DNA from: Planctomycetaceae bacterium
GTDB taxonomy: Bacteria > Planctomycetota > Planctomycetia > Pirellulales > Pirellulaceae
NCBI GenBank assembly: GCA_002724245.1
Contig: PBOG01000148.1
Span: forward strand, 1-51,555
Direction of reading: 5' to 3'
Length of the DNA: 51,555 nt
Positions 1 to 51,555 of the stretch are shown here, piece after piece. How positions within the stretch are numbered: position 1 is the first letter of the stretch; every line of letters begins with the position of its first letter. Both the position numbers and the translations under genes were made by a program. Under the pieces are notes generated by a model that was not told the DNA's origin, made no database searches, and was given only the letters and a program-made list of their open reading frames with translations.

Positions 1-29
1 ATCAGCAGCAGGTAGCGCAACCTTCCCAT
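1..29 (-). CDS. possible 5' end of an exported protein, cut by window edge
   Basis: On the minus strand an ATG at 29 opens a frame reading MGRLRYLLL to the edge of the window. A basic residue pair followed by leucines is what the start of a signal peptide looks like. It would be transcribed divergently from the glycosidase-like gene that follows. Only nine codons are visible, so neither the gene nor its product can be confirmed. Confidence 0.25.
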
Positions 30-255
30 CGGGCCTTTCCCACATTCGAATCAAAAACTTTGGCGGCAGTCTAGTGCCCACGCGAACTGACCACAACAGA
101 CTCGAAGCTGGCTTGGCCGGCCCTGTTATCCACCCTGGACGTCGACAACAGCGCCGCGAATGCCCAGAATAATCGGTGTGCCGCACGCGTTCCTGGAAGC
201 GCGCAACCCAGGCCGCGTGCAATGGCAGCTTCCCTTCCCTGGCAAGAGATCGTCC

Positions 256-3200
256 ATGGCTGCTCACCACTCGTGCTTATCGACCCGCGTATTACTCCCC
301 ATCGCTACCTGGCTGCTCAGCTGGTTGACGGTGGCCCCGCAACTACGTCAAACGGCAGCGGCCGCGCCGCCCAGCGGCAAACCGGCCTACCGGATTCTGC
401 TCAATAGCGACGGCGGTAGTGGCGCCCTCTATGCGCACGAACCGCCAATCACCGACGCCCAGTTGTGTCGTGTCATCGATGCCCTCGAGGGAACCCAGGT
501 GGACGTGTTCATCCAGAGCGTCTCGTTCGGATCGTTCGTCGCCTACGGGACGAAAGTTGGCGAACTGTACGGCCAGGGGCGCAACGAATTTGAAATCCCC
601 AACTTCCGCCGCTGGGCGGAAAACGTGCTGGGACTTTTAGAACGCGGCAAGGACCCGCTCGACATTTGGTCGGCCCGAGCACACGCCTTGGGAATGGAAT
701 TCTGGCCCTCACTGCGAATGAACGACACCCACAAAGACTGGGTCGAATTGTGGCCCTCGCTCCGCAGCCCCTGGGAACTGGCGCGCCCCCATGTCAAGAT
801 CGGCGCCCAGTCGACCGACTACTACCGCCGTCGCTGGCCGCGCGCCAATCAGCCATCCAATGGCTTTACCTGGGCCTTCGATTACTCCCTGGCCGAAGTA
901 CGCGACCTCAAGTTCTCGCTGATCGAAGAGATGTGCACTCGCTACGACGTCGATGGTTTTGAGATGGACTTTCTCAGCAGCCCCATCTATTTCAAACGGG
1001 GGGAAGTCAACCATGGCATGCCGGTACTCACCCAGTTTGTGCGGCGTGTGCGTCAGCGCCTGGACGAAATCGGCAAGCAGAAAGGCCGCACGCTGACCCT
1101 GGCCGCGCGGGTGCCTCCCAATTTTCGCATGTGCCAGACGATCGGCATCGATGCCCGCACCTGGATCGGCGAAGCGCTCGTCGACGTGATCGTGCCGGTG
1201 ACCCGCGGCTACCTCGACATGAACGCCGACGTGCAAGGATTTGTCGCCGCCGCCCAAGGGACCGGAGTCCGTGTGGTCGGCGGGTTGTCCGACATCAAGG
1301 TGCGTCACTACACGAAGAACGCTTCACCCCAGATGCTGCGGGCCGCGGCGGCCGGCTACTGGCAAGCCGGCGCCCAGGGCATTCATCTGTTCAATTACGA
1401 TTGCCATTGTAGTGGTGCCGGTCGCGCCACAGCGCCGGTATTCAACCAGGACGAGCGCCAGGTCCTGCATGAAATCGGCGACCCTCAACGACTGCGGGGA
1501 CGCGACAAGCACTATTACGTCACCCGAGACATCGAAGGGGATACACCAGCCAGTGGGGGCGAAATGCAATTGCCGCTCGACCTGCTGGCCGCCCAGCAGA
1601 GGCCCTTGCGGTTCACTGTCGGTGACCCGATCCACCAGGCACAACAGGACCAGTCCCTGCAACAGTTGACTCTGAAGATCAGCTGGAGCGGTGTCCCGGC
1701 AGCCGCGGCTGCCACGCAACTACTGATCAATGGGAACCGCATCCCGCTGCCCGCCACCAAGGGCGTCTGGCAGATTGCCAATCCACCGATTCAGCAGGGT
1801 GTCAATCAACTGATCCTCTCACGGCCCGCGGCGCCCGCCGAGGCGCCGCTGCGGATCGAAGGAGTCGAGCTGCTGGTAGGGTACGCCGCGTCACAACCAA
1901 TCGACGTCGGCTCCGCCAGGCAGCTGTTCATCGACCGACGATTCATCGCGCACAGCCAGGGAGTCCAGCTGGTCATGAACCGGCCGCGGCGCGATGGGGT
2001 GGTGTTGCTGCAGGCCGATCAACCCTGGGAACAGGGCGCGCATCTCTCCGTCTATTCCAGCGTACTGCGTGAAAACGGCAAGACGCGGATCTGGTACGAC
2101 CTGGTGCGCCCCACCGGTGAGGGACGCTACGACCACCAACGGCGGGTCTGCTACGCGGAATCGACAGACGGCCTGCACTTCGTGAAACCCAGGCTGGGGC
2201 TGCACGCCATCGATGGCTCAACCGCCAACAACGTGGTGCTCCCCGGTGTGATTGGCGGCTGCGCGGTATGGATCGATCCCAACGCCGACGCGGAACACCG
2301 TTACAAGACCCAGGCCAAGGTTTACCCCAGCGCCCAGTTTCATATGCACAGTTCCGCCGATGGCCTTCGCTGGAAACCGTTCGCCCGACTCGACCCAGGA
2401 CCCGGCGGCTGGGACACCCAGAGCGTCATCTTCTGGGATCCGGCCATTTCCCGCTACGCGCTGTTTACCCGCTATTGGGCCGACCGCGCGGATCCGCGTA
2501 AACGCCGCCGGACGGTACGCCGGCTGGAGTCCGACGATCTGCGACAGTGGGACCAGCAGACCATTGTCATGCAGCCCGATGCCCGGGATCGGGCCACGCA
2601 GTCAACTCCCACGGAACAACCACCGGTCGACTACTATGGCGCCGACGTGTTTCGCTATGCCGAAGCCGACAGCGTCTACATCATGCTAGCCCAGGCATTC
2701 TGGCACTGGTTCCCGCGACCCCAAACCAGCGGGCTCGGTCCCTCCAGCTTCGATGTCCGTCTGTCGGTCAGCCGTGACGGCAAGCGGTTTGAACGGGTGG
2801 GCCAGCGGCAGGCATTTCTGCCGACAGGGCCGGAGGGGCGTTTCGATTCGCGCTTCGCCTGGGCGCTTCCCGACCCGGTCCGGATGGGGGATGAACTGTG
2901 GATTTATTACACCGGTACCAACCGCGACCACGACGGCATTCTCGACCCGGCCGCCGCTGGAAAACATCTGTCGGGTATCAGCCGCGCCGTGTTGCGACTG
3001 GATGGATTTGTCTCCGCCGATGCCGGCTACGACGGCGGCCAGCTGACCACACCACCGCTGCGGTTCAGCGGCCAGCGGCTGGAGTTGAACGTCCAGGCCA
3101 ATGGGGGCGGCTCGGTCGCCGTGGAACTGCTCGACGCCGAGGGAACGCCTCTACCAGGGTACGCGTACGCCGATGCCGTACCCCTCCATGGCGATTCGGT

Positions 3201-3321
3201 CCGGATGCCGGTGCGCTGGAAAGCGGGCCAGGACGTCGGACCCCAGTCGGGAAAGACCGTCCGTCTGCGTTTTCACCTGCGCGACTGCAAGTTGTACGCC
3301 TTTCAGTTTCACGACCCCTGA
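256..3321 (+). CDS. secreted two-module glycosidase-like protein (TIM-barrel-like plus GH32/43-like propeller)
   Basis: Large exported protein, probably acting on polysaccharide outside the cytoplasm. The frame is open from an ATG at 160, but the ATG at 256 (codon 33 of the longer frame) directly precedes a good signal peptide (RVLLPIATWLLSWLTVAP, then an Ala-rich cleavage region), so I start there. The N-terminal third has the look of planctomycete glycosyl-hydrolase-like barrels, including an acidic motif DGFEMDFLSSP that could carry catalytic carboxylates. The middle is a beta-rich linker. The second half (about residues 560-920 from this start) resembles the five-bladed GH32/GH43-type propeller proteins common in planctomycetes (YAESTDGLHF, WIYYTGTNRDHDG), followed by a C-terminal beta domain ending in LRFHLRDCKLYAFQF. 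The substrate is unknown. The 3' end overlaps the convergent glcF by 13 bp. A decayed copy of the C-terminal part lies at 24290-24735. Confidence 0.8.
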   Translation: MAAHHSCLSTRVLLPIATWLLSWLTVAPQLRQTAAAAPPSGKPAYRILLNSDGGSGALYAHEPPITDAQLCRVIDALEGTQVDVFIQSVSFGSFVAYGTKVGELYGQGRNEFEIPNFRRWAENVLGLLERGKDPLDIWSARAHALGMEFWPSLRMNDTHKDWVELWPSLRSPWELARPHVKIGAQSTDYYRRRWPRANQPSNGFTWAFDYSLAEVRDLKFSLIEEMCTRYDVDGFEMDFLSSPIYFKRGEVNHGMPVLTQFVRRVRQRLDEIGKQKGRTLTLAARVPPNFRMCQTIGIDARTWIGEALVDVIVPVTRGYLDMNADVQGFVAAAQGTGVRVVGGLSDIKVRHYTKNASPQMLRAAAAGYWQAGAQGIHLFNYDCHCSGAGRATAPVFNQDERQVLHEIGDPQRLRGRDKHYYVTRDIEGDTPASGGEMQLPLDLLAAQQRPLRFTVGDPIHQAQQDQSLQQLTLKISWSGVPAAAAATQLLINGNRIPLPATKGVWQIANPPIQQGVNQLILSRPAAPAEAPLRIEGVELLVGYAASQPIDVGSARQLFIDRRFIAHSQGVQLVMNRPRRDGVVLLQADQPWEQGAHLSVYSSVLRENGKTRIWYDLVRPTGEGRYDHQRRVCYAESTDGLHFVKPRLGLHAIDGSTANNVVLPGVIGGCAVWIDPNADAEHRYKTQAKVYPSAQFHMHSSADGLRWKPFARLDPGPGGWDTQSVIFWDPAISRYALFTRYWADRADPRKRRRTVRRLESDDLRQWDQQTIVMQPDARDRATQSTPTEQPPVDYYGADVFRYAEADSVYIMLAQAFWHWFPRPQTSGLGPSSFDVRLSVSRDGKRFERVGQRQAFLPTGPEGRFDSRFAWALPDPVRMGDELWIYYTGTNRDHDGILDPAAAGKHLSGISRAVLRLDGFVSADAGYDGGQLTTPPLRFSGQRLELNVQANGGGSVAVELLDAEGTPLPGYAYADAVPLHGDSVRMPVRWKAGQDVGPQSGKTVRLRFHLRDCKLYAFQFHDP

Positions 3322-4562
3322 GACGCGGTGCTCGCGAACGCGGGACCCGGGTCGAGCAGTTGGATCACGTGCCGGACCTGTAATCCATGCGGCGCCAGCC
3401 CGGCGCTGCGAGCTGAATGCCACTGCATCATGCAGACATGATTGGAAGTCGCCAGCATCACCGGCCCACTTGTCTGCTCCTGCAAGAACGCCGCTTTGCG
3501 GCTGAGAATCTCTCTCGCATTGGCCGGTTGCTGCAGGTTGTAACTGCCACCCGAACCACAGCAGTCGCGGGCACCGGGAGCCAGTTGCCAGGAATAGCCC
3601 GTGGCGTCCAGCACATTTGCGGGGATACCAGATACTTTCTGCCCGTGGATCAAGTGGCAGGGCAGATCGACATAAAGCGGACCAGCGTCCGCATTCCGTG
3701 GACGGCGCACCGGCCCCAATTCGCCCAGGTAATCCAGGACGTCGCGCACGGGCAGCCATTCATGCAGCGCCTTGCCGAGCGCCAATCCGCAACCCGAAGA
3801 ATTGCTGACAACCGCCTCAACATCCAGGTCCCCAAACACGGCGCGGTTGTGCTGCCGCAAGGCCTCGACCCGGACCTCGCCCGTATGCTCCTGAAAGGCG
3901 CCACAGCAACCCTGGTCGGTGGGAATGACCACCTGCACGTTGTTTTCGATCAACACGCGGACCGTAGCAAAGTTGATTTCACGGAACAGGGATTCCATCA
4001 AACAGCCAGTCAGCAGGGCCACACGGGGTCCGGTCGGACGCCGACGTTGCATTAATGCGCGGGCGTAGGCAGCGGTCGACAGCCCAACCGCCGGATCACC
4101 GGCAAACACCAGTCGATGTGGTAGCAGGCCCCACCGCCTGAGCAACCGGGCTGGTGTCAGCAACAGGCTCATCCAGCGCGGACGGGCGGCCAGTGCGGCA
4201 GCCCAGCGAATCGACAAGCCAGGTACCGCGCGACCGGCGCTGCGCTGGTCGCGACGGACATGTTCGAGAATTTCGCCGTAGGGCACATTGGCCGGACAGG
4301 CGGATTCACAGGCCAGGCAGCCGACACATTCCGAGGTGTACTTGTCCGTCCAGGGATCCGGTGGCAAGCGCCCTTCCGCCTCCTGCCGCCAGAGCCGCAA
4401 GCGGCCGCGGGGCGAATTGTTCTCGTCGCCGCTGATCTGGTAGGTCGGGCAAACTTCCAGACAAAATCCACAGTGGACACAACTGGCCAATAGATCCGCT
4501 TCCTGCAACGGTGACGTGCAAGTCTGGAGCGCCGATACGTCCGTCTCCCTGGCTGGCGTCAT
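3309..4562 (-). CDS. glcF: glycolate oxidase iron-sulfur subunit (GlcF-type)
   Basis: Electron-transfer subunit of a glycolate/D-lactate-type dehydrogenase. It passes electrons from the flavin subunit to the quinone pool at the cytoplasmic membrane. The 417 residues are of normal GlcF length. Two 4Fe-4S cluster motifs are visible near the N-terminus (Cys28, 31, 34, 38 in CVHCGFCLEVCP and Cys79, 82, 85, 89 in CVGCLACESACP). Two CCG cysteine-rich motifs follow at 219-221 and 334-336 (QGCCGAF, RDCCGSGG), as in heterodisulfide-reductase-like domains. The ATG overlaps the stop codon of the upstream flavin subunit gene in an ATGA arrangement, so the two are translationally coupled. Its end overlaps the convergent glycosidase-like gene by 13 bp. 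Confidence 0.92.
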   Translation of the reverse strand: MTPARETDVSALQTCTSPLQEADLLASCVHCGFCLEVCPTYQISGDENNSPRGRLRLWRQEAEGRLPPDPWTDKYTSECVGCLACESACPANVPYGEILEHVRRDQRSAGRAVPGLSIRWAAALAARPRWMSLLLTPARLLRRWGLLPHRLVFAGDPAVGLSTAAYARALMQRRRPTGPRVALLTGCLMESLFREINFATVRVLIENNVQVVIPTDQGCCGAFQEHTGEVRVEALRQHNRAVFGDLDVEAVVSNSSGCGLALGKALHEWLPVRDVLDYLGELGPVRRPRNADAGPLYVDLPCHLIHGQKVSGIPANVLDATGYSWQLAPGARDCCGSGGSYNLQQPANAREILSRKAAFLQEQTSGPVMLATSNHVCMMQWHSARSAGLAPHGLQVRHVIQLLDPGPAFASTASQGS

Positions 4563-6964
4563 GGCCGGTTAAACTCCTGATCGAGGACCTCAACCCAGGC
4601 GGCTTCCCGATCTGACAGAGGTCCGGTCGCCAGGTGACGCGAATGCCATTCCCCACCCTCTTGCTGCAACGAATCCTGGTACTGCCCCACGAGCGTTTCC
4701 AGCACAGTAGTGGCGGCAGCCGACAAAGGGTCAGCTGAGGTCTGGTCGCGGATACCGCCTAGATAACCGTGAACGACGCCCGGAGCGCACAGCGCCAGAC
4801 AGTCGCCCCCGATCTCGTGTGCCAGCTGGCGCGCCAAACCGACCACCCGCTGCGGAGTCGTCTTGAAGACCACGTCGGGAAGACCCGGCGGACTGGCAAC
4901 CGTCTCCGAAAAATCACAACCGAGCGCGTGGGACTGGGCAAACGCCCCGAGAAAATCACGGGCCAGTGGCCAATCCGCGGCGGGGCAATTCATCACCACG
5001 CGCAGTAGCGCCGCGCCGTCCGCTCCGCTGACCCGCACGTCGACCGCATCAAACCAATGCATCCAACAACTGTGCAGTAACGTGGGAACGGCCGCGGTGA
5101 GCGCATCGGCAGGACCTGACAGGTCGGTCTGGAACGTGGCCCCGCTGTCGGTCCGTAACCGCAGCACATAATCCAGTGGCCGCCCGAAACGCCGCCCCGT
5201 GGCGAGCAGAAACCGAAAGAGATCATAACCAGTCGTGGTTTTCACAACCCGTTCTCCCAGGCGAATCACCCGACCACTGGGAAGCTGCCAGTTCATCCCC
5301 ACAATATTGTCGCACAGCGGTCCAAAGCGGGAAGAAGCAGACGCATAGCCACTGGCCGCCACTAGATCGCAAAGCGGCACACGCGTATCGACCAGCAGCG
5401 GAAAACGCAAACCGTGCGGTGCCACTTGCCGGTGAATGCCCTCGCCCGTGACGTCGGCCGGGACACAGACGATCCCATCGATCACATCCAAGAACGGTTC
5501 AAAACAGCGTGGGTCGCGCGGGGCTGCAGGAGCCGCGGAGGGCGCGTCTGCTGCCACCGGTTCTCCGTCAGCGGTAAACCGACGATCGGCAAATACCTTG
5601 AGTGGATTCAATTGATGACGGGGGTTAAACACCCGGGGCACGGCCAGCTGCAAGCGCAACGTTTCCGGGCCGAAGATCAAAGGCATGTAGGCCGTCTTGT
5701 CATTCCCAATTCCATGTTCGCCAGACAGCGTGCCCCCCACTTCGACCACCCGCTGCATCAGCCGCTTGCTGATTTGCTCGACCTTCTCCAGTTCACCAGG
5801 TCGACGTGAGTCAAACAAAAAGTTGGGGTGCAAATTGCCGTCGCCTGCATGGAATACGTTCACGCCTGGCACCCCCGCGGCGTCCGCTTCGTCGTAGACC
5901 AATTGCAGCAGATCTGCCAGTGCGCGTTTGGGGATCACCGCATCCTGGACCAGGAAATCGGGACTGATCTGACCCATCAGACCGCCGGCCGCTTTGCGGG
6001 CCTTCCATAACCGTTGCCGTTGCGCTTCCTCGTCGCTGAACTGCACGTCGTTGGACCCGGCCGCACGGAGAATTTCAGCGACCCCTTGAACCCGCGCGTC
6101 GACCAGATCGGCCGGCCCGTCGATTTCGGTCAGGATCATAAAGGAATCCATAGGCAGTCCGACGGCCATCGGACTGTTTTCGACCATCGCCACGCAACGC
6201 GGATCCATTAATTCGATGGCGACCGGATAAGACGCATGCGCAACCAGGGCGTGAATCGCTTTTTCTGCGGACCGTAAATCGGCGTAAGTCGCCCGCAACG
6301 TCCAGGCTTTCTCCGGTCGCGGCAACAGTCGCAGCCAGAACCGGGTGAACGCACCCAGGGTCCCCTCAGAACCAATCATCAACCGCTTCCAGTCCTCCCG
6401 CCACGCGCCACGGCCGCCCGCCGGGCCACCGAAGCGGTGCACACCGCCGTCAGCGGTCACAACTTCGACACCCAACACATAATTACTGGTGACCCCGTAG
6501 CGAAAACAGTGCGCTCCGCCAGCGTTCATGGCCACATTCCCACCCAGCGTACAAACCGGACCGCTGGAAGGATCGGGCGGGTAGAACAAACCGTAGGGCT
6601 TCAATTCCGCATCGAGCTGGTTCAAGTTGACGCCACATTCCACCTCGCACCAGAACCCGGCGGGATTGATCGTACGCACACTGCGGAGGTTGGAAGTATG
6701 GACAATAACACCACCCTGGGCGGCCACTGGCCCCCCGGATAGCGACGTACCCGCCCCACGCATGCAAACCGGCGTATTGAGCTCTCGGGAACTCTGCAAC
6801 ACGTCCACTAACTCGTCGGCATCCGCGGGAATAACTACCGCATCGGGGCGATAGGACTTGTACCCCAGCGCATCGGCGTCGTAACCGGCAAGTTGCGCCG
6901 GAGCATCCAGAACATGCCCACGGCGAACGATTTGCTTGAGCTGACGTGTCAGTATCGTGGCCAT
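4559..6964 (-). CDS. glcDE: fused glycolate oxidase FAD subunits (GlcD-GlcE)
   Basis: Flavoprotein that would oxidise glycolate or a related 2-hydroxyacid and pass electrons to GlcF. The frame can start at 7063, but the ATG at 6964 (MATILTRQLKQ) gives a normal GlcD start. The first 500 or so residues are a complete GlcD: a PCMH-type FAD domain (RGAGTSLSGGPVA; GPVCTLGGNVAMNAGG; GSEGTLGAFTRFWL) and the C-terminal FAD-oxidase domain ending in SGEHGIGNDKTAYMPL and NPRHQLNPLKVF. After a proline/alanine-rich linker a second half follows that resembles GlcE (VPADVTGEGIHRQV; FGPLCDNIVGMNWQLPSG; VVKTTTGYDLFRFLLAT). In Escherichia coli these are separate genes. The ATGA overlap with glcF indicates one operon. 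Confidence 0.88.
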   Translation of the reverse strand: MATILTRQLKQIVRRGHVLDAPAQLAGYDADALGYKSYRPDAVVIPADADELVDVLQSSRELNTPVCMRGAGTSLSGGPVAAQGGVIVHTSNLRSVRTINPAGFWCEVECGVNLNQLDAELKPYGLFYPPDPSSGPVCTLGGNVAMNAGGAHCFRYGVTSNYVLGVEVVTADGGVHRFGGPAGGRGAWREDWKRLMIGSEGTLGAFTRFWLRLLPRPEKAWTLRATYADLRSAEKAIHALVAHASYPVAIELMDPRCVAMVENSPMAVGLPMDSFMILTEIDGPADLVDARVQGVAEILRAAGSNDVQFSDEEAQRQRLWKARKAAGGLMGQISPDFLVQDAVIPKRALADLLQLVYDEADAAGVPGVNVFHAGDGNLHPNFLFDSRRPGELEKVEQISKRLMQRVVEVGGTLSGEHGIGNDKTAYMPLIFGPETLRLQLAVPRVFNPRHQLNPLKVFADRRFTADGEPVAADAPSAAPAAPRDPRCFEPFLDVIDGIVCVPADVTGEGIHRQVAPHGLRFPLLVDTRVPLCDLVAASGYASASSRFGPLCDNIVGMNWQLPSGRVIRLGERVVKTTTGYDLFRFLLATGRRFGRPLDYVLRLRTDSGATFQTDLSGPADALTAAVPTLLHSCWMHWFDAVDVRVSGADGAALLRVVMNCPAADWPLARDFLGAFAQSHALGCDFSETVASPPGLPDVVFKTTPQRVVGLARQLAHEIGGDCLALCAPGVVHGYLGGIRDQTSADPLSAAATTVLETLVGQYQDSLQQEGGEWHSRHLATGPLSDREAAWVEVLDQEFNRP

Positions 6965-7309
6965 AGAAATCGCTTCGCTGGATCTAGTCTGACGCGTCGC
7001 GGCGAGCCCACCGCAGGCCTGAAAAACATCAACAACGGCAATCCGCCCGGACTGCGGAACCACTATCCCGCTGGGCAGAACCCTCTTACGAGTCTACCGC
7101 CTGACAGGCCCGAGGCCCACCGCCGAGTGGGCAGATCCCACGTCGGTGGCAGAGGATGTTACGATAGCTGCTGTTTGAAGTTGCGCTCCATGGGTGGCGA
7201 TCGGCGCAGGATCCGGGTTTGGCTCCACTGCGCCCCGCGTTGCCCTGCGGCGTCGTCCACACGCGCCACCGGTATGGTGACGCACCACATGTTCCAGCGC
7301 GTTCATCTC
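6965..7309. other. divergent intergenic region, no gene seen
   Basis: Gap between the glcDE start (6964, minus) and the chosen PSCyt1 protein start (7310, plus). The plus frame of the PSCyt1 gene is open back to 6893, but that extension has no domain or signal peptide and overlaps glcDE, so I treat it as non-coding. It must hold the promoters of both divergent units; I see no convincing operator or -35/-10 pair. Confidence 0.5.
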
Positions 7310-9880
7310 ATGTTTTCCAACCATCCCCCTGGTAAATCGACCGCCGCGATCGGACCCGCGTCGCCAGGATTGCTGTGGGGAATCGTACTGATGGCAAGCA
7401 CGCTCTGGGCAGGTGACGACATCGACTTCTTCGAAACGAAGATCCGCCCGGTACTCGTCGAACATTGTTACGCATGCCATTCGGTAACGGCAGCCAGCCA
7501 ACAGAAACTGCGTGGAAACCTGTTTTTGGATAGCCGAACTGGGAGTCAGCGTGGAGGGGAGAGTGGCCCCGCCGTCGTTGCGGGAAAACCGGAGGCCAGC
7601 TTGCTGCTCTCGGCGCTGCGCTACGAATCCTTCAAGATGCCACCCGCTGGCAAGCTCCCCGATCGGGTCATTGCGGACTTTGTAACATGGATCGAAATGG
7701 GTGCGCCGGACCCACGGTCCGCCAAGACCGACGGGCAGAGCAAGCCCCCAGACCAACCGCCCCCAGGGTGGGCCTTTCAACCGCCGCAACAGCATCCCCT
7801 CCCGGAAGTAACACAGGGTGACTGGCCCCGCGGCGCCCTCGACCGACTGGTACTGGCAAACCTGGAAACCCACGGAATACAGCCGGCCCCGGCTGCCGAT
7901 AAACGAACCTTGCTGCGCCGCGCTACCTACGATCTACTGGGCTTGCCACCGACGGCAGCCGAACTGGAGGCTTTTGTGGCAGACGATCGTCCGCAGGCAT
8001 TCGAGCAGGCCGTCGCCGCATTACTCGCTGCCCCTGACTTTGGTATTCGCTGGGCGCGTCACTGGCTCGACAACGTGCGTTATGCCGAAGACGATCCCAC
8101 CTGCGCCGCAAATAACAACGGGTCGTTTTCCATCGCACCCTACCGAGACTGGGTCGTCGATGCGTTCAACCGGGACTTGCCCTACGACGCGTTTGTGCGA
8201 CTGCAGGTCGCCGGCGACCTGGTTCCCAACGACCACACACGGACCACGTACGCAGAACGTCTGACCGCAACCGGGATCTGGGGCCTGGCCCATTTAATCG
8301 AGGGCAATGACCGCGAAAAAGTAGTGGCGGACTTTGTCGATGAACAACTGGACGTGTTGGGCCGCACGTTTCTGGGACTGACCATTTCCTGTGCCCGTTG
8401 CCATGATCACAAGTTCGATCCAATCACCCAACAGGAGTACTACGCGCTGGCTGGCATCTTTTACAGCAGCCATATCTTTACGTTTCCCGGCTCCAGTGCC
8501 CGTACCCGACAGCGCGTCCAGCAGCGACTGTTGGAATCTCCCGCAGCGCAATTAACATTCGCCACGAAACAGGCCAGGCTGAAAACCGTCCGTGCCGCGA
8601 TTACGGCGATCGAAAAGCAACACCGCTCGGCGCTCGCCTTGAAAAACGTCCGCCGCGACCTGACAGCCATCACGAGCGAAGAACTCCCGCCCGACCCAGA
8701 AACCCGCAAACAGAAAAAATGGAAGGAGCGTGTCAAGCGGGCCCAGGAACTGCGCGAGCAAGAAACCAAACTCCTCCAAGACCAACAGCGAAAACAATGG
8801 GACCCGAATCCCACAGCGCTTCAGCGGCACCCCCAGCTGGTAACGGAACGGGACCGGCTGCAACAAGAGGTCGATGCGGTGCCTTTGCGGATGGTGATGC
8901 AAGAAGGCCCGGTTCCCAACACCCGCCACCAACAAATCGGTGATCTACGACTCTTCCTGCGCGGCAATCACCTCGCCCCAGGACCACTCGTGCCGCGCGG
9001 ATTTCCGGCTGTTCTCACAGACGCGGGCGACAGTTCTGTCAGGATCACGGGAAGTGGTCGACTGCAATTGGCAAACTGGCTCACCCAGGCAGACCATCCA
9101 CTGACCGCACGGGTAATGGCCAACCGGATCTGGCAACACCTCTTCGGAACGGGTATTGTCGCCACCCCGAGTAATTTTGGAAGACTCGGACAACCACCTA
9201 CCCACCCCGAACTCCTCGATCTGCTGGCGATTCGCCTGATCGAACATCACTGGTCTGTGAAGGCGTTGATACATGAGATCATGACTTCCAGTACCTATCA
9301 GCAGGCAAGTATCCCACCCGCAGGCAGCCTGCAGCGCGATCCTGAAAACCGCTACTTTGGCCGCATGCACCGGAAACGACTCGATGCGGAAGCACTGAAG
9401 GACACACTGCTCAGCCACACGGGTGTGGTCGCCCGGGCAACCGCCGGAGAACTGCCACAATCGGGCCGCGCACTGTATGACAAAGCCAGTCGCGATAAAC
9501 CCCAAACGATGCTGGGCCTGTTCGATGGCGCAGATCCCGATCTGGTGGTACCTCGCCGCGAAGACTCGACCTCCGCCACGCAAGCTCTGTTCATGCTGAA
9601 CAACCCGCTGGCATTGGAAGCAGCAGTCGCCTTGGCCAGGCAGGCCATCAGCGCCGCAGAAAACGAACAAACGCGTGTGACCCTGATCTATCAGCGACTG
9701 TTCGGACGTCCAGCATCGCAGCAGGAACAACAACTGGCAACTGAGATCCTGAACCACGCGCGGGGTACCCGCCAGCGTCTGATCGCCGCGGGCCAGCAGG
9801 AAGTGGACCTGTCGGTAGGCCCGTGGCATGATTTCTGTATGGCTCTGCTCTGCAGCAACGAATTCCTCTATCTCGATTGA
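7310..9880 (+). CDS. PSCyt1-DUF1549-DUF1553 (PSD1) planctomycete cytochrome-like protein
   Basis: Exported protein of a planctomycete-specific architecture whose reaction is not known. I choose the ATG at 7310 because it gives a signal-peptide-like segment (GLLWGIVLMASTLWAGDD) just before the PSCyt1 domain; ATGs at 7274 and 7289 are alternatives. Residues 53-57 are CYACH, a haem c-type CxxCH motif, within the N-terminal cytochrome-like domain. A second CxxCH (CARCH, 361-365) sits in the DUF1549/PSCyt2 domain, followed by DHKFDPITQQEYY. A charged coiled-coil-like stretch follows, then DUF1553 (about 590-850; ANRIWQHLFGTGIV, PSNFGRLGQPPTHPELLD). The next gene, a DUF1501 protein, begins 6 bp after the stop, the usual planctomycete pairing. 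The two probably act together at the membrane or periplasm, perhaps in redox-linked catabolism; that is inference. Confidence 0.88.
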   Translation: MFSNHPPGKSTAAIGPASPGLLWGIVLMASTLWAGDDIDFFETKIRPVLVEHCYACHSVTAASQQKLRGNLFLDSRTGSQRGGESGPAVVAGKPEASLLLSALRYESFKMPPAGKLPDRVIADFVTWIEMGAPDPRSAKTDGQSKPPDQPPPGWAFQPPQQHPLPEVTQGDWPRGALDRLVLANLETHGIQPAPAADKRTLLRRATYDLLGLPPTAAELEAFVADDRPQAFEQAVAALLAAPDFGIRWARHWLDNVRYAEDDPTCAANNNGSFSIAPYRDWVVDAFNRDLPYDAFVRLQVAGDLVPNDHTRTTYAERLTATGIWGLAHLIEGNDREKVVADFVDEQLDVLGRTFLGLTISCARCHDHKFDPITQQEYYALAGIFYSSHIFTFPGSSARTRQRVQQRLLESPAAQLTFATKQARLKTVRAAITAIEKQHRSALALKNVRRDLTAITSEELPPDPETRKQKKWKERVKRAQELREQETKLLQDQQRKQWDPNPTALQRHPQLVTERDRLQQEVDAVPLRMVMQEGPVPNTRHQQIGDLRLFLRGNHLAPGPLVPRGFPAVLTDAGDSSVRITGSGRLQLANWLTQADHPLTARVMANRIWQHLFGTGIVATPSNFGRLGQPPTHPELLDLLAIRLIEHHWSVKALIHEIMTSSTYQQASIPPAGSLQRDPENRYFGRMHRKRLDAEALKDTLLSHTGVVARATAGELPQSGRALYDKASRDKPQTMLGLFDGADPDLVVPRREDSTSATQALFMLNNPLALEAAVALARQAISAAENEQTRVTLIYQRLFGRPASQQEQQLATEILNHARGTRQRLIAAGQQEVDLSVGPWHDFCMALLCSNEFLYLD

Positions 9881-9886
9881 GCCCAC

Positions 9887-11290
9887 ATGCCGGTCTACAG
9901 ACAACTTGCCGGAACGAGGACCGAGCACCCACAGCGAACCCTTTGCCGGCGCAGACTGTTGCAAAACGCGGCGGCCGGATTCCCACTGCTGTCACTGCAC
10001 GGCCTGCTGGCAGAACGTCGTTCGGCAGCAAACAACCCACTGGCACCCCAGCAACCTCACCATCCACCACGCGCCAAAAGTGTGATCTTTCTGTTCATGG
10101 GTGGTGGCCCTTCGCAAGTCGATCTGTACGATCCCAAGCCCCAGCTGCACAAGTACCAGAAGATCCCTATCAAGCTGCCACGTATCACCCGCGATGCAAC
10201 TCCCAATTGCCGTCCTTCCCCGTTCCGATTCCAGCAACGAGGCGAAGCGGGCATCTGGATCAGTGAATTACTTCCGCACCTGGCGCGCTGCGCCGACGAC
10301 CTCTGTGTGATTCGCTCGATGCACTGCGACCAGATCGAACACAGTGGCGCCATTCGCCAGCTGACGACCGGCGACGGTGTACTGCCGCGGCCCAGCGTGG
10401 GGTCCTGGACGCTGTACGGATTGGGTAGTGAAACTGACAACCTGCCGGGCTTTGTCTCCATCGGTGCCCAAGGCAATCTACCAGGCAAGCCAACCTACGC
10501 ATCCTCCTTTTTACCAACGGCGTTTGAAGGCACATCGATCACGGATGTGAATCATCCAATCGATAATCTGGCGATGCCAGTTCCACGGGCCATTCAATCC
10601 GCGCGATTGGCAGCTATCCGACGCCTCAGCGAACAGCACCGGCAGCGGCGTGCAGAGGACCGCCGGTTGGACGCACGGATCGCAGCATACGAACTGGCCT
10701 TCCGCATGCAGACCGAGGCACCCGCTGCCTTTGATCTGTCGCGGGAGAGTCAAGCGATGCATCGCTTATACGGATTAGGCGACAAGAACACGGCTGAATA
10801 CGGTCGCCAGTGTTTGCTGGCGCGACGTCTGGTGGAACGCGGTGTGCGGTATGTGGTCGCGAATGTCAACAATAAATGGGATGACCACGGTGATGTCCAC
10901 GCGCACAAGAAACCGGCTGCGTTGTCAGACCAACCGGTGGCAGCCCTGCTAACGGATCTGAAAGCAAGAGGCATGCTTGATGAGACCCTCGTTGTCTGGG
11001 GAGGCGAGTTCGGCCGTACGCCAACCGCCCAGGGAGGAGGACGCGACCACCACCCCTACGGTTTCAGCATGTGGCTGGCGGGGGGCGGGGGACGCCGTGG
11101 GATAACGTACGGTGCCACCGATGAGTTCGGGTTCTTCGCGGTTGATAATCAAGTTCACATCCACGATCTGCACGCCACTATCCTGCACCTGCTGGGTCTC
11201 GACCATGAACAACTTACCTATCGCTATAGCGGTCGAGACTTCCGACTGACCGATGTCCATGGCAACGTAGTGCGGGAAATTCTCGCCTGA
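9887..11290 (+). CDS. DUF1501 family exported protein (paired with the PSD1 protein)
   Basis: DUF1501 protein; the family resembles the alkaline-phosphatase/sulfatase fold group but has no assigned reaction. The N-terminus carries a twin-arginine-like motif (CRRRLLQNAAAG) and a hydrophobic stretch, so folded export through Tat is likely. Family motifs are present: FLFMGGGPSQVDLYDPKP near the start of the mature part, and GGEFGRTPTAQGGGRDHHP near the C-terminus, with acidic and His residues that in the wider superfamily bind metal. At 467 residues it has the usual length. It starts 6 bp downstream of the PSCyt1/DUF1553 gene, so co-transcription is nearly certain. A second DUF1501 gene follows after 75 bp. 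Confidence 0.9.
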   Translation: MPVYRQLAGTRTEHPQRTLCRRRLLQNAAAGFPLLSLHGLLAERRSAANNPLAPQQPHHPPRAKSVIFLFMGGGPSQVDLYDPKPQLHKYQKIPIKLPRITRDATPNCRPSPFRFQQRGEAGIWISELLPHLARCADDLCVIRSMHCDQIEHSGAIRQLTTGDGVLPRPSVGSWTLYGLGSETDNLPGFVSIGAQGNLPGKPTYASSFLPTAFEGTSITDVNHPIDNLAMPVPRAIQSARLAAIRRLSEQHRQRRAEDRRLDARIAAYELAFRMQTEAPAAFDLSRESQAMHRLYGLGDKNTAEYGRQCLLARRLVERGVRYVVANVNNKWDDHGDVHAHKKPAALSDQPVAALLTDLKARGMLDETLVVWGGEFGRTPTAQGGGRDHHPYGFSMWLAGGGGRRGITYGATDEFGFFAVDNQVHIHDLHATILHLLGLDHEQLTYRYSGRDFRLTDVHGNVVREILA

Positions 11291-11365
11291 GGTAAACCGA
11301 CAACAAGACGTCCTGGGGCAGATCGACTTCAACGACGTTGACATGCTGGGAAGGATCTGAAAACC

Positions 11366-12781
11366 ATGTTGACCATTGGTGATACGACCAGGCACATTGG
11401 CCGTCGTGATTTCCTGCGGGTTGGCAGTCTGAGTCTAGGCGGTTTGGCGCTGCCAGATCTGCTGAAAGCAGCCACCAGCCCGCCCCACCTGCGGCATCTC
11501 GTCAAGGACCGCTCGGTCATTTTTTTGTTCATGCACGGTGGCCCCAGTCAGACCGAAACCTTCGATCCCAAGATGACCGCTCCTGCCGGAGTTCGCAGCG
11601 CCACCGGAGAACTTCAGACAGCGATTCCCGGAATTACGTTTGGCGGCACCTTCCCGAAAATCGCCGCACTGGCAAACAAGATCAACATCGTACGATCGTT
11701 TGCCACCGGGGATGGCCAACACGACGTCAAGCCGCTCGTCCATCGCCATACTTTTGGCGCGAACCTGGGGTCCCTGTATGCGCGGGTCGCAGGGAACAGC
11801 CACCCTCAATCTGGTCTGCCCACAAACACCCTGCTGTTTCCACAGGTGATCGATTCCAGTACGCAGGCCAACACCGCTGGCTGCTTCAACAAGAACTTCG
11901 AAATGTACAGCTACACCGGCTTGTTGGGGTCCGGCTACCGCCCTTTCATGCCAGGCACCGGTGGCCAACTGCAGCAGGACATGCAGCTGAACCTGCCGAT
12001 GCATCGGCTCACAGACCGACGCAGGCTGCTGTCGCAACTGGATAGGCTGCAAGCCGCGACCGACCAGGCCGGGGCAAAAGATCTCACGGCCACCCGCAAC
12101 ACGGCATTCAATACGATTCTCAAAGGCGTCGGCAAGGCCTTTGACTTGTCGCTGGAAGATCCCAAGACCATCGCACGCTACGACACGGCTCCCCTGGTGC
12201 ATCCAACATCGATTGGGCAGAACCGCAAGAACCACCGGAATTTTTCCGACAACGCCAAAACGCTGGGCAAGTTGTTGCTGCTGGCACGACGGCTGTGCGA
12301 ACACGGCTGTGGGTTTGTTACCGTGACCACCAAATTTGTCTGGGACATGCACGCCGATGACTTCAATTGCAGTATGACCGAAGGAATGGGCTATATGGCA
12401 CCGCCGTTCGACCATGCCGTGTCAACCTTCATCGACGATCTCGAAGCACGCGGCCTGAGCGAAAAGATCTTACTGGTCTGCTGTGGCGAAATGGGACGGA
12501 CTCCCAAGTTGAACGACCGTGGCGGACGTGATCATTGGGGAAATATTGCACCACTATTGCTCTACGGTGGTGGCTTGCAGCCAGGCCAGGTGATTGGACA
12601 ATCGACGCGCGATGCCGGAGAACCCGCGACCAATCCGTACGACATTCGCCATCTCGTGTCTACCATTATGCATGCGCTGCTTGACATCGGTGAACTGCGC
12701 ATTGCGCAGGGTTTGCCGGACGACATCACACGTACGATGACAAGCTGGAAACCCATTCCCGGGCTGACCGGAAATGATTAA
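11366..12781 (+). CDS. DUF1501 family exported protein (second copy in the block)
   Basis: Second DUF1501 protein of the same transcription unit, 471 residues. The N-terminal IGRRDFLRVGSLSLGG is a textbook Tat signal. Motifs FLFMHGGPSQTETFDPK and GEMGRTPKLNDRGGRDHW place it in the family. It is clearly diverged from the preceding copy: the middle region differs and it has FVTVTTKFVWDMHADDF where other copies have a WD.H motif after the VEAG/VERG helix. It is not a recent tandem duplicate, and the pair may handle different substrates. No PSD1 partner of its own lies next to it. Confidence 0.9.
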   Translation: MLTIGDTTRHIGRRDFLRVGSLSLGGLALPDLLKAATSPPHLRHLVKDRSVIFLFMHGGPSQTETFDPKMTAPAGVRSATGELQTAIPGITFGGTFPKIAALANKINIVRSFATGDGQHDVKPLVHRHTFGANLGSLYARVAGNSHPQSGLPTNTLLFPQVIDSSTQANTAGCFNKNFEMYSYTGLLGSGYRPFMPGTGGQLQQDMQLNLPMHRLTDRRRLLSQLDRLQAATDQAGAKDLTATRNTAFNTILKGVGKAFDLSLEDPKTIARYDTAPLVHPTSIGQNRKNHRNFSDNAKTLGKLLLLARRLCEHGCGFVTVTTKFVWDMHADDFNCSMTEGMGYMAPPFDHAVSTFIDDLEARGLSEKILLVCCGEMGRTPKLNDRGGRDHWGNIAPLLLYGGGLQPGQVIGQSTRDAGEPATNPYDIRHLVSTIMHALLDIGELRIAQGLPDDITRTMTSWKPIPGLTGND

Positions 12782-12890
12782 CCTCATCGCCTGGAAACTC
12801 CGTCCACATCCGACGCAAAACGGTCGCTCCCCGTGATCTGGCCCTGTCGCTCGCAGAATCCGACCTCTTCCCTGTCCAGCAAAGAGCCGT

Positions 12891-15278
12891 ATGAACAAGA
12901 CCAGACATCGTGTGCGACCCGGGCTTCTGTGGGATCGCGACTTGCTGCTCACGGTGACACTTCTCTGCCTGTCGACAGGATCGTTGCAGGCAGCGGAGAA
13001 CTTCCCACGTTATCCAATTCACAATGGCGATTTTTCAGAATACCAGGGATACAGTCGTCCGGCGGGATGGACACTGGGACAAGAAGCCGGACGCGCCAGG
13101 CTGACAGTGGACCCGATTCCACGGCAACCGTTTCAGGCGACGGCGGTTGCCGTAGTTCGGTGTGAAACGGCGTCCCAGGGATATCTCTTTCAGGACATCG
13201 AAATACTCGATGGACAATGGCGGTTGCGGGCTCAGGTCTCCGGGACCCCCGGGACCAAGGCTCGCCTGGAAGTGTCGGGCAATGTCTCGTTGCAAACACC
13301 GACGGTAACTGTCACAGGCCAGTGGCAAACCCTGGAAATGATCGTCCCGCGGGTGGCTGGGCGATTACGGGTGCACTTGCGTTTCCAGACATCCGGAGAA
13401 GCCAACGTACGGTATCGACGGGCGCGGCTGGATGCCCTGCAACTCAACGGCGGCGCGGTGAAGCTGAGGGGGGGCGAGACGTTGGGTGCGGTGGTGCTGG
13501 ACGAGAAGCCGACGGCCGCGGAACGCTTTGCCGTGTTCGAACTGCAACGGTTTCTCTACCGAATGACCGGGAACTTTCCTGGCCTGGCTGGCCGAGATCA
13601 TGTCTCGGCGGGGCGACGCATGATGATCGGAAACGCCGCATCCAGGGACGCGTTGCAATCGCTCGAGGGACTGGCCTCGGAGGCTTACGTACTGCATCGG
13701 GGAGAGGCCGCATCCAGCCTGCTCGGCAACAGTGGGGTGGGAACTCTGTATGCCGTCTACGAATTTCTGAAGTTACAGGGATGTCGCTGGGTGATGCCCG
13801 GAGCGCTGGGTGAGGTCGTTCCGCATCGTTCCGTCCTGGAACCGGTCGTCACCCGTATCTTCAATCCAGATTATCACCTCGTTCGGTCTGTTTTCACCGG
13901 GTTTCAACAGTTCTTTCCACAAGGCGGCTGGATCTACATCAACACTGCTGAACTCTGCGACTGGGCTTTGCGAAACCGGTTCAATTCGGTCTGGACGGGG
14001 GGCGAGACCCTGGAGTGGGGGGCTGATCGTGGGCACGGGTGGGTTCAGAATTCCGGTCACAGTTGGAACGCGGTCATCGCTCCCTACGGCAAGTACTTCG
14101 AGAAACACCCGGAGTGGTATCCATTGGTTCGCGGCCGGCGGATGCCGCGCAGCGATGTCAGTATCCGCTTGCCCAACCAATTGTGTGTTTCCAACCAGTC
14201 CTTACGTGACCACACCGTCAAACAGATCGTGCAGTTTTTCCGTAACAACCCACGGTCTCGGATGTTTCCGATGAACCCGATGGACGGACCAAACTACAAC
14301 TGCGAATGCAAACCGTGCAGGGCTTTGGATCCCCCCGGTTTTACCTGGAACCAGGACTTCTCGGACTACCCCCGGTTTCCAAATCTCAGGTTGCCACCTC
14401 TGTCAGACCGCTATCTGAATTATGTCAACCATGTCGCCACACGGGTGGCGGAGGTGTTCCCGGACCGACTGATCGAATTCTACAACTATGCGAGCCGCGT
14501 TCCTCCTGCGCGTGAAAAAGTCCACCCGCTCGTGTCGATCAAGTTTACCTACCTCAGCGGTCGTGAAGTCAACGTGTCACTACGGGATCCGGACGATGCG
14601 CTTGCTGCCAAAGAACGGAACTGGTTGAAATCCTGGGCAGTGTCCGGCACCGGTCATCTCACCTACTATCCCTATACAGATTGGGAGCATCCTGATGCGG
14701 CAATTCACTGGTACTTCAATGTCAGCGATCTGGTGCGAACCCTCAAGCGGGATTACCAGGTCGTTGGGATGATGGGTGAAACCCACACGACGATCCAGGC
14801 CGACCCGATGTGGTGGGCCATCTATGCACAGATGCTGTGGGACGTTGATACCGATTACCGGCAAGTGATTGCCGACTTGTGCCCTGTATTTTATGGACCG
14901 GCGGGCAAGTTAATGACGGACTTCTATCTGCAGATGGATCAAGCGATTCTGCAGCGTGAAGGGCCGCGCGCAGAAAGCTACCATCCCAATCGTCGCCTCG
15001 AGCTCAGTCTCGACGAACTCCGGCGAGGACGTCAACTCTTGCAGCAGGCTGTCGAAAAGGTTGCTGGCAATGCACAACTCTTGAGGCGAGTGGATCACGC
15101 TAGATTTGCGCACGCAGCTCTGACTCTCGCCCGCACCCAGCAAGACACCACTCTGGCAGACCGTACCATAGCGCTCCGCCGCCAGGCATTTGAAGACGCC
15201 AACCGGCTACGCAACCAGCAAACCCTGATGGTCAGACAGCCCACCAGTAAGCGTCTGGCAGCACCCACCAGTCCCTAG
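12891..15278 (+). CDS. secreted DUF4838 protein (glycoside-hydrolase-like)
   Basis: Exported protein of the DUF4838 family, often found beside polysaccharide-degrading genes; its reaction is not established. A signal peptide is visible at residues 1-34 (LLLTVTLLCLSTGSLQAAE). Residues 40-185 look like a beta-sandwich carbohydrate-binding module (HNGDFSEYQGYSRPAGW; YRRARLDALQL). About 195-300 resembles the alpha-glucuronidase N-terminal-like domain that precedes DUF4838 (ERFAVFELQRFLYRMTG; GVGTLYAVYEFLKLQGCRW). The DUF4838 core follows, with conserved WYPLVRGRRM and MNPMDGPNYNCECKPC. It lies in the same orientation 109 bp after the second DUF1501 gene and may share its transcript. Confidence 0.82.
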   Translation: MNKTRHRVRPGLLWDRDLLLTVTLLCLSTGSLQAAENFPRYPIHNGDFSEYQGYSRPAGWTLGQEAGRARLTVDPIPRQPFQATAVAVVRCETASQGYLFQDIEILDGQWRLRAQVSGTPGTKARLEVSGNVSLQTPTVTVTGQWQTLEMIVPRVAGRLRVHLRFQTSGEANVRYRRARLDALQLNGGAVKLRGGETLGAVVLDEKPTAAERFAVFELQRFLYRMTGNFPGLAGRDHVSAGRRMMIGNAASRDALQSLEGLASEAYVLHRGEAASSLLGNSGVGTLYAVYEFLKLQGCRWVMPGALGEVVPHRSVLEPVVTRIFNPDYHLVRSVFTGFQQFFPQGGWIYINTAELCDWALRNRFNSVWTGGETLEWGADRGHGWVQNSGHSWNAVIAPYGKYFEKHPEWYPLVRGRRMPRSDVSIRLPNQLCVSNQSLRDHTVKQIVQFFRNNPRSRMFPMNPMDGPNYNCECKPCRALDPPGFTWNQDFSDYPRFPNLRLPPLSDRYLNYVNHVATRVAEVFPDRLIEFYNYASRVPPAREKVHPLVSIKFTYLSGREVNVSLRDPDDALAAKERNWLKSWAVSGTGHLTYYPYTDWEHPDAAIHWYFNVSDLVRTLKRDYQVVGMMGETHTTIQADPMWWAIYAQMLWDVDTDYRQVIADLCPVFYGPAGKLMTDFYLQMDQAILQREGPRAESYHPNRRLELSLDELRRGRQLLQQAVEKVAGNAQLLRRVDHARFAHAALTLARTQQDTTLADRTIALRRQAFEDANRLRNQQTLMVRQPTSKRLAAPTSP

Positions 15279-15710
15279 TCAAAACATTCTCGACGGATCG
15301 TCTCCCGCCCCTCCTTCGAGTGGCCGCACAGGAAGGGCTACCGGCTTTCTTGAAAGCGCTGCCAGGACACTGCTGGAGGCGGAGTAATCCAATCTATTCA
15401 CATTACTGGAAAACTCGGTTTGATCGGATTGTGTTGAGGTATTTTCCATAAACGTGGTCCCCACAGGGATACTTGCTGCCTTGGCTTTGTTACAAACAGG
15501 GAGACCGCCAGGGGATACCGAACCAGCAGCCGGCAGCAACCGTCCCGACGCCCACTGCAACCCATACAGTGACGATGGATTTCATGACACCTGGCAGGTC
15601 AATGAACTAGTCTAGAAAGAGTACGTTTGCCCTCGTCAACGAACCGCATCTGCCAGCAAAACGTCAGTTTGAAGACCTGCCAATCGGCCCTGTGACTCGG
15701 TGCTTCGTGC
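15279..15710. other. intergenic region before the kinase gene
   Basis: 432 bp between the DUF4838 stop and the first possible kinase start. No tRNA or other RNA fold is recognisable. The one item of interest is a 31-codon minus-strand frame with a lipoprotein-like start, listed separately. A longer minus-strand frame (15279-15560) has no recognisable product and is probably not a gene. Confidence 0.5.
15490..15585 (-). CDS. possible very small lipoprotein
   Basis: A 31-codon frame on the minus strand begins MKSIVTVWVAVGVGTVAAGC, that is a lysine, a hydrophobic core and a perfect lipobox (VAAGC, Cys20), and ends 11 residues later at TAA. Very small lipoproteins of this size exist in many bacteria, but there is no strong ribosome-binding site and no family match. 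It may be chance, or the start of a frame-shifted longer gene, since the overlapping frame stays open to 15279. Confidence 0.25.
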   Translation of the reverse strand: MKSIVTVWVAVGVGTVAAGCWFGIPWRSPCL

Positions 15711-17453
15711 TTGTCGACCGTGGCAACACGTGTGGCTCTCAAAGTGCCTTCTCGGAATCAACGGATGAAGGATCAGAACCAGCCAAAACGGCCGCGCGAT
15801 AGCCAGGACAGGGAGCACGGCTTGTCCTCCCCGGCGGACCCGGCACTGCCAGGGGACAGCTTTGAAGAAACCATGCTCCACCAATCCAGTAGCGAGTCCC
15901 AACAGACCGCTGTGTCTCACTTGCAAGACACCGTAATGCAACAGCCGGGCCGACGGCCTCCGCCCATCGGTTTGCCGGAACAGTTCGGGCGTTACCAGAT
16001 CAAGCGGCAACTCGGGCAAGGAGGAATGGGAGCGGTTTATCTCGCGCACGATCAACAGCTGGACCGTGACGTGGCATTGAAAATTCCGTTCTTTGATAAG
16101 AACGACGGCCCAGAAGTAATCCAACGATTCTACCGCGAAGCACGCGCCATGGCGGCGTTGCAGCATGCCAATCTCTGCCCGGTATTCGATGTGGGTGAAA
16201 TCAACGGAGTGCACTTCCTGGCTATGGCCTATATCGCGGGCCGTCCCCTCAATGACTATTTAAAGAAAGGGAAACCCCTTACGAGTCGACAGGTTGCCGG
16301 GCTGATTCGCAAATTGGCGTTAGCCCTACAAGAGGCACATGGTGCGGACATCATTCACCGTGACTTGAAACCTGCAAATATCATGATTGACAAACGGAAA
16401 GAACCGATTGTCATGGATTTCGGATTGGCCCGCCGGGATACCGACGCGGAGGCCGCGCTCACGCATACCGGCACGATGATGGGTACCCCCTCGTATATGG
16501 CACCGGAACTCATCCGCGGCATCAAGGATCAGATTGGTGCACCGGCTGACATTTTTGCACTCGGTGTCATGCTCTACGAGATGTCCTGTGGCCGCAAACC
16601 ATTTGAAGGATCGCTGGCCGCCGTGCTCTCCCAGATTCTCACCGAAGAGCCGACCCCACTGGAAGAAGTCCAACCAGACATTCCTCCTGAACTATCACGA
16701 ATTTGTGCGAAAGCCATGTCGAAGGCCGTTGATATGCGGTACGCTTCGGCCGGTGAGTTGGCGATTGATTTGGATCGCTTTCTCAAAGGAAAACCCGCGG
16801 TGACAGCCGTTGCTGGCACTAGAACCCCAGCAACAACACCTGCCGGGCACACGAATGCTACCCTGGCACCGCAATCGTCGAGTGAGCCTGCAGTCGCTCC
16901 CGAAAAACTCTCGGCGTTTCCACGGCGATTCGTCGCGCTGGGTGGTATCGCGTTGGCGCTGATGGCTGCGTTCGCATTCTGGTACCGCAGTACAGACCCA
17001 GGGAGCGGCACGAACCCACGATCCAACGCCAGCGTCACACAGAATTCCCAGTGGACACCCAACGCAGCAACCAGTGGACCCGCAGGTCCAGCTAATCCCT
17101 TTGGAAACGATTCCAGGTCTGCGACACGCAAAGATTCAAGCAGCCAAGGCAGCTCCGTGCCAAACTACCAGTCCGGTGACGCGATCGGCTCGGTGCCCCC
17201 AAAGAGATCAGACAATAGCAGTTACCGTATCGCCAGCCAGCAGGACTTCCGCTCATACAATGGCAGTGGCGCCGAACCACAGGCTGCGGCGGCAGAGCCA
17301 TCCCAAACATCGCCAGCGACGACCAATTCAGGAAGCTGGATCTGGATTGGTATTCCAGCGGCTCTACTGGGAGCCCTACTGGCCGGCGTAATTGGACTAG
17401 GCCGCGTTCGCCGCTTGCTACGTCGTTTCCAGAAACCTGACGCCGACGAGTGA
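15711..17453 (+). CDS. transmembrane serine/threonine protein kinase (PknB-type)
   Basis: Eukaryotic-like Ser/Thr kinase for signal transduction at the cytoplasmic membrane. The frame starts at 15711; the ATG at 15765 (MKDQNQPKRP) is an equally good start. Residues 1-92 are a hydrophilic, probably disordered leader. The kinase domain runs from about 94 to 358: Gly-rich loop GQGGMG (103-108), catalytic Lys124 in VALKI, HRDLKPAN (216-223), DFG (236-238), activation loop with GTPSYMAPE (258-266). A first transmembrane helix is at about 405-425. About 115 Ser/Pro/Asn-rich residues follow with no recognisable sensor domain, then a second hydrophobic helix (SWIWIGIPAALLGALLAGVIG) and a short basic tail. 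The inferred topology is kinase and tail in the cytoplasm with the linker outside. The gene stands alone. Confidence 0.9.
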   Translation: MSTVATRVALKVPSRNQRMKDQNQPKRPRDSQDREHGLSSPADPALPGDSFEETMLHQSSSESQQTAVSHLQDTVMQQPGRRPPPIGLPEQFGRYQIKRQLGQGGMGAVYLAHDQQLDRDVALKIPFFDKNDGPEVIQRFYREARAMAALQHANLCPVFDVGEINGVHFLAMAYIAGRPLNDYLKKGKPLTSRQVAGLIRKLALALQEAHGADIIHRDLKPANIMIDKRKEPIVMDFGLARRDTDAEAALTHTGTMMGTPSYMAPELIRGIKDQIGAPADIFALGVMLYEMSCGRKPFEGSLAAVLSQILTEEPTPLEEVQPDIPPELSRICAKAMSKAVDMRYASAGELAIDLDRFLKGKPAVTAVAGTRTPATTPAGHTNATLAPQSSSEPAVAPEKLSAFPRRFVALGGIALALMAAFAFWYRSTDPGSGTNPRSNASVTQNSQWTPNAATSGPAGPANPFGNDSRSATRKDSSSQGSSVPNYQSGDAIGSVPPKRSDNSSYRIASQQDFRSYNGSGAEPQAAAAEPSQTSPATTNSGSWIWIGIPAALLGALLAGVIGLGRVRRLLRRFQKPDADE

Positions 17454-17776
17454 TTATTGAGGTTCCCCCAACAGGCTGCCGGAATCGTCTGTCAAACCAC
17501 CCCAGACATCAGGCCTGACCCGATGGTTCCACAATGTAGTCTGGCAAGATCTGTGGTATGATCGCGGCCTCAGATCAGGTCATTTCCCTGGATGATCATC
17601 CGCTCAGATTTGGTGTCTAACCCCTGCGTTCTTTCGCCAGGCGAGCACGAATGGGAAATGCTCGGCGATTGCCAGTAGCTGGGTGTGTGGAGGTTGTCAG
17701 CGGACTGACTGGTCCGGCGTCAAAGCACACCCGTCATGGACAAGTCCACCACACGACAAAATAGAACAGGATTCGG
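17454..17776. other. intergenic region, no gene seen
   Basis: 323 bp between the kinase and the esterase genes. Overlapping short plus-strand frames enter the esterase gene in other phases and are not supported. No hairpin terminator with a T tract and no RNA gene was recognised. Confidence 0.5.
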
Positions 17777-18688
17777 ATGCGACATCACTTCAACCGAACA
17801 ACTCTGGCTGGTTTCGCCGTCGTCATGCTGTGCAGCCACACAGTCTTTGCCCGAGAACCCAGCCCAGCCGGAGTGGTGTTCGAAAAGAACATCGAATACT
17901 CCAATCCAGACGAACAGCACCTGCAATTGAATATGGCACGACCGCAGAATGGCAAAGGCCCGTTCCCTGTAATCGTCTGTATTCACGGTGGCGGTTTCCG
18001 GGCAGGTTCCCGCGAAGGATTCAATGGGCTCTGCCAGCAATTGGCAAAACACGGCTATGTGGCAGTGACCGTCAGCTACCGCCTGGCTCCGAAATACCCT
18101 TTTCCCGCAGCCATCCATGACGTCAAAGCAGCGGTCCGCTGGGTCCGTGCTAACGCAGAGAAATACAACATCGACACGGGACGTGTCGGCACCACCGGGG
18201 GGTCGGCGGGCGGCCATCTCGCACAGTATCTGGGAGTCACACGAGGGATCAAACGATTTGAGGGCAGCGGTGGCAATCCCCAGTATTCCAGTCACGTCGA
18301 CTGTGTCGTCAATTTCTATGGCCCCAGCGATTTCACCAAATCGTACGATGCCAGTGTCGATGCAGCAGAGGTCTTGCCACTCTTTCTGGGAGGTAATCTG
18401 GAACAAGAAAGACAAAGACACATTGTGGCCAGCCCTCTGTACTGGGTGACACCGGACGCATCTCCCACTTTGTGCATTCACGGTACGCAAGACCAATACG
18501 TCGCGCACGAACAATCGGTATGGCTGATCGATCGCCTGCAAGCAACCGGCGTCCCCGCTAGTTTAATGACGGTCAAAGGTGGCAACCACGGATTTCGAGG
18601 CGTCAGCAAACAGGTCAGGGCATCAATCGAAGCGGCACGGATCGCATTCTTTGACAAACATCTCAAGGGCCGTCGCCTGGCCGACTGA
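17777..18688 (+). CDS. exported alpha/beta-hydrolase esterase (BD-FAE/carboxylesterase type)
   Basis: Secreted or periplasmic esterase, probably removing acyl groups from carbohydrate or other esters. Residues 1-25 form a signal peptide (TLAGFAVVMLCSHTVFA). The oxyanion-hole motif HGGGF is at 70-74 and the nucleophile elbow GGSAG at 141-145 with Ser143. The acid is probably the Asp in HGTQDQYV, and the His lies in GGNHGFRG near residue 268, so the catalytic triad is complete. The length of 303 residues is normal for this family. Exported esterases of this type commonly sit among planctomycete polysaccharide-degradation genes. Converges on the next DUF1501 gene. Confidence 0.9.
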   Translation: MRHHFNRTTLAGFAVVMLCSHTVFAREPSPAGVVFEKNIEYSNPDEQHLQLNMARPQNGKGPFPVIVCIHGGGFRAGSREGFNGLCQQLAKHGYVAVTVSYRLAPKYPFPAAIHDVKAAVRWVRANAEKYNIDTGRVGTTGGSAGGHLAQYLGVTRGIKRFEGSGGNPQYSSHVDCVVNFYGPSDFTKSYDASVDAAEVLPLFLGGNLEQERQRHIVASPLYWVTPDASPTLCIHGTQDQYVAHEQSVWLIDRLQATGVPASLMTVKGGNHGFRGVSKQVRASIEAARIAFFDKHLKGRRLAD

Positions 18689-18775
18689 CAATAGCTTCTT
18701 TCCCGCGGCAAACGGACGCACACCCTGATACCGAAGGGCCGAAAACGGGACCCAGATTGGCCCCCTCCGCGCGAG

Positions 18776-20209
18776 TCAAGTCAAACCGGGAATGGGATCC
18801 GCTTCAAAAACCCGGTAGGGGCGATCGTCGACATCGCGCCAGTGCGCGTTTCGTGGAATCCCTAATGTTTCGTAAATCGTGGCCGCCAGATGCTGTGGTG
18901 TCACTGGCTGGTCGGTAGGGTACGCCCCGATGCGGTCGGTCTTGCCGACCACGCGCCCACCGCGAACACCACCACCGGCAAGTAACACCGACTGGGCCGC
19001 CCCCCAATGGTCACGACCGGGCAGTTTATAGTGCTGCTCGAGTCGAAAAATCTTCGGTGTACGTCCAAATTCACTGCACACGACAACGAGGGTCGTTTCC
19101 AACATCCCGCTCTGGTCCAGATCGTCCAGTAAGGCCGACAAAGCGCGGTCAAAGGGAGGTAATAACTTGTTCTTGAGCAGGGGAAAATTATCTCCGTGCG
19201 TATCCCACGATACCCCACGTCCCAGGTGCGCCTGGACCATTCGAACACCGTTCTCAATTAAACGTTTTGATAATAGCAGTGTCATTCCAAACAGATCGCG
19301 GCCGTAACGATCGCGAACTCGCGGATCGGCATTTCCCACGTCTAAAGCATTGCGAACTTTGCGCGAGGTCAATAACGAGATCGCGTTGGTACGATGACGG
19401 TTGAGGCTCTGGACGCCAGCAAATCGGTCAAGATGACGACGTTCAGATTCAAACTCCAGCAGCAAGTCACGCCGACGGTCAAGCCGATCAATAGTCACAC
19501 CACTGAGAAGTTGAGGGTGCGCTGACTGCCACATCGGAAACAGCGTGTGATCCTGAGTTTCCATGTTCGAGAACATAAAGCAGTCCGGACACGACCCGTA
19601 TTGGTTACATGGCGCAGCGGTTGACAACAGCCACGGATCGTGCCGTTGCCCCATCCGACCGGCCGTTTGGCCGCCACGGACTTGTTTGGCGACATTGATC
19701 AAACGACGTGGCAACATGGCTGCCGCAGGAAGTGGGCTACCGCTGTGCACTTTCGAACCAGCGATGGCAGTCATCGAAGGAAAATCGGTAGCAATGGGCT
19801 GCACGCGACTAAAGGGAGTGGGCAACTCGACTTTGCCGCACAATACATAATGATGCGCCTCGGTGTGGTCGTTCGTCGGATGGCCCAACGACCGAACCAG
19901 TGACCAGCGATCGCTACGTACTGCCAGTCGAGGAAGATACTCGCAAACCTGAATCTCTGGCGTCTTCGTCGTGATGGTCTGAAATTCACCACGTGTATCG
20001 CTTGGCCCATCCGGCTTTGGATCGAAACTGTCAATGTGCGACAACCCGCCAGGAAGATAAACCAACAAAACCGCGGGGGAGCGTGTTTGCGAATCCTGGC
20101 TTTGCGCCTGTGAGGCGAACTCCGTGACATCTGCGAGCGACAAGCCCAGCAAACCCAGGCTACCAACCTGCAGCGCCTGACGACGCGATGTGTTACGAGA
20201 TGGGGTCAC
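18776..20209 (-). CDS. DUF1501 family exported protein (stand-alone)
   Basis: DUF1501 protein of 477 residues, minus strand. A twin-arginine-type signal is present (TSRRQALQVGSLGLLGLSLAD). Family motifs are LPGGLSHIDSFDPKP, RMVQAHLGRGVSWDTHGDN, SEFGRTPKIF and GRDHWGAAQSVLLAGGG. No PSD1/PSCyt1 gene adjoins it; the upstream neighbour on the same strand, 265 bp away, is a DapA-family gene. It therefore looks like an orphan DUF1501 that must work with a partner encoded elsewhere or alone. Confidence 0.9.
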   Translation of the reverse strand: MTPSRNTSRRQALQVGSLGLLGLSLADVTEFASQAQSQDSQTRSPAVLLVYLPGGLSHIDSFDPKPDGPSDTRGEFQTITTKTPEIQVCEYLPRLAVRSDRWSLVRSLGHPTNDHTEAHHYVLCGKVELPTPFSRVQPIATDFPSMTAIAGSKVHSGSPLPAAAMLPRRLINVAKQVRGGQTAGRMGQRHDPWLLSTAAPCNQYGSCPDCFMFSNMETQDHTLFPMWQSAHPQLLSGVTIDRLDRRRDLLLEFESERRHLDRFAGVQSLNRHRTNAISLLTSRKVRNALDVGNADPRVRDRYGRDLFGMTLLLSKRLIENGVRMVQAHLGRGVSWDTHGDNFPLLKNKLLPPFDRALSALLDDLDQSGMLETTLVVVCSEFGRTPKIFRLEQHYKLPGRDHWGAAQSVLLAGGGVRGGRVVGKTDRIGAYPTDQPVTPQHLAATIYETLGIPRNAHWRDVDDRPYRVFEADPIPGLT

Positions 20210-20474
20210 TTTGTGTCACATCATCTGCGCGTCGCAAATCACCCGTACTCAACCAGGCAGGTGAGATGCGTCGCTGGCACCAGGAAAACGCGGGCACAAC
20301 ACGGGAGCATAAGGATTATAACAAACGCGTATCAACCATGATTATTGCCATCGCCGGGAAGAGGCAGGTAGCAACAACACTAAAACAGATTGCCAGGAGC
20401 AACGCCAGACAAGGCATCGGTCGACGTAAACCGATGTGTTCATAGCAACTTGATTCTGTTGGGGTGTACGACAG

Positions 20475-21389
20475 TTACTCAAACTCCGGCAAGAATTCCC
20501 GAACCGCTTCGAACGCATCGTCAAGCTGGCTGTCGGCCATGGAACTCTTGGGGGGGGCAACCCATTTTTGCATCAAGCCAAGTTTGCTGAGGATGCCTTT
20601 ACCGGCCGCCGGCAGGAACTCGTGCAGAGGAAAGAACGCAGCAAACAAGGCATTGGCCTGCCGTTGCGCCGCGAAACCGGCCTGGTAATCTTCCGATTTC
20701 CAGGCATCATAGATTCGCACAGGCAACTGGGGAGCAACATTACTCAATAATCCAGTCGTCGCACAAACCCCTGCATCCAGCAGATGCAGAAAACAGGTGT
20801 CGCCACCGACGATGACCCGAAAGTCCGCATCCGAACCAATTGCGGCGAGGTAAGAGAGCGTGTTGGCCGGACTGCCGGAGCTATCCTTGGTCCCCTCCAC
20901 ACCCACATCCCGCAGTCGCGGCAGCGTGGCAGCAGCCACCGTAACCTTGGTCATCGAGGGAATGTTGTAGAGCAACACAGGGAGCGGAGACGCGTCTACC
21001 AGTTCTGCGAAATAACCTACGACCTCGTCCTGGGTCATAGGAAAGTAGAATGGCGGATTGACCAGTAAACCGTCGGCGCCCCAATCCGCAGCAGCCTTAG
21101 CTTGCGCATGAGTGCGCCGGACATTGGGCTGTCCGCAACCGACAATAACCGGCACCTGACCGTCCACTTCTTCCACCACCGCCCGCACCGCGACTTCACG
21201 TTGATCATCGTCGATCTGGGCAAACTCACCGGACGTACCCACAACCACGACGCCGCGGCAACCATTGTCAAGCAATCGACGTGTAATCCGGCGCAACGCC
21301 TCACGGTCTACCAGGAAGTGATCATCCAACGCCGTCATTACTGCGGGAATATTTCCGCACAAACGCTCCTGAAAGGGGGTCATCGACAA
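20475..21389 (-). CDS. dihydrodipicolinate synthase / N-acetylneuraminate lyase family protein
   Basis: Class I aldolase of the DapA superfamily, cytoplasmic, 304 residues. The family signature GTSGE is at 51-55, the Tyr of the proton relay in LLYNIP at 141, and the Schiff-base lysine in GTKDSSG at 168. These establish a functional pyruvate-type aldolase barrel but not the substrate. Members include DapA, sialic acid lyase, 2-keto-3-deoxygluconate aldolase and related sugar-acid enzymes. The exported-catabolism setting and lack of other lysine genes favour a sugar-acid role over lysine synthesis; this is inference. An in-frame ATG at 21383 is an alternative start. Confidence 0.9.
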   Translation of the reverse strand: MSMTPFQERLCGNIPAVMTALDDHFLVDREALRRITRRLLDNGCRGVVVVGTSGEFAQIDDDQREVAVRAVVEEVDGQVPVIVGCGQPNVRRTHAQAKAAADWGADGLLVNPPFYFPMTQDEVVGYFAELVDASPLPVLLYNIPSMTKVTVAAATLPRLRDVGVEGTKDSSGSPANTLSYLAAIGSDADFRVIVGGDTCFLHLLDAGVCATTGLLSNVAPQLPVRIYDAWKSEDYQAGFAAQRQANALFAAFFPLHEFLPAAGKGILSKLGLMQKWVAPPKSSMADSQLDDAFEAVREFLPEFE

Positions 21390-21850
21390 TTCCTCCGCAG
21401 TCTTGGTTTCGGTCGAGTATCGCGATTGCGTCGATTTCAGTAACTCGTACCTTAGATGTTACTGTCACACAGACGGTTTCGCGACGGTACGGCGGGGGTA
21501 AAACGCCCACTGTCAGCAGTACGACAGGGGATCGTAACCCACCTCCCACCAGCTCCGGTCCAGAGACAGCAGGCCACAGGTCTCTGAATGCAAACAAACC
21601 CCAAGAACCGCTGCCGGTGAGAATTGTCATCCTCGGGCCCCACGTGCGCCGCCGCTGACAGGACCACATCTGGCAAGCCTGTCTGGGGCGACGGCGGCAG
21701 ACACGTCAAGAAACAGGCGTCCCTCCCTCAACGCGTCTCTGACCCGGTCTCGCAGGTGTGTAAATTTCGTCAGATTTTACATACCCGGAATGGTCTTAAC
21801 GGGCTCTATATTGAAAGGGCATTTGGATACGCACACGGAAAGGTCAATCG
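21390..21850. other. divergent intergenic region, no gene seen
   Basis: 461 bp between the DapA-family gene (minus) and the LRR lipoprotein gene (plus), so it should hold promoters for both. Several short frames cross it without recognisable products. An imperfect AT-rich inverted repeat at 21759-21781, about 70 bp before the LRR gene, is listed separately. Confidence 0.5.
21759..21781. promoter_or_regulatory. AT-rich imperfect inverted repeat (operator-like)
   Basis: TGTAAAT and ATTTTACA form inverted half-sites with one extra base in the right arm, separated by 8 bp, in a region otherwise GC-rich. The position, 70 bp upstream of the LRR lipoprotein ATG, would suit an operator. It could equally be chance; no regulator is encoded nearby. 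Confidence 0.25.
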
Positions 21851-22492
21851 ATGAACCGTTGGGGGAGGTGGATACTAGTGTTGGGTATGTTGGGGTGCGG
21901 GACGCAAGAACACGCGTCAACCGCCGACGAATCTGCGACAACGGCCGCCAACCACCCGCCGGAAAAAGCACTTGAAAAAGAGCCTGCCGCAACGGCAGTG
22001 ACCTCTGCGACACCAACCAATCCTCCATCAAACAGCTCGGTGACTTCCTCTGCACTCATTGCGCTGGAAAACCTGGGCGCTCAAATCACACGCAACCCAC
22101 AAGGCCAGGTCGATCGCGTCGATTTCAAGATTGACAACAATATATCCGACGCTGGTCTGGCACATCTGACCAGTCTGCGCAATCTTCAGCAACTCGGCCT
22201 GGGCCTTACCGCGATCGGCGATGACGGTCTGGCACACGTCTCTGGAATAAACCGTCTACAGGTGCTTGTGCTGACTTCAACCAGAATTACTGACCGTGGC
22301 CTGATCCACCTCGCCGGACTGTCCAGGCTACAGGAACTCTATCTTTCCAACACACAAATTACCGATGCTGGCCTGGAGCACTTTGAGCAACTGAGCGAAC
22401 TGCGAAAACTCCGCATCGACGGTACCCGTGTCACCAAATCGGGCGTCGCGGAACTGCAAAAAGCGCTACCCGATTGCATTATTGTCCACTAA
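21851..22492 (+). CDS. leucine-rich-repeat lipoprotein
   Basis: Predicted cell-envelope lipoprotein of 213 residues. The N-terminus is a lipoprotein signal with MLGC at 13-16 as lipobox, followed by a Thr/Ser/Ala/Pro-rich linker to about residue 70. The rest is four or so 24-residue LRR units of the Asp/Thr-containing type (GLAHLTSLRNLQQLGLGLT; GLIHLAGLSRLQELYLSNT), typical of planctomycete LRR proteins. The start is supported by a purine-rich GGAAAGG 7 bases upstream. A role in protein-protein interaction at the envelope is the family expectation. The partner is unknown. Confidence 0.85.
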   Translation: MNRWGRWILVLGMLGCGTQEHASTADESATTAANHPPEKALEKEPAATAVTSATPTNPPSNSSVTSSALIALENLGAQITRNPQGQVDRVDFKIDNNISDAGLAHLTSLRNLQQLGLGLTAIGDDGLAHVSGINRLQVLVLTSTRITDRGLIHLAGLSRLQELYLSNTQITDAGLEHFEQLSELRKLRIDGTRVTKSGVAELQKALPDCIIVH

Positions 22493-22533
22493 CCGACAAC
22501 CTGGCGCCCAACCCCGCACACCGGCAGGCGGGC

Positions 22534-23385
22534 TCATTGCGGACGGTATTTCCCATCCGGGCACTTGCGGGGAAATCGATACTGCGGATTGGTCAGCATA
22601 CGGAAGAGCAGGGGATCGCCATTTTTCAGCTTTTCCGGCGTGTTCAGCTTCCATTCATGACGAATCTCTTGTTCACGTCCGGGATAATTCTGCGCATCCA
22701 GCAAGGAAGTCAGGCCCCAGTAAAAGTACTCCGTGATCTGGCAACGATAATCACAACTCCGATCGTCATAAGAATACCAGGCCCCCGGTGGATACCTCCG
22801 TGGCACCCGGCGAAAGAAACCGCCCCGCGCTTTGTCCATGGCTGTTGCAATCCGGGTCCCAGGTCGCTCCCCAAACACTTCCGGATACGCCAGAGAGTAG
22901 CCACCGGCAGTTACCAGATGCAGTACTTCTTCCAGAGTCGCGTCGAACTGACCACGCACCGAACCTGCGGGCAAAGTCTCCTCGGCAAATAAACCGATCG
23001 TCACCCTCTCGTTCCAAACACGCGGGGGAATGTAATGGTGAAGATCGATTTTCTCGAATTCCCGGTGCGTACGAAACATGAACACCAGACCTTTCGACTT
23101 CCGGAGCGCGGCGATCACGCGCGCGTTGTCCGGTTTACCATCCGCATCGTTATCCAAATACTGTGCCAGTACTCCTGCCGCGTGCACAAGTTTTGCAGCA
23201 GGAACCTTACTGGTCGCGTAAACCGCCAAACCAAAGACATCAACCTGTCTGTCAAAAACACGCTGAAATCCCTCGGGCCGATCACCTACAGGGCGGATCT
23301 GCAAAGGTGTCGCTGCCAGCACACCACCCTCGCAAGCGATACCAGCCAGCAGTGCGACAAAACAAGATCGGGCGCATCGATTCAT
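22534..23385 (-). CDS. exported protein of unknown function with EExxH-type motif
   Basis: I do not recognise a named family. I start at the ATG at 23385, which gives a signal peptide (CFVALLAGIACEGGVLA); the frame is open further to 23550 without such a feature. Visible features are an Asp-rich, calcium-loop-like segment DNDADGKPDN, a motif DATLEEVLHLVTAGGYS whose EEVLH is reminiscent of zinc-binding helices, and a Cys/aromatic-rich segment YSYDDRSCDYRCQITEYFYW. The conserved Asp, Glu, His and Cys residues suggest a metal-dependent extracellular enzyme, possibly a peptidase; this is inference. The stop lies 41 bp from the end of the convergent LRR gene. Confidence 0.7.
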   Translation of the reverse strand: MNRCARSCFVALLAGIACEGGVLAATPLQIRPVGDRPEGFQRVFDRQVDVFGLAVYATSKVPAAKLVHAAGVLAQYLDNDADGKPDNARVIAALRKSKGLVFMFRTHREFEKIDLHHYIPPRVWNERVTIGLFAEETLPAGSVRGQFDATLEEVLHLVTAGGYSLAYPEVFGERPGTRIATAMDKARGGFFRRVPRRYPPGAWYSYDDRSCDYRCQITEYFYWGLTSLLDAQNYPGREQEIRHEWKLNTPEKLKNGDPLLFRMLTNPQYRFPRKCPDGKYRPQ

Positions 23386-23618
23386 AGATTTCAGACAGAG
23401 TGGAGGGCACGGCGTCAAAGTAACAGGATTCACTGCCGAGACCACCCGGACGCGAGGTCCGTCGCAGACAGTGTCCGGAACGCGAAACGCCAATATAGAC
23501 TCCACGGCCACCACTCGTCCACGCGCCAAAACGGCGCGCCTTTGGTGCACCCGTCCGAGTCGTTCTGGTCACAGTATTATCCTGCTCCAGAAGTCACCTG
23601 GGGCAGAACGATGACCAC

Positions 23619-24050
23619 TCAAAAGTAGTCGTCGGCGAAAAACACCAGCAGTGCGGCAACCGCTTTCTTGCCACCAAAACTACCACAGCAATTGGACGCG
23701 CTGCCCCACGAGGAACCCCGCTTGCGAATCGTACCACTACTTTCAATGCAACCGATCGACGAACCTCCTCTCCGCACCGTTCCATCGTTCTCGACCTTAC
23801 CGACTGAACTGCCTTGCTTGCGGATTGTACCGTCCTGGTCAATCGACCCGACAGAGCTGCCCTGCTTGCGAACGGTGCCGTTGGATTCAAATTTTCCCAC
23901 GGAACGTCCGCGAATCCGAATCGTGCCATCGTCATCAATGCGAGCCCAGCTCGATCCAGATTTGCGTACGATAATTTCCGCCTGTGCTGGTTCCATCTGT
24001 TCGTGGAGCGCCACCATTACCAGCAACAGCGTCAGTATTCGCAACATCAT
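23619..24050 (-). CDS. exported 16-residue tandem-repeat protein (beta-flower-like)
   Basis: Small secreted protein. The ATG at 24050 is chosen over the GTG at 24068 because a GGGAG site lies just upstream of it and a signal peptide follows (LRILTLLLVMVALHEQM, then AQA). The mature part is at least five tandem 16-residue units with the consensus SSVGxIxxDGTIRKQG, after which comes SASNCCGSFGG and a hydrophobic C-terminus. The DGT(I/V)R..GSS(V/I)G pattern resembles what is called the five-fold beta-flower domain in other bacteria, a small closed repeat fold of unknown function; I make that link from memory and moderately. The Cys pair near the C-terminus could form a disulfide. Confidence 0.75.
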   Translation of the reverse strand: MMLRILTLLLVMVALHEQMEPAQAEIIVRKSGSSWARIDDDGTIRIRGRSVGKFESNGTVRKQGSSVGSIDQDGTIRKQGSSVGKVENDGTVRRGGSSIGCIESSGTIRKRGSSWGSASNCCGSFGGKKAVAALLVFFADDYF

Positions 24051-24289
24051 GACTTTTCTCCCGATCACAAGATTGCAGGTCTGCGGTCAACAGGCATACG
24101 AATACGCAAACGGCATGCCATAGAGCGAACGCACAACCGCATACACAGCTTGCATGCGCCCGAGTCATCAAATCGATGCCAGTTGTAATCAGATCGGCGC
24201 ACCCAGACAGTACCAGCCGCCCCTCCACGCAGCACAATGCCCATCAGGCTGCGCCGAACCAAATTCCACCCGCACGATGATCCGGCGGC
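24051..24289. other. intergenic region, no gene seen
   Basis: Between the repeat protein and the decayed glycosidase-like fragment. Short frames on both strands have no recognisable product. It presumably contains the promoter of the repeat protein gene and may include further decayed sequence. Confidence 0.4.
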
Positions 24290-24735
24290 CCTGTCGAACC
24301 TGATTCCATCCACCGGGTCGCGTACAACCTGGCCAGCAGTGAAGAACTGATTGTCCCAATCCAGGCACGCGCCTCGTCGAATCGCGGGAAGGCGGGAACA
24401 GGGGTTGGTTTTACTGCAATGTCATGAACGGGGAACACGGTGCCCCATAACAGGACCGCACACTGAAAATGCGGTCCGCGCTGTACGTACATCCACACAA
24501 TCGTTCCGTCGGTGTGAGCGCAGGCAATGAACCACAGATCTTGATTACCCGTCCGATCAAGATCACTGGCAAGACATTACAACTGAACGTCGACGCCAGT
24601 CGCGGTCGGCGTCGCTATCGACCGAGAACGACAGATTCCAGGTTGCCCGCCCGGACTCCTGCCCAGTTTTGTTGTCCGCGGTCGGCAGGGAAACACGCAT
24701 CAGGAAAAGGACTTCCGGCTGGTCCAAGCTGACAA
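24290..24735 (+). pseudogene. decayed fragment of a GH-like propeller protein (C-terminal part)
   Basis: In one frame the sequence reads GWFYCNVMNGEHGAP, then a TAA at 24448-24450. The same frame then continues with SVGVSAGNEPQILITRPIK and ITGKTLQLNVDASRG. This matches, in order, the end of the propeller and the C-terminal beta domain of the first gene of this window (ELWIYYTGTNRDHDG; LTTPPLRFSGQRLELNVQAN). After DASRG the match shifts one base into another frame (GVAIDRERQIPG against the expected VAVELLDAEGTPLPG). So an in-frame stop and a frameshift are both visible, and there is no start or N-terminal domain. Weak similarity may begin near 24290 in yet another frame (DSIH). The boundaries are approximate. 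Confidence 0.6.
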
Positions 24736-24736
24736 T

Positions 24737-27067
24737 TCACGTACCGGACAGCACTCGTTTTACACTGCGCGCCAGTCGGTCGAACACATCTCCCACGGGG
24801 TGGTCCGTAATCATATAGGTCCACGTGGCAGCAGGACGCAATAGTTGTTCGCGCTGAAGATCCAAACCGGTAGCGGTTACTTCGGCAGCGTTGAACCTGG
24901 CAACGATCGCATCATCGAGACGCTGCAATGTGTCACGATACGCTTTGCTTGCTCGTTGCTGGTACTCGAAATAGGGATCTAACCCACCCAGGCTGAACAG
25001 GTGAATCGCATCGCGGGTCTCCGCCATCAGTTCCAGGTGATCTGCCCAGCATTCGTCAATTTGCCAGAGCGCGATCTGTCGCTCGACACGACGCAAAACG
25101 GAGCTGCCAAATTGCTGCTGCAGCGCAGCGTAACGTCCGGGTACGCGATGCTCCAGAATGTAAACCGTCGCAACATCATCCAGGTAGGCTTGCCGCCGCC
25201 GCATAAGCGTCTGCCGATGCCCCTCGAGCACCTGGGAATATCTCCGCAGTGTGCGACGGATCTCAAAACACTCCCCTTCAATTACCCTTTGTATGTGCGC
25301 CACTTTCTGATCAACTTCTGAATTGGCAAGCGGGGCCGCCGAGTTCCGATCGAGCGGCAATCCACACAATGAGTCCGCGATCCCAAACCGGCACAACAAG
25401 TCATCTTCCAGGCTAACCACAAACCTCGTCTGTCCCGGATCACCTTGCCTCGCCGAGCGGCCGCGCAATTGATTGTCAATACGGCGACTCTCGTGACGAT
25501 TGGTCCCAATCACAAAGAGACCGCCTCGCGTACGGACACGATAATCGTCCGTTTGTGTGTTGCCACCAAGTTTGATGTCGATTCCTCTGCCAGCCATGTT
25601 CGTGGAAATAGTAACCGCGCCAAACTGGCCGGCCGCGGCGATGACATGTGCCTCCTCGTGGTCGTTTCTGGCATTCAACACTCGGCAGGGAATCCCTGCG
25701 GCGTGCAGCTGCTCCAGCAATAACTCAGACTCCTGAACGCTCGCAGTACCGACCAGAACGGGCTGACCAGAATCGTGCTTTTGACGCACCAGCCTCACGA
25801 CTTCGGCAAATTTGGCAGTGCGTGTCGTGAATGTTAAATCGGCCTGATCTTCACGGATACATGGTTCATGTGTGGGCACGACGGTCACTTTGAGGTCGTA
25901 GAATCCGTGAAATTCGTCAGCCGCCTGTTCCGCCGTTCCAGTCATCCCACTTAGCTTGTCGTACAAGTCGACAAAGTGCTGCAGGGTGATCGATCCGAGG
26001 ATTTTCCCTGGCCGCTGAATCGCCAACCGTTCCTTGGCTTCGACGGCCGCATGCAAACCATAAGGCCAACGCCGCTGTGGGGCAGCCCGTCCGGTCAATT
26101 CATCGAGTAGCACCAGACCACCATCACGCACGATATAGTCAACATCCCGCTGTAACAAACACTCCGCGTGCAATGCCTGGTTCAGTCGAGTCAATAGTGC
26201 CAGGCGGCTCTCCTCGTGCAAGTCGCCACATTGAAGCTCCCGCTCCAGGTAATCCAATCCGGCCGAAGTAAAATGTACATTCCGCGCACGCTCGCCAATT
26301 TCATAGTGCGCATGACACTCTAACTCACGGACCAGCTCTGCCAGCACACTCACATCGATTGCCGGCTCGGGAATCTCACCGGCGATCACCAGCGGTACGC
26401 GTGCTTCGTCAATCAGAATCGAATCGGCTTCATCGATGATCGCGAAATGGTGATTTCGATGGACCTGGAGCTCTGGTTCCAGGGCTAGTTGATCGCGCAA
26501 GTAGTCAAAACCGGCTTGCTGGGCCGTCACATAGGTAACATCACAAGCGTAAGCTTCCCTGCGCTCTGCCAGCGACTGCGAGGGCACAACACAAGCCACG
26601 GTCATCCCCAGGAACTCAAAGACGGGACCCATCCATGCCGTATCTCGCTGTGCCAAATAATCGTTGAATGTCAGGATATGAACGCTACGTTCCGCGAGAC
26701 CGTTGAGAACCGCGGGCGCGACGGCGGCCAGTGTCTTTCCTTCGCCAGTTTGCAGCTGTACCACGCGCCCGCGGTGGAGCGCAACGCCAGCAATCAGCTG
26801 CTCGTCATACGGCCGCTGTGACAGAACCCGCTGGGCTACTTCGCGCACCAGAGCAAAAGTCCGTGGCAAACAATTCTCCAGACTAGCACCGGTAATCAGC
26901 TGTTGCCTCACATCGTCGACTGCAGACCGAAGTCGGTCGTCGGTATACCTCGGCAAATCTGTTTCGTGGTGTGCAATTTTCGCCAGCACTCGACGGTAGG
27001 AGCGCAGACTTACTTCGGTGGCACCACCACGCAGTCGTCCGAACGCTTGAGTCAGTTTGCCGAACAT
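24737..27067 (-). CDS. SecA-like preprotein translocase ATPase, short paralogue
   Basis: ATPase of the SecA family, about 776 residues from the ATG at 27067 (MFGKLTQAFG, a SecA-like start; the frame is open to 27094). Motifs are QTGEGKTLA (Walker A), TFNDYLAQRD, GFDYLRDQL, IIDEADSILIDEARVPLVIAG-type Walker B region and TNMAGRGIDIKLGG. These show the two nucleotide-binding folds and the preprotein-binding region are present. It lacks the C-terminal linker and zinc-binding CxCx8CH tail that recruits SecB and lipid, and is shorter than typical housekeeping SecA. I take it as an accessory, SecA2-like paralogue that exports a subset of proteins; a housekeeping secA is presumably elsewhere. Confidence 0.85.
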   Translation of the reverse strand: MFGKLTQAFGRLRGGATEVSLRSYRRVLAKIAHHETDLPRYTDDRLRSAVDDVRQQLITGASLENCLPRTFALVREVAQRVLSQRPYDEQLIAGVALHRGRVVQLQTGEGKTLAAVAPAVLNGLAERSVHILTFNDYLAQRDTAWMGPVFEFLGMTVACVVPSQSLAERREAYACDVTYVTAQQAGFDYLRDQLALEPELQVHRNHHFAIIDEADSILIDEARVPLVIAGEIPEPAIDVSVLAELVRELECHAHYEIGERARNVHFTSAGLDYLERELQCGDLHEESRLALLTRLNQALHAECLLQRDVDYIVRDGGLVLLDELTGRAAPQRRWPYGLHAAVEAKERLAIQRPGKILGSITLQHFVDLYDKLSGMTGTAEQAADEFHGFYDLKVTVVPTHEPCIREDQADLTFTTRTAKFAEVVRLVRQKHDSGQPVLVGTASVQESELLLEQLHAAGIPCRVLNARNDHEEAHVIAAAGQFGAVTISTNMAGRGIDIKLGGNTQTDDYRVRTRGGLFVIGTNRHESRRIDNQLRGRSARQGDPGQTRFVVSLEDDLLCRFGIADSLCGLPLDRNSAAPLANSEVDQKVAHIQRVIEGECFEIRRTLRRYSQVLEGHRQTLMRRRQAYLDDVATVYILEHRVPGRYAALQQQFGSSVLRRVERQIALWQIDECWADHLELMAETRDAIHLFSLGGLDPYFEYQQRASKAYRDTLQRLDDAIVARFNAAEVTATGLDLQREQLLRPAATWTYMITDHPVGDVFDRLARSVKRVLSGT

Positions 27068-27375
27068 GAATCTGGAACTGCCACTACCATCCACAGCGTT
27101 ACCATCCAGTGCGCTGCCACAACCTGAAACACTCCTGCTGGACTATGGGAGGGACGACAACGCGCTACTTCCGTGCCACCATACTACACGGCACTGAATC
27201 CTTTTCTGGCCTGCCGACACGGTCACAACATGGTCTATAATCAAAGATCGTGCTGGGAAATCCAGCCTGCCTCCCGCAGCCGCGGGTTTTCTCTGTTGAT
27301 CGCAATCTGCGCATACCATAGCAAACACTGGCAACAGGCACTGGCCACCACCGGCCGTCTCCACGGAGTAAATCG

Positions 27376-28740
27376 ATGAGCGTTTCCAGAAGACAGTTTC
27401 TGAAAGCCAAAGGGGCCGTGTTGACGTTGCCGTTCCTGCCTTCGCTCGCTCGTGGAACGGACAGCCAGGCCGGGCAAGGTCAACCCAGCAAGAAACTGGT
27501 CATGATGTATGTGCCCAATGGGCTCGTACGACGCTGCTTCTTCCCGGGCGAAGAAACCGCCACCCTACCCGGTTTCGTGGGGGGCTTTAACGCTGACAAA
27601 ACGAAGAATCAAAAACGAGTCCAGACGAATCCAGGCATCTATCCCCTGGAACTCACCTCGACGATGGAGCCGCTGTCCAATCACGCACAAGACATCACGC
27701 TGGTCACAGGACTCGACCGCACTTTCAAAAATGGCCAGGACGTGCATGCCCAAGGTGCCTCGTGTTACCTGACGAGCCTCTCGCCAGTGCAAGCGGCCGA
27801 GCAAGGCATTCGCCATCCCAACGGCAGAAGTCTGGACCAGGTAATCGGGGACAAGGTGGGGCATTCAACGGTCTTCAAGACACTTGAGATCAGTTGTAAC
27901 GGGTTCAAGGCAGGTAAAGAGTCGATCTACTTCAACAATATCTCCTGGTATGGCCCAGGCAAAATCGCGCCGTCCATCAGAGACCCGCAAAAACTCTACG
28001 ACCGGTTGTTTCTGGCAGACAGCTATCGAAACCACGTGTCGGATGTAACCGACCTGGTGCTCGCGGACGCCAGAGCCCTTTCCAGGCAGCTGGGGCGCGA
28101 TGACCGCAAAACGCTCGACGAATTCATGGCGATGATCCGCAACATCGAAATCAGGATCATGAAACTGCAGAAGTTACTGGCGGACGCGGATATCTCCGTT
28201 CCCAAGAACGAAGTTCTGCCACGGGGCGATTACATCAAATTACAAGCTGACCTGATGGTCCTGGCGCTACAAATGGGAATCTCCAACATTTGCACCTTTA
28301 TGGTCGGCCCCGAGAGATGGGATGCAACCCTGCTCTATGAAGGTGTGTTCCCCCAGCCGGTGCAACACCACAACATGACACATAATCAAAAAGGGAACGG
28401 TTACAAAGAACTCCAGAAAATCGACCTCTTTCACATGGAACAATACGCCTATATTCTGTCGCGCATGAAAACGACCAAAGAGCACGACGGCTCTTCGCTA
28501 TTGGACAATGCCCTCGTCACCTACGGTGCCGGTCTGGGTGACGGGGCGACCCATCAATATTATGATCTGCCGCTGATCATTGCCGGTAAATCACAAGGGC
28601 AAGTCAAGCAAGGTCGCTTCATCCAATGCAAGAGCGGGACGCTCAACTCCAATATGTGGCTAACCCTGGCACAACTGATGGGCGTAGAAATCGATCAGTT
28701 CGCAGACAGTACGGGTGTCATCGCTGACATGTGGAATTAA
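27376..28740 (+). CDS. DUF1552 family exported protein
   Basis: DUF1552 protein of 454 residues, a family related in context to DUF1501 and paired with DUF1592-type cytochromes in planctomycetes and verrucomicrobia. A Tat signal is clear (SRRQFLKAKGAVLTLPFLPSLA). Characteristic segments are MMYVPNGLVRRCFFP, LVTGLDRTF and LVTYGAGLGDGATHQYYDLP. The reaction is not known. The DUF1592 gene begins 11 bp after the stop (or overlaps it if an upstream start is used), so the two form an operon and very probably a functional pair. Confidence 0.9.
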   Translation: MSVSRRQFLKAKGAVLTLPFLPSLARGTDSQAGQGQPSKKLVMMYVPNGLVRRCFFPGEETATLPGFVGGFNADKTKNQKRVQTNPGIYPLELTSTMEPLSNHAQDITLVTGLDRTFKNGQDVHAQGASCYLTSLSPVQAAEQGIRHPNGRSLDQVIGDKVGHSTVFKTLEISCNGFKAGKESIYFNNISWYGPGKIAPSIRDPQKLYDRLFLADSYRNHVSDVTDLVLADARALSRQLGRDDRKTLDEFMAMIRNIEIRIMKLQKLLADADISVPKNEVLPRGDYIKLQADLMVLALQMGISNICTFMVGPERWDATLLYEGVFPQPVQHHNMTHNQKGNGYKELQKIDLFHMEQYAYILSRMKTTKEHDGSSLLDNALVTYGAGLGDGATHQYYDLPLIIAGKSQGQVKQGRFIQCKSGTLNSNMWLTLAQLMGVEIDQFADSTGVIADMWN

Positions 28741-28751
28741 AAGCTCACCCC

Positions 28752-31703
28752 ATGATTGCAAAACCGCGCATTGGCAGTATTTGGCTGCCCATCTTGCTCC
28801 TGGTTACTGTTTCGGTAACACGTGGTGCGGGTGATGAATTCACCCCATTCCTCAAGACGTTTGTGGCCGAAACGTGCCAGCACTGTCACGGCCCGGAGGC
28901 AGCAAATGGAAAGATCAATCTCCAGGAACTCACGACCGCGGCACAATTTCTGGAAAGACCCCAACTTCTCGAGAAAATGATTCGCGTCATCGATGCCTAT
29001 GACATGCCGCCAGCGAGTGAACCCGAATTGGAGGAACCAGTGCGCGGCAAAGTCCTCTCCGGATTGAAGCGGATGCTCCGCACAGCGGCAGCAAACCAGC
29101 AGCAAGCCCCTGCACCAATCCGCCGATTGAATCGATTCCAGTACAACAATGCTGTCAAAGATCTGCTGCAAATGAAAGGCAATGTATTCAAGCTGCCTGA
29201 AAAATTGATGACGCGACGCAGCAATTACTTGAATCCCAATTCAAACCAGATGCCCGCTCGTGTCCAAGTGCTCTCCGAGTCCATGAACCCACAGGCCGGA
29301 TTGAAAGATGTCAAAGCCTTCCCCAAAGATCTGCGTGCAGCGCACGGCTTTGACAACCAGGCCGATCAACTCACGTTATCGCCACTTCTACTCGATGCCT
29401 TTCTGCGACTCAGCGTCTCGATTGTGGACAGTCCCGACTTCAACGAGAGTCACGTAGGGATTTGGAACAACTTCTTCAAAGCACCCGCCACGGGAAGTCC
29501 ACTCGAACCCGAAGTCAGGCAGCGCCTGGAACCCTTTCTACAGCAGGCATTTCGCAGACGAATCAAGCCAGCAACTCTAAATCGCTATGTGAATTACGCA
29601 CGTGCAAAAATGGCACAGGAATTGTCGTTTACTGACAGCATGAAGAAAGTTGTCGCGGCGGTTCTGTCATCCCCCATGTTTCTGTATCGCTACAGTTCAC
29701 CAGAGCGTACGGCGGCACCTTTCGAGCTCGCCTCGAACTTGTCTTTTTTTCTCTGGGGTAGCCTGCCAGACCAGGAGCTCCTGGAACTGGCTGCGGCCGG
29801 CCGACTCAGCGAACCGGACACACTCAACCGCACGCTTGAGCGGATGCTCGCCGACCCCAAGATCGAGCGTTTTCTGGACACCTTCCCCTCCCAGTGGATG
29901 CAACTGGAAAACGTGCTGGCAGCAACCCCGGACCCGGAACAACACCGGTTATTCAGCCTCGACAAAAACCATCCCGCCAGTTTGCAAATGGTGCTGGAAC
30001 CCCTGCTTCTGTTTGATGCGGTCTTTATCGAAAATCGCCCGCTCGTCGAACTGTTGGCCCCGTCCTTCAGTTACCAAAGTCCCTTCCTGAAGCAGTGGTA
30101 CACATCCGATCTGAAACCACCGCAGATCAATGCGGATCACGTAAACAAAGAAAACCAGCGTCGGGAGCAAACGCTCCAATCACTGCGGCAACAGATGGAG
30201 ACCGCCCAAACAGAACTGGAAACTCTTTTGCAGCCAGTCAAAGACGAATTACTGGCAGCGAGGAAAAAAGAGACTGGCGCCAAAACACCGGTGGACTTGA
30301 AGCCATATGCAGCCTGGGAGTTTGATGGCAACTTGAAAAGTTCCGTCAACAAACTGGATCTCAAGGCAACCGGAACAATCAAGTACCAGGATGGTATGGT
30401 CATGCTCGATCGCGCCTATCTGCAAAGTCAGAACCTACCCATCGAGTTGAAAGCCAAAACACTGGAAGTCTGGTGCGAACTGGACAATCTCAACCAGGCC
30501 GGCGGCGGGGTGATGGGTATCCAGGGTCCCGGCGATTTTTTTGACACAATTGTCCTGGGAGAACGAAAGCCGCAGCACTGGATCTCCGGAAGCAACGGCT
30601 TTAGCCGCACCGAAGATTTCCCCGAATCAACTCCCGAGACAGAGACGCGTCAACGGCTGCATCTGGTCATGGTCTACCAGGAAGATGGAACCACTACGCT
30701 GTACCGAAACGGACAGCCCTACGGCAAATCTTTCCGCAAAGGCTCCGCAACGTTTCCCAAAAACAGGACCTCGGTGCTGTTTGGATTACGTCACCTGCCC
30801 GCTGGTGGCAACCGTTTCTTGTCGGTACGGATCGACAAAGCGCGTCTCTACACTCGGGCACTATCAGCCAGCGAAGTTGCGGCAGCGACTGCGGGAGATA
30901 TTTTCTTCATTTCGAATCAAGCCTTGCTGAAGGCGTTATCTCCTCAACAGAAGGCAAAAAAAATAGCGTTGGAAACCGTGATCCAGGAAACCAGACTCGC
31001 CCTGGAAAAAGCACCACGGCCGCAGGATCTGGGAAAGTTACAGCAAGCAGCGCAACAGAAATTCGAAAACGATTTGCGTGGTCAGTTGCGTGCACAGACC
31101 TTCGAGCGTACGAAAATATCTGACCCGCGCTATGGCGGCGTCATCACCAACGCAGCGATGCTCAGCATGACATCCGGGCCCAAACGCACCCACCCGATTG
31201 CGCGGGGCGCTTGGATCATCGAGGTGATCTTCAATGATCCGCCCCCGCCGCCGCCCAACGATGTGCCACCCTTGAATGAAGAAGCAGGTCCGGACAAATT
31301 GACCATCCGCGAACGATTCGCCAGACATCGACAAAACCCAGACTGCGCTGGCTGCCACGCCAGGCTCGACCCACTAGGATTTGCTCTGGAGAACTTCGGT
31401 GTGACGGGCCGCTGGCGCGATCAATACGACAATGGCAGGGACGTTGATCCCAGTGGGACGCTCTTGCGGAAATATGAATTCGACAACATTGTACGTTTCA
31501 AGAAGTCGCTGGTGACAGAACACCGGCGGTTCGCAAAAGCCTTTACAGCACATCTATTACGGTTCGCCTTGTCTCGGGAACTCCGGCCTGTTGATACGCT
31601 CACCGTCGACACCGTCGTCAACAAGGCGGAAAAAGAACGCTTCTCGCTTAAGGCGCTGATCCGCGAGGTAGTGCAGAGCGACAGTTTTCTTCAATCACAT
31701 TGA
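28752..31703 (+). CDS. DUF1592 family cytochrome-like protein with LamG-like insert
   Basis: Exported protein of the DUF1587-1592-1588-1585 series. The ATG at 28752 gives a signal peptide (WLPILLLVTVSVTRGAG); an earlier start at 28731 would overlap the DUF1552 gene. The N-terminal haem-type motif CQHCH is at 42-46, and a second CxxCH (CAGCH, 865-869) is in the DUF1588 region followed by RLDPLGFALENFG. In between, after SFSYQSPF, a long charged coiled-coil-like segment leads into a jelly-roll LamG/concanavalin-like domain (about 500-670: PYAAWEFDGNLKSSVNKLDL, LHLVMVYQEDGTTTLYRNG, DKARLYTRALSASEV), which probably binds glycan. Such an insert makes this protein longer than the simplest members. 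Confidence 0.88.
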   Translation: MIAKPRIGSIWLPILLLVTVSVTRGAGDEFTPFLKTFVAETCQHCHGPEAANGKINLQELTTAAQFLERPQLLEKMIRVIDAYDMPPASEPELEEPVRGKVLSGLKRMLRTAAANQQQAPAPIRRLNRFQYNNAVKDLLQMKGNVFKLPEKLMTRRSNYLNPNSNQMPARVQVLSESMNPQAGLKDVKAFPKDLRAAHGFDNQADQLTLSPLLLDAFLRLSVSIVDSPDFNESHVGIWNNFFKAPATGSPLEPEVRQRLEPFLQQAFRRRIKPATLNRYVNYARAKMAQELSFTDSMKKVVAAVLSSPMFLYRYSSPERTAAPFELASNLSFFLWGSLPDQELLELAAAGRLSEPDTLNRTLERMLADPKIERFLDTFPSQWMQLENVLAATPDPEQHRLFSLDKNHPASLQMVLEPLLLFDAVFIENRPLVELLAPSFSYQSPFLKQWYTSDLKPPQINADHVNKENQRREQTLQSLRQQMETAQTELETLLQPVKDELLAARKKETGAKTPVDLKPYAAWEFDGNLKSSVNKLDLKATGTIKYQDGMVMLDRAYLQSQNLPIELKAKTLEVWCELDNLNQAGGGVMGIQGPGDFFDTIVLGERKPQHWISGSNGFSRTEDFPESTPETETRQRLHLVMVYQEDGTTTLYRNGQPYGKSFRKGSATFPKNRTSVLFGLRHLPAGGNRFLSVRIDKARLYTRALSASEVAAATAGDIFFISNQALLKALSPQQKAKKIALETVIQETRLALEKAPRPQDLGKLQQAAQQKFENDLRGQLRAQTFERTKISDPRYGGVITNAAMLSMTSGPKRTHPIARGAWIIEVIFNDPPPPPPNDVPPLNEEAGPDKLTIRERFARHRQNPDCAGCHARLDPLGFALENFGVTGRWRDQYDNGRDVDPSGTLLRKYEFDNIVRFKKSLVTEHRRFAKAFTAHLLRFALSRELRPVDTLTVDTVVNKAEKERFSLKALIREVVQSDSFLQSH

Positions 31704-31969
31704 CGTGCATCTTTGCCACCGACAACGTATCCTCAATGGTTCCCTGACGCAGCCGGCCAGCGTGACTTGAACCCAGGAGAGTGGCATTTGTTTAAGGATC
31801 TGTGTCAAAGCAACCGCGCGGGCAGTCGCGTCACCTCCCCTCTCATGTCAACATAACACGAAACCACGCAGAGCGACGTGAGATGGAGCCGAGATGAACC
31901 AGTCGCGCGCATCAAATCAACATGTTTGCAGGTGATCGAAACACAACATCAGATCGGACTTCTTGACTC

Positions 31970-33286
31970 ATGCGCCTATTCATTGGTTGTTTACTGTTAT
32001 GGCTGACGGCGGTCGCTGGCGCCCAGCCACCCGCCAAGTCAGACCTGCTGATCTACGATCGACCGAATTGGAATAGCTACACCTACAATTACCCCATCCT
32101 GGGTGGGGTTCAGATTCGAGATCACGACGAGATTGTTGTCCGCTTTGACACCGCAAACGCAGACAAGATCAATGATGATTTCTTTGTTGAGGAATACCAA
32201 CAAGTCGTACTCTCGTCCAAAGATATGGGTAAAACGTGGACACCGATTACACCCAATTGGTCCTGCAACATACCGCTTGAACTGTCCGACGGAACCCAAG
32301 TCGACGTCGTACATGCCATGCGACTCCAGACCCGACAGCAACAAAAACAACGACTGACTCAGCTTGGCATTGGTCATATCTGGAACGATCGCTGTCATAT
32401 GAGCTGGGATTTCTGGCCCCAGAGCAGGGCGGCTCAGATGAAGCAGGAAGGCTTTCAGGTATGGGATTTGAAGGTGGGTGCAACGCCGGATGACACCTAT
32501 TTGCCAGAGGGTACGGTGGCAACGCACGCACCTGTCGCATTGATCAGCAGGGTTTCCCGAGACGCTGGTACCAGCTGGCGAAACACACGTGTCTTTGATG
32601 GCACACCCTACGGACATCTGGTGTGCATGTTTGCCGGCGCAACAGTTCTTCCCGACGACACGATCCTGGTTCCCGCCTATGGGAGTCTCAAGTCTTCCGA
32701 AGAAAAAAAGACACAGGCCTTTGTGCTGCGTTCGACCGACCGTGGCAAGTCCTTTACAGCTCATTTCATTCCCGGTACAGACTACAACGAATCAACCATC
32801 GTCTCGCACCCTGCAGGGGTTGTCGTGGCCGTAATCCGGAGTGTGGCGGGCCCCGTCTTTGTTTCACGCTCCAAGGACCAGGGAAAAACTTGGTCTCAAC
32901 CGGCAAATACGGGATTCACAGGCGCGCCGCTGCACGCGCTCTGCTTGCGTAGCGGTCTGATCGTCTGCACCTACGCTGACCGCTGGAACACCGGTTCCTT
33001 CCGGGCAACCACCAGCTCCGACGGCGGGCAAACCTGGCAGCATGAACGCACCAAGGTCTTGCATGGCGGGCTGCCTAAACCGCGAACCCGACTTTCAGGA
33101 CCTGGGCAGTGGCTCGGCGGCACAGGAACAGCCCAATTATCAGACGGACGGATTTTTGTCTTTTACAGTGTCCCTGACGTTCGCAACTTGAAAGATCTGG
33201 ACACTGCCAAAACCACCAAAGGCCATAGCTACGTCGCCGGCAACATTGTCACCGAAGCATTTCTATCAGGCGACCTATCCGACTAG
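31970..33286 (+). CDS. exported sialidase-like (BNR/Asp-box) protein
   Basis: Secreted six-bladed propeller of the exo-alpha-sialidase-like group, 438 residues. The signal peptide is FIGCLLLWLTAVAGAQ. Asp-box motifs (S-x-D-x-G-x-x-W/F) are visible five times: SKDMGKTW, SRDAGTSW, STDRGKSF, SKDQGKTW and SSDGGQTW. The catalytic Arg/Tyr/Glu set of true sialidases cannot be settled by eye, so a general glycan-hydrolysing or glycan-binding propeller is the safer call. It ends before the isochorismatase-ThuA gene, which can be read from within its 3' end but is better started 106 bp later. Confidence 0.8.
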   Translation: MRLFIGCLLLWLTAVAGAQPPAKSDLLIYDRPNWNSYTYNYPILGGVQIRDHDEIVVRFDTANADKINDDFFVEEYQQVVLSSKDMGKTWTPITPNWSCNIPLELSDGTQVDVVHAMRLQTRQQQKQRLTQLGIGHIWNDRCHMSWDFWPQSRAAQMKQEGFQVWDLKVGATPDDTYLPEGTVATHAPVALISRVSRDAGTSWRNTRVFDGTPYGHLVCMFAGATVLPDDTILVPAYGSLKSSEEKKTQAFVLRSTDRGKSFTAHFIPGTDYNESTIVSHPAGVVVAVIRSVAGPVFVSRSKDQGKTWSQPANTGFTGAPLHALCLRSGLIVCTYADRWNTGSFRATTSSDGGQTWQHERTKVLHGGLPKPRTRLSGPGQWLGGTGTAQLSDGRIFVFYSVPDVRNLKDLDTAKTTKGHSYVAGNIVTEAFLSGDLSD

Positions 33287-33392
33287 CTTGCGCGCGTTTC
33301 ACAGCAACCTCGTTTTGTCTTTCTACAAGGCCCCGCGTGAACAAACTGATGATCGCGAGTATGATCAGCCGTGCCGCGAATCCCTCCTCCTA

Positions 33393-35030
33393 ATGCCGGA
33401 GACACCGATGTCCCTGTCAGCTGCCCTGACCCTGTTGCGACAATTCACACCCCACTACCTGACATGCCTGTCAACAGTCCTGCTGATGGTTGCCAGCAAT
33501 CACGCAGTGGCTAATGAAGTCCTACACCTGAACCTCCGCACGCGGGCCCAAGTTGCACCCGGAATGAATCAGTATCGCGAAACGCTTGAGACTGCTACAT
33601 GGCAGGCCGACCAAACCGCGATTGTGATTTGTGACATGTGGAACGATCACTACTGTCGCAACGCGGCACGTCGCGTGGCCGAAATGGCGCCCCGCATGAA
33701 CGAGGTCCTCAACAAAGCCCGTTCCCAGGGTGTCTTGATCATTCACTCGCCTAGTGGATGCATGAATCAATACGAAGGAACACCGCAGCGCAAGCTCGCG
33801 CAGCAGGCACCCAGGTTCCAGACCAGACTCCCTCTGCAAGGTTGGTGTTACCGTGATGAAAAGCAGGAATCTGTGTTACCCGTCAAGGTCGACCAGCCCA
33901 GCGACGATGATGGCACGATTCGCAAGGCCGTGCGATTTTTCGATCGACAAATCGAGACACTGCAAATCAAGAAAGGCGATGCCATTACGGACAGCGCCGA
34001 AGCGTTCTACCTGATGCAACAACGCGGCATCAAGAACGTGATCATCATGGGAGTTCACACCAACATGTGTGTGCTGGGACGCCCTTTCGGAATCCGCCAG
34101 TTGGTGTACCAGGGAAAGAATGTGGTGTTGATGCGTGACATGACCGACTCCATGTACAACCCGCGTGATGAACCCTATGTCAACCACTACACCGGTAACG
34201 ATCTCGTGTTCGAGCATATTGAACGCTTCTGGTGTCCAACGGTCACCAGTGCTGACATCCTGGGTGGAAAGCCATTTCGGTTTCCTGGTGACAAGCGGCA
34301 ACACCTGGTGGTCGTGATGGCGGAAAACGAGTACGAAACATCCCGTACTCTGCCAGCTTTCGCGCTGAAACACTTCGGAGCGTTCTTCAAGATCACCTGC
34401 GTCTACGCCAATGCGGATAATCGCAACGACCTCCCGGGAATCGAAGTGCTCAACCAGGCCGACCTCGCCATCTGGTCCATTCGCCGTAGAACGTTTCCCC
34501 AGCGACAACTCGATGTGCTGCGCAAATATCTGGCAGATGGTAAACCCCTGGTCGCCCTTCGCACCACAAGCCACGCCTTCAGCTTGCGGGAAGGCCAACC
34601 AGCCAAAGGCCTGCAGCAGTGGCCAGACTTTGACCAGCAAGTGCTAGGCGGGAATTATCACGACCACTATCCGAATGAGGCAAAGACGTTTGTCCAGCCC
34701 CTCCAGGCCGCCGCCGGACATCCCATACTCGACGGGATTGCACCGAGTGAATTTCGCGTGTTTGGATCGCTGTACAAGAATCATCCGCTGGCCACCACCG
34801 CAGCGCCTTTGATGCTCGGCCGGGTCGCCGCTGCAGAAATGGCCGAACCGGTTGCCTGGACCCATCAGCGGCCTAACCGGGGACGCATTTTCTACACCTC
34901 GCTGGGACACCCCCAGAGCTTTGAAGTTCCCCAATTCCAGCGGTTGCTGCGAAACGCGACCTACTGGGCAGCAGGCCTGCCCAGCCCACCTCTTAGTCCA
35001 CGAACGGCAAGCCTGACCCAAACCAAATAA
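33393..35030 (+). CDS. exported fusion of isochorismatase-like hydrolase and ThuA-like domain
   Basis: Two-domain exported protein. The frame is open to 33246, overlapping the sialidase-like gene; the ATG at 33393 (or 33408) precedes a signal peptide (LTCLSTVLLMVASNHAVA) and is preferred. Residues about 60-300 are a cysteine-hydrolase (isochorismatase-like) domain: the Asp in IVICDMWNDH and the nucleophile Cys in GVHTNMCVLGRPFG. Residues about 310-545 are ThuA-like, a glutamine-amidotransferase-fold domain linked to sugar utilisation (ALRTTSHAFSLREGQ, GHPILDGIAP, GRIFYTSLGHPQSFE). Each family is common in planctomycetes; the substrate of the fusion is unknown. A hairpin follows the stop. Confidence 0.85.
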   Translation: MPETPMSLSAALTLLRQFTPHYLTCLSTVLLMVASNHAVANEVLHLNLRTRAQVAPGMNQYRETLETATWQADQTAIVICDMWNDHYCRNAARRVAEMAPRMNEVLNKARSQGVLIIHSPSGCMNQYEGTPQRKLAQQAPRFQTRLPLQGWCYRDEKQESVLPVKVDQPSDDDGTIRKAVRFFDRQIETLQIKKGDAITDSAEAFYLMQQRGIKNVIIMGVHTNMCVLGRPFGIRQLVYQGKNVVLMRDMTDSMYNPRDEPYVNHYTGNDLVFEHIERFWCPTVTSADILGGKPFRFPGDKRQHLVVVMAENEYETSRTLPAFALKHFGAFFKITCVYANADNRNDLPGIEVLNQADLAIWSIRRRTFPQRQLDVLRKYLADGKPLVALRTTSHAFSLREGQPAKGLQQWPDFDQQVLGGNYHDHYPNEAKTFVQPLQAAAGHPILDGIAPSEFRVFGSLYKNHPLATTAAPLMLGRVAAAEMAEPVAWTHQRPNRGRIFYTSLGHPQSFEVPQFQRLLRNATYWAAGLPSPPLSPRTASLTQTK

Positions 35031-35050
35031 GGCCCATCACAAAGTCATGC

Positions 35051-35067
35051 CGGTCGCCGGACGACCG
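35051..35067 (+). terminator. candidate intrinsic terminator
   Basis: Perfect 6-bp stem CGGTCG/CGACCG with a 5-base loop, followed by TTTCTCC, 20 bases after the stop of the isochorismatase-ThuA gene and in the gap between convergent genes. The stem is short and the T tract is broken. Confidence 0.4.
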
Positions 35068-35085
35068 TTTCTCCTGAACTGGGGA

Positions 35086-36420
35086 CTACTGGCGACTTCG
35101 CTTTAGCAATCGACGCGCCGCCGCCGAGAGAACTGCACCCACGTCAGGCTGGAACGGCGGGTAATTCAAAATCCTGGGAACTTTTGCCGCCGCGTACTCT
35201 TTGCGCACGTATGCGTTCTTGTCCGGAACATATCCCACATACCCGTCGGCGTATCCTACTACCAGTGTCTGCTGATAGGGTGAGTCACGCTGGATTTCCA
35301 GTCCATAAACGGTGTACAACTCGGCCGGATGAAATAACAGGGCAACATCTCCCAGTCGAACCGCTGCCAGCGTGACAGGAAGTGTCTTCTTGTCAAAATC
35401 GTAGCGGGATGCAAAAGCCTGGTACCAGTCCCGGTCGAACAAGCTGCTGTCCTGGTGTTGCGCGATATTTTTGCGGAAGGTCTCCAGGTCAAAAGGTAGG
35501 GCAACGGCCTGTGTCTCAACGCGTAGCACATCGACTGCCACCTCACGTGCAGATTCAACGGCATCGATAATCGCTGCCGTTACCAGCATCGCCGTTTGTT
35601 CACGTCCAGTCGGGCTGATGTCTCCGATATGCCCCTGCAAATAGGACGGCGAAACGCCAAAAGCATCGCGGAGACGCTGCTGGACGACACCAGGCCAACC
35701 TGGCCCGGCAGCACCGCTTCCACCATAGGTCGTCGGGTGCGCCGCAAAGTTGTACCACAGCAAATTGCGTTTGCCGCCGCCACGTTCAAAATGCAGTACG
35801 TGCAACGACGCATCAAACCAGCGGTCTTGCTCCGTACTCTCCTTCGTAAACTCCGCGTCCGACCGCGCGCCAGAACGCACGGTACGGTTGACATTGGCAC
35901 CAACCGCTCGGGCTGTTCCTGCAAACAAGCGGGTCGGTGACTGGTCTTGGAGCGCCAGCCGGGTTGCCTGCACCATTGACTCGGCAACCGTTTTTTCGTA
36001 GTCCGGGTTGTTGTCACCCCAGTGTCGATTAAAGGCGATGCTGGGCATCGAATGGGCATGTGTTGCACAAATACGTACCTGTCTAGCGGGAATTCCAAGT
36101 TGCGATTCAATTCGCTGCTGAACATCGCGAACCATCTCAAACGACACGTTCAACATATCGAACGAAATGATCGCCATCGCCATTTCGTTCCGGCTCAATA
36201 CCAGGGCGCGCACCTCTGGCGGATAGTGGATCGCAGTCGTGACACGAGGGCGCGTCGGGTCACTGTAGTGAAATCCACCCAGCGCCGTCCCGAGCGGCGG
36301 TGAGATATCGACGACGCCTTCTCCCACCAGGAGCGGAGCAGATGTTTCAGACGCAAGGATACTTGCCTGTAAAAGAAGTACGCCCTGTACCGTCATGCTG
36401 ACAGACAACGCCCAACGCAT
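35086..36420 (-). CDS. exported neutral/alkaline ceramidase-like protein
   Basis: Member of the neutral/alkaline non-lysosomal ceramidase N-terminal family. The ATG at 36420 (MRWALSVSMTVQGVLLLQASILA) gives a signal peptide; the frame is open to 36453. Motifs are VVDISPPLGTALGGFHY near the start, CATHAHSMPSI, a zinc-type His segment, WYNFAAHPTTYG and FGVSPSYLQGHIGDISPTG. The family hydrolyses N-acyl-sphingosines in eukaryotes and some bacteria, but planctomycete members are numerous and their natural substrate is unproven. It lies 51 bp downstream of a second ceramidase-like gene on the same strand and they probably form one operon. Confidence 0.85.
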   Translation of the reverse strand: MRWALSVSMTVQGVLLLQASILASETSAPLLVGEGVVDISPPLGTALGGFHYSDPTRPRVTTAIHYPPEVRALVLSRNEMAMAIISFDMLNVSFEMVRDVQQRIESQLGIPARQVRICATHAHSMPSIAFNRHWGDNNPDYEKTVAESMVQATRLALQDQSPTRLFAGTARAVGANVNRTVRSGARSDAEFTKESTEQDRWFDASLHVLHFERGGGKRNLLWYNFAAHPTTYGGSGAAGPGWPGVVQQRLRDAFGVSPSYLQGHIGDISPTGREQTAMLVTAAIIDAVESAREVAVDVLRVETQAVALPFDLETFRKNIAQHQDSSLFDRDWYQAFASRYDFDKKTLPVTLAAVRLGDVALLFHPAELYTVYGLEIQRDSPYQQTLVVGYADGYVGYVPDKNAYVRKEYAAAKVPRILNYPPFQPDVGAVLSAAARRLLKRSRQ

Positions 36421-36471
36421 TGCAGCACCATTTGGTTTTCTATTCAAGCACATCTGAATCTGGCCATTTAT

Positions 36472-39429
36472 TTATTGACGGTTGCGAACATCCGGGTAGC
36501 GACGATAGCGATCCGTTAACTGGTAGTGGACCTCGTCAACGATCTTCTGCTCCAAGCCAGGGCGAAACGGAGCGGCCCAGTCATGGAAGGTCATCGCACC
36601 ACCTCCTTCGTACCCCCCCTCGCGCAAGACACGTTCCGAAGGAATGTAGCACGGCACATCATTGGCGTACGAGTTGATCCAGACGCGCTGGGGATCCAAT
36701 TCCTGTTTCAGTCTCAATGCATAATCGACAACCACCTCGCCCCCCAGAAAGACAATCGCCAGGCTGTTCCCAAATTTCCATGTCTGGACGGGGAGCGGGA
36801 CTTTGGTCTTGATCACCTCACCACGATCCAAACGATCCAAATGGACCCGGGCATGAAATCCAACGGTCCCGCCACGGTCCGCGTCACGCTGTGCGCGACG
36901 TTCCCACTCAGCGCGACTGGGAAGCGGAGCAAGGTGTAAATCAACTGTCGAAAACATCACATTAAGTGGCCCCTTTAGAGGTCGCAACTCTTGTTGCAGA
37001 AGCCGCCCGACCTCGACACCAATTTCCCGCCCGTGCATTGCGGCAACTTCATCGGGAGGTCCACCACCGCGAACCGGATTCGCATCGGCCCCACAGCCAA
37101 CTGACACCAAGGCAATCGCACCTGGGAAGCTTCGTTGAATGCTCTCCTGCGCATAACCGGCCCAATCACCACTTAGTCGGTTGTGGGAGAGCGTCGTGCA
37201 GTGGCACGCATAACTTAGATAGACAGCACGTAACCTGCCCGCCAGATCTTTGACGACCAGGGCCGGCAGATCATGATCGACTGGACCTCCCTTGGTACGA
37301 CGATTCCGCGCAAATGCAACATTGCCCCGCGCCCATCCCAGGTGAGCCGGCTGCGAATTCTCAAATGCCGAGATGGCAACCTGCTCGAGTTTGTCTATTA
37401 ACTCCTTGGTGTAACGCTCGATGTGTTCGCGGTGTTCCTGAGGAAGCGGATGACAGTAGAGTGTTTCCGACATCCCCGCCAGAATAGGCCCGTTGTGGGT
37501 GTGGGTCGCTGTGATCGAGAGCCGGTCAGGCAGTAGTCCAACTCGGCGCTGCAGCCGTTCTGCCACGTGCGCCCGGAGCGCAGCGGGTACCAGGCAATTA
37601 TCCAGGGTAATCAACAGGGCCGGTTGCCGCTGCGGACTCTGGATCATCATCGCCTTGGCCCACAGCCTCTGTACAACACCTGTCGATTCCGTGACGCGTC
37701 CCGAATAACCACGCAACCGAATCGGGTAATCGGGCGTCACGTCTACCGCTGCCACTCCCACTTGATAGACGGTGGGTTCGTCCCGTTGCGCAGTGGTCAC
37801 CACCTCGACTCCGAGACGATCAGGTTGACGTACCACCACATCTTTCACCGGGTGCAGCGCGAACCAGCGCTGGGAGCCACTCCCTAGTGAACGGATCCCG
37901 ATACGGACCGATTCTCCGGGCGTGACCAGATCGCCAGATAATGACAAGTAGAAGAAGCCTGCCGCATCTTCACCTGATTTCCAGGTAGGACGAAAAAGAA
38001 GACTGGTGTCTCCGTTGTCGCTTTGCCACGAAGTCAAATGCTCGGTGACATCAAATCGCAGCCGTAATTGTCCGTCGATTTCCAGCCCATAACCTTTGGT
38101 CACCGGCTGCGACCGATAGCCAATGGCACCCAGAAAAACCAGGTGGACTTGTTCGTCCGCATCTGGCTGTTGAAGTGGCGGAGTCTCCCACACCAGTCTG
38201 GCATCAATTTTCGTCTGACGGAGATGATAATTAGGAACGACCTTGCCTTCATAGTTGTACCACTCGTCTTCCGCTCCTTGGTTGGAAACAACTGCCGCAA
38301 ACCCTTCCGACGCCGATTCCTGGATGTGTCTCAGGCGGTAATCCGCCAGAGCTTGGCGGAGGCTAAAGCGCGCCGACTCGCCGGGGAGATTGACCGTTTG
38401 CGCCGCCGTGTCATACCAGGCAAGCGTGGTGCGCCCGCGCACGGAAATCGGTGGAATCTCCGGGCTTGCAGGGCCAGCTCGCTCCGCGGCCAGCAGGCGT
38501 GTCGTCCAACCTGCCTCCATCGATTCAAAGAGATACACAGCGTAGCGCAATGCGTCCGAAAAAATGATGTCCTGGTCGCCATCCGCATCAACGTCTACAA
38601 AGCGCAGTCCCGCATCTTCACCGCGATCCGTAACGACAGAGATCCCATCGGGCAACGCAAAAGGCGCTGCCTGCCAGCGACGCTGCTGCTGGTTCCACTG
38701 GAGAATACCTCGGTGCTGACCGCCGCCGGCAATCACCTCACAACAACCATCGCCATCCAGATCACGCAGCTGGACCCCACGGTCATGGCCCGATGACCCG
38801 GTGAGCAGCCGTCGCCCATCCAATTCCAGGCCGATGGTCAAGTGATCAGCAGCCTGCCACTGGCCATCGACAAATTGCCAGGCACCCGTCACGCCAATAC
38901 TGCGGACAAGGATCGTGACTGGTCCCCCTGGTTCAACAATCCCCCAGCGCACGCCGCCGGCACCCGTAGCGACGGGAAATCCGACCTTGGCCCAGGACTC
39001 GTCACGAGTTGACCAAAGATGGGTCTCGGCACGGGTGGCGTTTCGTGTAATCACGTCCAACGCACCATCACCATTCACATCTACGATCGCAGCAGTGGCC
39101 TGACTGGGCAACCAACGCACCATCGTATTTGGATCGCGCCGGAGGTTGTAATCATGCACAGCCTGCAGGACCAGTTCGCTACGTTGCCCAACCCGGGAGA
39201 GGTCAACCAATACGACATCACCAACCAACCTCTGCCCGAACCAGTGTGGCACAATATGATCTGCAAACACACTCCCAATCAGGCATACGTCATGACCGTT
39301 GAGGTACGTGAAACGATTGCTGGACACCGTACGGTTGGCGTTTTGCGCACCTTCAATACAGGTGCTACTGCTGATTATGATCAAAGCGATCAGAACCATT
39401 CGCATCAGCTGTTCGATACGGTCTTGCAT
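36472..39429 (-). CDS. FG-GAP repeat protein fused to a ceramidase-like domain
   Basis: 985-residue exported protein. A hydrophobic N-terminal stretch (MVLIALIIISSSTC) acts as a signal or lipoprotein signal; the ATG at 39429 has a purine-rich stretch upstream, with 39405 an alternative. The first half carries FG-GAP/VCBS propeller repeats with calcium loops DVNGDGALD, DLDGDGCCE and DVDADGDQD, expected to bind calcium and form a propeller. From about residue 560 a ceramidase-like domain follows (VGVAAVDVTPDYPIRLRGY, TATHTHNGPILAG, YLSYACHCTTLSHNRLSGDW, SVGCGADANP), complete with the His motifs. The paralogue downstream has the ceramidase part alone. The fusion suggests attachment of an amidase to a surface or ligand. 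Confidence 0.85.
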   Translation of the reverse strand: MQDRIEQLMRMVLIALIIISSSTCIEGAQNANRTVSSNRFTYLNGHDVCLIGSVFADHIVPHWFGQRLVGDVVLVDLSRVGQRSELVLQAVHDYNLRRDPNTMVRWLPSQATAAIVDVNGDGALDVITRNATRAETHLWSTRDESWAKVGFPVATGAGGVRWGIVEPGGPVTILVRSIGVTGAWQFVDGQWQAADHLTIGLELDGRRLLTGSSGHDRGVQLRDLDGDGCCEVIAGGGQHRGILQWNQQQRRWQAAPFALPDGISVVTDRGEDAGLRFVDVDADGDQDIIFSDALRYAVYLFESMEAGWTTRLLAAERAGPASPEIPPISVRGRTTLAWYDTAAQTVNLPGESARFSLRQALADYRLRHIQESASEGFAAVVSNQGAEDEWYNYEGKVVPNYHLRQTKIDARLVWETPPLQQPDADEQVHLVFLGAIGYRSQPVTKGYGLEIDGQLRLRFDVTEHLTSWQSDNGDTSLLFRPTWKSGEDAAGFFYLSLSGDLVTPGESVRIGIRSLGSGSQRWFALHPVKDVVVRQPDRLGVEVVTTAQRDEPTVYQVGVAAVDVTPDYPIRLRGYSGRVTESTGVVQRLWAKAMMIQSPQRQPALLITLDNCLVPAALRAHVAERLQRRVGLLPDRLSITATHTHNGPILAGMSETLYCHPLPQEHREHIERYTKELIDKLEQVAISAFENSQPAHLGWARGNVAFARNRRTKGGPVDHDLPALVVKDLAGRLRAVYLSYACHCTTLSHNRLSGDWAGYAQESIQRSFPGAIALVSVGCGADANPVRGGGPPDEVAAMHGREIGVEVGRLLQQELRPLKGPLNVMFSTVDLHLAPLPSRAEWERRAQRDADRGGTVGFHARVHLDRLDRGEVIKTKVPLPVQTWKFGNSLAIVFLGGEVVVDYALRLKQELDPQRVWINSYANDVPCYIPSERVLREGGYEGGGAMTFHDWAAPFRPGLEQKIVDEVHYQLTDRYRRYPDVRNRQ

Positions 39430-39838
39430 GGCGATGCCCCCGCTCCCGCTAACTAGGACTTACTGCAACAACGCACTCTGATCGCTCTGGAATTGGCAGT
39501 CTAACAGATCGAATGTGTCAAGAAACACACCACCCTTCTGAAGCTGGCGCTCCGTCGGCAACCAAGCCGCGTATTAAATAACTCTGGATTTGCCCGAATC
39601 AGGTGTCGTCTGGGGAGCGGCGGACTCTCTATTCCTGGCAGCCCGGTAGGATTCCCGGGAGCCCGGTACGCCTCGATGCGCCATGGGCCGCAATGGGTGG
39701 CAGCGTTCCGTGATGAGAATCCTGGCACCAAACGACGGGAAATTTTCCAGCGTTGACCAGCGGCACCAGCGACCGGAACCTTACCACAATGACACAGCCC
39801 CTGGATCGTCCTGAACAGCCTTTTCGGAACAAGGCGTT
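39430..39838. other. intergenic region, no gene seen
   Basis: 409 bp between the FG-GAP/ceramidase gene and the DUF1501 gene. Short minus-strand frames across it have no recognisable product. Near 39640-39670 there is a small direct repeat, AGCCCGGTA present twice about 20 bp apart with CCCGGG between, which may be a chance palindromic patch. Confidence 0.5.
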
Positions 39839-41260
39839 CTACACCAATTCCGGAATCGGATCGCCCTCGGGCAACATCGGCATCGGGCGACCGCGAAAAT
39901 CCAGAAAACTGTGCGTATAGTCAATTCCCAGATGCCGGAAAACACTGGCCCACAGCGCGTTGGGACTCATCGCCCGTGTCGCTGGTTCCTCCCCCTTACT
40001 ATTGGTGGACCCAATCGCCTGACCAGTGCGCATACCGCCTCCGGAAACCAGCACGCTCATCGCATTGGGCCAGTGATCACGGCCGGGTTGGCTGACTTTC
40101 GTATTTGTTCCCGGGCGATAATTCAGACGTGGAGTGCGCCCAAATTCACCGGTCACGACGAGCATCACTCGTTGATCGAGGCCACGAGCGTAGAGATCTT
40201 CAATGAGCGCGCTGATCGTGCGGTCGTAAATCGGGAAGCGCGCCTTGGCGTCGTCAAAAATGTGGCAATTTACGGCGTGGGAATCCCAGTTGTAGGTGCC
40301 CGCTTTGAGCATTGGAATGCCTGATTGGTACGGGTTCTCCATCACCACCGTGACCCATGGTACCCCCCGTTCCACCAGACGTCGGGCCAAAATGGCACGT
40401 TGCCCCCAACCGTGCATGCCGAATCGTTCGCGAACCCCCTGTGGCTCCAGGGACAGATCAAAAGCCTCACGCACTTTCGATGAGCTCAGCATCTCCAAAG
40501 CCCTGCGCTGAAACACCTCCATGCTCTGCATTTCACCACGTTGGTCCAACTGGCTTCTCAGTTGGTCGAATGATCGCAACAACGTGACACGATCATCAAT
40601 TCTGCCTGAAATGGCCTTGTCGATACCGATGTTCTGAACGCGAAACTCTTCCTGGCTGGGATCGGCGGAAATCCGGAAGGGATGCGTGTGCGTCCCCAGA
40701 TAGGCTGAACCAAAACTGAATGTATCAATATGATTGACACGGCCAGAACCCATGACAATGTAATTAGGCAAACCGTTGGTTTCACGTTCTCCTTCCAACA
40801 TCACGGAGGCCATCGAACCAACACAGGGCTTATCGTTAACAAAACCGTTCGGTGTCGCCGGCTTGCGACCGGTCAAGAACCGCTTGTGTCCACCGTCGTG
40901 ATTTGCGTATCCATGATGGATGGAACGGATCAGACTGAACTTGTCAGCAACCTGCGCGTGCAACGGTAACAATTCGCATACATCAATGCCCGGCACCCTG
41001 GTCGCGACAGGAGAAAACGCGCCGCGATACTCGCTGGGAGCATCTGGTTTCAAATCATAGGTTTCCATATGCGGCGGCCCACCGGGTAGCCACACAAAGA
41101 TGACCGAAGTGTCGTGACGCGATCCGTTGAATTTTTCTCGCGCCCTCAAAAAATCGCCCAGGCCGAACCCACACGCAGTCGGAACGCCAAATTCAAGAAA
41201 ACGGCGCCGAGAGAGGGGCCCCTCGCATGCTGAATGATGGTCTCTCGCCTGATTCGCCAT
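39839..41260 (-). CDS. DUF1501 family exported protein (stand-alone)
   Basis: DUF1501 protein, 473 residues. The Tat-type signal is LSRRRFLEFGVPTACGFGLGDFL. Family motifs include WLPGGPPHMETYDLKP, RGVPWVTVVMENPYQSGIP, YNWDSHAVNCH, GEFGRTPRLNY and GRDHWPNAMSVLVSGGG. It has no adjacent PSD1 partner. It lies upstream of the FG-GAP/ceramidase gene on the same strand with a 409-bp gap, so co-transcription is uncertain. Confidence 0.9.
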   Translation of the reverse strand: MANQARDHHSACEGPLSRRRFLEFGVPTACGFGLGDFLRAREKFNGSRHDTSVIFVWLPGGPPHMETYDLKPDAPSEYRGAFSPVATRVPGIDVCELLPLHAQVADKFSLIRSIHHGYANHDGGHKRFLTGRKPATPNGFVNDKPCVGSMASVMLEGERETNGLPNYIVMGSGRVNHIDTFSFGSAYLGTHTHPFRISADPSQEEFRVQNIGIDKAISGRIDDRVTLLRSFDQLRSQLDQRGEMQSMEVFQRRALEMLSSSKVREAFDLSLEPQGVRERFGMHGWGQRAILARRLVERGVPWVTVVMENPYQSGIPMLKAGTYNWDSHAVNCHIFDDAKARFPIYDRTISALIEDLYARGLDQRVMLVVTGEFGRTPRLNYRPGTNTKVSQPGRDHWPNAMSVLVSGGGMRTGQAIGSTNSKGEEPATRAMSPNALWASVFRHLGIDYTHSFLDFRGRPMPMLPEGDPIPELV

Positions 41261-41475
41261 AGCTATAGCTCCCTTGATGCTCCTTCCCGAAATTATCGAC
41301 CAACGTCACCACAATCACAAGAATAGTTTGAGACACCAGGCCTGGCTCCCCCGGTTGAGATCCAGCAGGGCTTTGCCCGGACGGTACACGGCCAGGGGGC
41401 TGTTTCCATCGCCCCCAGGATCGCAACTATGCCAACCAGGTCGAGCAATCTCTCGGCAAGTGGCTGGACGAACCC

Positions 41476-42261
41476 CTACTGTGAAGACCCCAGTTGGGCG
41501 TGAAAGTCCACGTAGAGTTGCCGGGTCGCGTCGCGATTCTGGTCCAGTTCAGTCAGCGTCCAATCTGCTGTCGAGATCGGCGGCAGAAAATAGACATCCA
41601 CACGACCGGTCCCCGAGACAAGATGCATTCCCGAGTCGATCTCTTCAGGGATATGGATGTAAATGGGAACAATATTCGCTCGCAAGCTGGTAGCCAGGTG
41701 AAACGCGCCACGATTGAAATGACCGATTTTACCGGTACGAATACGGCCCCCCTCGGGAGTCAAGTAAACCGATTCACCCGAACGCCGCAGGACCTGGTCA
41801 GCGCGCTGAAAAATCTTCCGACGTTTTCCCGGGAAGTGGCAGGGCACCGTCCAAAAAACACCGATCAGGTACCCAATCAGGCCCAGCGGCAGGATCTTTC
41901 GCAGAAAACCACTGAGAAAATAACGCGTATTGGGGAGGCCCAGTGCCACCGTGGCAAAAACATCCAGAGTTGCCGTATGGTTGGAAATATAGATCGTCTG
42001 CGCCGCCGGCAACGGGAACTCTCGATGGACCACCATCCGCACGCCGCTCAGCCAGAGCGCCATCCGCCCCATGGCCCTGACAAGCACTTCGGCGCAAAAC
42101 CGCCGCGACTGGAAGAGGGTCACAACTGCGGTCATCAGGGTGACAAGGGAACCCACTGTCAGGATCACCGTACCACAGAAACCCAAAACGACAATGCGCA
42201 ACCAACTGCGGGTAGACGTCCGCACCTCGACGTCAGCTGTATTGGCAGAATCCAATGCCAT
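41476..42261 (-). CDS. plsC: PlsC-type lysophospholipid acyltransferase
   Basis: Membrane acyltransferase that adds an acyl chain to a lysophosphatidate-type acceptor. Residues 20-55 are hydrophobic (membrane). The catalytic NHTATLD (94-100) corresponds to the NHx4D signature, and PEGGR (169-173) to the substrate-binding PEGTR motif, with Gly in place of Thr. The start at 42261 is supported by an unusually strong AGGAGGAGG site. It is divergent from the PlsC-desaturase fusion gene (199 bp apart), so the two share a promoter region. The substrate acyl donor cannot be read from sequence. Confidence 0.88.
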   Translation of the reverse strand: MALDSANTADVEVRTSTRSWLRIVVLGFCGTVILTVGSLVTLMTAVVTLFQSRRFCAEVLVRAMGRMALWLSGVRMVVHREFPLPAAQTIYISNHTATLDVFATVALGLPNTRYFLSGFLRKILPLGLIGYLIGVFWTVPCHFPGKRRKIFQRADQVLRRSGESVYLTPEGGRIRTGKIGHFNRGAFHLATSLRANIVPIYIHIPEEIDSGMHLVSGTGRVDVYFLPPISTADWTLTELDQNRDATRQLYVDFHAQLGSSQ

Positions 42262-42265
42262 GAAT

Positions 42266-42274
42266 CCTCCTCCT
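42266..42274 (-). promoter_or_regulatory. strong ribosome-binding site of plsC
   Basis: Reads AGGAGGAGG on the minus strand, ending 4 bases before the ATG. It is the clearest Shine-Dalgarno sequence in the window and fixes the plsC start. Confidence 0.6.
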
Positions 42275-42460
42275 GGAATGCAACCCCGCGGCGCAGGTTA
42301 CCAGGTGGCTTCTGTTCGCAGTCCATCAGCGCAACGGTCGCCGCGCTGAAAAAACAGGCGACTTTCAGTTGTCAATCCTTTACACTAGTTTCCCTGCCGC
42401 ATGCGATGCGGGCAAGTTGACTTCGCCGAGTAAGGATACCGGCAATCCGGTAAGACACAG

Positions 42461-44242
42461 ATGTTTCCGGTGATGAAGAGGAGCTTCCACCGCGGCGTCG
42501 GATTCTGCGCCTACTACGCCAGCTTCTTTTACTTTCTGATTCTCCTTCCCTGCCTCGATCGGCGCGAGACCGATTTACGTTTTCGAGGGCGTCTGAAGCG
42601 GGCGACTCGTTGTGCCCTGAGGGCTTTTGGCGTCGAGATCAATGTGATCGGCGAGGAACACCTCGGAGATGGCAGCAACGCGATCATCGTCGCCAACCAC
42701 TCGTCCTGGTTTGACCAGATGGCGCTGGTCGCGAGTCTCAACGTGCCTGTCGCCTTTGTCGCCAACGAAAAATATTTTCGCTACCCGGGACTGCGCACGG
42801 TGCTGAAAAAGCTCGGCAGTATTCCGGTATTTGGCACCGCCGTCAGCGATAGCCTGCAAAAGTGTCGGCAAGTGCTATCGGAGGGCAAATGGCTGGTCAT
42901 CTATCCAGAGGGAACCCGTTCACCCGCGCTAATGCCTTTCCGCCGCGGGGCTGCCGTACTGGCCAATCAGACCGGTCTCGCAACCCAACCCATTGTGATT
43001 CATGGAACCGAGGCGATACTCCCCAGGAAACATAATTTTCTCCAGGTGAAACCTGGCGTCATCACTCTGGAGATCTTGCCACGAATCCATAAGACGGACC
43101 GCCAGTCAACACAACAGTATATGGCGCGCATCGAGCAGTGTTTTGTAGAACAACCGGATATTCTTCCCAGCCCGGCTGCGCATCGATCACCACATGAGTC
43201 CCAGGCCCACACGACCACACCGCCAGGAACACCGCAGTCAGATTCATGTCCCACGTCACTCTTGATGCCCAACGAGCCGAAGGTGGAGCAACTGCGGTCC
43301 AGTAATCTGGTGGGTGGTTTTTATTTACTCGCGGCGACACTCTTGACCGCCCTGTCGCTCGCGCTCGCGCTATCGGCCCACACCTGGATCTGGCTGGCCG
43401 GCCAGTTCGGATTGGCGGTCGCCATGATCCAGTGGTTTGCGATCCTGCATGAAGCCGGGCACAAGACCTTGTTTCGCACCAGCTGGCTGAACCGCTGGTC
43501 AATCCATGCTGCCGGACTCCTGGCGTGTATTCCAGGCGATTGCTGGCGCCTGGTCCATGCAAAGCACCACTATTGGACCGGCTGGCAGGATCTGGACATG
43601 ACAACGCAAACGCTCGTTCCCCGTAAGCTACACAGGTTTGAACGCCTGGTGCTCAATGTCTGCTGGCGACTGTGGATTCCACTGCCCGCCACACTCTACC
43701 GACTGAATAATTATTGGAATCTCCCGCGTCTGTGGAAGATCTTTCCCCGGCCGCGAGAACGGCGCCTGCTTGTCCTCAATATTATCGGCTACCTCGCTGT
43801 CTATCTGGCGCTGGGAACCTTGCTGGGCTGGGGGTTCGTAGCCCGCACCATCGGCCTCGGCCTGCTGATCACCATGTCGCTGCAGGACCTCCTCATTCTT
43901 AGCCAGCACACACACATCCCCATGGAACTGGCAAACAGCCAGACCGACCCGCACACGCACAATACTGCCCACCCCGTCAAGCCGTTTCCACCCCTGCAAC
44001 AGGAAGTGTTCACGCGTTCCTTGATCTTCCCGCAATGGTTCGCCCGACTGATTCTGCTGAACGTCGATGCCCACAGCCTGCATCACATGCTGCCTCGTGT
44101 CCCCGGTTACCACCTGCACCGCTTGCAGCACCGGAAAACTGCCAACTCGATTCGCTGGTGGAAGTGGGTGCTTCGTGCCAAAAGTATCCCGGGAGAAATT
44201 CTGCTGTTCCAGAACCGTGACCAAACCGGATTCTATTTTTGA
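42461..44242 (+). CDS. fusion of PlsC acyltransferase and membrane fatty-acid desaturase
   Basis: 593-residue fusion. Residues 1-235 are a PlsC acyltransferase (NHSSWFD 79-85, PEGTRSP 149-155) after a short membrane segment. Residues about 235-280 are a Pro/Ser/Thr-rich linker. Residues 283-593 are a di-iron membrane desaturase with the histidine boxes HEAGH (330-334), HAKHH (366-370) and HSLHH (538-542), plus QHTH at 482-485, and hydrophobic helices between. This puts acyl transfer to a glycerol or alcohol backbone and acyl desaturation in one polypeptide. An internal ATG at 43265, in the linker, could also yield the desaturase alone. It begins the five-gene run to 49238; the next gene starts within about 27 bp or overlaps. 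Confidence 0.9.
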   Translation: MFPVMKRSFHRGVGFCAYYASFFYFLILLPCLDRRETDLRFRGRLKRATRCALRAFGVEINVIGEEHLGDGSNAIIVANHSSWFDQMALVASLNVPVAFVANEKYFRYPGLRTVLKKLGSIPVFGTAVSDSLQKCRQVLSEGKWLVIYPEGTRSPALMPFRRGAAVLANQTGLATQPIVIHGTEAILPRKHNFLQVKPGVITLEILPRIHKTDRQSTQQYMARIEQCFVEQPDILPSPAAHRSPHESQAHTTTPPGTPQSDSCPTSLLMPNEPKVEQLRSSNLVGGFYLLAATLLTALSLALALSAHTWIWLAGQFGLAVAMIQWFAILHEAGHKTLFRTSWLNRWSIHAAGLLACIPGDCWRLVHAKHHYWTGWQDLDMTTQTLVPRKLHRFERLVLNVCWRLWIPLPATLYRLNNYWNLPRLWKIFPRPRERRLLVLNIIGYLAVYLALGTLLGWGFVARTIGLGLLITMSLQDLLILSQHTHIPMELANSQTDPHTHNTAHPVKPFPPLQQEVFTRSLIFPQWFARLILLNVDAHSLHHMLPRVPGYHLHRLQHRKTANSIRWWKWVLRAKSIPGEILLFQNRDQTGFYF

Positions 44243-44268
44243 TTGGACCACCGCCCAGTCTGGTTGCC

Positions 44269-44853
44269 ATGACGATACCTGACCCGTTTTTTTGCACCCT
44301 GTTTTTCTTTCTCGCGTTCTTGCTGGCGGGAATCGTACAGACGGTATGGCTGAGAAGCAAAGCCGCACGACGATTCGCCGTCGCCATCGATGCCGGATTT
44401 ACGTTTCGTTCGCGACGGATCTTCGGTGCCAACAAAACGTGGCGAGGATTCGTCGTCATGGTTCCTGCCGCGGGTCTGTCGTTTGTTTTGATGCACCGCT
44501 TATTGCAACCTCTCGACACGACAGGCCAGTCACTGTGGCCTCTTTCACTTGTCCATCTTTTTCTGCTCGGATGCTGGGCAGGTTGTGGATTCATGCTGGG
44601 TGAGCTCCCCAACTCCTTCGTCAAACGACAGTGCGACATCGCCCCCGGAGCGCCTGCCCACCATCCCGTCGCCCAACGTATCTGTTTCCTGGTCGATCAA
44701 GCCGACTCGGTGGTCGGCGGCCTGCTGGCTGTATCTCTTGCCGTACCGGTTCCCAGAGCGACCTGGCTTTGCCTGACGTTTGGAGGCGCGGCAACGCATC
44801 TGGCATTCAACTATGGACTGATGCGGATGGGCCTGAGAGAGCGAGCCGCGTAA
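44269..44853 (+). CDS. CDP-archaeol synthase-like (CarS/DUF46) cytidylyltransferase
   Basis: Multi-pass membrane protein of 194 residues from the ATG at 44269; a TTG at 44239 overlapping the preceding stop is an alternative. The motifs FGANKTWRG (52-60), GELPNSFVKRQ (111-121) and LVDQADSVVG (141-150) are those of the CarS/DUF46 family, which in archaea transfers CMP from CTP to an unsaturated archaetidic acid to give CDP-archaeol. Bacterial relatives are widespread, usually of unknown function, and distinct from CdsA. Here it would make a CDP-activated lipid. It lies between the acyltransferase-desaturase fusion and the PEP-synthase-like gene, tightly packed. Confidence 0.85.
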   Translation: MTIPDPFFCTLFFFLAFLLAGIVQTVWLRSKAARRFAVAIDAGFTFRSRRIFGANKTWRGFVVMVPAAGLSFVLMHRLLQPLDTTGQSLWPLSLVHLFLLGCWAGCGFMLGELPNSFVKRQCDIAPGAPAHHPVAQRICFLVDQADSVVGGLLAVSLAVPVPRATWLCLTFGGAATHLAFNYGLMRMGLRERAA

Positions 44854-44892
44854 GCACCAGCAGTCTCTGCAGCGTGATTGGATGAACGTTGA

Positions 44893-47562
44893 ATGGAATT
44901 GCAAACTAAATTAACCCAACCCGCGCACGTGTTGCCGCTGGACACTCTGGAGGCCCCAGCCCACTGCGGCGCAAAGGCATGGCGACTCGCCCGCATGCAC
45001 CAGTGGGGTTATCCCGTGCCTCCGGCCGTCGTCCTCCATGGCGAGGCCTTCCAGCAGTTGCTCAACGCAACCGCGCTGGGTCATTTCGTGGCGCAGAAAA
45101 CCGACTCACTTTCCCTGGACGATCCTGCGGCGATCGCCGCAGCGGCCGAAGCCATCGAGTCGCGCCTGATCTCTAGTGAACTGCCTGTAGACCTCGTTGA
45201 CGAGATCACCACCGCGACGGCGGAACTGTTAAACCAGGGTCCTGTCGTCGTCCGCAGCTCGGCCTGCGGTGAGGACTCAAACGAAGCCGCCTTTGCGGGA
45301 CAGCTTGACTCGTTCCTCAACGTGCGCACGCTGGAACAGTTACTGACCGCGCTCAAACGTTGCTGGGCATCCTACTGGTCTCATCGCTCTCTCGCTTACC
45401 AGTTGACGCGTGGCATTCAGCTGCAGTCAATGGGAGTCATCATCCAGCAACAAGTCGACGCCCGCTTCGCCGGGGTTCTGTTTACTCGCTCCGTACAACA
45501 CAGCAACCAGGACAGCATGGTCCTCGAATATTGCGAGGGGCTAGGAGACCGCCTGGTTACCGGGGACGTTTCACCGCGACGTCTATTTATCGATCGACAA
45601 GGAACGGTATCTGAGGATCTTGTTTCCTGTATCGAAGACGTCGAGCCGCTCAGCGACGAGCTGCTCCAGCAGCTCGGCTCCCTGGGTACCGCGCTCGAAG
45701 ACGATTTCGAACATCCCCAGGATATCGAATGGTGCGTCGATGGCTGTGACCAACTCTATCTTGTGCAAAGCCGCCCCATCACAACGCTCAGACAATCGTG
45801 CCAGAAACTCGTCTGGTCCAATGCCAACGTGAATGAGAACTTTCCTGATCCAATTTCACCCTTGCTGTATTCCGTCGCCGCTACCGGTTACTACCACTAT
45901 TTTCGCAATCTGGGCATCGCCTTCGGCATCTCGGAAGAACGCATCGACCTGATGGAATACCCGCTGCGCAATCTCGTCGGAGCACATGCTGGCCGACTCT
46001 ACTACAACTTGACCAATATCCACGCGGTGTTGCGGGCAGCTCCCCTCGGTGAGTTTCTGGCAGAGGCCTTCAATCAGTTCGTCGGCGCCGAATCGACCGA
46101 CCGTGATCATCGGGCACCGCGCTGGACCTCTCTGCAACGGGGTCGGCTGCGCGAACTGGCGGAGTCGCTTCGGATCGCCAGCAAGGCGATCCGGAGTCTC
46201 TGGAAAATGCCTCGTGGAATCGCCCGCTTTGAAGCGACTGTGGATGCCTTTGCTGACGACAGTCACCCAGATCGTTTACCGTCACTCGACTGGACAGAGC
46301 TGCTCGCGTTGTGGCGACGCTTTCTGCGTATCCGCAGTCAGTGGACGGAAGCGGCGCTGGCAGACGCGGCGAGCATGATCAGCTATCGACTTACCCAACG
46401 GCTGCTCTCTGCTGAGTTCACCAATGCCGCAGATACCGCCATCGCCAACCGTCTGCTGACGGGCTTGTGTGACATTGTCAGCGGTCTGCCCACAGAACGA
46501 CTGTGGGATTTGTCACGACTGATCCGACAACACGAGTCCCTGACCGCCGCAATCACGCGCGACCCTCCCGATCAGGTCTGGCACCAAATCACATCCAACG
46601 AATCGTTGGAGCCGGTGCGGCGGGCGCTAGAAGAATTCCTGGAAACCTGGGGATTTCGCTGTTCGGGCGAGCTGATGCTGACCCAACCCAGTTACCAAGA
46701 AGACCCGGCCTCGCTGATACCCATACTGGCAACGTACGTCACTCGTAACGGGGAGTCTCCGGAGGAACACCTGCAACGACAGCAGCATCGTCGAGAACGG
46801 GAAACAGAGCGCGTCCTCGGCGTGTTGCGAACAAAAAAACTGGCGTCTTTCCTGCCATGGCCCAGAAAAGATAGCGTTGCCCGTCGTCTCATTCATTGGA
46901 CTCAACGTAGTGTCGCCTGCCGCGAGCGTGCACGTCTGAAGCAGGCCTTGCTGTACAGTCGCTTCCGGCGGCTGGCTCTGACCGTGGGTAAATCATTCGC
47001 CGATCGCAACCTGCTACACACCCCGGAGGATATTTTTTACCTGACCTGTGAGGAAGTCGAACAGATCATCAATCGCGCTGCCATGCTCCCGATGACCGCA
47101 GCCGACCTGGCAAAACTCCGCCGTGCCGAACTGGCATCACTCAGCCAATACCGGCCGCCGGATCACATTGAACTGACATCTGGTCAATTCTGGGAACCTT
47201 CTGCAGCTGGCACTCCGGCAGACAGCAGTGACGAACCACAACGCCACCTCCACGGGACCGCCGTTTCGGGAGGTACCATTGTCGGTCGGGCAATCGTGTT
47301 AACCGATCCCAGACAGTTTACAGAAGTTCAGGAAGGAGACCTGCTGGTCACCCGGCAAACCGACCCCGGCTGGGGACCAATCCTGTTTCTCGTCCGGGGC
47401 CTGGTGATGGAGCGCGGTGGAATGCTATCCCACGGTGCTATTCTCGCCCGCGAGTACGGGATTCCCACGGTGGTCGGAATCCCCAACGCAACCGAGTGTA
47501 TTACCAGTGGCGACATCCTGCGTATCGATGGAGACCGTGGCCTTGTCGAAGTCATTGGGTAA
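44893..47562 (+). CDS. PEP-synthase/rifampin-phosphotransferase-like dikinase
   Basis: 889-residue phosphotransferase with the three-part layout of rifampin phosphotransferase and PEP synthase: an ATP-binding PPDK domain at the N-terminus (RSSACGEDSNEAAFAGQLDS, about 119-138; LVQSRPIT), a long helical middle domain, and a swivelling His domain at the C-terminus with the phosphorylated His847 in GGMLSHGAILAREYGIPT. Known members move the beta-phosphate of ATP to a substrate hydroxyl or pyruvate. The short middle domain and lack of a PEP-type barrel suggest an alcohol acceptor. Position between a CarS-like and a UbiA-like gene, and not next to resistance or gluconeogenic genes, suggests a lipid alcohol; that is inference. 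Confidence 0.85.
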   Translation: MELQTKLTQPAHVLPLDTLEAPAHCGAKAWRLARMHQWGYPVPPAVVLHGEAFQQLLNATALGHFVAQKTDSLSLDDPAAIAAAAEAIESRLISSELPVDLVDEITTATAELLNQGPVVVRSSACGEDSNEAAFAGQLDSFLNVRTLEQLLTALKRCWASYWSHRSLAYQLTRGIQLQSMGVIIQQQVDARFAGVLFTRSVQHSNQDSMVLEYCEGLGDRLVTGDVSPRRLFIDRQGTVSEDLVSCIEDVEPLSDELLQQLGSLGTALEDDFEHPQDIEWCVDGCDQLYLVQSRPITTLRQSCQKLVWSNANVNENFPDPISPLLYSVAATGYYHYFRNLGIAFGISEERIDLMEYPLRNLVGAHAGRLYYNLTNIHAVLRAAPLGEFLAEAFNQFVGAESTDRDHRAPRWTSLQRGRLRELAESLRIASKAIRSLWKMPRGIARFEATVDAFADDSHPDRLPSLDWTELLALWRRFLRIRSQWTEAALADAASMISYRLTQRLLSAEFTNAADTAIANRLLTGLCDIVSGLPTERLWDLSRLIRQHESLTAAITRDPPDQVWHQITSNESLEPVRRALEEFLETWGFRCSGELMLTQPSYQEDPASLIPILATYVTRNGESPEEHLQRQQHRRERETERVLGVLRTKKLASFLPWPRKDSVARRLIHWTQRSVACRERARLKQALLYSRFRRLALTVGKSFADRNLLHTPEDIFYLTCEEVEQIINRAAMLPMTAADLAKLRRAELASLSQYRPPDHIELTSGQFWEPSAAGTPADSSDEPQRHLHGTAVSGGTIVGRAIVLTDPRQFTEVQEGDLLVTRQTDPGWGPILFLVRGLVMERGGMLSHGAILAREYGIPTVVGIPNATECITSGDILRIDGDRGLVEVIG

Positions 47563-48208
47563 TGACATTTACGCCTACCTGCAGACCCGTCTGTTGATGC
47601 CGCGGATTGCAGCGCTCGGAACGCTCGTCCTGCTCGCCGCCTGGTGTCATTCGGTGCCACAATCTCTGCCTCCACACTGGGGACACGCACTGATTGACAT
47701 GCTCCTGGCAGCGTTACTGTTGGCGCAGTTTCGTATTTGGGACGACCTCGCCGATGTCCCAATAGACCGCCGTGTCGATCCCAACCGCACTCTCTGCACG
47801 ACGTTGCATCGCAAGGCGTTTCAGCTGATCGTAATCGGACTGGCAACCACAGCTGCTGGACTCCTTGTCAGTACGGCCGATCCCGCTGCACCAGGTCTGC
47901 TCGGAGGGCTTACACTGCTGATGGTCTGCTGGTACTGGTTCCCTCCACGGTCCAGTTGGAGCGGACTGAATTACCACGTCGTCCTGCTCAAGTATCCGGC
48001 ATTTATCCTCTTGATTGACAGCCGCCGAGCCCCACTCTCTGGCGACACGACAATTCTCCAGACAATCGTCGGTGTCTATCTGCTGCTCTGTGTATTCGAG
48101 GTTTGCCATGATCGCATGTTGCGACAACGCACTCGCTTTCGTCTGGTGGCAGGGGTCGAAGCGTGCCTGCTCCTCTGCGTTGCGTTCACCACCGGACTCC
48201 TGCCGTGA
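47528..48208 (+). CDS. UbiA-like membrane prenyltransferase homologue
   Basis: Polytopic membrane protein of about 226 residues with several hydrophobic helices. The segment FRIWDDLADVPIDRRVDPNR carries DDxxDxxxD, the first magnesium/diphosphate-binding motif of UbiA-family prenyltransferases. The second motif is degenerate: only ExxxD in FEVCHDRML is visible, and the length is below the usual 280-300. The start is uncertain: an ATG at 47528 overlaps the preceding gene by 35 bp, and a TTG at 47555 would overlap it by 8. Either implies translational coupling. Members transfer isoprenoid chains to aromatic or glycerol acceptors, or hydrolyse prenyl diphosphates. Confidence 0.7.
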   Translation: METVALSKSLGNDIYAYLQTRLLMPRIAALGTLVLLAAWCHSVPQSLPPHWGHALIDMLLAALLLAQFRIWDDLADVPIDRRVDPNRTLCTTLHRKAFQLIVIGLATTAAGLLVSTADPAAPGLLGGLTLLMVCWYWFPPRSSWSGLNYHVVLLKYPAFILLIDSRRAPLSGDTTILQTIVGVYLLLCVFEVCHDRMLRQRTRFRLVAGVEACLLLCVAFTTGLLP

Positions 48209-48275
48209 CGACGTTCTTGTTTGACACCAACATACTCAGCACGTTGAGAGTTTCCGCTCAAGAAGGAACAGGGCC

Positions 48276-49238
48276 ATGCCAGCCACAATGACTGGGCCTC
48301 CCACGTCCGACCAGTTTGAAGAGGTATCGTGCTACGCATGCGGTGAGTCGTCCTGCCACGACCTGCTCACCGGCCAGGACGACCTGACAGGCAAGCCGGG
48401 TGACTTTCGCTTTGTCACCTGTGCGAGCTGCGGTCTGGCGTACCAGTCGCCACGCCTGACGATCAAGCACATCGGCGCCTACTACGACGACGAGTACATC
48501 GCACATCGCAAAGAAACTGAGTGGGGCATCCTGACGCGATTCTATCAACGTGGCATGGACAAACATGATCGCCAGAAAGACCAGCTCGTATCACGGTATG
48601 TGCAACTGCAGCCAGGCGACCGTGTACTGGATGTCGGCTGTGGCTCCGGGTCGTTTCTACAGCGACTACGACAGCGGTATCAGGTCGCCGCGGGTGGCGT
48701 AGATTTCAAGAACCTCACCCACCTCCCTTTTTTCGATGGCGTCGAATTTCACGAAGGTCTGTTCTACGAGCAACCACTTCCGCAGGACCATTACGACTTG
48801 GTAACCATGTGGCATTTTTTAGAGCACGACTACGACCCCGTTCGCACCCTGGAAACAACCGCACGCATCCTCAAGCCTGGAGGACATCTGGTCGTGGAAG
48901 TCCCCAGGCTGGATTGTGTGAGCTATCGCTTGTTCGGCAAGCGGTGGCCTGGCGTACAAGCACCCCAGCATACGGTTTTGTACTCCAAGAAGATGCTCCT
49001 GAAATTTGCTGACCGCTGTGGCTTGGAACGTGTCGATTACCTTCCTTACGGCGCATTCCCGGCCTACTTCTATCTGTTCGCCGGCACGGCTTTCAAGATT
49101 CGCAAAGGCCAGGGCATCAACTTGCGAAAAGCAATCTACCCCTATTTTCTAGGGCAACTTCTGCTGACACCTGTGCTCTGGTTTGAGAGGTACTTGAACC
49201 TCGCTATGCAAACCATCATCTACCGAAAACCCGTCTGA
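48276..49238 (+). CDS. zinc-ribbon class I SAM-dependent methyltransferase
   Basis: 320-residue methyltransferase. The N-terminus has CxxC pairs at Cys19/Cys22 and Cys49/Cys52, forming a zinc-ribbon-like module. The SAM-binding motif VLDVGCGSGSF is at 117-127, with LVTMWHFLEHDYDP and HLVVEVPRLD downstream as in Methyltransf_23 proteins. The C-terminus is hydrophobic (AIYPYFLGQLLLTPVLW), suggesting membrane association. Such ribbon-methyltransferases commonly modify sugars or small lipids. It lies 67 bp after the UbiA-like gene on the same strand and completes the cluster. Confidence 0.85.
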   Translation: MPATMTGPPTSDQFEEVSCYACGESSCHDLLTGQDDLTGKPGDFRFVTCASCGLAYQSPRLTIKHIGAYYDDEYIAHRKETEWGILTRFYQRGMDKHDRQKDQLVSRYVQLQPGDRVLDVGCGSGSFLQRLRQRYQVAAGGVDFKNLTHLPFFDGVEFHEGLFYEQPLPQDHYDLVTMWHFLEHDYDPVRTLETTARILKPGGHLVVEVPRLDCVSYRLFGKRWPGVQAPQHTVLYSKKMLLKFADRCGLERVDYLPYGAFPAYFYLFAGTAFKIRKGQGINLRKAIYPYFLGQLLLTPVLWFERYLNLAMQTIIYRKPV

Positions 49239-49261
49239 TCCCCGCCCAGCGATCAGAGTGC

Positions 49262-49282
49262 TGCCAGACGGAGCGTCTGGCA
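49262..49282. terminator. perfect 9-bp stem palindrome, candidate bidirectional terminator
   Basis: TGCCAGACG and CGTCTGGCA form an uninterrupted stem around a GAG loop, in the 65-bp gap between the convergent methyltransferase and DUF1501 genes. No T tract follows on either side. It could instead be a dispersed repetitive extragenic palindrome. Confidence 0.5.
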
Positions 49283-49303
49283 CCCCGATTTCCAGTGCGC
49301 CGG

Positions 49304-50737
49304 TTAGCCGAACAATTCGACCAAAGGATTACCATCGGTAACCAATGGCGTCGGGCGGCCCAGTGGATCGTTGACCTGAATCGCAGGGTTAATTCCCAGG
49401 GCGTGGTAGATCGTTGCCGCCAGATCTTCAGGTGTCGTCGGGGTACCATCCGGAGCGGAAGCGGTACTGTCTGATTTCCCGTACAACGTGCCACCGCGAA
49501 TCCCACCACCGGCCACAATTGCGGGAAACAGATTACTCCAGTGGTCACGCCCCCATTGCTTGTTGGGTCGCGGCGTACGTCCCATCTCACCCAAACAAAC
49601 CACCAACGTCTCGTCGAGCAATCCGCGATCATCGAGGTCGATCAGCAGCGCGGAAAGTGCCTGATCCAAACCCGGTAACAGGTACTTCTCGAGATAGTGA
49701 TTACTGCGATGGGAATCCCAATTATAACCATCGACTTGATCCCAATGGACGGTCGCAAAACGGACTCCCGCTTCAACCAAACGACGCGCCATCAGTGTCG
49801 ATTGCCCAAACAAGTTGCGCCCGTAGCGATCTCGCAACTTCTGCGATTCCCTGCGAATGTCGAGAGTCCGGTTGATGCCACCGTCGGTGACCAGGGACAG
49901 CGCCCGACGCTGGAGCTTGTCGAAATCCTGATAGGCGTCGATTTGGTCAGCCACACGGCGCTGGGCATCGAACTGACCGAGTAACGACTGCCGACGATTC
50001 GACCGATCGAGCGCGAGCCCCCCGCCATTAGTCTGTCCCTGTAATTGGAAAGTAAGCTCCGCGTCGGAACAGGCGCGGTAGTAGGGATTGTCTTGTTCGT
50101 TCTTCTTGTCGACCACGGTGGTCATTGGATCGTAGGGGCGTCCCAGCCAACCCGCGTACTCACCCGGAAAACGCCAATGGCCGCCAACGTGCAGTCGGCC
50201 CAGGTAATTCGGCACCACAAAATAGTGGGGCAGTGGCTGCCCCACCCGGCTGCCAGACCGCTGAGAAAGATATTCAACCAGTGAACCGAGCGACGGTCGA
50301 TCGCCTGGCGTAGGAACGACGCTCTCCGGGCTGGGTGGACGGTGTCCGGTTTGTATGTAGTACGAGCCCCCTTGGTGACTGTTGACAGGGTGCGACATGT
50401 TTCGAATAACACAAAATTTGTCTGATACACTGGCCGTCAGCGGCAAGTGTTCGCAAATGCGTAGCCCGGGAGTTCGCGAAGCGATCGGGGAATAGGGACC
50501 ACGAAGATCGCTCGGGGCGTCTGGCTTCATATCAAACGTCTCAAACTGACTCGGCCCCCCAAACAGGAAAAGAAAAATTACGGATTTGGCTCGGCGCGTC
50601 GCCAGCGGTTGCACCTCTTCGGCAGCTAGTAACCGAGGCACCGTCAAACCCAACAAGCCGGCACCACCCGCCTGGAGAAGTTGACGGCGTGTGGTTTTGT
50701 CACACACTTTTTGTTGACTTCCCAGAACATGCAACAT
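49304..50737 (-). CDS. DUF1501 family exported protein (stand-alone)
   Basis: DUF1501 protein, 477 residues from the ATG at 50737; the frame is open to 50797 but the shorter start gives the usual distance to the Tat motif (TTRRQLLQAGGAGLLGLTVPRLLA). Family motifs are FLFGGPSQFETFDMKPD, FATVHWDQVDGYNWDSH, GEMGRTPRPNKQWGRDHW and FPAIVAGGG. It stands alone, convergent to the methyltransferase gene, with no PSD1 partner nearby. Confidence 0.9.
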   Translation of the reverse strand: MLHVLGSQQKVCDKTTRRQLLQAGGAGLLGLTVPRLLAAEEVQPLATRRAKSVIFLFLFGGPSQFETFDMKPDAPSDLRGPYSPIASRTPGLRICEHLPLTASVSDKFCVIRNMSHPVNSHQGGSYYIQTGHRPPSPESVVPTPGDRPSLGSLVEYLSQRSGSRVGQPLPHYFVVPNYLGRLHVGGHWRFPGEYAGWLGRPYDPMTTVVDKKNEQDNPYYRACSDAELTFQLQGQTNGGGLALDRSNRRQSLLGQFDAQRRVADQIDAYQDFDKLQRRALSLVTDGGINRTLDIRRESQKLRDRYGRNLFGQSTLMARRLVEAGVRFATVHWDQVDGYNWDSHRSNHYLEKYLLPGLDQALSALLIDLDDRGLLDETLVVCLGEMGRTPRPNKQWGRDHWSNLFPAIVAGGGIRGGTLYGKSDSTASAPDGTPTTPEDLAATIYHALGINPAIQVNDPLGRPTPLVTDGNPLVELFG

Positions 50738-51069
50738 GCCCGGTTCCTTTTTTGCTGTGCACAAGTGGACATTGGTGCGGGGGATGAAACCCACCACGCT
50801 CGCATCAGGGCCCTCACGGTATCGTCAACCGGGGCTCGGCGCAAGTCAAGTCCATGTCGCCCGCAGTGGCTGGGCGACATGCAGGCCGTGTCGTCGCGAA
50901 TCCTGTTGGCTAGCCAGCAATACGCCCGGTGCGCGATCCGTAAAGACGCACTGAAGTTCAACGCGGAGTGCTGATGAAACCGACGCCCTGCAAACGGCTG
51001 CAGGGCGGATACTGACACGATCGCACCCTACTTTTGCGGACGCCGCTTTTGAGGACGCCGTCCATCGGA
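50738..51069. other. intergenic region, no gene seen
   Basis: 332 bp between the DUF1501 start and the end of the biotin-carrier gene. Short frames on both strands lack recognisable products. It contains the hairpin listed at 50985-51006 and presumably the DUF1501 promoter. Confidence 0.5.
50985..51006 (-). terminator. candidate terminator hairpin of the biotin-carrier gene
   Basis: GCCCTGCA and TGCAGGGC form a perfect 8-bp GC-rich stem with a 6-base loop, 63 bases past the stop codon on the minus strand. Only a short GGTTTC follows, so it is not a classic T-tract terminator. Confidence 0.35.
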
Positions 51070-51555
51070 TCAACTTGCGATCGTCGCCAACCGCTGGCCG
51101 TTGACCACCTGGTCGCCCTGCTTGACCTCGATACTACCAACGGTCCCCGCGGCCGGCGCATTGGCAGTCACTTCCATCTTCATCGCCTCCAGGACGATGA
51201 CGGTATCGCCCGCGTTCACATGATCACCGACCTGTTTGAGAACTTTGAGTACGACACCTGGCATGGAAGCATTCACCGCGACATCGGCTGCCGTCGATGA
51301 CGCGCTCACCGCCGGTGCATCACCTTCCGACGCGGACTGCAAGTCAACCTCAAATGCCTTGCCGTTGACCGTGACGCGCTGTCCGTCGACGGCAACCTGA
51401 AAAACCCGATCATTAATCTTGAGATCATATTTTCCGCTCGCCGTCCCGCTCGACGCGGGTTCACTGGCGCTTTCGGGCGCGACTTTCCGGACTCCCACGG
51501 CTGCCTCACCTTTCAGGAAGGCGATGCCTTTTTCTTTGCACGTCGCAGCAATGAA
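51070..51555 (-). CDS. biotinyl carrier C-terminus of a decarboxylase/carboxylase, 5' part off window
   Basis: The frame is open to the right edge, so only the last 161 residues are seen. After KGIAFLKGEAAVGVRKV and an Ala/Ser/Pro-rich linker, a small beta domain (YDLKINDRVFQVAVDGQRV) precedes a second linker and a biotinyl/lipoyl domain ending the protein, with the biotin-accepting lysine in EAMKMEV. The arrangement is that of the alpha subunit of oxaloacetate decarboxylase or the B subunit of pyruvate carboxylase; a stand-alone biotin carboxyl carrier protein is less likely because the frame continues upstream. The final role depends on the missing part. Confidence 0.8.
   Translation of the reverse strand, partial: FIAATCKEKGIAFLKGEAAVGVRKVAPESASEPASSGTASGKYDLKINDRVFQVAVDGQRVTVNGKAFEVDLQSASEGDAPAVSASSTAADVAVNASMPGVVLKVLKQVGDHVNAGDTVIVLEAMKMEVTANAPAAGTVGSIEVKQGDQVVNGQRLATIAS

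Follow-up and report, generated by a model that had tools for sequence, protein, structure and literature searches.

The window analysed here is a stretch of 51,555 nucleotides that forms part of a 7.8 Mb planctomycete genome (G000). At positions 42461-44242 of its forward strand, a single frame of 593 residues, stop-free throughout in the ORF reading, joins a PlsC-type acyltransferase part (PlsC1) to a membrane desaturase part, and the flanking genes are predicted to act on lipids. The features of this locus are listed below.

41476..42261, minus strand: PlsC2, second predicted acyltransferase, divergent from the fusion gene; orthologs lie in the same operon of unfused relatives
42461..44242, plus strand: PlsC1–desaturase fusion gene, 593 aa, stop codon counted in the coordinates; architecture repeated in loci L048-L053
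42461..43144, plus strand: PlsC1 acyltransferase part, residues 1-228 (Pfam, motifs, model fold, tree)
42695-42715, plus strand: motif I NHSSWFD of the PlsC1 part
42905-42922, plus strand: PEGTRS motif of the PlsC1 part
43145..43291, plus strand: linker, residues 229-277, in frame in all seven fused genes compared
43292..44239, plus strand: membrane desaturase part, residues 278-593 (Pfam, model, motifs)
43448-43462, plus strand: HEAGH box of the desaturase part
43556-43570, plus strand: HAKHH box of the desaturase part
44072-44086, plus strand: HSLHH box of the desaturase part
44239..44853, plus strand: CarS-like gene (CDP-archaeol synthase family), likely start ATG 44269
44893..47562, plus strand: PEP-synthase-like dikinase, PPDK_N and PEP-utilizers domains
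47417..48208, plus strand: UbiA-like membrane protein, likely start near 47543 (METVALSKS), because the long ORF overlaps the dikinase
48276..49238, plus strand: SAM methyltransferase, conserved more strongly than any other operon gene

The sequence-only reading of this DNA had placed an acyltransferase and a desaturase in one uninterrupted frame, and this was confirmed, with NHSSWFD, PEGTRS, HEAGH, HAKHH and HSLHH all found as quoted. The predicted structure of the fusion protein had a mean pLDDT of 79.9 and a pTM of 0.56; the two parts were mostly well modelled, and low-pLDDT stretches outside the linker were found at residues 149-159, 373-377 and 486-504. Over positions 42200-44950, no promoter-like site was detected (0.9 expected from shuffles) and two terminator-like sites were detected (2.6 expected from shuffles).

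The N-terminal part matched Acyltransferase (PF01553) in Pfam at residues 60-180 with 80.6 bits against a cut-off of 23. LPA-type acyltransferase chemistry relies on the His-Asp pair of the NHxxxxD motif; NHxSW(F/L)D and PEGTRS were present in all seven fused proteins aligned, and also in L055, a related locus in which the acyltransferase and the desaturase are two genes. Residues 2-238 of the model superposed on PlsC of Thermotoga maritima (5kym) with a Z-score of 22.9 (229 residues aligned, 2.8 Å). The fusion protein thus shares with PlsC the motifs, the fold across the entire N-terminal part and a place in a lipid operon, but differs in carrying a C-terminal desaturase and in scoring under the NCBIfam AGP_acyltrn cut-off (TIGR00530, 68.4 versus 102.95 bits). 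In the acyltransferase tree, PlsC1 formed a clade (99/97) separate from the other planctomycete acyltransferases included. Seven other PF01553 matches and at least five other PF00487 matches were found in G000, indicating that the fusion is hardly the sole copy of either activity in its own genome.

The C-terminal part matched FA_desaturase (PF00487) at residues 311-558 with 76.8 bits against a cut-off of 29.7. HEAGH and HA(K/R)HH were conserved in 7/7 fused proteins aligned, and HxLHH in all six that reach that region, L052 stopping at a contig end. Four long helices were modelled (residues 282-303, 308-333, 431-455 and 457-482), and model residues 272-589 superposed on chain K of 8xks, an entry known by its title, with a Z-score of 22.9 (296 residues aligned, 3.3 Å). 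The next structural matches were AlkB alkane hydroxylase (Z 13.6) and, at only Z 5.3, stearoyl-CoA desaturase 4zyo. None of the NCBIfam desaturase models reached its cut-off with this part; the sole match was the DesA-type delta-5 model (NF052548, 27.3 bits versus a cut-off of 500). Desaturases joined to cytochrome b5 are already known, as described in the accessible portion of PMC5037126; the planctomycete fusion shares with them the three His boxes, PF00487 membership and the joining of a desaturase to a partner domain, but the domain joined to the desaturase is an acyltransferase instead of an electron donor.

The linker had been described as proline-rich, and in the window it is rich in Pro, Ser and Thr. 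Its core (residues 234-269) had a pLDDT below 50, and judging by the model this low-confidence tether between the domains is probably disordered. Linker length varied among the seven fused genes (49, 110, 104, 104, 25, 106 and 65 aa), and in all seven the alternative two frames contained stops. In the three closest pairs, linker dN was 0.38-0.56 compared with 0.05-0.10 for the domains, approximately 6-8-fold higher, and linker dN/dS was about 0.65, 0.26 and 0.48, all below 1, the linker dS of the middle pair being 2.1, near saturation; two further pairs were partly saturated. On these substitution patterns, the linker evolves like coding DNA under loose constraint and is evidently translated. 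It had also been proposed that an ATG in the linker might yield the desaturase alone. This ATG is present at 43265, but no Shine-Dalgarno sequence was seen ahead of it, L051 and L052 lack Met in the linker and in the 10 residues after it, and the other four relatives have linker Met at no common position. The internal start, which is not conserved among the fused relatives, is therefore unsupported.

Based on a scan of genome contigs, we identified 11 related loci, in records labelled Rhodopirellula, Rubripirellula, Schlesneria, Mariniblastus and other Planctomycetota. Both parts lie in one frame at six of them (L048, L049, L050, L051, L052 and L053, with L052 cut by a contig end), L054 holds the linker and the desaturase at a contig edge, L055 has two genes, and L056, L057 and L058 have the desaturase without the PlsC1 part. 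Within the same family, 11/241 genomes matched the fusion at E 1e-25, a count that overlaps with that of the 11 loci. Seven of these genomes carry both parts (G000, G589-G593 and G598, of which G589 and G591 are broken by contig ends), G602 has a desaturase fragment only, and G410, G537 and G543 have the desaturase only. G591 was considered as a split version and rejected, both pieces reaching contig ends. A first sample of 59 relatives besides G000 gave no full-length match, and the same-genus genomes G001 and G002 (81% and 82% complete) gave no fusion. In the plasmid collection, no DNA match to the fusion locus was found; at the protein level 50 records matched the fusion partly, and none covered 80% of it in one place. 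No other acyltransferase–desaturase fusion was found in 20 fetched frames, which comprised all 19 PF00487 matches of at least 500 aa among the matches listed (the strongest of 251 genomes) and the acyltransferase match G424; the desaturase profile recovered 12 of those 19 desaturases, so that a fusion may have been missed. On these sequence comparisons, the fusion is real, conserved and rare.

The recurrent companions of the desaturase are the CarS-like gene, the PEP-synthase-like dikinase, the UbiA-like gene, the methyltransferase and PlsC2. The operon methyltransferase was detected at E 1e-60 in 8/392 Planctomycetota genomes, all eight of which carry the desaturase; the desaturase also occurs in a ninth genome, G192, whose contig is short and in which the methyltransferase was not detected. 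L087 and L088 showed no CarS gene close to the desaturase, and L051 has the fused gene with no operon genes on its 11 kb contig. In the dikinase, no Pfam domain beyond PPDK_N and PEP-utilizers was found. Several unfused operons extend into genes for a fatty-acyl-AMP ligase and for an ACP-reductase-kinase protein; among 20 genomes searched, the latter was whole or nearly so in G537, G543, G410 and G380, in each of which both genes adjoin the operon. At E 1e-8 this protein had no match in G000, and in the five other fused genomes only a part match to the reductase was found, in G598.

Several variations in gene content were observed around the operon. In G064 (L084:1118-4123), the desaturase gene lies between PEP-mutase-like and phosphonopyruvate-decarboxylase-like genes, both under NCBIfam cut-offs, with the remaining operon divergent beside it; these phosphonate-type neighbours make a link to phosphonolipids possible. 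In L050:841-4916, L077 (L049) and L074 (L053), three genes come after PlsC2: a small one, one for a radical SAM protein that approaches the TrsS/Tes (tetraether synthase) models without reaching their cut-offs, and one for a homolog of prolipoprotein diacylglyceryl transferase; none of the three had a match in the window. Between PlsC2 and the fusion gene, L050 (6209-7279, minus strand) and L052 (6244-7317, minus strand) carry a further, distantly related FA_desaturase, of which a short piece is left at L077:6990-7337 (plus strand), the same locus as L049. The window also encodes, at 36472-39429 on the minus strand, a protein of 985 residues that combines a neutral ceramidase domain with a stretch of FG-GAP repeats.

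With respect to the origin of the fusion, the gene order in L055 is PlsC1, CDP-alcohol phosphatidyltransferase, desaturase, CarS-like and dikinase, and the phosphatidyltransferase directly precedes the desaturase in L056 and L057 as well. In a four-gene tree built from PlsC1, the desaturase, CarS and the dikinase, to which L051 and L052 contributed no CarS or dikinase data, the eight fused rows formed one clade (97/99) with the split L055 as sister. The CarS and dikinase tree, made without the two fused parts, gave 99/99 for six fused rows, the joined tree of PlsC1 and desaturase gave 70/61 for the fused clade, and the desaturase-only tree placed the eight fused rows together at 83/76, excluding L055. 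In the acyltransferase-only tree, L055 was nested within the fused loci and the fused L051 fell outside (98/95 for those seven rows). Given the L055 gene order and its sister position in the four-gene tree, the fusion probably arose once, via loss of the intervening phosphatidyltransferase gene. Because the single-part trees are weaker or conflicting, L051 may instead have acquired its fusion independently, or the L055 genes may have separated later.

We also considered whether the phosphatidyltransferase had been relocated elsewhere in the genome. PF01066 proteins number two in G000, four in fused G598 and three in fused G593, and two and three in unfused G537 and G543, respectively, so that the bare count proves nothing. 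Relocation was rejected for both G000 copies and for the weakly scoring additional members, two in G598 and one in G593, which are not orthologs of the operon copy: the best of these five showed 45% identity over 57 residues, whereas operon copies (L055 versus L080 and L081) showed 42-45% over 208-212 residues. The comparison covered these five proteins and left out the strong copies of G598 and G593 and the copies of G590 and G592. No credible remnant of the phosphatidyltransferase was found in six linkers, the best hit being at E 0.009 on the reverse strand of L048.

A second fusion was identified in G076 (L090), where a frame of 548 residues joins the acyltransferase PlsC2 to the operon desaturase within a related operon containing CarS-like, dikinase and methyltransferase genes and a UbiA-like candidate. 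The acyltransferase of G076 grouped with PlsC2 (13 rows, 100/99) and not with PlsC1, and its placement depends on a long branch in the desaturase and acyltransferase trees alike. From these trees, two joining events seem to have involved the operon desaturase, each with a different acyltransferase, the second case being known from one genome that is the sole representative of its order and class in the set. Such a second joining, to another acyltransferase of the operon, fits desaturation coupled to glycerolipid acylation. In the same region of G076 (L090:10039-12345, minus strand), an APH-type kinase domain is fused to HMG-CoA reductase, and in L094:3107-6061 (plus strand), L096:3269-5983 (plus strand) and L097:14822-17383 (minus strand) an APH-type kinase is fused to ACP and an acyl-thioester reductase. 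L090 and L094 have related kinase parts (E 1e-23), and the combination of reductase and kinase suggests that a chain alcohol is made and then phosphorylated.

On balance, we lean towards the view that the fusion is a genuine two-activity membrane enzyme, which adds an acyl chain to a lysoglycerolipid and introduces a double bond into a glycerolipid-bound chain. The N-terminal PlsC1 would transfer an acyl chain onto the free hydroxyl of a lysoglycerolipid, and the C-terminal di-iron desaturase, on a tether of 25-110 residues, would desaturate a chain carried by that glycerolipid or by a related one. PlsC and desaturases work at the cytoplasmic face of the membrane; by analogy the two parts would share this face, and both reactions would occur there. 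Both activities are predicted, and we infer that the desaturase substrate is an acyl-lipid rather than acyl-CoA or acyl-ACP and that tethering benefits the chemistry. The enzyme would serve a dedicated lipid operon rather than bulk membrane synthesis. The coupling of acylation and desaturation envisaged in the sequence-only reading is in line with two intact conserved domains, the tether, the lipid operon and the second fusion, while the lone desaturase from an internal start is unsupported; channelling of the acyl chain between the two parts is plausible.

Fusion by deletion may, however, have occurred without chemical gain. In such a case, the two parts would be independent operon enzymes with different substrates, joined by neutral deletion of the gene between them, or joined simply to equalise their amounts. 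The phosphatidyltransferase that separates the parts in L055, the sister of the fused clade, and adjoins the desaturase in L056 and L057 fits this explanation, as do the long, fast-evolving linker and the finding that neither G000 PF01066 protein is an ortholog of the operon copy. Passive joining accounts less readily for both active sites being intact in every fused protein aligned, for the fused gene of L051 on a contig without the operon, and for the joining of the same desaturase a second time, to a different acyltransferase; we regard it as a serious but rather unlikely alternative.

It is considerably less likely that the desaturase part is another di-iron enzyme, such as a hydroxylase or a desaturase of ether-linked alkyl or isoprenoid chains (for instance, one that forms vinyl ethers and is unrelated to CarF). 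The UbiA-like and CarS-like neighbours, the fatty-acyl-AMP ligase and ACP-reductase-kinase protein of several unfused operons, and the AlkB hydroxylases among the structural matches point in that direction, but a similar fold does not establish function, and the part belongs to PF00487 with a DesA-type delta-5 model as its sole, far sub-threshold NCBIfam desaturase match. Finally, although the parts are separate in L055 and the desaturase stands alone in other relatives, a joining of two genes by sequencing or assembly error is extremely improbable, since the check for a missed stop against other assemblies gave six further loci (L048-L053), all different records with the same frame and differing linkers, and linker dN/dS is below 1.

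The neighbouring genes were compared with ether-lipid pathways. The CarS-like gene matched PF01864 with 46.8 bits against a cut-off of 22, but missed the cut-off of the NCBIfam equivalog NF003114 (52.3 versus 148 bits). The UbiA-like protein scored 21.5 bits with PF01040, under the gathering cut-off of 34.2 bits, and the Asp-rich first motif DDxxDxxxDR is kept in most rows of its alignment. In a PDB profile comparison extending to E 1, its sole match was DGGGP synthase (6m31, E 0.017), which was also the first Foldseek match of its model, again at E 0.017, with no Foldseek match below 0.001. The model aligned with UbiA structures at Z 12.4-14.2, soluble prenyl synthases reaching 13.6; by Z, DGGGP synthase was level with other UbiA and prenyl synthases. 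The phosphatidyltransferases of L055 and L056 scored best with the archaetidylserine synthase model (74.6 and 92.9 bits against a cut-off of 240). The operon shares with the late archaeal ether-lipid pathway the CarS family and a UbiA-like protein for which DGGGP synthase leads by Foldseek and PDB profile but is level with others by Z; it differs in having acyltransferases, and no GGGP synthase over the cut-off was found in 18 genomes, where G064 and G380 gave two sub-threshold matches.

The elb ether-lipid operon of myxobacteria offers a second comparison. As given in the accessible part of PMC9131029, its ElbD contains fatty-acyl-AMP ligase, ACP and acyl-reductase domains. Several unfused relatives share with the elb operon, as far as that part describes it, an AMP ligase and an ACP-reductase protein beside a PlsC-type acyltransferase, but differ in having separate proteins, an APH-type kinase domain, and CarS-like, dikinase and UbiA-like genes. 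Judging by the ACP-reductase protein, which gave no match there at the threshold above, G000 would lack an elb-type cluster of this kind.

Taken as a hypothesis from gene content, these comparisons suggest that the operon makes an unusual, possibly ether-containing phospholipid. We tentatively propose, while considering it unlikely, that the fusion is part of a bacterial route, so far undescribed, by which hybrid ether-ester phospholipids would be made, with archaeal-type late steps acting on bacterial chains. In this route, a chain alcohol would be phosphorylated by the dikinase generally, and by the APH-type kinase in some unfused relatives; the DGGGP-synthase-like UbiA enzyme would couple the chain to a glycerol phosphate through an ether bond; ester chains would come from PlsC1 and PlsC2; the tethered desaturase would act on the product in place; and activation with CTP by the CarS-like protein would be followed by addition of the head group via a phosphatidyltransferase. 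If true, archaeal-type late ether-lipid steps would run without GGGP synthase.

No description of this fusion or operon was found in a literature search that had most subscription journals outside its reach, and the accessible portions of PMC9131029, PMC9426513, PMC11868695, PMC11150832 and PMC7852524, on ether lipids and related work, gave no account of either. Automatic annotation of the architecture may exist in public databases, because the sequences are public. The component enzyme kinds are known. According to the accessible part of PMC11868695, Planctomycetota have unusual lipids not yet accounted for by known genes, and the gene content of this small, rare operon points to an unfamiliar planctomycete membrane lipid. 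If the preferred two-activity reading holds, the fusion would represent a natural coupling of glycerolipid acylation and desaturation, seemingly evolved twice, and would offer a direct model in which to study whether the lipid just made serves as substrate for a membrane desaturase.
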